Source: a virus
Length of the DNA stretch: 41,780 nucleotides
Reading direction: 5' to 3' (one strand)
Virus record (IMG/VR): IMGVR_UViG_3300020473_000055
Span: 1 to 41,780 of that record
The stretch's first letter is position 1; each line of letters starts with the position of its first letter. The notes beneath the pieces were generated by a model that saw only the letters and a list, made by a program, of their open reading frames with translations, did not search any database and was not told the DNA's origin. Both the position numbers and the translations under genes were made by a program. Shown here one piece after another: positions 1 through 41,780 of this stretch.

Positions 1-1
1 G

Positions 2-55
2 AGAGGTGAAATTCTAACCGAAGATGATATTGAAAGACAAAAACTTATCATGTAA
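2..55 (+). CDS. C-terminal end of a gene cut by the window start
   Basis: An open frame runs in from the left edge and ends at TAA 53-55. It encodes 17 residues, mostly charged, ending in RQKLIM. The small gene starting at base 65 follows after 9 bases, which fits a compact phage operon. The fragment is too short to assign a family or even to prove that it is coding. The call rests only on the open frame and the tight spacing. Confidence 0.3.
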   Translation, partial: RGEILTEDDIERQKLIM

Positions 56-64
56 ACTAACACT

Positions 65-229
65 ATGAACAACAAAAGATTCAGTCGTAATATAATACTA
101 TTCTTTGTAATTACAGGATGGTTAAGAATAATGATGCTTGTAATCCCTAGTGTCTGGATATACATGAACACCCAAGATTGGAGAGACAATGTTAACATAC
201 CTACCCTCAAGATTGAACAAGGGGATTGA
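65..229 (+). CDS. small hypothetical membrane protein (54 aa)
   Basis: This is an ATG-started frame of 54 residues. A short basic N-terminus (NNKRFSR) is followed by one hydrophobic stretch at about residues 9-34 that is rich in I, L, V, F and W. A polar tail ends in KIEQGD. The pattern predicts a single-pass membrane protein with the N-terminus inside, by the positive-inside rule. No family is recognised. It overlaps the next candidate gene (189-344) in another frame by 41 bases, which is long even for a phage, so one of the two starts may be wrong. It could be an accessory inner-membrane peptide, but no function is claimed. Confidence 0.45.
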   Translation: MNNKRFSRNIILFFVITGWLRIMMLVIPSVWIYMNTQDWRDNVNIPTLKIEQGD

Positions 230-344
230 TTTAATACACATAGATTGTAGAACTGATGAACAGAAATGGGATTCAATTAACAGGCAGTTGATGTTTGTTT
301 TACATGCTAATTATGTCATTGATACTATATGGTATCTTTCATAA
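189..344 (+). CDS. small hypothetical protein (51 aa)
   Basis: This ATG-started frame encodes 51 residues with mixed polar and hydrophobic composition, including the stretch IDCRTDEQKWDSINRQL. It has no signal peptide and no clear membrane helix. The first 41 bases overlap the end of the preceding small membrane-protein frame. If translation instead starts at the internal ATG near base 294, only 16 residues would remain, so the upstream ATG is preferred. The DNA encoding HIDCRT resembles a non-coding stretch at 829-843 (CATAGATTGYAGRAC). No family is recognised. The support is the coherent protein-like composition and plus-strand placement. Confidence 0.4.
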   Translation: MLTYLPSRLNKGIDLIHIDCRTDEQKWDSINRQLMFVLHANYVIDTIWYLS

Positions 345-397
345 GTTTTTGTATTAAATGTTACCGAATTGATTAAAAATAAGGTTTTAAATACCTT

Positions 398-405
398 TAT
401 AAATA
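398..405 (+). promoter_or_regulatory. T4-type late promoter box TATAAATA
   Basis: This is an exact match to the T4 late promoter core TATAAATA, read by gp55/gp33-programmed RNA polymerase in T4-like phages. Unlike the other copies in the window, the nearest gene downstream is about 270 bases away. It is therefore either a chance match in AT-rich DNA or the start of a transcript with a long leader. Confidence 0.3.
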
Positions 406-623
406 TTAAATTGCTTTTTATAAGGATAGTATCCTTGAGTATCTTTGTGTATCTAAATGATAGTTTATAGAGGATATTATAGTCCTTAAATGTCTCAGAG
501 TCTTGTAAGTTTAGCGAGCGTAGCATAAGGATTGCGATCTGTCAAGTATCAGGATCGCTCAGAGATTATGTGAGGATTGTAACATTTAACGCATAAAGTA
601 CATATATACTAGATGTAACATAC

Positions 624-652
624 TTGCACAATTGCGAGTCTTATGTTATAAT
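624..652 (+). promoter_or_regulatory. possible sigma70-type promoter
   Basis: The -10 element TATAAT at 647-652 is perfect. A weak -35 (TTGCAC, 624-629) lies 17 bases upstream. Transcription would begin near 659, just before the ATG at 678. This would put the alternative TTG start at 624 inside the promoter and so supports the ATG as the real start. Confidence 0.35.
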
Positions 653-677
653 TAACCTAACAGATCTTCAGAGCATT

Positions 678-824
678 ATGTACGATTACGACACCGATTT
701 CGTGTGGGAGTATGAATTTAGTAGTCATGATTACATTGAAGAAAGTTATACAAACGACGATGATGATTACGTTCGTGAAAGTAACAACAATTACGAAGTA
801 TTAGCATACCGTCATTATGCTTAA
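678..824 (+). CDS. small acidic tyrosine-rich hypothetical protein (48 aa)
   Basis: The frame encodes 48 residues dominated by D, E, Y and N, with a run of four aspartates and several YD/DY pairs. The net charge is strongly negative. The same frame is open back to a TTG at 624, which would give 66 residues. I prefer the ATG because a perfect TATAAT at 647-652 places the transcript start after the TTG. Small acidic proteins are common among early phage genes that modify host proteins, but no homologue is recognised here. A hairpin and terminator follow at 867-935, so it may be transcribed alone. Confidence 0.5.
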   Translation: MYDYDTDFVWEYEFSSHDYIEESYTNDDDDYVRESNNNYEVLAYRHYA

Positions 825-866
825 CCCGCATAGATTGCAGGACAATTTAATACATTAGCAGAGCAG

Positions 867-892
867 GGCACACTGTGAGATTTTTGTGTGCC
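867..892 (+). repeat. perfect 7-bp inverted repeat (hairpin)
   Basis: GGCACAC at 867-873 pairs with GTGTGCC at 886-892 across a 12-base loop. It lies in the 3' non-coding stretch after the acidic small gene and 20 bases before a separate intrinsic terminator. It has no U-run, so it is more likely an RNA stability or processing element, or a protein-binding palindrome, than a terminator. Confidence 0.55.
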
Positions 893-911
893 AGTCTGCA
901 AAGTGTCCACT

Positions 912-935
912 AAACCCCCACAATAGGGGTTTTTT
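912..935 (+). terminator. intrinsic terminator
   Basis: AAACCCC (912-918) pairs with GGGGTTT (926-932) around a 7-base loop and runs into a T-tract ending at 935. It ends the transcript of the acidic small gene and separates it from the gene at 972. Confidence 0.75.
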
Positions 936-971
936 CGTTTATACTTATAAAGTACCAAACAAAGAGACTTT

Positions 972-1319
972 ATGAGAAAACTTGAAAAGCAAATGAACTT
1001 CGCTATTTCAAACAAGGGCAACTGGAATGGTTCTAACACTTCAGTTCTTTATAACGAGTCAACAAATTGCAGTCAAGTTTATCTACACGGGCATCAAATT
1101 TGTACCTTCGATCATAACACTCAAGCGGTTAAATTGTCATCCTGTGGTTATGAAACAGTAACGACAAAATCCCGCCTAAATGCTATCTTGGAAGAGGTAA
1201 AATACGGTGCTAAAGTGTTTCAAAAGAATTTCAATTGGTTCGTTAAGTATCAGAATCAAACCGTAGATTTCATCGATGGAATGATACTTTTCGACTCCAA
1301 TTCCCTAGAGGTTGCTTAA
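972..1319 (+). CDS. conserved cyanophage hypothetical protein (115 aa)
   Basis: The protein has 115 residues, no signal peptide and no membrane helix. It is polar and mid-sized, with a central NSGN/YLHGHQI beta-like part and a C-terminal block TTKSRLNAILEE followed by KVFQKNFNWFVKY. I recognise that block as typical of a small protein family recurrent in T4-like cyanophages, whose function is unknown. The start ATG has an AAAGAGA stretch about 8 bases upstream. A terminator precedes it at 912-935 and another overlaps its stop codon, so it is probably a single-gene transcription unit. The family link is from memory, not from a search. Confidence 0.8.
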   Translation: MRKLEKQMNFAISNKGNWNGSNTSVLYNESTNCSQVYLHGHQICTFDHNTQAVKLSSCGYETVTTKSRLNAILEEVKYGAKVFQKNFNWFVKYQNQTVDFIDGMILFDSNSLEVA

Positions 1320-1338
1320 CACTAAGCACCTCTTTTTT
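1308..1338 (+). terminator. intrinsic terminator overlapping a stop codon
   Basis: GAGGTTGCTTA pairs with TAAGCACCTC, with one bulged base and the loop ACAC, followed by six Ts (1333-1338). The left arm contains the last codons and stop of the preceding gene. Confidence 0.8.
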
Positions 1339-1361
1339 CTGTCCTTAATTATTACTAACTC

Positions 1362-1511
1362 ATGCGTACACTAACTACACACGAATACAACGAAGTTTGC
1401 AAGTCTTATGAACAACAAGGCAGCAAATATTTCGATGATATGTTTATAGGATATGATGACTATTCTGTTTCGTATCTTTATAATCAAGACTATTATTGTT
1501 CTACTAAGTGA
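1362..1511 (+). CDS. small hypothetical protein (49 aa)
   Basis: This ATG-started frame encodes 49 residues. The protein is acidic and aromatic, with ten tyrosines, and includes GYDDYSVSYLYNQDYY. It resembles the acidic small protein at 678-824 in composition. No family is recognised. It lies directly after a terminator and just before the DUF6267-type gene, whose two possible starts lie 7 and 55 bases downstream. The biased but protein-like composition and the tight fit between neighbours support it. Confidence 0.5.
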   Translation: MRTLTTHEYNEVCKSYEQQGSKYFDDMFIGYDDYSVSYLYNQDYYCSTK

Positions 1512-1565
1512 TAATATATGCCCCCTATTCTATCCACCATTTCTATTAGTTTATTTTCGTTAATT

Positions 1566-2447
1566 ATGCCACTATTACACATTGAACACCTAGAAGATAC
1601 AGTGCTTAATGGTAACTTATCGGCACTTGAATTACTGGAGAATTCTAGTAACTTAACAGCGAAGATTGATGGTTCTCCAAGTATAGTTTGGGGGCAAGAT
1701 CCTGCTGACAATCTTTTCTTTGTAGGCACTAAATCTGTCTTCAATAAAAAGTTAGTTAAGAGGTGCAAATCATACGGAGATGTTAACAAGTATTATAAGG
1801 GAGAATTGGCGGATATATTAACACAATGCTTTCGTTATTTGCCCAATGATGGTAACATTTATCAGGGTGATTTCATAGGGTTAGGTGGACTTAGTGAGTA
1901 CAATCCTAATACAGTTACTTATACTTTTGATCGTGTAATTCGTGAGGACATAATAATAGCACCTCACACAACTTATGTCGGTAATAGTAAAGATCTTCGT
2001 GAACACAAAGTATTACCTTTGACTCGTAATCTCCAGAACACTAATAACGTGCGGTTCGTATCTTCTACGGTAACTAACAACAATTGCATGGAAGATTTGA
2101 CGTTCGTTATTAACTTTGCTAGGACGATTGCAGGGGCAGTAGAGTTCATCGAAGATCCAAAGAATGTCGCTGCTATGAAGAAAGAATTAAACGCATATAT
2201 TCGTGAAGATAGAGAAATAGTGCCAGAAGAGTTTGATAACACTAACCTCGTAAGATTCTACAACTTAGTGATAAGAATTAAGGAACAATTTATGGACAAT
2301 TGTAATACAAACTCTTCTGAGATGAAAGCATCACTTAATGGCGAAGATTACGATGGCGAAGGTTATGTTTTATCAGACAAATTACAGACAATTAAACTCA
2401 TTAACCGTAGAGAGTTTAGTTATAACAATTTCATACGTAATTCATAG
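1566..2447 (+). CDS. DUF6267-type protein with ligase-like nucleotidyltransferase motifs
   Basis: The protein has 293 residues from the ATG at 1566. An in-frame ATG at 1518 adds 16 hydrophobic residues that do not match the LLHIEHLED start I associate with this family. In order it shows KIDGSP (33-38), FFVGTKS (51-57), YQGDFIG (99-105), GEGYVLSD (264-271) and IKLINR (276-281). These resemble motifs I, III, IV and V of the covalent nucleotidyltransferases, the DNA/RNA ligases and capping enzymes, where the lysine of KxDG takes the AMP. I recall similar cyanophage proteins under DUF6267 without a proven activity. A ligase or RNA-repair role is inference. It has no obvious strong ribosome site, and the AbrB-like gene follows after a 186-base gap. 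Confidence 0.75.
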   Translation: MPLLHIEHLEDTVLNGNLSALELLENSSNLTAKIDGSPSIVWGQDPADNLFFVGTKSVFNKKLVKRCKSYGDVNKYYKGELADILTQCFRYLPNDGNIYQGDFIGLGGLSEYNPNTVTYTFDRVIREDIIIAPHTTYVGNSKDLREHKVLPLTRNLQNTNNVRFVSSTVTNNNCMEDLTFVINFARTIAGAVEFIEDPKNVAAMKKELNAYIREDREIVPEEFDNTNLVRFYNLVIRIKEQFMDNCNTNSSEMKASLNGEDYDGEGYVLSDKLQTIKLINRREFSYNNFIRNS

Positions 2448-2611
2448 CACTAAATGTTAATGAACAGATACAGATTACCAGTCGTTCGTTAACATCGCAG
2501 TTTATTATATTTGCCGCCCCCCGTTTATAAAATCGACTACTACCCTAACCTACAAAGTGTTACGGAAGCGAGCTATAAATTCCAATCGAAGTCAAAATTT
2601 TTTTCGTACTA

Positions 2612-2617
2612 TATAAT
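2612..2617 (+). promoter_or_regulatory. possible -10 element TATAAT
   Basis: A perfect TATAAT lies 16 bases before the ATG at 2634, but no good -35 is visible 16-18 bases upstream. It sits in the 186-base gap 2448-2633, where I see no gene. Confidence 0.25.
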
Positions 2618-2633
2618 TTTGAAAAAGGTTAAT

Positions 2634-2819
2634 ATGGATCCTACTATGCAAAAAAAATTCGGGCATGAAGAAACCACCATAGAGGTTGACACAATTAGCG
2701 GAGAGTATTATACTGTTATTCCTGAGTGGGTTATACATGACATGGATTGGTACGAAGGTGCTTCAGTAGAGTTTAACATCGAGTCCGACGAAGTTATTAT
2801 TAAGGATGCTAATGAATAA
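2634..2819 (+). CDS. small AbrB/MazE-like protein (61 aa)
   Basis: This protein of 61 residues has the pattern of a swapped-hairpin AbrB-like domain: a beta-rich start, then YYTVIPEWVIHDMDWYEG, then acidic strands ending SDEVIIKD. In AbrB/MazE proteins the equivalent segment is I/L-P...L-W-x-G-x-x-V. The usual basic DNA-binding residues are sparse and the protein is strongly acidic, so a transcription-factor role is doubtful. Small proteins of this look recur in cyanophages. The frame is open back to a TTG at 2511, but that extension is low-complexity and I reject it. The last 8 bases overlap the start of the next gene. Confidence 0.65.
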   Translation: MDPTMQKKFGHEETTIEVDTISGEYYTVIPEWVIHDMDWYEGASVEFNIESDEVIIKDANE

Positions 2820-2985
2820 GACATATCATATCTACCTACAACAAGAGTGTTTGTTCAAGGATTTAACAGAGTGGGAGTTTAATATTATATGGAGAAGGAT
2901 ATACAAATCATACTTTACAGAAGACTTAACGTACTCAGAGGTAGTGGAAGAACCGAACGAGAAATATATTGATGCATCATATTGA
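2812..2985 (+). CDS. conserved small cyanophage protein (57 aa)
   Basis: This ATG frame of 57 residues overlaps the previous gene by 8 bases. The protein begins MNKTYHIYLQQECLFKDL and continues WEFNIIWRRIYKSYF, a pattern of alternating aromatic and hydrophobic residues typical of a small folded domain. I recognise this opening from small unannotated cyanophage proteins but know no function. The stop codon TGA (2983-2985) is part of the -35 hexamer TTGACA of the downstream promoter, so coding and control overlap here. It is probably translationally coupled to the AbrB-like gene. Confidence 0.7.
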   Translation: MNKTYHIYLQQECLFKDLTEWEFNIIWRRIYKSYFTEDLTYSEVVEEPNEKYIDASY

Positions 2986-3010
2986 CAAATACTATATAAA
3001 CTGATATAAT
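2982..3010 (+). promoter_or_regulatory. perfect-consensus sigma70 promoter
   Basis: TTGACA (2982-2987), a 17-base spacer and TATAAT (3005-3010) match the bacterial housekeeping promoter at every position. Transcription would start near 3017, before the ATG at 3034. This fits early transcription by unmodified host RNA polymerase of the glycosyltransferase gene and the small genes after it. Confidence 0.85.
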
Positions 3011-3033
3011 TGGATTGATGAAATCTACAAGTT

Positions 3034-3798
3034 ATGGCAAAAGGATTTACAGTAAAAGCAAAGACACCAGTAGCAGCACAAGCAAAGAAGGCACCTGAAT
3101 GGGACTTTGATAAAGCAAGGGAGATGATCAAGGGTAAAAGCATTGTATTCTGCTTACCTGGTAGAGGAGTATCATATACTTACTTAAAGAACTTCGTACA
3201 ACTTTGTTTTGATATTGTACAGAATGGTGGACAGATACAGATATCACAAGACTATTCATCTATGGTTAACTTTGCTAGATGTAAGTGTCTAGGTGCTAAT
3301 GTACTACGTGGTCCTGATCAATTACCTTGGGATGGTAAGTTAAAGTATGATTATCAGTTATGGATTGACTCTGATATAGTCTTTAACACTGAAGCATTCT
3401 ATAAGTTAATACTATTAGATAAGAATATTGCATCTGGTTGGTATTGTACAGAGGATGGTAGTACTTCATCTGTTGCACATTGGATGGAAGAAGATGATTT
3501 CAGAAAGAATGGTGGAGTGATGAATCATGAAACCTTGGAAACGATGTCTAAGCGTAAGAAACCATTTACAGTTGATTATGCTGGTTTCGGTTGGTTGCTA
3601 ATTAAGCATGGTGTGTGGGAACATCCTGAAATGAAATATCCTTGGTTTGCACCGAAGATGCAGGTGTTTGAATCAGGCGAAGTGCAAGACATGTGCGGAG
3701 AGGACGTTTCTTTCTGTCTTGATGCAATCGAAGCAGGATTTGAAATATGGTGTGATCCTCGTGTAAGGGTTGGACATGAAAAAACACGAATTATATAA
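3034..3798 (+). CDS. GT-A-type glycosyltransferase
   Basis: The protein has 254 residues. After a lysine/alanine-rich N-terminal tail (1-22) it shows FCLPGRGVSY (39-48), the DxD-like WIDSDIVF (110-117), GWYCTEDG (135-142), YAGFGWLLIKHGVW (182-195), CGEDVSFCLDA (221-231) and a final histidine in RVGHEK. The DSD at 112-114 is the expected metal/nucleotide-sugar ligand and GED at 222-224 the expected acidic catalytic region of GT-A folds. It would transfer a sugar from a nucleotide donor in the cytoplasm; the acceptor is unknown (phage DNA, a virion protein or host envelope). It is driven by a perfect sigma70 promoter. Its 3' end overlaps the next gene by 23 bases. Confidence 0.75.
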   Translation: MAKGFTVKAKTPVAAQAKKAPEWDFDKAREMIKGKSIVFCLPGRGVSYTYLKNFVQLCFDIVQNGGQIQISQDYSSMVNFARCKCLGANVLRGPDQLPWDGKLKYDYQLWIDSDIVFNTEAFYKLILLDKNIASGWYCTEDGSTSSVAHWMEEDDFRKNGGVMNHETLETMSKRKKPFTVDYAGFGWLLIKHGVWEHPEMKYPWFAPKMQVFESGEVQDMCGEDVSFCLDAIEAGFEIWCDPRVRVGHEKTRII

Positions 3799-3946
3799 AA
3801 TCATCATCGATGGGAAGGAAGTATTCGATGCTTTAGGGCAAGGAGAATACTTCGAGAGAATGGAGGACTTGGCACTAGAGTTTTATCAGACAGGTACTCC
3901 ACATCCCGATAGCATTGTCACTGAGACTTATTTGGAGGAAAACTAA
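3776..3946 (+). CDS. conserved small cyanophage protein (56 aa)
   Basis: This ATG frame of 56 residues starts inside the end of the glycosyltransferase gene, in another frame. The sequence includes HELYKIIIDGKEVFDALG, then EYFERMEDLALEFYQTG, then a PHPDSIVTETYL tail. I recognise this arrangement as a widespread small T4-like cyanophage protein of unknown role. It is acidic and soluble, with one probable amphipathic helix in the middle. Its TAA overlaps the next ATG by one base, so it is likely translated by coupling on both sides. It is shorter than most annotation cut-offs and easily missed. Confidence 0.75.
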   Translation: MKKHELYKIIIDGKEVFDALGQGEYFERMEDLALEFYQTGTPHPDSIVTETYLEEN

Positions 3947-4164
3947 TGGCAACAACGACAAAAGGATTAACCGTTGAGAAGGTGGTTAATTACATCAAAT
4001 CAAAATGGCAGGTATTCGGAGCAGCAACGTTGCTCGTATTCATACTGCAACTCTTAGCAGCAAAATTACTCATTGCAGTTCTATTAGGACTAGTAATAGC
4101 AGGTTTATTACCATCAGACACTGTTAAGAAGGTAACTAAGAAAGTAACAGCAACTAAGGAGTAA
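3946..4164 (+). CDS. small two-helix membrane protein (72 aa)
   Basis: The protein has 72 residues. A polar, lysine-containing N-terminus is followed by a hydrophobic block at about residues 22-57 (LLVFILQLLAAKLLIAVLLG and on) and a lysine-rich tail KKVTKKVTATKE. The block is long enough for two membrane passes in a hairpin, or one long pass. GGAGGA lies 6 bases before the ATG, a strong ribosome site. Size and charge distribution would fit a holin-like or membrane-anchoring peptide, but there is no lysis gene nearby, so that role is not claimed. It sits between two conserved small cyanophage genes. Confidence 0.7.
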   Translation: MATTTKGLTVEKVVNYIKSKWQVFGAATLLVFILQLLAAKLLIAVLLGLVIAGLLPSDTVKKVTKKVTATKE

Positions 4165-4165
4165 C

Positions 4166-4312
4166 ATGGCAAAGGCAACTACAGGTGCATGGGGAAGAGA
4201 AGAACTCGAATCAACCCCGAAAAAAACTCGTCAAGGAAGGGGCAAGCACACAAAATATGCGGCAACCTCCCGTAACTCGACTCGTAAGAGGTACAGAGGA
4301 CAAGGCAGATAA
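4166..4312 (+). CDS. small very basic conserved cyanophage protein (48 aa)
   Basis: This ATG frame encodes 48 residues and starts one base after the preceding stop. AAGGAG ends 4 bases before the ATG. The protein is rich in K and R, with KKTRQGRGKHTKYAATSRN and a final KRYRGQGR. I recognise this motif as a conserved cyanophage small protein. Such charge suggests binding to nucleic acid or to an acidic partner, but no function is known to me. It is the last gene before the terminator at 4318 and the late baseplate promoters. Confidence 0.75.
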   Translation: MAKATTGAWGREELESTPKKTRQGRGKHTKYAATSRNSTRKRYRGQGR

Positions 4313-4317
4313 CCAAT

Positions 4318-4344
4318 AAAGCGTCTCGAAAGAGGCGTTTTTTT
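4318..4344 (+). terminator. intrinsic terminator before the late module
   Basis: An A/GCGTCTC arm pairs with GAGGCGT (two G-U pairs) around the stable tetraloop GAAA, followed by seven Ts. It closes the accessory block just upstream of the late promoters at 4351-4370. Confidence 0.8.
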
Positions 4345-4350
4345 ATTTTT

Positions 4351-4370
4351 CTAAATATTGCTTATAAATA
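4351..4370 (+). promoter_or_regulatory. late promoter pair CTAAATA and TATAAATA
   Basis: CTAAATA lies at 4351-4357 and the exact T4 late core TATAAATA at 4363-4370. The second would start transcripts near 4376, 17 bases before the gene 25 ATG. Both follow the terminator directly, so late transcription of the baseplate genes is insulated from the early block. Confidence 0.75.
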
Positions 4371-4392
4371 AAACATAATACCTATTGACCTA

Positions 4393-4797
4393 ATGGCAAT
4401 ACAAAGGGTTTCTAGAGGTTTTAAGGATATTAGTTTATCTTTTTCACCCCACCCTGTTACTAAAGACTTACCTATATTAAAGAACGGTAATGCGATTTCC
4501 CGTTCAGTCAGGAACCTTGTGCAAACTATTCCTACCGAACGCTTCTTTAACTCATTACTAGGTTCTGAAGTACGTTCTAGTCTATTTGAGAACTGGGTTG
4601 ACTTTGGTACTGCATCACTTATAGAGGATCAAATCCTAACTACCATTGAAAACTTTGAACCCAGAGTTGAAAATGTAGATGTAACAGTAGATCCAGAACC
4701 TGATAATAATACTTTTGCCGTTAACGTTCGTTTTGATATAGTGGGTCAACAACTACCTTCCCAAGAATTTACCTTCTTATTAGAAGCAACAAGATAA
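4393..4797 (+). CDS. 25: baseplate wedge subunit gp25
   Basis: The protein has 134 residues, against 132 in T4. It belongs to the gp25-like family shared by contractile phage tails and type VI secretion (TssE), an old lysozyme-like name without lytic activity. Visible landmarks are FKDISLSFSPHPVTKDL near the N-terminus, SRSVRNLVQTIPTERFFNSLLGS in the middle, and the ENFEPRVENVDV block followed by beta strands. It caps the sheath-baseplate junction together with gp6 and gp7 wedges. It is the first gene of the late baseplate operon, 1 base before gene 6, with no strong Shine-Dalgarno. Confidence 0.95.
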   Translation: MAIQRVSRGFKDISLSFSPHPVTKDLPILKNGNAISRSVRNLVQTIPTERFFNSLLGSEVRSSLFENWVDFGTASLIEDQILTTIENFEPRVENVDVTVDPEPDNNTFAVNVRFDIVGQQLPSQEFTFLLEATR

Positions 4798-4798
4798 T

Positions 4799-6688
4799 AT
4801 GCCGATTACTAAATTTACCAATCTTGATTTCGATCAGATAAAGACACAGATTAAGGATTACCTACGTGCCAATTCATCCTTTACGGACTTTGACTTTGAA
4901 GGTAGTAATTTCTCTGTTCTAATTGATACATTAGCATATAATACTTACATCACAGCATTTAACTCTAACATGACTGTGAACGAATCCTTCTTGGATTCTG
5001 CTACTCTCAGAGAGAATGTAGTATCATTAGCACGTAATATAGGTTATGTACCACGCTCTCGTGCCGCAGCAAAGGCAGAGATATCATTTAGTGTACAAAT
5101 TAACGATATATTAACTTCAACGCTAGATCTAGAGGCAGGACTAGTCTGTGTAGGTAATACAAACGACACGAATTATATATTTTCGATTCCTGAAAGGGTA
5201 GTTACTACAGTTGATGCAAATCAAACTGCGACTTTTAGCAATATTACAGTCTATCAAGGTTCATATCTCCAAAAATCCTTCGTTGTAGACGGTTCTTTGG
5301 ATCAAAGATTCCTTTTAGACAACCCTTATATCGATTCTTCTACAATTGTAGTTAGAATTAGGGATTCTGTCAATGATATATCAGAAGGAAGGGAATATAT
5401 TGCTGCAGATAACATTTTAAACATTGATAGAACGTCAGAAATCTATCTTTTACAAGAAATTCAAGATGAAAAGTATGAATTACTCTTCGGAGATGGGTTT
5501 TTTGGTAAAAAATTAGAAAATGGTAACGTAATTGACGTTTCATACATCATTACAGATGGAAAAGATGGAAATGGTGCTTCAAATTTCGTATTTTCTGGTA
5601 GATTTAAGGATGATCAAGGAAAAGTAGAGGTTCCAACCAACTCTATTACCATTACAACCAATCAAAATGCAATAAATGGTGCTGATATTGAATCTGTTGA
5701 CTCAATTAAGTATTTTGCACCTAGAATTTACTCTTCTCAGTACCGTGCGGTGACTGCAAGAGACTATGAAGCGATTATTCAGAATATTTACCCTAATACA
5801 GAGTCAGTTTCTGTTGTTGGTGGTGAAGAATTGGATCCTCCACAGTTTGGAAACGTAGTTATAAGCATAAAACCTAAAAATGGTGACTATATTTCTGATT
5901 TTGATAGAAGTAACATCCTTTCAAAACTAAAACAGTACTCACTTTCAGGTATAAATCAACAAATCATCGATTTGAAGGTGCTTTTTGTTGAAATTGACTC
6001 CGCAGTTTACTATAATAGTTCTCAAGTAACAAATATTAACAATTTAAAGAGTCGTATTACGAATACTTTGAATACATTTAGATCATCTAACATCAATAAG
6101 TTTGGTGGAAGGTTCAAATATAGTAAAATTTGCCAAACAATTGATAATGTTGACGATGCAGTGACATCAAACATTACTAGAGTCATCATTAGAAGGAATT
6201 TAAAGGCACTTATTAACCAATTTGCACAGTATGAGTTATGTTTTGGTAATAAATTCCATATCAATCCTGAAGGATTCAATATTAAGAGTACAGGATTTAA
6301 GATTTCTGGAAGTAATGACATATATTACTTCACTGATGTGCCAAAAACAGATACCACAGGTACTATTTCTATAGTAAAAGACTCTGCTGAAGAGGGTACT
6401 TATACTGTATATGTTAAATCTGCTGGTACTGTTGATTATACCAAGGGTGAAGTTATTATTAATACTGTTAATATTACATCAACAGTAGAACCAAACAATA
6501 TTGTTGAGATACAAGCAATACCTGAATCTAATGATATTATTGGATTATCGGATCTTTACCTTGATTTTTCCGTTTCTAAAAGCACAATAAATATGATTAA
6601 GGACACCATTACATCAGGTGAACAAATATCTGGTATCGGATATAAGTCAACATCTAGCTACCTAAACGGAGAACTAAAGAGGATATAA
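4799..6688 (+). CDS. 6: baseplate wedge subunit gp6
   Basis: The protein has 629 residues, close to T4 gp6 (660). The N-terminus has DFDQIKTQIKDYLRANSSF and NESFLDSATLRENVVSLARNIGY, the signature of the gp6/baseplate J-like family. The core has GDGFFGKKLENGNVIDVSYI and VTARDYEAIIQNIYPNTESV, typical of the J-like domain. Two copies dimerise in each wedge and six wedges form the ring that transmits the contraction signal. The gene follows gene 25 after one base and precedes gene 7 after one base. Codons in the first 120 or so residues are richer in C-ending forms than the rest. Confidence 0.95.
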   Translation: MPITKFTNLDFDQIKTQIKDYLRANSSFTDFDFEGSNFSVLIDTLAYNTYITAFNSNMTVNESFLDSATLRENVVSLARNIGYVPRSRAAAKAEISFSVQINDILTSTLDLEAGLVCVGNTNDTNYIFSIPERVVTTVDANQTATFSNITVYQGSYLQKSFVVDGSLDQRFLLDNPYIDSSTIVVRIRDSVNDISEGREYIAADNILNIDRTSEIYLLQEIQDEKYELLFGDGFFGKKLENGNVIDVSYIITDGKDGNGASNFVFSGRFKDDQGKVEVPTNSITITTNQNAINGADIESVDSIKYFAPRIYSSQYRAVTARDYEAIIQNIYPNTESVSVVGGEELDPPQFGNVVISIKPKNGDYISDFDRSNILSKLKQYSLSGINQQIIDLKVLFVEIDSAVYYNSSQVTNINNLKSRITNTLNTFRSSNINKFGGRFKYSKICQTIDNVDDAVTSNITRVIIRRNLKALINQFAQYELCFGNKFHINPEGFNIKSTGFKISGSNDIYYFTDVPKTDTTGTISIVKDSAEEGTYTVYVKSAGTVDYTKGEVIINTVNITSTVEPNNIVEIQAIPESNDIIGLSDLYLDFSVSKSTINMIKDTITSGEQISGIGYKSTSSYLNGELKRI

Positions 6689-6689
6689 G

Positions 6690-9600
6690 ATGATACAAAC
6701 TGGGTTTGAAAAGAGAGTAACTGTTCAGCAAGTTATTGAAAATCAACTTCCTGAATTTGTGCTCTCTGAGAGTCCAAAGACTGTCGATTTTTTAAAGCAA
6801 TATTACATTTCACAGGAGCATCAGGGTGGTGCTTCTGATATCGCAGTTAATCTGGATCAATATCTAAAGGTAGATAACTTTACACCAGAGGTAATTTCTG
6901 GTGAAACAACACTATATTCTGATATTGATACTTCAGATACTACTATTCAGGTATATTCTACTAAAGGATTTCCTGATGAGTATGGTTTATTCAAGATTAA
7001 TGATGAAATCTTTACTTATACTGGAGTAACAACTAATACCTTTACTGGCGTAATACGTGGATTTAGTGGAATTACAAGTTATAGGACTGATTTAGACGCA
7101 GAAGAACTTGTTTTTAGCGACACTAGTGCTGGAAGTCATACTGCTAGTACTAAGGTTCAGAACCTAAGTGCACTATTTTTAAAGGATTTTTATAGAAAGT
7201 TAAAAGTAACTCTTACACCAGGACTTGAAGATGTAGATTTTCAGGCAGATCTTGATGTTAATAACTTTATTAAGGAAGCAAGAAGTTTATATGAGTCAAA
7301 AGGAACAGAAGAATCCTTCAGAATCCTATTCAATGCTCTCTATGGAGTAGAACCTAAAGTTGTTGATTTAGAGCAATACCTACCCAAACCCTCCTCGGCA
7401 GAGTTTTTAAGGAGAGAATTACTAGTTGCTGAAAGAATTTCTGGAAATCCTGCTAATTTAGTTGGACAAACTATTAGAAAATCAACAGATTCTGCTACTC
7501 AAGGTGCTGTTTCTGAAGTTGAAGTCTTTACTAGATCTGGAATTAGTACATATTACAAGATTGGACTGTTTGTTGGGTATAGTGATAATGCGTTAATTGA
7601 AGGTACATTCGAAGTTCAACCAAAAACTAAGGTAATTAATCCAGTTTCTGTATCAGATTCTATTATTACAGTTGATTCTACCATTGGATTTGGTGCAACT
7701 GGAACATTAGTATCTGGTAAGAACATTATTACCTATAGTAGTAAGAGTGTTAACCAGTTCTTAGGTTGCCAGGGTGTAACTGTTGGTATTGGTACAGCAG
7801 ATGAGATAAGAACGGATGAAGTATTTGTTGGATATGAGAATGGAGATTTAACTAAAAAGGTAGAAATACGTCTTGGTGGTGTTTTATCTGACTTTAAAAC
7901 TACGAATGATGTTTTAGATACTTCAGAGGAGCAGATTTTATATGTGAATCATGTAGGTGAAAAGATAAAATTATCTGAAACTGGTTCTACTGATAAGGAA
8001 TTATTTGCTAATTCTTGGATTTACAATACTAGTTGTAGATTTGATGTTGATGAAATTAATACTGGTTCGTCAACTATTACATTAAAATCAGATATTGACA
8101 AATCACAATTAAAAGTTGGCGATAAAATTGATATTTTATTAGGTGATACTGAAAATATAGCACTTACTAATGCAACTATTGGTTCAATTGATAAGACTCT
8201 TAAGCAAATTCAGTTGAATAATATGACTGGATTTAATTATAATGCCCTTCAGACATATACTATTAGGAAAAAATTAAATACTGCTACTAGTTCTGGGACA
8301 TCTATAATTTATGGACAGAATAAAGTTACTACAGATATTCAAAACGTTTATAATGAGAATGATGAAGCATTCTATGTTGCTTCAAACTCTTTACCGTCAT
8401 ATGATATAACAAAATCTACTGTTAAGTATACTGTTTCTACTGGAACTGCAGGTGCATTGGATGGTTATAACAGTATAATAGAGCAATATCAAATTATTTC
8501 TTTTACAGAACCAACACTAGACTTTATCACTGGAGACAAAGTTGTTTATAAAGCAGAAACTACACCTCTTAAGGGATTGGAAGAAGGGGAATATTATGTT
8601 GAGGTATTAAATGGTGGTAAAATTAAATTATATGAATCTAGAGGTTTAATTGAAACTAATGGAACTATAGTTGATGGTTCTGTAGTTAATAATGCTAAAG
8701 GATTTGTTTCAGATGGAACTAATAATCATACTTTTATTTTAGCAAGTCAAACTGACGATTCCATACATCCACAGAAACTTCTTAAGAAATTCCATCATTC
8801 ACAGAATCTTAAAACAGGGGAAGGTACTAAAACCAGTACTGGTTCTCTTGGGATGTTGATTAATGGTGTTGAAGTTGTTAGTCCAAAATCATTAGATAAA
8901 ATTTATTATGGTCCTTTAGATAATATTACTGTTTATAATAATGGAACAGATTATGATGTACTAAATCCACCAACTATTGAAATTGCTAGTGGATTAGGTA
9001 TAACTGCTCTTGCTCGTGCAGTTGTAAGAGGTAGTGTTAAGGAAGTTCTAGTAGATCGTCAGGATTTTGACGTAGATGATGTTAAGAGTGCCACTATATC
9101 TGGTGGAAATGGTTCTGGAGCAGTCTTAGAACCGATGGTAGGTGTCAGACAACGTGAAGTTAGGTTTGACAGTCGTGATGACGTTGCTGGTGGTGGAGTA
9201 AGTTTATCTCTTGATACAATTACCTTTGTACAAGATCATAATTTTGTCAATGGAGAACCTATTGTATATGATTCAAATGGTAATACTGGTTTAGGTACTT
9301 TTGTTAATAATGCCATCTATTATCCAGAGGTTATTAGTAATACCAAGATTAAAGTATATGCAACTAAGACTGATTATGATAATAAAACCCTTGCTTTAGA
9401 TTTTAATGGTATAACTGGTGGACAAGGTATTCATAAGTTTAAAAAGTCAGAATATACCAAAACCTTAAGAGGAATAAGAGTTATTGATGGTGGTTCTGGG
9501 TATACTAATAGAAAATTGATTGTTGATCCAGTAGGTGTCAATACTGTAACTAATATTATTACCTTTAATAATCATGGATTTAATAGTGGAGATAAAGTTG

Positions 9601-12600
9601 TTTATTCTGCTGATACTGCAGCTATAGAAGGATTGTCAACATCAACTCAGTATCAAATTATTAAATTAGATAATCATTCATTCAAACTTGCAAATGCAGG
9701 TGTTGGTGGAACAATAACAAGTAATTATGAGAGAGGAAATTATGTTGGTTTGGGATCTACTGGTGTTGGATATCAAAATTTTGCATATCCTGATATCACT
9801 TTAACTGTTAATGCAACAATTTCTGGTGTTGGAACTGCTACTCAAGCAGTAGGAGTAATAACTGCAACACCTATAATAAGAGGTGAAGTTATTGATGCTT
9901 ATCTTTATGATAAGGGTACTGGATATGGTTCATCTATTATAAACTTTGATAAGAGTCCAGTTGTAAAGGTTAAATCTGGTAAGGATGCTGAATTTAAACC
10001 AATTATCATTAATGGTAAAGTTGATCAAGTAGTTGTACAGTATGCTGGTGTTGAGTATACATCCCCTCCCGATTTAACCTTTATTGGTATTGGTTCTGGT
10101 GTTGGTGCTAAAGCAAGAGCAATTGTTGAAAATGGAAAAGTAACTAATGTTTCTATTATCAATCCAGGTGTTAATTATAGTTCAAATACTGGAGTTGCAG
10201 CAACTTCTGTAGGACGTAATGCATTTATTGAAGCAGATATAAGAGAATTGACTGTAAATAACCATAAGAGGTTTGGTAATGAGATATTAGTTCAGAATGT
10301 CAGTGGTTTGCAATATGGATATGTGGGACATTCTACAGCAATTGGTAGCAAACTAGGTGATAAATTAGACACACACTCACCAATTATAGGATGGGCATAT
10401 GATGGAAATCCAATTTATGGTCCTAATGGATATTCTGATCCAGAAGATGCTAACTCTTCCGTAAAATATGTAAATACTGGATATATTTTATCAAGTTCTG
10501 ATGTTGTAGATAGACCTCCATTTAAGATGGATGGTACAGTATTTGATCAAGGATTCTTTATTGAAGACTATAAATTTGATAATTCAGGTGATTTAGATGT
10601 ACATAATGGTAGATATACCAAAACACCAGATTTTCCAAATGGTGTATATGCATATTTCGCTGGAATAACCACTGTAAGTAGAGAAGCAAAATTCCCTTAC
10701 TTTATCGGTGATACATATAGATCTAAATTGATTGAACAAGGTATAGATCAAAGTTTTGATTTTAATAACTCAGATTTAATTAGAAATACTCTTCCATACA
10801 AATCTGAAGATTTAACTGCTGATAATGATTTCATCTCAGAACCTTATGAAATAGTACAGCAAAGAACAATTGTCGATGCTATAAGTAAAGGAACTGTTGA
10901 TTCCTTCTTAATCAATCAACCTGGTGATGGGTATGCTGTCAATGATATTCTACAATTTGATAATAGTGGAACAAATGGTGGTGGATTAAACGCCTATGTT
11001 TCTAGAGTTGGTGGAAGATATATTAGAAGTGTTGATACTGAAGTTATTACTTATCAAGATTCATTATTAATTTGGGATAATTCAAATCAAATTTCAGTGC
11101 ATGTTTCACCTACACATGCTCTACTTGATGGTGATACTGCTGTTGTTTCTGGAGTATCTACATTTGTTGCCAATTTAACAGGAGATCATAAAATCGGAGT
11201 TACTTCTGAGAGTGCATATCTAATTGCTCCAGTTGCTCATAATACAGTTCTTGGATTTGTAACTGACATATATGCTTCATCTATACCAAAGAATATTTCT
11301 ATTGGATCTACAGTTGCTATAGGTGTAACTAATCAAGAAATAGTTAAAGTTAATAATATATTCCATGATAGAAAAGTTCTAAGAATAGAAAGACTAGTTA
11401 ATCCAGGTATTGGACATACAGAGTCTGAATCTATATCTAAACTTGCTGATACATTCACAATACCACTTAATAGTGAGTATTTTGATTCTAGAAAGAATGA
11501 TAAGGTATATTTCAACCCACTTGAGGCAGTTGGTATTGGTACAACTGCTGGTTTTGAACAGAGTAAGAAGTATAGAATTGGTGATGTTCAGTATGACATC
11601 TCAGTTCCACATCAAAGCATTTATATACCAAATCACCCATTTACAGATAATCAGGCGGTAACATTTACTAGTAGTACACAACCTATTAAGAAGAGTAATA
11701 AGAAAACTGGTGGATTGAGTAATCTCCCTACCACTGGATTGTATGTTATTAATAAGGGTAAGGATTATATTGGACTTACTACATTCAGAGATCGTGCAAA
11801 TGCAAGTGCAGTAGGATTTAATACTGGTGGATTCTTCTTTAGATCATTTACATCCAATGGAGACAGTCGTGATTGGAAGTATTCTTTAGAGTCTAATCAT
11901 ACACAACAAACTGCAAGAATAGAAAGAATAACAGGTACTGTTGTTACTGGTGCTCCTTGGGAAGGAACTCAAATAACCAAATCAGCTTTTGATGATGGAC
12001 ATTTATTGGCAAATGGTGATGAAATTAAATTATCAGTCAAATCTAATCAATCTGTTGGTATTGGGACTTCTGCTGCGGTAAAACTTTCTTATAATTCTGA
12101 AAATGATAAACTTATAGTAGGGTTAACTACATTTACAGAAAGTGTCTTAAATGTAAATAAAAATGAAATAAGTCTTACTTCACACGGATTTAAAACTGGT
12201 GATAAAGTTTTCTATAACAGTACAGTTGTCCAACCAATAACTGGATTAGGAACAGGTTCATATTATGTTTATAGAATAGATGATGATAAGTTCCAATTAG
12301 GACAAACTAATTATGATGTTGTTGCAAAACCTCCAACAATAATAGATCTTTCTGCTCCTGTTTCTCCATCACCTGCTGGAGTGATTGGACATCAAATTTC
12401 TAAGGTTAATCCTCGTATTGAAGTTGTTGAAAATAATAATTTAGTATTTGATGTTTCTGATACTTCATTGTCTGGATATAGTTTGAAGATTTATCATGAC
12501 AAAGAGTTTAAAAATGAATTAGTATCTGTTGGTGGAACAGTTACTAACTTTAGTGCATCTAGTCTTGGTGGTGCAGTTGGTTGTGGCACAACATCTACAT

Positions 12601-15600
12601 TAACTTTAAATTATGATACTTCATTACCAACCAAACTTTATTACAATCTAGAAAGGGGTGGATATATTAGTACATCTGATACAGAAGTTGTTAATAATTC
12701 TGAAATACTCTTTGTTCCTAGTGTTTATAATAATACTTACTCAGTTTCTGGAATAGGTAGTACTACCTTCCAGATATCCCTTAAATCGGTTCCAGAGACA
12801 CTATCTTATACTCAGACTACATCTAGTCAGTTAAAGTACTCTACGTCTTCTACGACTGCTAGGGGTGGTGTTGAGTCTATAAGAGCTACTTCTGGTGGAC
12901 TTAATTATAAGAAATTGCCTGAGTTTACTACTATTACATCCACACAAGGTGTAAATGCAGATATAATACCAAAATCTTCTACTATTGGTAGAATAAAGGA
13001 AGTTACTATTGAAGATGCTGGTTTTGATTATTCTGCAGATAAAACATTAAGTCCAGAAGTCTTTATTTCTCCAAATATTACTGTAGTTGATAGAAACTCT
13101 CTTACTGGTATTAATATACTTTCTGGAGGATCTGGATATACTATTGCCCCAGATGTTGTTATTATTGATCCAGATACTAATGAACCATATCCCGATAGTT
13201 ATATAACGGCAGAAATTCAATCATCATCACTTACTAGTGTTGAAATCCTACAGACTCCAAAGGGATTATCAGATAAAGTTAATACTGCCTATACGGTTAA
13301 TAACTCAAATGGAGTTGGTATTACTAAGATTCAATCTACTGGTGTTGGAACTGCTTTCCTTACTTTAGAAACTCCTATTTCCAACTTCACAACAGCACCA
13401 TTTGCTATAGGTGATAAAATCTTCATTGAAGGTATTAGCGTACTTGGTGGTATTGGAACTACAAGCACAGGATACAATTCTCCAGAAAATGGATATTCAT
13501 TCTTTACGGTTGAAAGTGTTGGTGCAGCAAATCCAGTTATAATAGGTATCGGACTTACTGAAGTAACTTCATATGCTGGTATTGCAGTTACTGATACTAA
13601 CGGATATGGTTTGGCAATCAATAAAAACAATTATCCGACATTTGAAGTTATTCAAACACCTGAGCAATTTATTCTAGAAGAAAGATTATATGTTCTTCAG
13701 GGTTCTACATATGTTCTTCAAGATCTGTATATCACTAAGAACTTAAATGATCAAATTAAAATTAGAGGTACATACGACTTAGTTGTTGGTGATCAAATTC
13801 GTGGTAAGGAATCTGGAACGATAGCTACTATAAGTGAAATTGTAGAGAATAAAGGAAGGTTTAAGATAGATTATTCCTTAAGACAGGATAAGGGATGGAA
13901 TGATAATATTGGAAAATTGAATGAAGATTTCCAAGTTCTTCCTGATAACGACTATTATCAGAATTTATCATATACTGTTAAGAGTCCTGTGTTATGGGAG
14001 GATTTAATAAACCCTGTAAATAGACTCTTACATACAACAGGATTGAAGAATTTCTCTGATACTGGAATAACAACTGCTACAAATATTTCCGCTAAAGTTC
14101 CTGTAGATGCTGGTAGTTTTGCATTAATTGATATTGTTGGTGAAAAGAGAGTTGATACTGTAAGTGATTTTGATTTTGCAATCGATCTTGATGCAACTGG
14201 TGGTAAGTCTAGGTTTGTTAAATTCCAGAACAAGAGACTGTCTGATTATATCAATAACAGTTCTAACCGTGTTCTTCCAATAGATGATATTTCAGATGGA
14301 TTCAATAAGGTATTCACAGAGAATAATTTCTTTACTAACCTCGATACAATAAGTTCTGGTAGTGGATATAATCGTTATTTGGTTCAAATAGTTAATCCTA
14401 ATAATAACCAAAGACAAGTAACGGAATTAATAACTCTCACTGATAATGATAATAACATCTACACATTTGAAAAAGGTTCAATTGGAGTAGAAACAGGTGG
14501 TTCTACTAACTCTTACAAGGTAGATAGATTAGGAGACATTGTAGGGGATAGTGATACATCTCAATTAGTATTCAATCCAAAAAATCCATATGATTATGAT
14601 TATGATTTAAAAGTTATTAAAAATACCTTTAATACATCAAATACTGGTATCGGAACTACTAGTTTTGGATTTGTTGATGTAATTGGTTCTAATAACCTTG
14701 TTGGTGTTGGATTAACAGAAACATTATTCTCTGCTACTGCAAATCAGAATGAGGCATTCTTTGCTAATATTGAGGTTACAAATACTCAAACATTTGATAC
14801 AAGATATGTTGAACTTTACGTCGATCAAGATGGAACAGATACATATGTTTCTGATTTTTACTTAGATAATAAAGATGGTGCTACTGCAAACTTCATTGGT
14901 ACATTTGGTGCATCAATAAGTGGCGGTGTTGTTAAGGTTAACTTCACCAATAGTACAGAATCTGCTGGCGTTTATGTTAAATCAAGAGCAGTTGGATTTG
15001 GTGTTACCTCTGCTGGTATTGGAACATATAGGTTCTTAACTAGTGGGCAATCAGGTGGATCTGAGAAAACTGCAAGATATGAGAGTAAGTTTGCATATAC
15101 TCTTGCTCCTGCAACTGCAACACAAGTCTTTAGTGTTGCTAAAGCAGATGTAAGTAGTATTAAGTCAGTTGTTAAGGTTGGATATGGTGTTACATCAGCA
15201 TTACATCAGTTACTTTCAATTCATGATGGAACAGATGTTTATACCACACAATACCCATTTGTATCAGTTGGTAGTACTAGTGGTATAGGTACATTTGGTT
15301 CTGAATTTAGTGGTTCTAATTTAATATTGAAATTCTATCCTGATGCTGGAATTAATAATGTAGTTTTAATTCAATCATACAGTGAAATAATACAAACAGA
15401 GACTGATTTAATCAATATACCAGAGGATCTTAATTATGGAACTTTAACAGAAAATATTATAACTGCTCCATATAATGGTGTTAATGAAAATAGGATTAAT
15501 GTTACTGAATTTGATGCCAATTATAATAAGATTCCAATCTTTACTAAAACATTTAATCCAGCAACTACAACTCTTGTAAACTTAAGTACAGGAACATTCA

Positions 15601-18600
15601 CTATCAAAGATCATTTCTTTGAAACTGGAGAAGAGTTGGAATATGAAGCAGTTTCTACTTTCAGCAATATAACTGCTGATGCTATGGAAATGTCTAATGG
15701 TAGTGATTTGCCAGCAACTGTTTATGCTATCAAAGTTACTAATGATGAGTTTAGACTTTCATTAACATCTAGTGGATCTGCAATTACATTCAATAATGCT
15801 GGAGCAGGTAATGCTCACACACTTACTATGGCTAAGAGAGCAGAGAAAACTCTTCTTTCTATTGATGGTATTGTACAAACACCAGTAGCAAGAACTAATG
15901 TTGGATATGCTCTTACCAATAACTACGGTAATATAAGTGCTACAGATACAATTGCTTCTTTGGTTGGTATTTCTTCTATATTACCAGGAGATATTCTTAA
16001 AATTGATAATGAGTATACCGAAGTTACAAATGTTGGATTAGGAACTACTGCTGTTGGACCAATAACTGGTAGTGGAGCATATAGTCTAGTTGAATTAAAT
16101 AGAGGATTTGTTGGATCAACTGCAGCAGTGCATAATGATCAAGCAACTGCTCAGGTTTATCTTGGTTCATATAATATTGTTAAGAGTAAACTTCATTTTG
16201 CTGCACCTCCAACTGGAAATAACGTAAATGATATAGATGTTACTACTAACTTAGCAAATGCAAGATCTACATTTGGTGGTAGAGTTTATCTAAGACAAGA
16301 TTATACACTGAATAAGATATATGATAATATTTCCAAAGATTTTACTGGAATAGGAGCAACTTATCCATTAACGGTTAATGGTTCAGGTACAACAGGTATT
16401 GAGACTGGAAGTGGATTGGTGTTTATTAATAACATGTTCCAAACACCAACTACATTGAATAATCTTGGAAATACATATGATTTCATTGATGGCAATACTG
16501 CTACTAAGGTAAGATTTACTGGAATAACAACTGCTGCTAATAACAATTTGGTAATATCTGATTATGATGTAAACCAGAATCAGTTACCAAGGGGAGGACT
16601 CATAGTTTCTCTTGGTTCTAGTATTGGACGTGGATATGCTCAACCAGTAGGTGCTTTAGTAACTTGTGGACACTCAGGTGGTGGTATTAATACCATTGGA
16701 TTTACAACTACAAGTGATATTACAACCCCATTTGGTTCTGGATATAGAGGAAATCTTCCTGGAAACAAAGTTTCTATTGCTATAACTGATACTTCTACTT
16801 CTGGAATAGTAACAGCAAAAGTTAATGCATATATTGGTGCTGGTGGAACAATAACTGGATTTGAAATATTAACTGCTGGTAGTGGATATGCTAATCCTAT
16901 TGTCCAGATGCCTTCTCCTTCATATAGTAACTTGGAAATTACTGGTGTATCAAGACTTGGTTCTGGTATGACAGCAGATACTGGAAAGGGATTATTATTG
17001 GATATTGAGGTTGGACCTACTGATGCAATTCCAGTTGACAATAAGTTTGGTGATGCTTCAGATCTTATTGAGGCAAATACCTCATTTATTTCTCAAGTAG
17101 CAGCGAAAAGGATGTTTGATAGATGGAACAATGGTTCCAACTCATCATATAGTTATCCTTCTGGATTTACAGAACAAGATTGTATTGATGACGTAGTAGA
17201 TGTTTTAGATGCTACTGCACATAACCTTAAGTTTGGTGGTAATGATAAGACTTATGATGCTGCGAATTTATTCGTAACTGGCGTATATTCTACTCCTCCA
17301 CCTGTTACTGGTGAGGAAGAGCAAGTAATTTATGCCCTAATGGAAGCCAGAGATATGGCAATTAGAGCAATGAGAAATCAGAAGATTTATACTCATCTTG
17401 GTGCTCAATATGCTCACACATATACAGGTGGTACAGTTCAAGAGGCTGTTTGTAAAGGTGGTGATTATCCACACACATATATTCCAGCAGATTCTGCTGC
17501 TAATGCAATTAATGGTTCTTTGAAACCAACACAAGCTGTCTATAATGGACAGGATGGTATGTTGCAACTAACATTTGCTAGTGCTCATGGTATTGCTAAT
17601 TCTTCAAATGTAACTATTGCAGATCATTCATTAGTATTCACATGTGCTAGAGATGGACATGCTACTAAACATGCATATCCAAGACCATCTGATCCTGCTT
17701 CAGGTACTAATTTAGCTGCTATTGTAAGTAGTCCTACAGTATTGACAGTAAATGTTGGAACCTCACCGTTAAGATGGGAGCCTGTTATGGCTGGTTCTGG
17801 TGCTGAAGCAACATCATATGATGCTAAGACTGGTGAATTAGTACTTAATATTGGTAGTGATCATGGATTATATGCACCAACAACATTAAATGCACCTACA
17901 GCAGCAACTTATGCACCAACAACAGGTGTTTTAAGACTCACTATTGCATCACATGGTTGTTCAGTTGGTTCTTATATTAAGATTGATGACAATTCATTAA
18001 CATTCACATGTGCTAGAGATAATCATACTACTCAACATTCATATCCTCGTTCTACTGATCCTGTAAGTGATGTATGGTTGCCAGTTCATCAGATATCGGC
18101 AAATAGAATATGGGTTAATATTGGTAAATCTCCTGATACTTCTGCACATACATTTGTATCAGCAACTGCTGGTGTTAAGAAGGCAAATTCTGGTATTGGT
18201 ATTGGAACCAGTAAATTAGGATTTAAGTGTACTAGAGACGCTACTGCTGCTAACCCACAAGGTGTAGCACAGCAATTATACCCACGTCCAGGCGATCCAT
18301 TCTCTTGGAATAAGAAACAGATATCAATCGCATCTACAACTACTTCTTCAGTTACAGTTAACGTTGGTGTTTCTTCTACATCACATACAAACTTAACTCA
18401 ATTTACTGATAGTACAATTACTACAGATACTTCTGGTGGTGCTGCATGTGCTACAGTTGAATCTGCAATTCATACTCTTGTTGGAATAGTTACTGATGTT
18501 GTTAAGACACATAATGCTAATGAATTACCAGCATCAAGGACATTAGCAAGTATTGAGACATATGAAGTTAATGACTTTAAGATTGCCAGACCTGGTTACG

Positions 18601-20249
18601 GTTTCAGAAAAGGTGATGTATTCAAACCAGTAGGACTTGTTACTGATAGAACTCTATCTACACCTCAAGCTGACTTCTCACTTACAGTAATTGATACATT
18701 TAGTGATTCATTTGCTGCATGGCAGTTTGGAGAATTGGATTATATCGATTCAATCGCAGAATTGCAGAATGGTGATAGAGTTAGATTCCCATTAAGATAT
18801 AATGGAGATTTACTAAGTTTCGAAACAAATAGTGATGAAGTTGACTTAAATGCTCTTCTACTCATCTTTATTAACGGTATTATGCAGCATCCAGGGCAAC
18901 ATTATACTTTTGATGGAGGAACATCATTTGTATTCGCAGAACCTCCAAGTGCTGATTCTAAAGTTTCAATATTCTTCTACAGAGGAACTCGTTCAACTGA
19001 TAGTGCATATGTAAACATTGATGAAAGCGTGAAGGTTGGTGATACTATAGAATTGAAAACAACTCTTGATGTTCAAGGACAAGATCCTAGAATAGTCTCT
19101 GGTATTTCTAGTTCTGATAAAATAAGAACCAGTATATACACTGGATTGAATATTAATGAAACTGATTACAGACTTTTAGATTGGACTAAACAGAAAATTG
19201 ATAGAAATATTGAAGGAGAAGCAGTTTACAAGTCTAGAGATTCAATTGAAGGATTAGTTTATCCAACTGCTAGAATTATTGACAATCTAGCATCATCTGG
19301 AATATCTTCAATATATCTTGATAATGCTCAATTCTTTAACTATGAAGAAAATGAATCTGCTGTTGTTATAGTAAGTTGTGATGCATTAGTAATGCAAAAT
19401 GCAAATCCAGTTGCAGCAGCAGTTACAGCAACAGTTTCTGCTGCAGGAACTATAGGTGCATTGACAGTTGTTAGTGGTGGTTCTGGATATATCGGTTCTG
19501 CTGTTACAGTTTCAATCGCTAGACCTATAGGTGCTGCTGTTACCTTCACTGGTGGAGTGGGTGTTTATACTGGAATAGCAACTGCAACTATACCAGTTGT
19601 AAATGGTTCATTATCTGGAACAGCAAATATAACAAGTATTGGTGTAGGGTATACACATTCAACACCTCCAAATGTACTTGTACCAATTGAGACTACTCCA
19701 TTAGATGAAACTATCAGTGGTATTACTACCGTTAGAGGATTCTCTGGTATTGTTACTGGAATTACTACTTCACATAGTGGTAGTGACTTATTCCTCAACT
19801 TTATGATTAATAAAGGTGCTGATGGACAAAATATTACTGCTGATTTGAAGGTTGGATATCCAATTTACATTAGTGATACTAATGTAGGACATGGAGTTAC
19901 TTCAATTGATGGACATGAGAATTCTATTGTTAGTATCGGAACAACCTTCATAGATAATATCTACAAGGTTCATTCCTTTACTAGATTTGATAACAACTCT
20001 GGTAAATTCTCAGTTAGAGTTAAAACTGGTTCTAATGTTGGTTTTGCTTCTGCATATGCTGGTATAAACACTGGTGGAATTGGAAGATACTCTTGGGGTG
20101 TATTGGAATCAACTGATACACGATCTGGTGGAATAGGAATTGCTGTTACAGGTAACATTCTTTCATCAGGAATAAGCACATTCCCAACGATTCAAAGAAG
20201 AGGATATGGAATACGTTCCAACGGTGCTCTTAGAAAAGATCTTGGGTAG
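6690..20249 (+). CDS. 7: giant baseplate wedge protein gp7-like, modular with YHYH motif
   Basis: The protein has 4519 residues; T4 gp7 has 1032. Position after gene 6 and the N-terminal block (1-240, with ENQLPEFVLSESPKTVDFLK and SLYESKGTEESFRILFNALY) identify gp7. The rest is repeats: six HxF..GD..VxY units with conserved turns near residues 615, 855, 967, 1652, 1837 and 2980; many GxGY units; at least thirteen G[IVL]GT tetrapeptides; and three CxRD..YPRxxDP units (cysteines 3652, 3774, 3847). A YHYH-type motif HSPIIGWAYDGNPIYGPNG starts at 1229. One unbroken frame covers 13.5 kb. The gp7 N-terminus should anchor it in the wedge; the extension is probably peripheral and might touch fibres or the host. 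The stop abuts a late promoter. Confidence 0.85.
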   Translation: MIQTGFEKRVTVQQVIENQLPEFVLSESPKTVDFLKQYYISQEHQGGASDIAVNLDQYLKVDNFTPEVISGETTLYSDIDTSDTTIQVYSTKGFPDEYGLFKINDEIFTYTGVTTNTFTGVIRGFSGITSYRTDLDAEELVFSDTSAGSHTASTKVQNLSALFLKDFYRKLKVTLTPGLEDVDFQADLDVNNFIKEARSLYESKGTEESFRILFNALYGVEPKVVDLEQYLPKPSSAEFLRRELLVAERISGNPANLVGQTIRKSTDSATQGAVSEVEVFTRSGISTYYKIGLFVGYSDNALIEGTFEVQPKTKVINPVSVSDSIITVDSTIGFGATGTLVSGKNIITYSSKSVNQFLGCQGVTVGIGTADEIRTDEVFVGYENGDLTKKVEIRLGGVLSDFKTTNDVLDTSEEQILYVNHVGEKIKLSETGSTDKELFANSWIYNTSCRFDVDEINTGSSTITLKSDIDKSQLKVGDKIDILLGDTENIALTNATIGSIDKTLKQIQLNNMTGFNYNALQTYTIRKKLNTATSSGTSIIYGQNKVTTDIQNVYNENDEAFYVASNSLPSYDITKSTVKYTVSTGTAGALDGYNSIIEQYQIISFTEPTLDFITGDKVVYKAETTPLKGLEEGEYYVEVLNGGKIKLYESRGLIETNGTIVDGSVVNNAKGFVSDGTNNHTFILASQTDDSIHPQKLLKKFHHSQNLKTGEGTKTSTGSLGMLINGVEVVSPKSLDKIYYGPLDNITVYNNGTDYDVLNPPTIEIASGLGITALARAVVRGSVKEVLVDRQDFDVDDVKSATISGGNGSGAVLEPMVGVRQREVRFDSRDDVAGGGVSLSLDTITFVQDHNFVNGEPIVYDSNGNTGLGTFVNNAIYYPEVISNTKIKVYATKTDYDNKTLALDFNGITGGQGIHKFKKSEYTKTLRGIRVIDGGSGYTNRKLIVDPVGVNTVTNIITFNNHGFNSGDKVVYSADTAAIEGLSTSTQYQIIKLDNHSFKLANAGVGGTITSNYERGNYVGLGSTGVGYQNFAYPDITLTVNATISGVGTATQAVGVITATPIIRGEVIDAYLYDKGTGYGSSIINFDKSPVVKVKSGKDAEFKPIIINGKVDQVVVQYAGVEYTSPPDLTFIGIGSGVGAKARAIVENGKVTNVSIINPGVNYSSNTGVAATSVGRNAFIEADIRELTVNNHKRFGNEILVQNVSGLQYGYVGHSTAIGSKLGDKLDTHSPIIGWAYDGNPIYGPNGYSDPEDANSSVKYVNTGYILSSSDVVDRPPFKMDGTVFDQGFFIEDYKFDNSGDLDVHNGRYTKTPDFPNGVYAYFAGITTVSREAKFPYFIGDTYRSKLIEQGIDQSFDFNNSDLIRNTLPYKSEDLTADNDFISEPYEIVQQRTIVDAISKGTVDSFLINQPGDGYAVNDILQFDNSGTNGGGLNAYVSRVGGRYIRSVDTEVITYQDSLLIWDNSNQISVHVSPTHALLDGDTAVVSGVSTFVANLTGDHKIGVTSESAYLIAPVAHNTVLGFVTDIYASSIPKNISIGSTVAIGVTNQEIVKVNNIFHDRKVLRIERLVNPGIGHTESESISKLADTFTIPLNSEYFDSRKNDKVYFNPLEAVGIGTTAGFEQSKKYRIGDVQYDISVPHQSIYIPNHPFTDNQAVTFTSSTQPIKKSNKKTGGLSNLPTTGLYVINKGKDYIGLTTFRDRANASAVGFNTGGFFFRSFTSNGDSRDWKYSLESNHTQQTARIERITGTVVTGAPWEGTQITKSAFDDGHLLANGDEIKLSVKSNQSVGIGTSAAVKLSYNSENDKLIVGLTTFTESVLNVNKNEISLTSHGFKTGDKVFYNSTVVQPITGLGTGSYYVYRIDDDKFQLGQTNYDVVAKPPTIIDLSAPVSPSPAGVIGHQISKVNPRIEVVENNNLVFDVSDTSLSGYSLKIYHDKEFKNELVSVGGTVTNFSASSLGGAVGCGTTSTLTLNYDTSLPTKLYYNLERGGYISTSDTEVVNNSEILFVPSVYNNTYSVSGIGSTTFQISLKSVPETLSYTQTTSSQLKYSTSSTTARGGVESIRATSGGLNYKKLPEFTTITSTQGVNADIIPKSSTIGRIKEVTIEDAGFDYSADKTLSPEVFISPNITVVDRNSLTGINILSGGSGYTIAPDVVIIDPDTNEPYPDSYITAEIQSSSLTSVEILQTPKGLSDKVNTAYTVNNSNGVGITKIQSTGVGTAFLTLETPISNFTTAPFAIGDKIFIEGISVLGGIGTTSTGYNSPENGYSFFTVESVGAANPVIIGIGLTEVTSYAGIAVTDTNGYGLAINKNNYPTFEVIQTPEQFILEERLYVLQGSTYVLQDLYITKNLNDQIKIRGTYDLVVGDQIRGKESGTIATISEIVENKGRFKIDYSLRQDKGWNDNIGKLNEDFQVLPDNDYYQNLSYTVKSPVLWEDLINPVNRLLHTTGLKNFSDTGITTATNISAKVPVDAGSFALIDIVGEKRVDTVSDFDFAIDLDATGGKSRFVKFQNKRLSDYINNSSNRVLPIDDISDGFNKVFTENNFFTNLDTISSGSGYNRYLVQIVNPNNNQRQVTELITLTDNDNNIYTFEKGSIGVETGGSTNSYKVDRLGDIVGDSDTSQLVFNPKNPYDYDYDLKVIKNTFNTSNTGIGTTSFGFVDVIGSNNLVGVGLTETLFSATANQNEAFFANIEVTNTQTFDTRYVELYVDQDGTDTYVSDFYLDNKDGATANFIGTFGASISGGVVKVNFTNSTESAGVYVKSRAVGFGVTSAGIGTYRFLTSGQSGGSEKTARYESKFAYTLAPATATQVFSVAKADVSSIKSVVKVGYGVTSALHQLLSIHDGTDVYTTQYPFVSVGSTSGIGTFGSEFSGSNLILKFYPDAGINNVVLIQSYSEIIQTETDLINIPEDLNYGTLTENIITAPYNGVNENRINVTEFDANYNKIPIFTKTFNPATTTLVNLSTGTFTIKDHFFETGEELEYEAVSTFSNITADAMEMSNGSDLPATVYAIKVTNDEFRLSLTSSGSAITFNNAGAGNAHTLTMAKRAEKTLLSIDGIVQTPVARTNVGYALTNNYGNISATDTIASLVGISSILPGDILKIDNEYTEVTNVGLGTTAVGPITGSGAYSLVELNRGFVGSTAAVHNDQATAQVYLGSYNIVKSKLHFAAPPTGNNVNDIDVTTNLANARSTFGGRVYLRQDYTLNKIYDNISKDFTGIGATYPLTVNGSGTTGIETGSGLVFINNMFQTPTTLNNLGNTYDFIDGNTATKVRFTGITTAANNNLVISDYDVNQNQLPRGGLIVSLGSSIGRGYAQPVGALVTCGHSGGGINTIGFTTTSDITTPFGSGYRGNLPGNKVSIAITDTSTSGIVTAKVNAYIGAGGTITGFEILTAGSGYANPIVQMPSPSYSNLEITGVSRLGSGMTADTGKGLLLDIEVGPTDAIPVDNKFGDASDLIEANTSFISQVAAKRMFDRWNNGSNSSYSYPSGFTEQDCIDDVVDVLDATAHNLKFGGNDKTYDAANLFVTGVYSTPPPVTGEEEQVIYALMEARDMAIRAMRNQKIYTHLGAQYAHTYTGGTVQEAVCKGGDYPHTYIPADSAANAINGSLKPTQAVYNGQDGMLQLTFASAHGIANSSNVTIADHSLVFTCARDGHATKHAYPRPSDPASGTNLAAIVSSPTVLTVNVGTSPLRWEPVMAGSGAEATSYDAKTGELVLNIGSDHGLYAPTTLNAPTAATYAPTTGVLRLTIASHGCSVGSYIKIDDNSLTFTCARDNHTTQHSYPRSTDPVSDVWLPVHQISANRIWVNIGKSPDTSAHTFVSATAGVKKANSGIGIGTSKLGFKCTRDATAANPQGVAQQLYPRPGDPFSWNKKQISIASTTTSSVTVNVGVSSTSHTNLTQFTDSTITTDTSGGAACATVESAIHTLVGIVTDVVKTHNANELPASRTLASIETYEVNDFKIARPGYGFRKGDVFKPVGLVTDRTLSTPQADFSLTVIDTFSDSFAAWQFGELDYIDSIAELQNGDRVRFPLRYNGDLLSFETNSDEVDLNALLLIFINGIMQHPGQHYTFDGGTSFVFAEPPSADSKVSIFFYRGTRSTDSAYVNIDESVKVGDTIELKTTLDVQGQDPRIVSGISSSDKIRTSIYTGLNINETDYRLLDWTKQKIDRNIEGEAVYKSRDSIEGLVYPTARIIDNLASSGISSIYLDNAQFFNYEENESAVVIVSCDALVMQNANPVAAAVTATVSAAGTIGALTVVSGGSGYIGSAVTVSIARPIGAAVTFTGGVGVYTGIATATIPVVNGSLSGTANITSIGVGYTHSTPPNVLVPIETTPLDETISGITTVRGFSGIVTGITTSHSGSDLFLNFMINKGADGQNITADLKVGYPIYISDTNVGHGVTSIDGHENSIVSIGTTFIDNIYKVHSFTRFDNNSGKFSVRVKTGSNVGFASAYAGINTGGIGRYSWGVLESTDTRSGGIGIAVTGNILSSGISTFPTIQRRGYGIRSNGALRKDLG

Positions 20250-20257
20250 TATAAATA
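20250..20257 (+). promoter_or_regulatory. late promoter TATAAATA for gene 8
   Basis: An exact TATAAATA begins at the base after the gene 7 stop. By T4 spacing the start would be near 20263, giving a 13-base leader with AGGAAAAAG before the gene 8 ATG. It lets gene 8 be made without reading through 13.5 kb. Confidence 0.8.
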
Positions 20258-20275
20258 TAGGAAAAAGCTGATAAA

Positions 20276-21865
20276 ATGGCTGCAATTGTAACAGATCAAT
20301 TTAGAATATTAAATGCGGGTAATTTCGTTGACTCCGTTACAGATACTTCTAATTCATACTATGTCTTTGTAGGACTGTCAAATCCTACTAGTAGTGGATA
20401 TGGTAAAAGTGCTAGTTGGGACACCGCTACACCTAACCCTACAGATAACTTTGATTATCAAGGTTTTGTTGGAGATAATATGTCATTTGGTAAGAAGGTA
20501 ACTTCTGCCAACGTGCGAAGATTAGCAAGGAGAGTTAATTGGGCAAGAGGAACGAAATACGAAATATATCGCCACGATTATAGTTTGAGTAACTTGTCAC
20601 CAATTACTGGTTCATCAAGATTATATGATGCAAACTATTATGTAATGAATAGTGATTATAAAGTCTATATTTGTATTGATAATGGTTCTTCTGGCATTTC
20701 AACAACAGGTAATGCTTCATTGAATGAACCAACAATTACCGATCTAGAACCTTCTAAGGCTGGTGACGGTGGTGATGGTTATGTTTGGAAGTATTTGTTT
20801 ACTGTTACTCCAAGTGACATAATAAAATTCGACTCAACTGATTATATTTCTTTACCTGCTAATTGGGCAACATCTACTGATGCTCAAGTAACTTCCGTAA
20901 GAAATAATGGAGATTCTACTGTTAACGAGAATCAAATTAAACATGTTTATATTAAAGCACAAGGAACAGGTTATTCTACTGGTTCTTGGGAATTAAACAT
21001 TCTTGGTGATGGTTCTGGTGGTAAAGTAGTTGTAGATGTCAATTCAAGTGGTAATATAACAAATGCAGTAGTTTCTGCAGGTGGAAAAGGTTATAGTTTT
21101 GCTTCAGTTGATTTAGGTCCAATACGTCCTACTGGTGTTGGAAATGCTAATGCTAATTTAGTTCCGATAATTCCACCAGCAAAAGGACATGGAAATGATA
21201 TTTACAGTGAACTAGGTGCTGATAAAATTCTAGTTTATGCTAGATTTGATGATTCTACAAGAGATTTTCCAACTGATACTAAATTTGGACAAATTGGAAT
21301 AGTCAAAAATCCTACAACTATTGGTACAGCAAGTTCTATTTTTGATCAGAATCAATTTTCTTCTCTTGGAGCATTTAAATTCTCCGCAGTAAGTGGTGAG
21401 ACAACTACAATACCAGCAATAGGTTCTAAGATTACTCAGACAACAGCAACTGGTACTGCACAGGGTTATGTTTCCTCTTATGATAGAGAAACAAAAGTTC
21501 TTAAATACACTCAGGATAGGACATTATTCCTAAATCCAACATCTTATGATACCGTAGATCATTCTGGTATCTCAACTTCTGGTAATGTTATAGATTTCTT
21601 TACTGCTGATCCTGCTTCTGGTTCTACTGTAAATAATATTTTGAGTTCTGATGGATTTACTGGAACAATTGATAGAAACTTTAGTGGGATCAATACAAAT
21701 CCTACTGGAACTAAACTTATTTCATTAGGAATTGAGTTTTCAAATGGCATTGCCAGTCCTGAGATAAATAAAGGCTCAGGTGAAATTATCTACATTGATA
21801 ATCGTCCTGAAATCACACGAAATTCTCGACAAAAAGAAGACGTTAAAATCATCCTGGAATTCTAA
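20276..21865 (+). CDS. 8: baseplate wedge subunit gp8
   Basis: The protein has 529 residues, against 334 in T4. The N-terminus with AAIVTDQFRILNAGNFV, YYVFVGLSNPTS, RRVNWARGTKYEIYRHDYS, then YVMNSDYKVYICIDNG and DGYVWKYLFTVTPSDIIKF are the standard gp8 landmarks. gp8 dimers sit on the wedge and help hold gp6, gp7 and gp10. The extra length lies mainly in the C-terminal half, where residues about 220-285 contain two GTGY/GKGY units of the kind found in gp7. It has its own late promoter, and the DUF4815 gene follows after 6 bases. Confidence 0.93.
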   Translation: MAAIVTDQFRILNAGNFVDSVTDTSNSYYVFVGLSNPTSSGYGKSASWDTATPNPTDNFDYQGFVGDNMSFGKKVTSANVRRLARRVNWARGTKYEIYRHDYSLSNLSPITGSSRLYDANYYVMNSDYKVYICIDNGSSGISTTGNASLNEPTITDLEPSKAGDGGDGYVWKYLFTVTPSDIIKFDSTDYISLPANWATSTDAQVTSVRNNGDSTVNENQIKHVYIKAQGTGYSTGSWELNILGDGSGGKVVVDVNSSGNITNAVVSAGGKGYSFASVDLGPIRPTGVGNANANLVPIIPPAKGHGNDIYSELGADKILVYARFDDSTRDFPTDTKFGQIGIVKNPTTIGTASSIFDQNQFSSLGAFKFSAVSGETTTIPAIGSKITQTTATGTAQGYVSSYDRETKVLKYTQDRTLFLNPTSYDTVDHSGISTSGNVIDFFTADPASGSTVNNILSSDGFTGTIDRNFSGINTNPTGTKLISLGIEFSNGIASPEINKGSGEIIYIDNRPEITRNSRQKEDVKIILEF

Positions 21866-21871
21866 AGTAAA

Positions 21872-24800
21872 ATGTCACAAAAAACGAATCTTAATATAAG
21901 TCCTTATTACGATGACTTTGACAAGTATAATAATTTCTATAAAGTACTGTTTAAACCAGGACATCCAGTACAGGCTCGGGAATTAACTACCTTACAATCG
22001 ATGTTACAAAACCAAGTAACATCATTTGGTAGTCATATTTTCAAGGAAGGATCAATGGTTATTCCTGGAAATATTGTTTATGATAGTTTTTATCCTTTTG
22101 TTAAATTAAATCCAGATCATTTAGGTATAGATGTATCGGTTTATGGTAAAGAATTAGTTGGAAAACGTCTTAGAGGACAGGATTCTGGAGTTGTTGTAGT
22201 TGTAGATAAGTATTATGATGTTAATCCTACTATAGGAATTACTGATCCGACAATTTTTGTAAAATACATTAGATCTGGTACTGATAATCAAACAAACCCA
22301 TTAAGAGATGGTGAAGTATTGATTACTGAAACTGCATTTACATATGGAAATACTTCAATTAGTGCAGAAGATTCAATAGGAACTATTATATCAGAGAACG
22401 GTACTGGTGCTGGTAGTGCAGCTGCAATTGGTTCTGGTGTTTATTTTATACGTGGAACATTTGTTGATGTTGAAGCAGGTAAGATTGTTTTAGATCCATA
22501 TACAAATACTCCATCTTATAGAGTTGGATTGACAATATCTGAAGAAATTATAACAGCAAAAGATGATAATTCATTATATGATAATGCGAAAGGTTTCTCC
22601 AACTACGCTGCTCCAGGTGCAGATAGATTAAAGATTACAACAACGTTATCCACAAAACTCTTAACTGATAATGATGATAAGACGTTTGTTGAGTTATTGA
22701 GAGTTGAGAATGGAGATATTAAGAAACTACAGGATAAGTCTCAATATTCTATAATTAAAGATTATTTTGCTAAAAGAACATTTGAAGAGTCTGGGGATTA
22801 TACCGTAGGACGTTATGATGTTGATATTAAAGAATCTTTAAATGATAGACAGTCTAATGGCGGTATTTATTTTGAAGGACAAGAAACATTACAAGGGAAT
22901 ACTCCATCAGAAGACTTGATGGGTGTTAGTGTATCTGCTGGTAAAGCTTATGTTAGAGGATATGATATTGAGTCTAAGGCAAATAAAGTCGTAGATGTAG
23001 AAAAACCAAGAGATAAAGAAAAGATTGATAGTGGAAATGTTCCATTTGAAATGGGAACATTGGTTAGATTGAATAATGTTGTTGGAACTCCAATTATCGA
23101 CAATAATGTTAGTGATAATACTGTAAAATTATATAATGAAAGAAGGACTGCTTCAAATGATGCTACTGGTGGTACTCATATAGGTAATGCTAGAGTTTAT
23201 ACATTCAACCTTACTGATGGTAGTTATGAGAATGCTGGTTCTAAATGGGACTTGTACCTATATGACATTCAGACATTTACTGCAATAACATTAAACCAGA
23301 ATATCACTTTAACACAAACAGAGCGTGTTAGAGGCGTTAGTAGCGGTGCTACAGGATATATCTCTAATGCTGGTTCTAATACTGCTACTGCATTTAATCT
23401 AATTGGCACATCTGGTACATTTGTTGCAGGTGAAAGTGTTATTATTAACGAAAATCCTGATACAACTAGAGTTTTAAATTCATTTATTGCTTATAGTGCA
23501 GATGATATTAGGTCCGTATTACAAGATACTCCATCGAAGAATAATGCATATAAAACACACTTTATTGGTGATACTGTTTTAGAACCAAAGGTTATTCCTG
23601 GATTTAGTATTACAGATCAACTTGTTATTTCACCAGCAGGTATAACAACTGCTACTGGAAGAAATTGGGCATCCAAGGTTAAGGTTGGGGATATCATTCG
23701 CTATCAAACTACTTCTCTTGCAGATCCAACATTTAATAGAGTTAGTGCTGTTGCAACAGATGGAAAAACTATAACATTGGCTGGAATAACTGATGTTACA
23801 GGTGTTGCTGATGGAACATTAGTTACAAGTACATTCCAATCCTTTAGATTAATGACACCTACTGTCAGAAAGAAAGGTGGATTATATGCTAAGTTGGATA
23901 ATAGTGATATTGCATCAGTAGATCTTGCCAATTCTCAACTTTTTGTAACTAGACAGTTGACAGAACAAACAAGTACTGGTTCTGCTGGTGCTGCTGCTCT
24001 TTCTATACAAACATCATCTCTTGCAGGTGTTACAAGTTCATTCTTCCAACCTTATGATGCAGAGAGATATAGTGTTCATTTTGCTAATGATACAACTGAA
24101 GCATTGACTTCAGATCAAGTAAATCTTGTTAATAATGGAGCACAAGTAAACATTACAGGTTTAAGTGCTGCAGGAAGTAGTAATGTTACAGTCAACACTA
24201 CACTTAGGAAGCAGGGGATTGTAAGTAAAGTAAAAGAATATGTAAGAAGTCAAAAAGTAGAAGTTAATACTTGTGTTTCTGCTGCTACAACTGCTCTTAG
24301 TGGATTAACAACTAGTGTTTATTATGGATTAAGAGTTGATGATCAAGAAATTTCTTTAAATTACCCAGATGTTGCTAATGTTGTTGCTGTATATGAGTCA
24401 TTAGATTCAAATGCTATAACATTAGATACGATAGATTTCCCATCTGGGTTAAATTTAGATACTGCTACTATTGTTGGTGAATCTATTTTAGGTTCTGAAA
24501 GTGGAGTATTGGCACAAGTTACCAATAGAACATCCAGTACAAGGATAGAGGTTGCTTATCTTAATTCTAATAAATTTGTTCTTGGAGAATTAGTAACATT
24601 CCAAGAATCTAATATTAAAGCAACTGTTCAAGCAATCAATAAAGGAAACTATCAAAATGTAACAAATCATTTTGATTTGGATAAAGGACATAGAGATACC
24701 ATTCTTGATTACTCTAGACTGGTTAGAAAAAATGATGGGTATAAACCCACTAATCGTCTTTTAGCAATATTCGACTATTACAGTGTTCCTGCTGATGATA

Positions 24801-27800
24801 CTGGTGATGTTTTCACTGTTAATTCATATCCAGATGAAAAATTCAGTCAAGGTATTCCTAAATTACCTGATGGTACAAGAGCAAGTGATACATTAGACTT
24901 TAGACCTAGAGTATCAACATGGACATCTTCTACAGCATCTCCTTTTGCATGGCAGAGTAGAGATGTTGGTGGTGTAACAGGAAATCCATCTTTAGTCGTG
25001 ACTCCTGGTGAGGCATCTAGTCTTGGTTACGAGTTCTATCTTCCAAGAATTGATAGACTTGTTTTAGATATTAGGGGTAAATTTAGTGTAATTAAAGGAA
25101 GTTCTTCAATAAACCCAACATTCCCTGTGAATGAAGAACAGGCAATGGATATTGCTAGAATTGAATTACCAGCATATCTTTACAACGTAGATGACGCAAA
25201 AGTCATTATGGTTGATAATAGAAGATATACTATGAGGGATATTGGTAAACTGGAAGATAGAATTGAAAACCTAGAGACAGTAACATCCTTAAGTTTATTA
25301 GAACTTTCTACAAAAACATTACAAGTTAAAGATGCTGATGGTTTAGATAGATTTAAATCGGGTTTCTTTGTTGATGATTATAAAGATGATAAGAGACTTG
25401 ATGTTCCATCATCTAAGATGAGTATTAATAATGCTACGAATGAACTAACATCTCCTATTGATTTTGACTTTATAGGACCAGAAATAGCATTAAATCCATC
25501 CATAGACACTAGTACTGTAGATTATTCTGAAAATCATGAATTATTAGATTCTAATGTACAGAAAACAGGTGAATTAGTTACATTAAAATATTCTGAAAAA
25601 GAATTCTTAAGTCAACCATTAGCATCAAGAGTTGAGAATGTTAACCCATTCAACATGATTTCCTTTACTGGTAGGATTACATTAACTCCAAATTCTGACA
25701 ATTGGGTGAGAAATGTTTATGTCGATGGTGGTGAAAGGAGAGTTACTGGTGATAGAAATGATGAATTCATAGACACTATAAAAATAGGAAGTGGTGTTGA
25801 CAAATATATTCGTTCTAGAAACGTTAAATTCTCAGTTTCAGGATTACAACCATACACAAGATATTATCCATTCTTTGATAGTGTTAGTGGAATTGATTTT
25901 ATTCCAAAACTTGTTGAAATATCAATGTCATCTGGTTCATTTTCAACTGGAGAGACTGTAAAGGGATATGTCGGTGGAACACATTTATTCACGGCTAGAC
26001 TTTGCCAACCAAATCATAAAACAGGTAATCCTACATCACCTAAAAAGACTTTTGGTAAAAATCCTTATGATAGATCTATTACTTTAAGTACAGCATACTC
26101 TGCTTCTTCAACTACTTTGAATATTGATATTGCTTCATTATCTAAAGAAGCACAAGGTAAGTATAATGGATATATCGTAAAGGATATGGTGATACTGGGA
26201 GAAACTAGTGGTGCTGAAGCAAAAGTTTCTGATGTTAGACTTATTAATGATAACTGGGGTGATTTAGAAGGTTCATTCTTCTTTAGAGATCCTAATACTA
26301 ATCCAGCACCTCCATTAAGATGGACTACTGGACAAAAGACATTTAAATTAACTTCTAGTTCAACTAATGCCAAGTCTTTACCTGGTAGTTTGTTAATTAG
26401 TAGAGGAGAGACTTCTTATTGGACTAGCGGTATCGTTGATACTTATAGACAGACTAGAGTGATAGTCAGAATGCCACCTCCACCACCACCTAATCAGAAT
26501 GGTGACGGAGATAGTTGTGACCCTCTTGCACAGTCATTTACGACTGAGAGAGAAGGTATGTTCTTAACTGCTGTAGATTTATTCTTCGGTAATAAGGATG
26601 AAAATGAGAAAGTAACTGTTGAACTTAGAACAGTTGAATTGGGAACACCAACAAATGAATTGGTACAGGATTTTGCTCGTGTAGTTCTAGATCCTAATGA
26701 AGTTAATACATCAACTGATGGAAAAACTGCAACCAAGGTTACATTCCCATCACCAATTTATCTAACACCACAAACTGAATATGCAATAGTAATTCTTGCA
26801 CCAACAACTAATCTTTATGAGGCATGGATTGCTAGAATGGGTGAAAAGACGGTAGGTACGTCTAATTTACCTGATGATGAAAATGTTATTGTAACCAAGC
26901 AATACGTTGGTGGTAGTTTATTCAAATCTCAAAATGGTACTATTTGGACACCAAACCAGTTTGAGGATCTTAAGTTTAAGATTTATAGGGCAGATTTCGT
27001 TAATTCTGGAACTCTAACATTCTATAACCCTTCTATTGAAGATGGAGATGTTGGACATTTGGGTATGATTGGTGATGCTATTAAAACTCTTCCAAGAAAA
27101 TTAAAGGTAGGTTTTGATAATATTACTGGTGTTCCTGGTTCAAGTGGAGTTGCTCAACCATTAGTTATTGGTGCAAAAGTAGCTGATGGAGCTTCAGATA
27201 CTGATGCTTATGGTTATATCGAAGCAGTTGGTGGAAGTGCCAATGATTTGGTAATATCAAATGCTGGATCTGGATATCAAAACCAAAGTGGTACAGCTAA
27301 TGTATCATTATACCCAATAACATCTCAAGAAAGAACTGCTGGATCAGCAACTGTTACTATTACTAATGGAGTAGTTTCAACTATTGCAATAAATGGTTCT
27401 GCTAGAGGTGCTGGATATAAGATTGGTGATGTTGTTGGTATAGCAACTGCCGATTTAACAGGTGCAAGAGGATCTGGTGCTCAGATTACTATAAGCACTC
27501 TAAGCAATTATAATACATTCTTCTTAACTAATGTTAGTGGAGAACAGTTCCCAAGTTCTGGATCAGTTGACATTTATGTCAATGATACACAATTCAATAG
27601 TGGAAGTACTCACTTTGTTTCTTCTTCTCAGAACGGAACTCTGTATAGTGGTAATACTTTAGAGGTTAATCAGTTTAGTCATGGTATGCATGGTGCTGCT
27701 AACATAGTTCAACTCAGTGGTATTGAACCAAATTCAATTCCAACTACTATTACTGGTGATGTTGATATCAATTCAACAGGAACAATTTCTGTAGCAAATA

Positions 27801-29011
27801 CTAGTATATTTGCAAGATATGAAGGTTTACAAGCAGCAGCTGCTGCAGATGAGACTGGGTATGTCAAGATTAATAATGAAATCATTTACTACAGTGGTAT
27901 TACTGCAAGTGGTGGTGGTGCTGGAACAATTGGTATATCAACCAGAGGAATTGATGGAAGTGTTTCTAGAAAACATATTAATGGTACTCAAATTCAACCA
28001 TATACATTAAATGGTGTTAGTTTGAGAAGAATTAATAAGACTCATTCTAGTACTAGTGTAATGGATAGTCCAAAGGATTTAGATAAGTATTATCTACAGT
28101 TTGATAGGACTTCTGAAGATACTAAGAGAGATACTGGTGATAGTATGTTGAATTTCACAAACGAAAATTCTTTAGGTGGACCTAATCTTTATTCTACTAA
28201 GAATATTCAATTCAATACAATTCATCCAAGAATTAATGTTATAACTCCTGGGGAGGGAACAACTATCACAGGACAAATTAGAACTATTTCTGGAACTAGT
28301 GCTGGTGGAGTTGAATCTTCCTTTATGGATCAAGGATTCCAATCTGTTGAAATTAATGACACAACTAGATTATCTTCTCCTAGAATTATAGCATCTAAAG
28401 TTAATGAAACTGCTAAATTGGGTGCAATGACTATGAATAAGTCATTTACAATGACTATGAATTTAACATCCAATAGTTCTCATGTTTCACCTGTCGTTGA
28501 TTTAGATAATGCTATTGTGATTTTAGGTAGAAATAGGTTGAATAAACCAGTTAATGATTATGCATCTAATGGTGCATCCAACTCAGTTTCTGAGGATCCT
28601 CATACTGGAGTATATGTAACTAAGAGAGTAGATCTTAAGAATCCATCATCTTCATTGAAGGTTGTAGTTGGTGCTTATAGACATACAAGTGCAGACTTTA
28701 GAGTTCTTTATCAGTTATTCAGAAATGATTCTGAGGATGTTGAACAATCATATGTTCCATTCCCTGGATATGATAATCTAAGAGATACTGATGGAGATGG
28801 TTTTGGAGACAGAATCATAGATGCTACAAAAAATAATGGAAGACCTGATGCTAGAGTTGCAGCGAATGCAGAAAATGAGTTCTCTGAATATCAATTCAGT
28901 ACTGAAGATTTGGAACCATTCACAGGATTTAGAATTAAAATAGTGATGAGTGGAACTAATGAGGCATTTGCCCCAAGATTCAAGGACTTTAGAGTTATTG
29001 CATTAGCATGA
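21872..29011 (+). CDS. large baseplate/tail structural protein, DUF4815 type
   Basis: The protein has 2379 residues. The N-terminus (ISPYYDDFDKYNNFYKVLFK, then GHPVQARELTTLQSMLQNQV and a VIPGNIVYD loop) is typical of DUF4815 virion proteins of T4-like cyanophages, often annotated as gp9 or gp10 by position; T4 gp10 itself has 602. Further on come a coiled-coil-like segment (MRDIGKLEDRIENLETVTSL), a polyproline run MPPPPPP with GDGDSCDPLAQSF, a GxGY repeat region (about 1775-1880) and a calcium-loop-like DTDGDGFGD at 2305-2313. It is probably a peripheral baseplate or fibre-attachment part. I leave the symbol blank because homology to T4 gp10 is not visible to me. Its stop overlaps the next ATG as ATGA. 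Confidence 0.85.
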   Translation: MSQKTNLNISPYYDDFDKYNNFYKVLFKPGHPVQARELTTLQSMLQNQVTSFGSHIFKEGSMVIPGNIVYDSFYPFVKLNPDHLGIDVSVYGKELVGKRLRGQDSGVVVVVDKYYDVNPTIGITDPTIFVKYIRSGTDNQTNPLRDGEVLITETAFTYGNTSISAEDSIGTIISENGTGAGSAAAIGSGVYFIRGTFVDVEAGKIVLDPYTNTPSYRVGLTISEEIITAKDDNSLYDNAKGFSNYAAPGADRLKITTTLSTKLLTDNDDKTFVELLRVENGDIKKLQDKSQYSIIKDYFAKRTFEESGDYTVGRYDVDIKESLNDRQSNGGIYFEGQETLQGNTPSEDLMGVSVSAGKAYVRGYDIESKANKVVDVEKPRDKEKIDSGNVPFEMGTLVRLNNVVGTPIIDNNVSDNTVKLYNERRTASNDATGGTHIGNARVYTFNLTDGSYENAGSKWDLYLYDIQTFTAITLNQNITLTQTERVRGVSSGATGYISNAGSNTATAFNLIGTSGTFVAGESVIINENPDTTRVLNSFIAYSADDIRSVLQDTPSKNNAYKTHFIGDTVLEPKVIPGFSITDQLVISPAGITTATGRNWASKVKVGDIIRYQTTSLADPTFNRVSAVATDGKTITLAGITDVTGVADGTLVTSTFQSFRLMTPTVRKKGGLYAKLDNSDIASVDLANSQLFVTRQLTEQTSTGSAGAAALSIQTSSLAGVTSSFFQPYDAERYSVHFANDTTEALTSDQVNLVNNGAQVNITGLSAAGSSNVTVNTTLRKQGIVSKVKEYVRSQKVEVNTCVSAATTALSGLTTSVYYGLRVDDQEISLNYPDVANVVAVYESLDSNAITLDTIDFPSGLNLDTATIVGESILGSESGVLAQVTNRTSSTRIEVAYLNSNKFVLGELVTFQESNIKATVQAINKGNYQNVTNHFDLDKGHRDTILDYSRLVRKNDGYKPTNRLLAIFDYYSVPADDTGDVFTVNSYPDEKFSQGIPKLPDGTRASDTLDFRPRVSTWTSSTASPFAWQSRDVGGVTGNPSLVVTPGEASSLGYEFYLPRIDRLVLDIRGKFSVIKGSSSINPTFPVNEEQAMDIARIELPAYLYNVDDAKVIMVDNRRYTMRDIGKLEDRIENLETVTSLSLLELSTKTLQVKDADGLDRFKSGFFVDDYKDDKRLDVPSSKMSINNATNELTSPIDFDFIGPEIALNPSIDTSTVDYSENHELLDSNVQKTGELVTLKYSEKEFLSQPLASRVENVNPFNMISFTGRITLTPNSDNWVRNVYVDGGERRVTGDRNDEFIDTIKIGSGVDKYIRSRNVKFSVSGLQPYTRYYPFFDSVSGIDFIPKLVEISMSSGSFSTGETVKGYVGGTHLFTARLCQPNHKTGNPTSPKKTFGKNPYDRSITLSTAYSASSTTLNIDIASLSKEAQGKYNGYIVKDMVILGETSGAEAKVSDVRLINDNWGDLEGSFFFRDPNTNPAPPLRWTTGQKTFKLTSSSTNAKSLPGSLLISRGETSYWTSGIVDTYRQTRVIVRMPPPPPPNQNGDGDSCDPLAQSFTTEREGMFLTAVDLFFGNKDENEKVTVELRTVELGTPTNELVQDFARVVLDPNEVNTSTDGKTATKVTFPSPIYLTPQTEYAIVILAPTTNLYEAWIARMGEKTVGTSNLPDDENVIVTKQYVGGSLFKSQNGTIWTPNQFEDLKFKIYRADFVNSGTLTFYNPSIEDGDVGHLGMIGDAIKTLPRKLKVGFDNITGVPGSSGVAQPLVIGAKVADGASDTDAYGYIEAVGGSANDLVISNAGSGYQNQSGTANVSLYPITSQERTAGSATVTITNGVVSTIAINGSARGAGYKIGDVVGIATADLTGARGSGAQITISTLSNYNTFFLTNVSGEQFPSSGSVDIYVNDTQFNSGSTHFVSSSQNGTLYSGNTLEVNQFSHGMHGAANIVQLSGIEPNSIPTTITGDVDINSTGTISVANTSIFARYEGLQAAAAADETGYVKINNEIIYYSGITASGGGAGTIGISTRGIDGSVSRKHINGTQIQPYTLNGVSLRRINKTHSSTSVMDSPKDLDKYYLQFDRTSEDTKRDTGDSMLNFTNENSLGGPNLYSTKNIQFNTIHPRINVITPGEGTTITGQIRTISGTSAGGVESSFMDQGFQSVEINDTTRLSSPRIIASKVNETAKLGAMTMNKSFTMTMNLTSNSSHVSPVVDLDNAIVILGRNRLNKPVNDYASNGASNSVSEDPHTGVYVTKRVDLKNPSSSLKVVVGAYRHTSADFRVLYQLFRNDSEDVEQSYVPFPGYDNLRDTDGDGFGDRIIDATKNNGRPDARVAANAENEFSEYQFSTEDLEPFTGFRIKIVMSGTNEAFAPRFKDFRVIALA

Positions 29012-29199
29012 TAAAAGTAGAAGGACATAAGAATCTGTATCGTAATGATGCTGGTGCAATTGTTAATACAGATTCTTCCGAATACAATCAGTATATGAGA
29101 ATTAAAAATAAGAGAAAATCTGAAAAAGATGAAATAGATAGACTTAGAAATGAAATTGATGAAATCAAATCTATGTTGAGAGAGTTAACTAATAAATAG
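29008..29199 (+). CDS. small coiled-coil conserved protein (63 aa)
   Basis: The protein has 63 residues. The N-terminal half, VEGHKNLYRNDAGAIVNTD, reads as a short beta segment. The second half, from about residue 30, is a highly charged heptad-like helix (KRKSEKDEIDRLRNEIDEIK) that predicts a coiled coil. I know similar small genes at this place in cyanophages; the function is unknown. It overlaps the DUF4815 gene by four bases (ATGA), so translation is probably coupled and it may assemble with that protein. The last codons contain an AATAAATA late-promoter-like box. Confidence 0.8.
   Translation: MIKVEGHKNLYRNDAGAIVNTDSSEYNQYMRIKNKRKSEKDEIDRLRNEIDEIKSMLRELTNK
29191..29198 (+). promoter_or_regulatory. 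late-promoter-like box AATAAATA
   Basis: The box differs from TATAAATA at the first base and overlaps the stop codon of the 63-residue gene. The start would be near 29204, before the ATG at 29222. A 14-base AT palindrome lies at 29202-29215. Confidence 0.5.
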
Positions 29200-29221
29200 T
29201 TAAAATTATAATTTTGATAAG

Positions 29222-29557
29222 ATGACAGTATACGTCGCAAATCTTACAATAAACCAAGGTGCTGATTTCAGTCAAACATTTACATTAGAAGATAGAAATT
29301 CCAATTCTGCACAGAATTTGACTGGGTATAGTGTTGCTGCAAAAATATCAAAGCATCATGCATCTACCAATCAAACAGCATTTTCAGCAACAATTTCAAA
29401 TGCTATTGGTGGAGAAATTAAATTGATTTTGACTGATATACAAACAGCTGCATTAGCACCTGGTAGACAGGTTTATGATATTTTATTGACTGCACCCGAT
29501 GGAACTAAAGAAAGAGTTGTTGAAGGTATGGCACTAATAAGAGACGGAGTTACCTAA
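29222..29557 (+). CDS. probable virion beta-sandwich protein (111 aa)
   Basis: The protein has 111 residues. It shows the pattern ANLTINQGADFSQTFTLED, then LTGYSVAAKISKH, AFSATI, GGEIKLILTDIQTAAL and a final GRQVYDILLTAPDGTKERVV. Alternating strands of this kind resemble the small beta-sandwich adaptor domains found at the base of receptor-binding proteins (BppU N-terminal-like), a resemblance I judge by eye. It lies between baseplate and fibre-like genes, which fits a structural role. It has its own late-promoter-like box, and its TAA overlaps the next ATG by one base. Confidence 0.75.
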   Translation: MTVYVANLTINQGADFSQTFTLEDRNSNSAQNLTGYSVAAKISKHHASTNQTAFSATISNAIGGEIKLILTDIQTAALAPGRQVYDILLTAPDGTKERVVEGMALIRDGVT

Positions 29558-29826
29558 TGGCATCAATCAGAGTAAGAAGAGGTTCAATATCCTCTGTTGG
29601 AGTTAGAATAGGACAATCAACTGGAACTAAACTTGTAAACTCATCTTCATTTTCAATTGGTAATTTAAGTAGTATTAACGATATTGATGCTTCTTCTAGA
29701 AGTTCTACTAATAGTATTTTGATGTATAATACATCTACTCAAAAATATGAACATGTATCACCATATCATGTAGTAGATATGTCAGATTCCACTCAAGATA
29801 ACGCAATGGATGCTGGAACCTTTTAA
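29557..29826 (+). CDS. small probable virion protein (89 aa)
   Basis: The protein has 89 residues and is rich in serine. A basic start, SIRVRRGSISSVGVRIGQS, is followed by repeated short SS turns, then MYNTSTQKYEHVSPYHVVDM and a DAGTF end. The MYNTSTQKYEHV part resembles the linker text often seen before fibre repeats in cyanophage structural proteins. No enzyme motif is present. It is translationally coupled (TAATG) to the beta-sandwich gene. A role in attaching the fibre-like protein encoded next is inferred from position only. Confidence 0.7.
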   Translation: MASIRVRRGSISSVGVRIGQSTGTKLVNSSSFSIGNLSSINDIDASSRSSTNSILMYNTSTQKYEHVSPYHVVDMSDSTQDNAMDAGTF

Positions 29827-29841
29827 GTAAGTTTCTACAAC

Positions 29842-29849
29842 CATAAATA
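29842..29849 (+). promoter_or_regulatory. late promoter box CATAAATA
   Basis: The box matches seven of eight bases of TATAAATA. The start would be near 29855, 20 bases before the ATG of the fibre-like gene at 29875. Confidence 0.6.
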
Positions 29850-29874
29850 TAATTAAAAGTATAGTAATTACAAC

Positions 29875-31719
29875 ATGGCTTCTCCTGTAATACAGTTTAA
29901 GAGAGGTGCTTTCGGTAGTTTGCCAGCGTTGAAAGCAGGGGAACCCGCTTTCACGAATGACAAATATGATTTTTATATTGGATTAGATAATAACTCTTCA
30001 AACAACAAGTTTTTCGGTTCACACCGATATTGGTTGAAAGAAACCGCTACTGCTGGTTCAGGATTGAACTTAGTTGAGGGAACAAATAACGGTGTTCATG
30101 CTTTTACATTAAAAGCACCTGCCTCATTAGCAGCATCTTATGATGTCACCTTCCCAAATGCACAAGGTGCTAACTCAGCAATATTGCAGAATAATGGTTC
30201 TGGTGTATTAAGTTGGACCGCTGCACCAACTTTTACGGGTGCAATTACAACACAAGATACTACAGAGTCATCTTCTAGTACTACTGGTGCTTTAATAGTT
30301 GCTGGTGGTGTTGGTATCGCAAAGAGTGTCCATGTTGGAGGAGCAACTTCAATCACTGGAAACTTATATGTTGGTGGGCAATCTGAATTTATTGGTATTG
30401 CTACATTCCGTGGTGGAACAATAAGATTTGGTGATTCGGATGCTGACGACGTTGTAGTTGGTGGTGAATTTGCATCTAATCTAGTTCCAACTACTAGTGT
30501 TGCATATGATTTAGGTACTAGTGCTAAGAAGTGGAGAGATTTACATGCTGCTAACTTAAATGTTGGTATTATAACTGCATCAACATTTGGTGGATTTACA
30601 CATCTTGTAGGTGCTGCAACTACTGCAGTTACGACATTTGTAGCAAAAGTTGTAACTAAAACTGCTGCACATAGGTATCATCAGCAGGGTAGTAGTAGTG
30701 GTTATACAATTGATGGAATAGAATCTCCTTTCTTAACTTTAATTCCAGGTGTAACATATAAGTTTGATCAGGCAGATTCATCTAACAGTGGACATCCAAT
30801 TCGTTTTTATCTGGATGCTGCTAAGAGTCATGCATATACAACTGGTGTAACAGCATCTGGTACTCCAGGTAACGCTGGTGCATATACACAGATTGTAGTT
30901 AGTGACGAAACTCCTAATACATTACATTATCAGTGTTCTTCACACTCATTAATGGGTAATGCAGTAACTACTGGTTCTAATGCAGTTAATACTCCTCATA
31001 ATGCGGTATTCAAAGGAGATGTAGATTTAGGTGATGCAACTGGCGACACTATTACTGCTACTGGTAGATTTGATAGCGATTTAGTTCCTTCTACTGATGG
31101 TGCTAGAGACTTAGGTGCTTCTGGATTAGAATGGAAGGATTTATTTATTGATGGTACAGCAAACATTGATGCATTAGTTGCTGACAGTGCAAAGATATCA
31201 GATTTAACTGACAATAGAGTTGTTATTGCTGGTACTGCTGGAGAACTAGAAGACAGTGCAAATCTAACATTTGATGGTTCGACACTTGCACTTACTGGTG
31301 CTCTTACAGTTTCAACTAACGCAACCATAACTGGTAATCTAACAGTTCTGGGTACACAATCAATCTTAAACACAGAAACGTTAAAGGTTGAAGATAGTTT
31401 GATTGAAGTTGGACTTGTTAACAGTGGTGGTTCACTTGTAGCACCAAGTTCAGATGCCAACATTGACGTTGGTATTATAATGCACTATTACAGTGGTTCT
31501 GCTAAGAAAGCTGCTGTATACTGGGATGATTCTGTTTCTAGAGTCGTTGTTGGTTCAGATGTTTCTGAATCTACTAGTGTTCTAACTGCTGCTGCATATG
31601 CTGCATTGGAAGTTGGTTCATTATGGATTAAAGATTCTGTTGGGCAATCAGAGACTATTGGAGTCAGTGGAGGACAAAGAATTCTGCATAATATCACTGT
31701 AGATGGTGGGTCGTTCTAA
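29875..31719 (+). CDS. tail-fibre-like protein with cupredoxin-like segment
   Basis: The protein has 614 residues. The N-terminus (VIQFKRGAFGSLPALKAGEP) is common to cyanophage fibre-like proteins. Repeats follow: TGALIVAGGVGIAKSVHVGG, and two copies of F.S.LVP....A.DLG....W.DL at about 198-224 and 398-424. Between them, residues about 285-370 look like a cupredoxin: VTYKFDQ, SGHPIRF with H307, then YQCSSHSLMG with C354, H357 and M360. C-x2-H-x2-M matches the ligand loop of amicyanin/pseudoazurin type-1 copper proteins. The C-terminal part ends in GGQRILHNITVDGGSF, with no visible autocleaving chaperone. It is likely a host-contact fibre; copper binding is inference. It has its own late promoter. 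Confidence 0.85.
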   Translation: MASPVIQFKRGAFGSLPALKAGEPAFTNDKYDFYIGLDNNSSNNKFFGSHRYWLKETATAGSGLNLVEGTNNGVHAFTLKAPASLAASYDVTFPNAQGANSAILQNNGSGVLSWTAAPTFTGAITTQDTTESSSSTTGALIVAGGVGIAKSVHVGGATSITGNLYVGGQSEFIGIATFRGGTIRFGDSDADDVVVGGEFASNLVPTTSVAYDLGTSAKKWRDLHAANLNVGIITASTFGGFTHLVGAATTAVTTFVAKVVTKTAAHRYHQQGSSSGYTIDGIESPFLTLIPGVTYKFDQADSSNSGHPIRFYLDAAKSHAYTTGVTASGTPGNAGAYTQIVVSDETPNTLHYQCSSHSLMGNAVTTGSNAVNTPHNAVFKGDVDLGDATGDTITATGRFDSDLVPSTDGARDLGASGLEWKDLFIDGTANIDALVADSAKISDLTDNRVVIAGTAGELEDSANLTFDGSTLALTGALTVSTNATITGNLTVLGTQSILNTETLKVEDSLIEVGLVNSGGSLVAPSSDANIDVGIIMHYYSGSAKKAAVYWDDSVSRVVVGSDVSESTSVLTAAAYAALEVGSLWIKDSVGQSETIGVSGGQRILHNITVDGGSF

Positions 31720-31735
31720 CAGTTAAAAAATAACT

Positions 31736-31743
31736 TATAAATA
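31736..31743 (+). promoter_or_regulatory. late promoter TATAAATA
   Basis: This is an exact late core. With T4 spacing the start falls near 31749, inside the left arm of the terminator at 31745-31769, so transcripts from here lack half of the hairpin and should escape it. Confidence 0.7.
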
Positions 31744-31744
31744 T

Positions 31745-31769
31745 AGGTGGGAGTAATCCCACCTTTTTT
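31745..31769 (+). terminator. intrinsic terminator after the fibre-like gene
   Basis: AGGTGGGA (31745-31752) pairs perfectly with TCCCACCT (31757-31764) around the loop GTAA, then six Ts. It ends transcripts coming from the baseplate/fibre module. Confidence 0.9.
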
Positions 31770-31782
31770 ATTATATAAAACT

Positions 31783-32001
31783 ATGAATGAACAAGATTAT
31801 AAAAGTTTGATAATAACATATCAACAAAAATCCTTTGATTTATTCTCACAAGTTGTTGCTTTAGAAGCAAAACAATCTACATTAAGTCAACTAGTTAAAG
31901 AATTAACAGAAAAAGTTGAAGATTTAACTAAAAAATTGGAGAGGAAAAACAGAGGTACCAAAAAGCAAATAGCAGCAAACATTGATTCTAAAGAATTCTA
32001 A
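31783..32001 (+). CDS. small coiled-coil protein (72 aa)
   Basis: The protein has 72 residues from the ATG at 31783; an upstream in-frame start at 31747 lies within the terminator hairpin and is rejected. NEQDYKSLIITYQQKSFDLF leads into a helix with heptad spacing (LSQLVKELTEKVEDLTKKLE) and a basic tail KNRGTKKQ. I recognise it as a small conserved gene preceding gene 13 in cyanophages, function unknown. It has its own late promoter and overlaps gene 13 by one base (TAATG). Confidence 0.8.
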   Translation: MNEQDYKSLIITYQQKSFDLFSQVVALEAKQSTLSQLVKELTEKVEDLTKKLERKNRGTKKQIAANIDSKEF

Positions 32002-32867
32002 TGGCAAAACCAACCACAAGAGTCGAACTCGTAGATTACTGCAAAAGGAAGTTGGGTGCCCCAGTCCTTGAAATAAACGTTGATGATGATCAAATAGATG
32101 ATCTAGTAGACGATACTTTTCAGTATTTTAATGAAAGACACTTTGATGGTGTTGAAAGAATGTATTTGAAATATAAAATTAGTCAGGATGATATTGATAG
32201 AGGAACGGCAGAAGGAACTAATCAAGGAACATCAACTACACTTACTAGAACTAGTAAAACATCAGCAGGTGAAAATAGTTTAACATATGGTGGTACACAT
32301 AGTACTCACTATTTTTATGAGAATAAGAACTTTATACCAGTTCCAGATTCTGTAATGGGTATTAATAGAATTTTTAAATTTGATACCAATTCAATATCTG
32401 GTGGGATGTTTAGTATTAAATATCAATTATTTTTAAATGACTTATATTATTTTAATTCTGTAGAATTAATGCAATATGCAATGACAAAGACTTATTTGGA
32501 AGATATTGATTTCTTATTAACACCAGATAAACAATTCAGATTTAATCAGAGACAAAATAGATTATATATTGACATGGATTGGGGTGAAGCAAATGTTGAT
32601 GATTTTATTATTATTGATTGTTATAGAGCATTAGACCCTACTGCTTTTGGTGATGTTTATAATGATAGTTTTGTTAAAAGATATTTGACTGCACTAATTA
32701 AAAAACAATGGGGACAAAATCTTATTAAGTTCAAGGGAACAAAATTACCTGGTGGAGTTGAACTTAATGGACGTGAAATTTATGATGATGCTATTAATGA
32801 ATTAGCAGAAATTAAATCATCAATGTCTACCGAATATGAACTTCCACCTCTTGACTTAATAGGATAA
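32001..32867 (+). CDS. 13: neck protein gp13
   Basis: The protein has 288 residues, against 309 in T4. Landmarks are TRVELVDYCKRKLGAPVLEI, the acidic DDDQIDDLVDDTFQYFNERH and, near the end, FVKRYLTALIKKQWGQNLIK with LPGGVELNGREIYDDAINEL. gp13 binds the portal vertex with gp14 to form the neck that completes the filled head and allows tail joining. It is coupled by TAATG to both the gene before it and gene 14. Confidence 0.95.
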   Translation: MAKPTTRVELVDYCKRKLGAPVLEINVDDDQIDDLVDDTFQYFNERHFDGVERMYLKYKISQDDIDRGTAEGTNQGTSTTLTRTSKTSAGENSLTYGGTHSTHYFYENKNFIPVPDSVMGINRIFKFDTNSISGGMFSIKYQLFLNDLYYFNSVELMQYAMTKTYLEDIDFLLTPDKQFRFNQRQNRLYIDMDWGEANVDDFIIIDCYRALDPTAFGDVYNDSFVKRYLTALIKKQWGQNLIKFKGTKLPGGVELNGREIYDDAINELAEIKSSMSTEYELPPLDLIG

Positions 32868-34261
32868 TGGCATTAAACCCCTTCTTTTTACAAGGTTCTG
32901 TTGGAGAACAAAATTTAATGCAGGAGCTCATTAATGAGCAACTGAAAATTTATGGTGTTGAAATAACATATATTCCAAGAAAAATTGTAAATAGAAGTAC
33001 TGTTTTTGAAGAACTTGAAAGATCCAAATTTGATGATAATTTTTTATTAGAAGCATATGTAGAAACTTTTGATGGATATGGTGGACAAGGTGATATCATG
33101 ACAAAATTTGGTATGACTTTGAAGGATGAATTGACAGTAAGTATTTCAAGAGAAAGGTTTGAAGACTTTATTGCTCCTTTTATGGAAGCTATGCCTGATG
33201 ATGAAATGATAATAGATACTCGTCCTAGAGAAGGTGATTTAGTATTTTTCCCATTGGGAAATAGACTATTTGAAGTTAAATTTGTAGAGCATGAAGATCC
33301 TTTTTATCAGTTAGGTAAAAACTATATTTACAAACTTCAGTGTGAACTATTTGAATATGAGGATGAGGTTATCGATACTGGTGTTGAAGAGATTGATACT
33401 AAGGTAAAAGATCTTGGACATATTACAGATTTACCATTAGTTCAAAATGCTTCAACTGCTACTGCTACTGCTACAATTGGAACTGGTGGACTTCAAAAAA
33501 TATTCTTAACTAATGATGGTTCTGGATTTACTAGTGTTCCAACTATAAGTATCTCTGCACCACCAGCAGGTGGAACACAGGCTACTGCTGTTGGTGTTCT
33601 TACAACTAGAAATTTAGTTACTTCTCTTGAGTTTATATATCTAACACATGCTGGTGCTGGATATGGAAGTACTGCACCTATTATAACAATTAGTGGTGGT
33701 GGAGGTACAGGTGCTGCTGCTACATGTTCATTAGTTCCTGCAGGTAAGAAAGGTTTACAAACTATTAATATAACAAATCATGGTGTTGGTTATTCAACTT
33801 CTCCAACTGTTGCTGTAAGTCTTCCATCTTTATCACCACAATTACCAGCAACTGCTCATGCTCTTGTTGGTACTGCATCAACCAACCCAATTAGTGATAT
33901 ATTAATCCTTGATGCTGGAGCAGGATTCTTCTCACCACCAACAATTACAATTGGTGCTGGTGCTACAGTCGGAGTTGGAACATACTGGTTCAATGAAGAA
34001 GTAGTTGGTAGTCTGTCCAATGTTGCTGCTAGGGTTAAGAATTGGGATGAAGATACTGGAATCCTTAAGGTTGGTATTCAGACTGGAACATTCTCTTACG
34101 GAGAGAGAATTACTGGATCTAAATCTGGTGCTACTTATGAACTTTCAGCACCTGGTACTGCAAGCACTACTACAGATTTCTTTAGGCAAAATGAAGATAT
34201 TGAATTTGATGCAGATTCATTCTTAGACTTCTCCGAATCAAATCCATTTGGTACATTCTAA
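32867..34261 (+). CDS. 14: neck protein gp14 with repeat insertion
   Basis: The protein has 464 residues; T4 gp14 has 256. Residues 1-200 are the gp14 core (ALNPFFLQGSVGEQNLMQEL, YGVEITYIPRKIVNR, then NYIYKLQCELFEYEDEVIDT). Residues about 208-370 are an insertion of GxGF/GxGY repeats (TNDGSGFTSVPTISI, THAGAGYGSTAPIITI, TNHGVGYSTSPTVAV, LDAGAGFFSPPTITI), the same kind as in gp7. The C-terminus returns to a canonical end with FFRQNEDIEFDADSFLDFSE. It joins head to tail; the insertion would decorate the neck. Coupled by TAATG to genes 13 and 15. Confidence 0.93.
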   Translation: MALNPFFLQGSVGEQNLMQELINEQLKIYGVEITYIPRKIVNRSTVFEELERSKFDDNFLLEAYVETFDGYGGQGDIMTKFGMTLKDELTVSISRERFEDFIAPFMEAMPDDEMIIDTRPREGDLVFFPLGNRLFEVKFVEHEDPFYQLGKNYIYKLQCELFEYEDEVIDTGVEEIDTKVKDLGHITDLPLVQNASTATATATIGTGGLQKIFLTNDGSGFTSVPTISISAPPAGGTQATAVGVLTTRNLVTSLEFIYLTHAGAGYGSTAPIITISGGGGTGAAATCSLVPAGKKGLQTINITNHGVGYSTSPTVAVSLPSLSPQLPATAHALVGTASTNPISDILILDAGAGFFSPPTITIGAGATVGVGTYWFNEEVVGSLSNVAARVKNWDEDTGILKVGIQTGTFSYGERITGSKSGATYELSAPGTASTTTDFFRQNEDIEFDADSFLDFSESNPFGTF

Positions 34262-35064
34262 TGTTAGGAACCTATTATTATCACGAAATTATAAGAAAAA
34301 CCATCATTGGTTTTGGTACATTATTTAATGGAATTTATGTTAAACATAAAACCCAAGAAGGTGTAGCAGCACAAGAAATGAAGGTACCATTGGCATATGG
34401 ACCATCTCAAAAGTTCTTAGCAAGATTGGAACAGCAACCAGATTTGAATAAGATGATTGCTATAACATTACCACGAATGTCATTTGAGATGACAGATATT
34501 GCATATGATGCATCAAGAAAGTCTGGTATCACACAAACATTTAAAGCAGTCGATAGTAGAGATAGTAAGTTAAAGAAAGTTTATATGCCTGTCCCTTATA
34601 ATCTGGGATTTGAACTTAGTGTTATGTGTAAGTTAAATGATGATGCATTACAGATTATAGAACAGATACTTCCTTACTTCCAACCATCATTTAATTTAAC
34701 TGTAGATTTGGTACAATCTATTGGAGAAAAGAGAGATATTCCTATTGTTTTAAGTAATGTTTCATTTGTCGATGATTATGAAGGTGATTATGCTACAAGA
34801 AGAGCATTGATATATACATTAAGATTTGAAGCAAAAACTTATCTATTCGGACCTGTTGCAGAATCTTCAGAAGGACTTATCAAAAAAGTTATTGTGGATA
34901 CTGCTATGGATACAAATACAGCACAAGCTAAGAGAGAGATGAGATATACTGTTGAACCAGATCCAATCACTGCTTCACCTGGTGATGACTTTGGATTTAG
35001 CGAGACTACATCGTTCTTCACAGACTCTCAAGAATATAGTCCTACAAGACAGGAGGATATGTAA
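34261..35064 (+). CDS. 15: tail sheath stabiliser and completion protein gp15
   Basis: The protein has 267 residues, against 272 in T4. MLGTYYYHEIIRKTIIGFGT, LARLEQQPDLNKMIAITLPR and VKLNDDALQIIEQILPYFQ-like text are standard gp15 landmarks, followed by RRALIYTLRFEAKTYLFGPV. A hexamer of gp15 caps the finished tail tube and sheath and docks to the neck. The gene overlaps gene 14 by one base. An AGGAGG site inside its 3' end (35051-35056) serves the next gene. Confidence 0.95.
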   Translation: MLGTYYYHEIIRKTIIGFGTLFNGIYVKHKTQEGVAAQEMKVPLAYGPSQKFLARLEQQPDLNKMIAITLPRMSFEMTDIAYDASRKSGITQTFKAVDSRDSKLKKVYMPVPYNLGFELSVMCKLNDDALQIIEQILPYFQPSFNLTVDLVQSIGEKRDIPIVLSNVSFVDDYEGDYATRRALIYTLRFEAKTYLFGPVAESSEGLIKKVIVDTAMDTNTAQAKREMRYTVEPDPITASPGDDFGFSETTSFFTDSQEYSPTRQEDM

Positions 35065-35069
35065 AAGTA

Positions 35070-35498
35070 ATGTCTAGTTATGATCCTATTGATGAAGCAC
35101 TTAATACTACTAGTAGTATAGAAGTAAGCACAACACCAGAAGGTGGAGGTATTAAGAGGAAGGATGCTCTTAAGAATGTCACTAATGATGTTGATCAAGA
35201 CTATGATTATACTCGTGCAAATTTATATTCACTTATAGAGAAAGGACAAGAATCTCTTAATGGTATAATGGAACTTGCTGGTGAGAGTGCAAGTCCAAGA
35301 GCATATGAAGTTGCTGGACAGATTATTAAGTCAGTTGCTGATACTACTGATAAGTTGATGGAACTTCAAAAGAAAGTTAAAGAAATTGATGAGGATAAAG
35401 GAAAACCAACACAAGTTACTAATAACGCAGTATTTGTTGGATCAACTTCCGATTTATCTAAAATGCTTAAGGATGGACTATTGAATAATGAAAAGTAA
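35070..35498 (+). CDS. 16: terminase small subunit gp16
   Basis: The protein has 142 residues, against 164 in T4. The central helical pair, YTRANLYSLIEKGQESLNGI and ASPRAYEVAGQIIKSVADTT followed by DKLMELQKKVKEI, is the conserved oligomerisation core of T4-type small terminases. The N- and C-termini are polar and look unstructured. It regulates the gp17 motor and selects phage DNA for packaging. AGGAGG lies 13 bases upstream. The last 11 bases overlap a tiny gene that leads into gene 17. Confidence 0.93.
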   Translation: MSSYDPIDEALNTTSSIEVSTTPEGGGIKRKDALKNVTNDVDQDYDYTRANLYSLIEKGQESLNGIMELAGESASPRAYEVAGQIIKSVADTTDKLMELQKKVKEIDEDKGKPTQVTNNAVFVGSTSDLSKMLKDGLLNNEK

Positions 35499-35652
35499 TA
35501 ATACACCTTGGGAAGAAGATAGTATTAAAGTTAATGATGCTGATGGAAATCTAGCATTTGAAGTAATTGATTTGGTTAAACCCGAAAAATTAGTTCCTAC
35601 TTATGTAAAAGGTGCTGAGTATTCGGATTGGAGGAAAGAATTAGATGCCTGA
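35488..35652 (+). CDS. tiny gene between the terminase subunits (54 aa)
   Basis: This ATG frame of 54 residues overlaps gene 16 by 11 bases and gene 17 by 8. The sequence NNTPWEEDSIKVNDADGNLA, then VIDLVKPEKLVPTYVKGAEY and SDWRKELDA, is acidic, soluble and protein-like. I recall small genes at this spot in T4-like cyanophages but no function. Its overlap with both terminase genes suggests translational coupling and perhaps a role in packaging, which is inference from position. It was found by reading the gap, as it is below common length cut-offs. Confidence 0.75.
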   Translation: MKSNNTPWEEDSIKVNDADGNLAFEVIDLVKPEKLVPTYVKGAEYSDWRKELDA

Positions 35653-37294
35653 AGATACCGTATATCTTGGCAATCCCCTTTTAAAAAAGGCGAATGTCAA
35701 GCAAGAATTTACAGAAGAACAAGTTATTGAATTTGTCAAATGTAAAAAAGATCCAGTATATTTTGCTAAGAACTATATTAAGATTGTTTCTTTGGATGAA
35801 GGATTAACTCAATTCCATCCATATGATTTTCAGGAGAAGTTGATTAGAAACTTCCATGAAAATAGATTTAATATATGTAAGATGCCTAGACAGACTGGTA
35901 AGTCTACTACATCTGTATCATATTTGTTACATTATGCTGTTTTTAATGATAGTACAAACATTGGTATTCTTGCTAACAAGGCAGCAACTGCTAGGGATTT
36001 ATTAGGTAGATTACAAACTGCATATGAGAATTTGCCTAAATGGATGCAGCAGGGTATAATATCCTGGAATAAAGGTAGTTTAGAACTGGAGAATGGATCA
36101 AAGATACTGGCTGCTTCTACGTCTGCAAGTGCTGTCCGAGGTATGTCTTTTAACATCCTCTTTCTCGACGAGTTCGCTTTCGTCCCGAATCACATTGCTG
36201 AGTCGTTCTTTGCCTCTGTGTATCCTACTATTACGTCTGGTAAATCAACGAAAGTAATAATGGTATCAACCCCTCATGGGATGAACCATTTTTATAGGTA
36301 TTGGCATGATGCTGAAAGAAGCAAGAATGAATATATTCCTACTGATGTGCATTGGAGTGAAGTTCCAGGTAGAGATGCTGACTGGAAAGCACAAACTATT
36401 GCTAATACGTCAGAGCAACAGTTTAAGGTTGAGTTTGAATGTGAGTTCTTAGGATCTGTAAATACTCTAATTAATCCAGCAAAACTTAGAAATCTTGTAT
36501 ATGAAGAACCACAAACTAGAAATGCTGGATTGGATATCTACAATAAGGCAGAAAAGGAACATAATTATATAATTACAGTTGACGTTGCAAGAGGGTTGGG
36601 TAATGACTATTCTGCCTTTATAGTTTTTGATACAACAGAGTTTCCATATCAAGTAGTTGCGAAGTATAGAAATAATGAAATTAAACCAATGTTATTTCCC
36701 AATATCATATTAGATGTTGCCAAAGGATATAACAATGCTTATGTTTTAATAGAAGTAAATGATATAGGAGATCAAGTTGCAAGCATTATGCAATATGACT
36801 TGGAATATGAAAATATTCTAATGGCATCAATGAGAGGTAGAAATGGACAGATAGTAGGACAAGGATTCTCTGGTAAGAAGACACAACTTGGTGTAAGAAT
36901 GACATCAGCAGTTAAGAAGTTGGGTTGCTCCAACCTTAAGACTATGTTGGAAGATGATAAATTACTTACTGTTGATTATGAAATTATATCAGAATTGACT
37001 ACATTTGCTCAGAAGCATCAATCATTTGAGGCAGAAGAAGGATGTAATGATGACTTGGCAATGTGTCTTGTTATATTTGCATGGTTGGTGCAGCAAGATT
37101 ATTTCAAGGAAATGTCGGATAATGATATTAGAAAGAGAATTTATGAAGAGCAGAAGAATCAGATAGAGCAGGATATGGCACCTTTTGGTTTCATACAAAC
37201 TGGTTTGGAGTCAGAAAGTTTTGTAGATGATGATGGTACTAGATGGCATACTGATGAATATGGTGATCGTTCTTATATGTGGGATTATATGTAA
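35645..37294 (+). CDS. 17: terminase large subunit gp17
   Basis: The protein has 549 residues, against 610 in T4. It shows the ATPase Walker A PRQTGKST (81-88), Walker B ILFLDEF (171-177) with D175-E176, the coupling motif VSTPHG (207-212), and the nuclease start TVDVARGLGND (311-321) with D313. A later CNDDLAMCLV holds acidic nuclease residues. It pumps DNA through the portal by ATP hydrolysis and cuts the concatemer into headfuls. All key residues are present. Codons around Walker B (36151-36230) are richer in G and C than their surroundings. It overlaps genes at both ends. Confidence 0.97.
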   Translation: MPEDTVYLGNPLLKKANVKQEFTEEQVIEFVKCKKDPVYFAKNYIKIVSLDEGLTQFHPYDFQEKLIRNFHENRFNICKMPRQTGKSTTSVSYLLHYAVFNDSTNIGILANKAATARDLLGRLQTAYENLPKWMQQGIISWNKGSLELENGSKILAASTSASAVRGMSFNILFLDEFAFVPNHIAESFFASVYPTITSGKSTKVIMVSTPHGMNHFYRYWHDAERSKNEYIPTDVHWSEVPGRDADWKAQTIANTSEQQFKVEFECEFLGSVNTLINPAKLRNLVYEEPQTRNAGLDIYNKAEKEHNYIITVDVARGLGNDYSAFIVFDTTEFPYQVVAKYRNNEIKPMLFPNIILDVAKGYNNAYVLIEVNDIGDQVASIMQYDLEYENILMASMRGRNGQIVGQGFSGKKTQLGVRMTSAVKKLGCSNLKTMLEDDKLLTVDYEIISELTTFAQKHQSFEAEEGCNDDLAMCLVIFAWLVQQDYFKEMSDNDIRKRIYEEQKNQIEQDMAPFGFIQTGLESESFVDDDGTRWHTDEYGDRSYMWDYM

Positions 37295-37590
37295 TGAGTC
37301 ATCCTAATGGTTACACTATAGAAATGATCAAGGAGATACTTGGTACTTCTTGGCCTGAACCACCAGGAGAATCTGGTAATGAAGCAAGAAAGAGAAAGGG
37401 TAGAGAGATGAGAGAAGGAAAGATACCTAAAACCACATACCCATCAGCAGAATCAAGAGCAAAGTCACCTAACTTTGATGAGAATGGGAAGTATATCTAC
37501 CCAGAAGGGCATGGGTTTAGATATACTGAATATCTGAGAGATAATCCAGATTCAACGGAAGCAGGTACATATGGAAGTAAAGTATCTTAA
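37294..37590 (+). CDS. conserved small cyanophage protein (98 aa)
   Basis: The protein has 98 residues from the ATG that overlaps the gene 17 stop (TAATG); a GTG 15 bases upstream in the same frame is less likely. It is polar and basic in the middle (NEARKRKGREMREGKIPKTT), with later GKYIYPEGHGFRYTEYLRDN. Low hydrophobicity and many G, P, K and E suggest an extended or partly disordered protein. The N-terminal YTIEMIKEILGTSWPEPPG has a short helix. No enzyme motif is seen. It is placed between packaging and tail genes and coupled on both sides by one-base overlaps. Confidence 0.7.
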   Translation: MSHPNGYTIEMIKEILGTSWPEPPGESGNEARKRKGREMREGKIPKTTYPSAESRAKSPNFDENGKYIYPEGHGFRYTEYLRDNPDSTEAGTYGSKVS

Positions 37591-37817
37591 TGGATTTTGA
37601 TGAACAATTAAAATTAGAACATTTATTGTTCTCAGAAAGAAAATGTAGAAAGTGTGGAAAAGTAAAAACTCTTATAGAAGATTTCTATTTAACACGTAAA
37701 AGTAGAGGAGAAGTTCCTTCATCATATTCATATGAATGTAAGGTTTGTACTATAAAAAGGATAGTTAATACTAGGAAAAAGAAACCATGTAGTGATTGGA
37801 CATATCCAGATTGGTAA
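37590..37817 (+). CDS. small zinc-ribbon-type protein (75 aa)
   Basis: The protein has 75 residues. RKCRKCGKVKTLIEDFYLTR and YSYECKVCTIKRIVNTRKKK give two CxxC pairs about 30 residues apart, the spacing of a zinc ribbon. The region between and after is basic, which suggests nucleic-acid contact. I recall such proteins scattered in cyanophages, sometimes annotated near HNH endonucleases, but no HNH catalytic histidines are visible here. The start overlaps the preceding stop (TAATG). A late promoter for gene 18 follows in the 82-base gap. Confidence 0.75.
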   Translation: MDFDEQLKLEHLLFSERKCRKCGKVKTLIEDFYLTRKSRGEVPSSYSYECKVCTIKRIVNTRKKKPCSDWTYPDW

Positions 37818-37855
37818 TGTTCATGTATTGTTTCCCCAATGAAAATGCCCCTTTG

Positions 37856-37863
37856 AATAAATA
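37856..37863 (+). promoter_or_regulatory. late promoter box AATAAATA for gene 18
   Basis: The box matches seven of eight bases of TATAAATA. The start would be near 37869, about 31 bases before the gene 18 ATG, with CGGAGAG as ribosome site between. Confidence 0.65.
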
Positions 37864-37899
37864 ATTTCAGTATAAAAATGAAGATTCGGAGAGTAAAAG

Positions 37900-40113
37900 A
37901 TGCCACTCAATTTAGCATCTCCTGGAATTATCGTAAGAGAGGTTGACTTAACAATTGGTAGAGTTGATCCAGTTTCTGGATCTATCGGTGCGTTAGCAGC
38001 TCCATTTGCACGAGGTCCAGTTGGTCTTCCTCAATTAATTGAGAGCGAAGACGATCTTTTTAGCACGTTTGGGAAACCGTATAATACAGATAAGCAGTAT
38101 GAAAGTTGGATGGTAGCATCCTCCTACTTGGCATACGGAGGTACAATGCAAGTTGTACGATCAGATGATGCAGGACTTAAAAATGCATCTGACAATGCAA
38201 CACCAGCATTAAAAATTAAGAGTGATGAACATTATAACCAGTTGGGTTATGATGACAACACCATTTCAAGTACAGTTATTGCTTCTAAAAACCCTGGTAC
38301 TTGGGCAAACGGTATCAGAGTAGCAGTTTGTGATGCTAAGGCAGATCAAGAACTTCTTTCAGTTGTTGGTGTTAACACTGTTGGTTATGCTGTAACTCAG
38401 TCAATGATTGGTAAAGCAATTGTTGGTGCTGGTTCAACATCACAAGCAGATGGATACCTAAAAGGTATTGTTACTGAAGTTACTGGAACTACAGTTGGAG
38501 TTAAAGTTCTTTCACACGTAACTGCTGCAGGTGTAGAAACTGATGTTGATTACCAACCAACAGGTACATATTCATTCAACAATGTTGGTACAGCGTCAAT
38601 ACCAACATTCACCCCTAGTGCAGTCGCTATTGGACATGCTAGTGGTTACACAACATCATACTCTACACAAAGAGACTGGTTCGAACAGCAAACTGTAGGA
38701 CTAAGTACTGGTTTAGATCCAGTTCAGTGGGATCAACTAGCAGATCGTCCATCAACTTCAGCATATGCTGCTTCTAGAGGAGGTAGATTTGATGAGGTTC
38801 ATGTTATTGTATTTGATGACAAAGGAACGATTACAGGTAACGCTGGTACAATTCTAGAGAAGCACCTTAACCTTTCTAAAGCAAAGGATGGTGAATATTC
38901 AGCAGGAAGTCCTTCTTACTGGAGAAAGTATATTAAGAATAATTCGAAGTACATCTACGGTGGTGGAGCACCTGCTCTTGTTCAAACTGATGCAAATCTT
39001 AAGTCTGTAGGACTTACAACATCAGCATATAGCACATCTGCAACTAATACTCTTGATGGAGACAGTGGTTGGGATCAGGATTCCAAGAATGTAAACTTTG
39101 GAACTACTGGTGCAGCAACATTCGAACTGAATGGTGGACTAGATTACGGTGGTGGAACAGACATCAACGTAGCAGGTTCATTAGATTCTGGTGTAGATGA
39201 TATTGTTTCTGGATTAAACATCTTTGCTAATAAAGAACAATATGAAGTAGACTTTATACTTCAAGGTTCTTCTAACTTTAGTAAGGAACAGGCACAGGCA
39301 ATTGCTAACAAGGCAATCGCTGTTGCTGAATCAAGAAAGGATGCTATTGCGTTCCTTTCTCCATACAGACAGGCATTCATCACAGACACTGCTGCTGGAG
39401 CAGCAACTGTTCAAGATGATGATACCATTACATCAAATGTTGTTAGCTTCTATGCACCTATTACATCCACCACTTATGGTGTATTTGATAGTGGATACAA
39501 GTACATGTTTGATAGATTCAATAACACATTCCGTTATGTTCCTCTAAACGGTGACATTGCTGGTACATGTGCCAGAACAGATCAAACTGACTTCCCTTGG
39601 TTCTCACCAGCAGGAACAAGTAGAGGTGCAATTCTCAATGTTGTAAAACTTGCTTATAATCCAGGCAAAGTACAAAGAGATACATTATATTCAAATAGAA
39701 TTAACCCAGTTATTCTCTCACCAGGAGCAGGAGTTGTCTTGTTTGGTGATAAGACTGGATTCGGCAAAGCATCTGCCTTTGATAGAATTAACGTTCGTAG
39801 ATTATTCATCTACCTTGAAGATGCTATTTCTGCTGCTGCTAAAGATCAGTTATTTGAATTTAACGATGAAATCACAAGAACTAACTTTGTGAACATTGTT
39901 GAACCATTCTTACGTGACGTTCAATCGAAACGAGGAATCTTTGATTATGTTGTTATTTGTGATGAAACGAATAACACTGCAGCAGTAATCGACAATAATG
40001 AGTTTATTGCCGATATATACATTAAACCTGCAAGATCGATCAACTTTATCGGTCTAACCTTCATCGCCACCAGAACTGGTGTTGCATTTGAAGAAGTCAT
40101 TGGCAACGTTTAA
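37900..40113 (+). CDS. 18: tail sheath protein gp18
   Basis: The protein has 737 residues, against 659 in T4. The N-terminus with LASPGIIVREVDLTIGRVDP and FARGPVGLPQLIESEDDLFS, and the C-terminal core with YNPGKVQRDTLYSNRINPVI, RLFIYLEDAISAAAKDQLFE and NFVNIVEPFLRDVQSKRGIF, are the standard contractile sheath folds. The middle (about 140-420) is the variable outer part and is rich in S, T and G. The sheath polymerises around the gp19 tube and contracts on infection. C-ending codons are frequent, as expected for a highly expressed gene. Gene 19 follows after 19 bases. Confidence 0.97.
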   Translation: MPLNLASPGIIVREVDLTIGRVDPVSGSIGALAAPFARGPVGLPQLIESEDDLFSTFGKPYNTDKQYESWMVASSYLAYGGTMQVVRSDDAGLKNASDNATPALKIKSDEHYNQLGYDDNTISSTVIASKNPGTWANGIRVAVCDAKADQELLSVVGVNTVGYAVTQSMIGKAIVGAGSTSQADGYLKGIVTEVTGTTVGVKVLSHVTAAGVETDVDYQPTGTYSFNNVGTASIPTFTPSAVAIGHASGYTTSYSTQRDWFEQQTVGLSTGLDPVQWDQLADRPSTSAYAASRGGRFDEVHVIVFDDKGTITGNAGTILEKHLNLSKAKDGEYSAGSPSYWRKYIKNNSKYIYGGGAPALVQTDANLKSVGLTTSAYSTSATNTLDGDSGWDQDSKNVNFGTTGAATFELNGGLDYGGGTDINVAGSLDSGVDDIVSGLNIFANKEQYEVDFILQGSSNFSKEQAQAIANKAIAVAESRKDAIAFLSPYRQAFITDTAAGAATVQDDDTITSNVVSFYAPITSTTYGVFDSGYKYMFDRFNNTFRYVPLNGDIAGTCARTDQTDFPWFSPAGTSRGAILNVVKLAYNPGKVQRDTLYSNRINPVILSPGAGVVLFGDKTGFGKASAFDRINVRRLFIYLEDAISAAAKDQLFEFNDEITRTNFVNIVEPFLRDVQSKRGIFDYVVICDETNNTAAVIDNNEFIADIYIKPARSINFIGLTFIATRTGVAFEEVIGNV

Positions 40114-40132
40114 TCCAACTTAGAGTAAAACT

Positions 40133-40729
40133 ATGGCAACTCGCAATCAACTAAATCCACCCCCACTAAGGAAGATTACTGACTTCAAAAGTAAGCTAAC
40201 TGGCGGTGGTGCTCGTTCGAACCTCTTTGAGGTAGAACTTTCTTTCCCATCAGCAGTATCTGTTGAAGGACTCAATGACATTCTTAACAAGGCAAGATTC
40301 CTTGTTAAGACTGCGGCATTACCTGCATCAAACATTGCTCCAATTGAAATTCCCTTTAGAGGTAGGGTTTTGAAAATCGCTGGAGACAGAACATTTGATA
40401 CATGGTCAATCACCGTTCTTAATGATACAGATTTCTCAATTCGCTCTGCATTTGAGAAGTGGATGAACTTTATTAACAAAGTATCTGATAACACAGGTTC
40501 GACTAACGCAGAAGACTATCAAGCAGATGCTTATGTCTATCAGTTAGATCGTAGTGGAGAAACACTTAGAAAGTATCATTTCTTTGATGTATTCCCAACC
40601 CAAGTTGCTCCAATTGAATTATCCTACGATTCCGCAGGTATTCAAGAATTCACAGTTGAACTTCAAGTTCAGTGGTGGGAAGCAGTTAAAGGTACTGGTG
40701 CGAATGCTGGTGGAGAAGACATCAACTAA
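40133..40729 (+). CDS. 19: tail tube protein gp19
   Basis: The protein has 198 residues, against 163 in T4. The core SNLFEVELSFPSAVSV, then FLVKTAALPASNIAPIEIPF and RVLKIAGDRTFDTWSITVLN, then YHFFDVFPTQVAPIELSYDS, is the tail tube signature shared with Hcp-like folds. Hexameric rings stack to form the DNA channel. It is transcribed with gene 18; no terminator is visible in between. An upstream late-type box for the portal gene follows. Confidence 0.97.
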   Translation: MATRNQLNPPPLRKITDFKSKLTGGGARSNLFEVELSFPSAVSVEGLNDILNKARFLVKTAALPASNIAPIEIPFRGRVLKIAGDRTFDTWSITVLNDTDFSIRSAFEKWMNFINKVSDNTGSTNAEDYQADAYVYQLDRSGETLRKYHFFDVFPTQVAPIELSYDSAGIQEFTVELQVQWWEAVKGTGANAGGEDIN

Positions 40730-40735
40730 AATCGA

Positions 40736-40742
40736 CTAAATA
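40736..40742 (+). promoter_or_regulatory. late-promoter-like box CTAAATA, with TATAAT downstream
   Basis: CTAAATA is the same variant as at 4351. A TATAAT at 40747-40752 lies right after it but has no matching -35. Both lie in the 44-base gap before the portal gene ATG. Confidence 0.5.
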
Positions 40743-40773
40743 GTGCTATAATAGTAGGAAAACAAATTATACT

Positions 40774-41780
40774 ATGGCAAAACTCTTTGGGTTCTCTATT
40801 GACGATAGCCAAAAAACGCCACCCTCAGTAATATCCCCCGTTCCTGAAACCAATCAGGACGGGGTTGATAATTACATAAGTAGTGGATTTTATGGGCAAT
40901 ATGTAGATATTGAAGGTGTATACAGAACCGAACACGAATTAATTAAAAGATACAGAGAGATGGCATTACATCCAGAAGCGGATGGTGCTATTGAAGATGT
41001 TGTTAATGAAGCTATTGTTAGTGATTTGTACGATTCTCCAGTGGAAATCGAACTATCAAATTTAAATGCTAGTGATAAACTAAAGAAAGTAATTAGAGAA
41101 GAATTTAAAAATATAAAAGAAATCATGGACTTCGATAGGAAGGCACATGAGATTTTCAAGAATTGGTATATTGATGGAAGAGTATATTATCTTAAGGTAA
41201 TTGATACAAAGAGACCTCAAGATGGTATTCAGGATCTGAGATATATCGATCCTATGAAGATGAAGTATATTCGTCAGGAGAAAAAGAAATCTAAGGGACA
41301 ACAAGTCTTAGATATGAATAAGGGTTCTGATAGTAATACTAAGTATGTGGAACCAGAAATAGAAGAATATTTCATGTATACACCAAAACCAAGTTACCCA
41401 ACTGGTATGGTTTCTGGTGCATCAAAAGGTGGAGTTAAAATTGCTAAAGACTCTATTGTTTATTGTAGTTCTGGATTAGTTGATAGAAACAAAGGAACAG
41501 TTCTTTCATATCTTCACAAATCAATCAAGGCACTTAATCAACTTAGAATGATTGAGGACTCTCTTGTTATCTACAGATTATCAAGAGCACCAGAAAGAAG
41601 AATATTCTACATTGATGTAGGTAATCTTCCAAAGGTAAAAGCAGAACAGTACCTAAAAGAGGTAATGTCTCGCTATAGAAATAAGTTAGTATATGATGCT
41701 AACACTGGTGAAGTTAGAGATGACAGAAAGTTCATGTCTATGATGGAAGATTTCTGGTTGCCTAGAAGAGAAGGTGGTAG
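40774..41780 (+). CDS. 20: portal vertex protein gp20, 3' end cut off
   Basis: There are 335 complete codons from the ATG to the window end, with no stop. T4 gp20 has 524, so about a third is missing. Landmarks are AKLFGFSIDDSQKTPPSVIS, REMALHPEADGAIEDVVNEA, HEIFKNWYIDGRVYYLKVID, then SSGLVDRNKGTVLSYLHKSI and IYRLSRAPERRIFYIDVGNL, all typical portal sequences. Twelve copies form the head vertex ring through which gp17 pumps DNA and to which gp13/gp14 attach. Confidence 0.97.
   Translation, partial: MAKLFGFSIDDSQKTPPSVISPVPETNQDGVDNYISSGFYGQYVDIEGVYRTEHELIKRYREMALHPEADGAIEDVVNEAIVSDLYDSPVEIELSNLNASDKLKKVIREEFKNIKEIMDFDRKAHEIFKNWYIDGRVYYLKVIDTKRPQDGIQDLRYIDPMKMKYIRQEKKKSKGQQVLDMNKGSDSNTKYVEPEIEEYFMYTPKPSYPTGMVSGASKGGVKIAKDSIVYCSSGLVDRNKGTVLSYLHKSIKALNQLRMIEDSLVIYRLSRAPERRIFYIDVGNLPKVKAEQYLKEVMSRYRNKLVYDANTGEVRDDRKFMSMMEDFWLPRREGG

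What the first reader, a model, noticed from the sequence alone, without database searches (positions are those of the whole stretch)
1566..2447. DUF6267-type protein carries ligase-like nucleotidyltransferase motifs
KIDG, YQGD, GEGYV and IKL appear in the right order for motifs I, III, IV and V of the ligase/capping superfamily. I know the family only as uncharacterised. If active it could be a DNA or RNA end-sealing enzyme in the accessory block. The second catalytic region is at the very C-terminus, so no OB-fold domain follows, as in some minimal RNA ligases.
Basis: partly seen in the sequence, partly recalled or inferred. Interest (0 to 1): 0.6.

Follow-up and report, generated by a model that had tools for sequence, protein, structure and literature searches.

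The report
Ligase-like enzyme in ocean cyanophages
An uncharacterised protein (DUF6267) carried by the T4-like viruses that infect ocean cyanobacteria appears, from its invariant residues and predicted shape, to be a stripped-down DNA- or RNA-joining enzyme, and it is a candidate for the ligase those viruses were thought to lack.

Summary
The ORF at 1566-2447 encodes 293 aa of DUF6267 (E 2e-71) with KIDG, YQGD, GEGYV and IKL where stated. K33, D35, G36, D102, E265, G266 and K277 are identical in 91 of 91 homologues spanning two length classes. The AlphaFold model (pLDDT 89) matches covalent ligases in all 50 entries listed, best Naegleria RNA ligase (Z 8.6, 3.7 A over 171 residues). A model of the long class agrees more weakly.

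Against this, no sequence-profile comparison links DUF6267 to any ligase, and Foldseek E-values are not significant.

The gene is not accessory. It is in 20 of 20 complete T4-like cyanophages examined, where PF01068, PF09414, PF09511 and PF01653 find no other ligase. A 2010 review notes that cyanophages lack T4 DNA ligase. In 14 of those 20 it lies next to, or is fused with, an NMNAT-like cytidylyltransferase gene.

Best reading: a nucleotidyltransferase-only ligase with a helical insert between motifs III and IV, Asp in motif III and no OB domain. It probably forms Lys33-AMP and seals polynucleotide ends. The activity, DNA versus RNA, and ATP versus NAD+ are untested.

The parts
1566..2447 (+). 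DUF6267 gene, 293 aa plus stop; predicted covalent nucleotidyltransferase (ligase superfamily)
1578..1598 (+). N-terminal signature H5-x-E7-H8-x-E10-D11, invariant, unassigned function
   Evidence: 91 of 91 homologues
1662..1673 (+). motif I, K33-x-D35-G36 (predicted adenylated lysine K33)
   Evidence: 91 of 91
1725..1748 (+). motif Ia-like, G54-T-K56-S-V-F59-N-K61
   Evidence: K56 and F59 in 91 of 91; motif name recalled
1860..1871 (+). motif III, Y99-Q-G-D102 (Asp where T4 Rnl2 has Glu)
   Evidence: Q100, G101, D102 in 91 of 91
1920..1928 (+). motif IIIa-like, Y119-T-F121
   Evidence: Y119 in 91 of 91; assignment recalled and tentative
2088..2297 (+). helical insert between motifs III and IV (residues 175-244), variable in length across the family
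   Evidence: model helices 175-189, 198-213, 226-244; III-IV spacing 156-176 or 238-250 residues
2355..2369 (+). motif IV, G264-E265-G266-Y-V268
   Evidence: E265, G266, V268 in 91 of 91
2391..2408 (+). motif V, I276-K277-L-I-N-R281; only the first lysine of K-x-K is kept, R281 follows
   Evidence: K277 and R281 in 91 of 91

Best explanation
The gene encodes a single-domain covalent nucleotidyltransferase of the DNA/RNA ligase superfamily. By analogy with known ligases it should take AMP from ATP (or NAD+) onto Lys33, pass it to a 5'-phosphate end, and seal that end to a 3'-OH. Shown: motifs, their invariance, the predicted fold, near-universality in T4-like cyanophages, and the absence there of other recognisable ligases. 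Inferred: lysyl-AMP formation, end sealing and the nature of the end. I put about 0.85 on the fold and an active covalent site, and about 0.6 on polynucleotide sealing. The nearest folds are RNA ligases, but the gene often sits by the replication genes and T4 DNA ligase is missing, so I leave DNA versus RNA open at near-even odds. With no OB domain it probably needs a partner protein, or binds its substrate through the helical insert.
For: Catalytic residues invariant in 91 of 91 homologues, from a short class (36) and a long class (55). Spacings are nearly fixed: I-III 69-72, IV-V 12-14, with length change mostly in III-IV, 39 sequences. AF2 model pLDDT 89, pTM 0.83. VIA-align: all 50 entries listed are ligases, best 6vt1 Z 8.6; T4 Rnl1 7.2, T4 Rnl2 6.6, DNA ligase I 6.2. 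Model of the long class (pLDDT 80.9): RNA editing ligase 1 Z 7.3 and Naegleria ligase 7.1 lead. End-point arithmetic on the listed ranges puts E265 at about 312 of Naegleria ligase, whose E312A mutant is among the entries. PF19782 in 20 of 20 complete cyanophages; PF01068, PF09414, PF09511, PF01653 in 0 of 20 each, while T4 rings for the first three. tblastn: DUF6267 hits 371 'Synechococcus' and 61 'Cyanophage' records against 373 and 61 for the T4-like marker gp6. PMC2984593 (one passage) states that g30 homologues are not found in cyanomyoviruses and that distant unidentified homologues are one possibility. Replication gene gp41 lies upstream in 57 of 85 long-class loci (cluster identity).
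Against: hhalign of three DUF6267 alignments against six ligase alignments gave at most 2.4% probability, no better than 31 unrelated families (top 3.9%); six reversed controls reached 0.5%. The positive control was weak: only 7 of 15 known ligase pairs passed 50%. No Pfam ligase matched any of 39 members at E up to 10, and no PDB ligase by profile. Foldseek found no PDB match below E 0.001 (best 0.038), and for the long class its top rows are unrelated helical proteins. In one search, 19 of the 50 rows are not ligases. The second motif V lysine is not kept. Three non-cyanophage carriers also have a DNA ligase, so it is not a simple substitute. Host ligase could serve cyanophages instead, which PMC2984593 calls the more probable option.
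Confidence: 0.6

Rival explanations
1. A covalent nucleotidyltransferase that is not a ligase: it moves AMP (or GMP) from Lys33 to a protein, a small molecule or an RNA 5' end, as capping enzymes do, without sealing strands.
For: No OB or other nucleic-acid-binding domain is visible. The family is often paired or fused with a HIGH-type nucleotidyltransferase, as in small-molecule pathways.
Against: All 50 listed structural neighbours of the window model are ligases; capping enzymes (8p4a_M, 4pz8_A) appear only lower in Foldseek at E 0.97 and 1.2. Neighbouring genes in the long class include replication genes.
Confidence: 0.2
2. An NAD+-using ligase. The paired NMNAT-like enzyme turns released NMN back into NAD+, so the two form a cycle; the invariant N-terminal H-x-E-H-x-E-D segment would bind the NMN half.
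For: Adjacent or fused NMNAT-like gene in 14 of 20 cyanophages and downstream or fused in 64 of 70 long-class loci with room. The nearest named NCBIfam models are NMN/NaMN adenylyltransferases, all below cut-off.
Against: No NAD-ligase adenylation domain (PF01653) in 24 records. In the window's own subgroup the partner is adjacent in only 5 of 119 contigs with room. The partner's substrate is unknown.
Confidence: 0.1
3. A tail or virion assembly factor that keeps a ligase-like fold, as T4 Rnl1 also acts in tail-fibre attachment.
For: The window gene lies beside gp25 and gp6. T4 rnlA is annotated as tail fiber protein attachment catalyst.
Against: The location is not kept: in the long class it often follows gp41. 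S-CREM2 gp87 carries no virion note, while its near neighbour gp85 does.
Confidence: 0.04
4. The motifs and the fold match are misleading, and this is an unrelated protein of unknown function.
For: No significant sequence or Foldseek link.
Against: Invariance and nearly fixed spacing at exactly the catalytic positions, and two separate models pointing to ligases.
Confidence: 0.06

Closest known systems
Naegleria gruberi RNA ligase (5cou, 6vt1 series; Rnl5 type, type name recalled)
   Same: Closest solved fold of the window model, Z 8.6, 3.7 A over 171 residues; the match covers residues 146-339 of the chain
   Different: 14% identity; the match does not include its residues before 146; no long helical insert between motifs III and IV (recalled)
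T4 RNA ligase 2 (Rnl2, Pfam PF09414)
   Same: Z 6.6; motif order I, III, IV, V; similar text after motif III (GEFAG in T4, GDFIG here)
   Different: KxHG not KxDG, Glu not Asp in motif III, KxK not KxI/V in motif V; T4 Rnl2 has a C-terminal domain (recalled); no profile match
T4 RNA ligase 1 (Rnl1, PF09511) and T4 DNA ligase gp30 (PF01068)
   Same: Rnl1 Z 7.2; cellular DNA ligases about Z 6; same catalytic motif order
   Different: gp30 and Rnl1 absent from the 20 cyanophages that carry DUF6267; DNA ligases have an OB domain (recalled), none here; no profile match
Trypanosoma RNA editing ligase 1 (1xdn)
   Same: Top structural row for the long class, Z 7.3
   Different: rmsd 5.6 A, 11% identity
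DUF6267 (PF19782) / PHROG 455
   Same: Member by profile: E 2e-71 and 1.6e-105
   Different: Both are listed without function; this report proposes one

Membership tests
DUF6267 (PF19782) | profile score above the curated cut-off | tested here: met
   241.8 bits against 27
Covalent nucleotidyltransferase (ligase) superfamily | motif I lysine KxDG conserved | tested here: met
   91 of 91
Covalent nucleotidyltransferase (ligase) superfamily | acidic residue in motif III, Glu in motif IV, Lys in motif V | tested here: met
   D102, E265, K277 each 91 of 91
Covalent nucleotidyltransferase (ligase) superfamily | two lysines (KxK) in motif V, as in many ligases (recalled; not universal) | tested here: not met
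   residue 279 is V in 83 and I in 8 of 91
Covalent nucleotidyltransferase (ligase) superfamily | nucleotidyltransferase fold | tested here: met
   predicted only: Z up to 8.6, 50 of 50 listed entries ligases; long class weaker; Foldseek not significant
Covalent nucleotidyltransferase (ligase) superfamily | detectable sequence-profile homology | tested here: inconclusive
   no match, but only 7 of 15 known ligase pairs were found by the same hhalign method
Covalent nucleotidyltransferase (ligase) superfamily | lysyl-NMP intermediate | not testable with these tools
   needs protein
ATP-dependent DNA ligase (PF01068) | profile match | tested here: not met
   0 of 39 members at E up to 10
ATP-dependent DNA ligase (PF01068) | C-terminal OB domain | tested here: not met
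   16 residues after K277; model ends in one helix
T4 Rnl2-type RNA ligase (PF09414) | profile match | tested here: not met
   0 of 39 members at E up to 10
T4 Rnl1-type RNA ligase (PF09511) | profile match | tested here: not met
   0 of 39 members at E up to 10
NAD+-dependent DNA ligase (PF01653) | adenylation-domain profile match | tested here: not met
   0 of 39 members; 0 of 24 records

The most novel reading that the evidence does not exclude
DUF6267 is the missing ligase of T4-like cyanophages: a new, nucleotidyltransferase-only ligase family that took over nick sealing where gp30, Rnl1 and Rnl2 are absent. It runs on NAD+, and its fused or neighbouring NMNAT-like enzyme recycles the released NMN, making a phage-encoded ligation and NAD+ cycle.
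Probability: 0.1. Interest if true: 0.85.

Novelty: new variant of a known kind. Interest (0 to 1): 0.6.

Why it matters
T4-like cyanophages have a T4-type replisome but no recognised ligase; PMC2984593 (one passage read) left open whether an unrecognised distant homologue exists and preferred use of the host enzyme. DUF6267 is present in every complete cyanophage tested (20 of 20) and has the right active site, so that question becomes a direct bench test. It would also give a function to a family listed without one in Pfam and PHROGs and add a ligase design without an OB domain, with possible use as a reagent.

Tried and rejected
Sequence links to ligases: phmmer and three profile searches of the PDB gave no ligase; hhalign gave nothing above controls. 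A first hhalign run used a global-alignment flag by mistake and is discarded. Pfam scan of 39 members gave DUF6267 in 39 and otherwise single weak matches to unrelated families.

'Accessory gene' rejected: 20 of 20 cyanophages carry it. Of those, 6 were first reached through DUF6267 hits and 14 by accession numbers recalled as a published T4-like set; at least 5 of the 14 (S-SM2, S-SSM5, S-SSM7, syn9, P-RSM4) had also appeared in DUF6267 hit lists. The gp6 comparison matches counts by first word of the name only; the record sets were not compared one by one. The organism list of the T4 DNA ligase search shows only the top ten names, so it does not prove zero in cyanophages; no cyanophage is among the 60 rows shown.

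A strict gp30-substitute reading is weakened by three non-cyanophages that carry both genes. Eight large uncultured contigs with DUF6267 had neither PF01068 nor PF09414 (0 of 8 each), but they may be fragments. Pfam, PHROG, NCBIfam and PDB gave no firm substrate for the NMNAT-like partner. Immediate upstream genes of the long class looked nuclease-like by eye, but Pfam gave nothing, so I make no claim. Paper searches for DUF6267 (0 papers) and for related ligase, cyanophage and cytidyltransferase terms showed no prior ligase assignment in the listings seen.

Full report
What is there. The ORF at 1566-2447 (+) encodes 293 aa and belongs to Pfam DUF6267 (PF19782, E 2e-71) and PHROG 455, unknown function. 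The gene is under purifying selection (dN/dS 0.15-0.36 against four homologues). Upstream is a Kyanoviridae Gp96 homologue (972-1319) and downstream are gp25 and gp6 (62.9% identical to the S-SKS1 baseplate wedge protein), so the window is part of a T4-like cyanophage-type genome.

Conservation. tblastn finds relatives in 470 of 50,697 phage records, mostly cyanophages. I built alignments of a short class (36 sequences of about 300 aa) and a long class (55 sequences of about 400 aa). Across the 91, these are identical in all: K33, D35, G36, P38, G43 (motif I region); K56, F59 (motif Ia-like); Q100, G101, D102 (motif III); Y119; H134, T135; N209; K239; E265, G266, V268 (motif IV); K277, R281 (motif V region); F284, N288; and an N-terminal H5-E7-H8-E10-D11-G16. 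Spacings I-III (69-72) and IV-V (12-14) hardly vary in 39 diverse members, while III-IV is 156-176 in the short class and 238-250 in the long. A nearly fixed active-site frame with the length change mostly in one insert is what an enzyme of this superfamily with a substrate-specific insertion would show.

Fold. AlphaFold2 on the 36-sequence alignment gives pLDDT 89 and pTM 0.83. Foldseek against the PDB ranks DNA ligases in its first six rows, but weakly (best E 0.038). VIA-align of Foldseek's top chains gives Naegleria RNA ligase Z 8.6 (171 residues, 3.7 A), T4 Rnl1 7.2, T4 Rnl2 6.6, a fungal tRNA ligase 6.4 and DNA ligases around 6; all 50 entries shown are ligases. The tool warns that Z under 8 can be a common arrangement, so the uniformity of the list matters more than the top Z. 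The long class, modelled from separate sequences (pLDDT 80.9), has RNA editing ligase 1 (7.3) and Naegleria ligase (7.1) on top, with 19 of 50 rows that are not ligases, mostly helical proteins, and no useful Foldseek match. Against viral models, 13 hits lie below E 0.001, and those I can place are the same family, several fused to a cytidyltransferase domain; an Agrobacterium phage RNA ligase follows at E 0.015.

Tests that did not support a link. hhalign of the two class alignments and their combination against T4 Rnl2, T4 Rnl1, T4 DNA ligase, bacterial RNA ligase, bacterial ATP ligase and LigD sets never exceeded 2.4% probability; 31 unrelated families reached 3.9% and reversed alignments about 0.5%. 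With the same settings only 7 of 15 true ligase pairs passed 50%, so the test has little power. No ligase family was hit by any of 39 members in Pfam at E up to 10, nor in PDB profile searches.

Genome distribution. In 24 phage records (20 complete T4-like cyanophages, three other carriers, T4), DUF6267 is in 20, 3 and 0; DNA_ligase_A_M in 0, 3 and 1; RNA_ligase in 0, 2 and 1; RNA_lig_T4_1 in 0, 2 and 1; NAD ligase in none. How the 20 were chosen is told under Tried and rejected. In INPHARED the DUF6267 query hits 371 records named Synechococcus and 61 named Cyanophage; the T4-like baseplate protein gp6 hits 373 and 61. PMC2984593 (one passage) says homologues of g30 DNA ligase are not found in cyanomyoviruses, that either distant homologues await discovery or host ligase substitutes, and prefers the latter. 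DUF6267 is a concrete candidate for the former.

Partner gene. A HIGH-type nucleotidyltransferase (conserved GRFxPPxxGH and SASKxR; Pfam CTP_transf_like) lies within 300 bp downstream of DUF6267, or is fused to it, in 14 of 20 cyanophages; it is elsewhere in 5, and none was detected in 1 (Syn1) (coordinates). Among long-class loci with at least 1.5 kb downstream, 64 of 70 have it downstream or fused; in the window's own short subgroup only 5 of 119 do. Fusions: metaG-MbCM1, L290, and a 437-aa ORF in S-PM2. The nearest NCBIfam names are NMN/NaMN adenylyltransferases, below cut-off. PMC3037559 (passages) reports a putative cytidylyltransferase, T4-GC190, in cyanophage virions and core genomes; PMC10665884 (passages and section 19) reports a cytidylyltransferase in S-CREM2 virions and calls it a homologue of NMNAT. 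S-CREM2's DUF6267 gene, gp87, carries no virion note.

Mechanism proposed. Step 1 (inferred): K33 takes AMP with loss of PPi or NMN; D35, D102, E265 and K277 hold nucleotide and metal. Steps 2 and 3 (inferred): AMP goes to a 5'-phosphate and the 3'-OH attacks. The helical insert, or a partner, would replace the missing OB domain. Foldseek also listed a phage heterodimeric DNA ligase (9i5i, E 1.3), so a split arrangement has a precedent by title. RNA ligases are the nearest folds, but rows within one Z unit are tied, and the Naegleria enzyme, at 8.6, is the one that stands well above the DNA ligases at about 6. Replication-gene neighbours (gp41 upstream in 57 of 85 long-class loci) and the missing gp30 favour DNA.

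Novelty. No paper in the held library contains DUF6267, and the other listings show no such assignment. PMC7824862 (passages) surveys phage RNA ligases as RtcB, Rnl1 and Rnl2. I class it as a new variant of a known kind: the superfamily is known, but this family has its own insert, an invariant Asp in motif III, one motif V lysine, an invariant N-terminal signature and no OB domain.

Noticed in passing
L171 9177-10247; L178 4001-6187; W01-W20: A HIGH-type, NMNAT-like nucleotidyltransferase is a frequent neighbour or fusion partner of DUF6267.
   Followed up: partly
L178 4001-6187 (JN371769 145353-147539): The DUF6267-nucleotidyltransferase fusion of metaG-MbCM1 is annotated 'NrdB ribonucleotide reductase A subunit', which its domains do not support.
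   Followed up: partly
NC_006820 103037-104222: In S-PM2 the DUF6267 frame is split between a 198-aa and a 437-aa ORF, while a 591-aa S-PM2 protein is in the BFVD library.
   Followed up: no
L171 (NZ_RMVE01000006): A Nonlabens genome contig carries T4-like phage genes (a gp41-type helicase gene, DUF6267); prophage, phage contamination or mis-assembly is not resolved.
   Followed up: no
L171 7157-7936, L243 1165-2071, L096 5665-6499: Genes near DUF6267 are diverse unknown proteins that look nuclease-like by eye; Pfam gave no match above cut-off for the one of these three that was scanned (L171).
   Followed up: partly
window 6690-20249: A single ORF of 4519 aa lies beside the gp25/gp6 baseplate genes; not analysed.
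   Followed up: no
window 2511-2819: A short ORF after the DUF6267 gene looks AbrB-like by eye; no Pfam match at 0.01 for the part from 2616.
   Followed up: no

Follow-up and report, generated by a model that had tools for sequence, protein, structure and literature searches.

Does the middle of a tail fibre encoded by a marine T4-like phage contain a genuine cupredoxin domain and, if so, would that domain bind copper? The question arises from the original prediction for the window (the whole 41,780-nucleotide stretch of viral DNA analyzed here), in which His307, Cys354, His357 and Met360 were noticed within the motifs HPIRF and CSSHSLM of a beta-rich, fibre-borne segment, and a real or decayed cupredoxin domain was proposed. 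Translation of positions 29875-31719 on the plus strand places all four residues correctly. Judging from the predicted fold and the conserved ligands, we conclude that residues ~260-370 probably constitute a real, non-decayed cupredoxin domain in which the ligand set of a type-1 copper site is intact, and that this domain is a movable module of virion proteins in marine T4-like phages. The features of the fibre gene are the following.

29875-31719, plus strand: tail-fibre-type protein of 614 aa that carries the domain (phrog_30742 tail fiber, 6e-60, and gene context)
29890-29982, plus strand: fibre N-terminus with a weak Mtd_N match below the cut-off, common to sister fibres without the domain
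30430-30543, plus strand: first copy of the fibre repeat (residues 186-223), preceding the domain; 47% identical to the second copy (E 1e-11)
30652-30984, plus strand: predicted cupredoxin domain, approximately residues 260-370 (homologue scans, family alignments, PDB profile matches, AlphaFold2 and Foldseek)
30793-30795, plus strand: His307, proposed first copper ligand, in HPIRF just before a strand (conservation and model)
30934-30936, plus strand: Cys354, proposed thiolate ligand, the sole Cys of the protein (conservation and composition)
30943-30945, plus strand: His357, proposed second His ligand (conservation)
30952-30954, plus strand: Met360, proposed axial ligand with the amicyanin spacing C-x2-H-x2-M (conservation and Foldseek matches)
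31030-31143, plus strand: second copy of the fibre repeat (residues 386-423), following the domain; 47% identical to the first copy
31315-31716, plus strand: conserved C-terminal fibre segment, residues 481-614, common to the S-B43, S-B05 and DSL-LC02 fibres without the domain

The fibre gene, its context and the ligand motif

The 41.8-kb virus record contains a structural gene module of the T4-like phage type and encodes gp6, gp7 (4519 aa), gp8, a DUF4815 structural protein, a fibre-assembly protein and the fibre, together with gp13, gp14, the tail sheath stabilizer, the terminase subunits, the tail sheath and the tail tube. The fibre gene lies between the genes for the DUF4815 protein and the fibre-assembly protein on one side and gp13/gp14 on the other, with gp6, gp7 and gp8 upstream and gp13-gp19 downstream, and the gene order around it is the same in DSL-LC02; these tail-gene neighbours and the profile match identify the product as a phage tail fibre. 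Because the terminase is 85% identical to that of Prochlorococcus phage P-SSM2, and the nearest matches of gp14 and gp6 likewise come from cyanophages or from single-cell marine viruses, the host is likely to be a picocyanobacterium. The gp7-type baseplate protein (positions 6690-20249) is much longer than its T4 counterpart, and its match to phrog_2885 spans the first ~3350 residues.

Within the 614-residue fibre, Cys occurs only at position 354 and Met360 is one of two internal Met residues. When the protein is shuffled, C-x2-H-x2-M turns up at a frequency of 8.5e-5 and the full pattern H-x3-F...C-x2-H-x2-M at 5e-6, so the ligand motif is more than a chance occurrence. Across all six frames of the window, C-x2-H-x2-M is found only once more, as an unrelated match shortly past a stop codon. 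The original prediction attributed this loop to both amicyanin and pseudoazurin; the former attribution stands, whereas the pseudoazurin loop is C-x2-H-x4-M. The title of PDB entry 2vmj describes a C-x2-H-x2-M loop, CTPHPFM, grafted into nitrite reductase. In many cupredoxins, the first His is followed by Asn, and the window domain has Pro at that place.

Conservation of the ligands and the nature of the site

Among 113 relatives (non-redundant at 82%), the first His is present in 112, Cys in 111, the second His in 112 and Met in all 113; thus, the His, Cys, His and axial Met of a type-1 copper site occur in the canonical order in 98-100% of the homologues; a lack of such conservation was one of the outcomes that would have refuted the original prediction. 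Phe297 is likewise kept in 113 of 113. In a set of 59 sequences (non-redundant at 80%), Met and the second His are invariant where aligned, and Cys and the first His are each lost twice. Only F, H, Y, C, H and M form invariant columns in a 61-row alignment whose identities go as low as 25%, and few positions in the family are as well conserved as the four ligand residues. The peptide patterns of some of the locus searches contain the Cys-His motif, which biases the result in favour of conservation; in the 20 domain copies found by alignment alone, without peptide patterns, all four ligands are retained in 18. One of these 18, from Synechococcus phage S-SKS1, has a longer C-x4-H-x2-M loop, a length change that resembles those among known cupredoxins. 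In cyanophage S-SSM4, the wedge protein encoded after gp9 (L083:4244-7708) contains a domain copy with a markedly longer insertion between the first His and Cys.

The rare copies that have lost ligands, mostly several at once, include copy 1 in gp7 of P-HM2, that of PSS2, and the second copies in two other loci (L226 and L241); joint loss of several ligands in decayed copies is what the loss of a metal site predicts. This pattern bears on the possibility, which we regard as unlikely though far from negligible, that the cupredoxin fold serves solely as a structural or adhesive scaffold, with the Cys, His, His and Met packing the core or the loop of a domain that is metal-free in the virion. Ephrins and some phytocyanin-like proteins use the cupredoxin fold without copper, phages assemble in the cytoplasm, which contains nearly no free copper, the domain is placed amid shaft repeats, and ligand-free copies occur in otherwise similar proteins. 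Yet precisely the four ligand positions are near-invariant while the rest of the domain drifts to 25% identity, the ligands mostly vanish as a set rather than singly, and cupredoxins without copper have usually lost them.

That the site binds Zn or Fe instead appears improbable, as does its operation as a switch based on redox or thiol chemistry, or a disulfide by which Cys354 would link subunits of the fibre trimer. As the sole Cys of the protein, Cys354 could form a disulfide between chains only, and metals are known in tail fibres, namely, the iron at the HxH sites of T4 gp37 (cited in PMC11705849). Against these possibilities, a check of the His positions found no HxH motif in the fibre protein, which sets it apart from fibres of the T4 gp37 type, the conserved Met and the amicyanin spacing suggest copper, and the cupredoxin topology is expected, from the fold, to bury Cys beside the two His residues. 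Copper binding by the domain is the reading that we retain: judged from sequence, it is likely, and the putative type-1 copper site is most likely displayed intact on the virion.

Predicted fold and relationship to copper proteins

The AlphaFold2 model of the window domain, built on the 61-row alignment, has a pLDDT of 93.5 and is an all-beta sandwich of nine strands, in agreement with the Greek-key beta-sandwich of approximately eight strands that characterizes cupredoxins, so that the beta-rich character noted originally is borne out. In the model, the first His lies just before strand 60-63, Cys is at the end of strand 100-105, and the second His and Met are in the next loop; relative to the strands, these positions suit a cupredoxin site. 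A Foldseek search of the PDB retrieved, with probability 1.00, rusticyanin (E 3.5e-4), nitrite reductase and a pseudoazurin carrying an amicyanin loop; pseudoazurin itself, also one of the top hits, and laccases were matched as well. Similarity to solved cupredoxins is modest by TM-score (about 0.4-0.55, with rmsd mostly 5-7), suggesting that the modelled domain is a divergent branch. A gp9-type relative that is 38-39% identical to the window domain yielded an AlphaFold2 model with a pLDDT of 95.5 and structural matches of the same classes, plus plastocyanin and amicyanin. The predicted structures of both proteins thus agree with the proposed fold, the best PDB matches being cupredoxins.

At the sequence level, a single-domain phmmer search of the PDB produced no match, and copper proteins were reached by family profiles only. 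The window domain does not match Pfam PF00127 (Copper-bind), its phage relatives score at most 16.4 bits (cut-off 21.2), and the matches of relatives to NCBIfam models are far under the cut-offs. With the amicyanin equivalog TIGR02657 (cut-off 110.2 bits), only 4 of 21 relatives match, and weakly (best E 0.0052), the first member scoring 14.6 bits. In sequence terms, the window domain is not an amicyanin and is amicyanin-like in the loop only. A match of the window domain to the NrdI flavodoxin (17.7 bits, cut-off 27) was dismissed as chance: the fold differs and the relatives are without this match, a single member of the family profile A3 excepted.

A significant relationship to cupredoxins is nevertheless evident from three comparisons. 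With the A3 profile as the query against the PDB (E<=10), 45 of the 48 matches are copper proteins; the best E-value (6e-6, 6hbe) is the sum of two weak stretches and is not relied on alone, the best single-domain value being ~0.003. Alignment of the family with marine plastocyanin/pseudoazurin-type proteins by hhalign gives an E-value of 1.4e-6, with Cys and the second His aligned. Finally, two marine bacterial sequences, a Bacteroidetes ORF (L258) and a secreted-type 148-aa protein of Prochlorococcus MIT 9201 (L259), score 32.3 and 30.0 bits, respectively, with PF00127, above its cut-off of 21.2, and also match A3 at about 1e-21 and 1e-16, so that by these profile scores they complete a sequence chain from the phage domain to Copper-bind. 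The MIT 9201 protein is a small secreted-type cupredoxin distinct from plastocyanin. In phage S-CAM4, a domain 45% identical to that of this protein is located at the C-terminus of a ~680-aa protein.

It is thus very improbable that the domain is an unrelated immunoglobulin-like beta-sandwich that acquired a C-x2-H-x2-M loop by chance. The range of the TM-scores, the failure of the window sequence itself to reach a Pfam copper family and the listing of the MED4-213 relative as an Ig-domain protein would all fit such a scenario, but the Foldseek and profile matches are nearly all to copper proteins rather than Ig domains, the bridging sequences pass PF00127, and the full motif is rare among shuffled sequences; this reading is disfavoured. 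Capture of the domain from a host plastocyanin (petE), the origin suggested in the original prediction, would suit a relative of cyanomyoviruses with a P-SSM2-like terminase and a family profile that reaches plastocyanins, but has hardly any probability left and was rejected, given that Prochlorococcus plastocyanins score 6-9 bits with the profile, compared with 14-17 for SAR86 pseudoazurin-like proteins and 59 for the other secreted Prochlorococcus protein, and that the tree clade of the window domain includes domains of giant Prochlorococcus ORFs.

Distribution and modularity

Scans of viral contigs detected hundreds of homologues of the cupredoxin domain. The window-domain query identified it in 246 phage records and the gp9-form query in 352, all of the latter being cyanophages or other marine phages; a megablast search of phage records with the domain region produced no match. 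The carriers include phages of Synechococcus, Prochlorococcus, Pelagibacter and Methylophilales, along with a small number of unnamed marine phages; P-SSM2, S-SSM5 and Bellamy are culturable examples. Among the annotated carrier proteins are gp7, gp9, gp10-like proteins, tail fibres and further components of the virion. In bacteria and archaea, one genome scan revealed 61 loci, almost all in marine organisms, the carriers including surface or secreted proteins of marine bacteria. A clearly cellular example is a SAR86 protein with a lipoprotein-like start that is encoded amid metabolic genes. Giant Prochlorococcus ORFs also carry the domain, and one of these adjoins an apparent cytidylyltransferase gene. 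In three Prochlorococcus single-cell genomes (L230, L233 and L234), ORFs of >2000 aa contain a domain of the same sub-family as the window fibre; their products are probably surface-exposed or secreted.

In the window fibre, the domain sits between the two copies of the fibre repeat. Three Synechococcus phages, S-B43, S-B05 and DSL-LC02, have fibres with the same two ends as the window fibre but a different middle, from which the domain is absent. In the phylogenetic tree, where many forks are unresolved and some bacterial records may be phage contigs, phage and bacterial records alternate, and the supported branches force at least 8 label changes. These observations fit a module that has been moved between genomes.

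Comparison with known systems and proposed function

The window domain resembles amicyanin/pseudoazurin-type proteins (PF00127, TIGR02657) in the predicted fold, the location of the first His before a strand in H-x3-F, and the C-x2-H-x2-M loop that ends the next-to-last strand. Unlike these small periplasmic electron carriers, it is embedded in a phage fibre, and its sequence is too diverged for the curated models. Rusticyanin and the domains of copper nitrite reductase (1rcy, 2dv6, 6hbe) provide the best fold or profile matches, but these proteins have much larger loops or are multi-domain enzymes, whereas the fibre contains one ~110-aa domain, in which a type-2 copper site is not evident. 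The form found in cyanophage gp9, which carries no cupredoxin annotation, belongs to the same family and has the same ligands and the same kind of virion location; it is C-terminal in gp9, in contrast to the mid-fibre position in the window, and identity is about 40% or less. The nearest functional precedent is provided by the iron sites of T4-type fibres and the phage Trojan Horse hypothesis (PMC11705849). As there, the window fibre would have a metal site that may serve in recognizing the host and in the cycling of metals in the ocean, but it differs in fold, ligands and probably the metal.

The fold and the site are known; that marine phages regularly employ them in baseplates and fibres is undescribed in the open literature that we searched. 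No description of a cupredoxin or blue copper domain in phage tails, baseplates or virions was found there, some of the searches yielding only papers with unrelated titles and abstracts, and a paper retrieved with 'copper-binding' and 'tail fiber' deals with a viral nirK gene rather than a fibre domain. None of the curated libraries searched names the domain as a cupredoxin, the labels being only 'tail fiber' or 'baseplate'.

Host contact, stability and metal acquisition are the inferred candidate roles. We propose a mechanism, the steps of which are listed in falling confidence. The site would bind copper, as Cu(I)/Cu(II); since phage assembly happens in the copper-poor cytoplasm, the metal would be taken up from seawater or the lysate. 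The metal would lock the loop that bears Cys, His and Met and so stabilise the surface-exposed beta-barrel. The barrel, decorating the fibre shaft, might help the fibre to touch the cell surface, at which the same domain is found, both in hosts and in other marine bacteria, within very large proteins that are probably secreted. Stabilisation of the barrel is a tentative prediction, and so is a share in surface contact, which we consider rather less likely than not. We do not expect the domain to transfer electrons, since the virion has no evident redox partner. Distinctly doubtful is the broader notion that marine T4-like phages as a group use copper-loaded cupredoxins on the baseplate and fibres to engage the host, either as a copper Trojan Horse or by pairing like with like, the partner being the same domain in giant proteins that Prochlorococcus and other marine bacteria probably expose at their surface; were this true, virions would also represent an ocean pool of protein-bound copper.

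The domain is present in hundreds of genomes of cyanophages and other marine phages, including in the conserved connector gp9. If copper is bound, a large share of marine virions would be copper proteins, with consequences for how the phages that kill Prochlorococcus, Synechococcus and SAR11 recognize their hosts, for the speciation of copper in seawater, and for annotation; a vague notion of metals in phage tails would become a question testable at the bench.

Among the BFVD matches, 'beta-sandwich' proteins of Pithovirus LCPAC302/304 and Marseillevirus LCMAC201/202 match the predicted fold (E 2e-7 to 6e-9).
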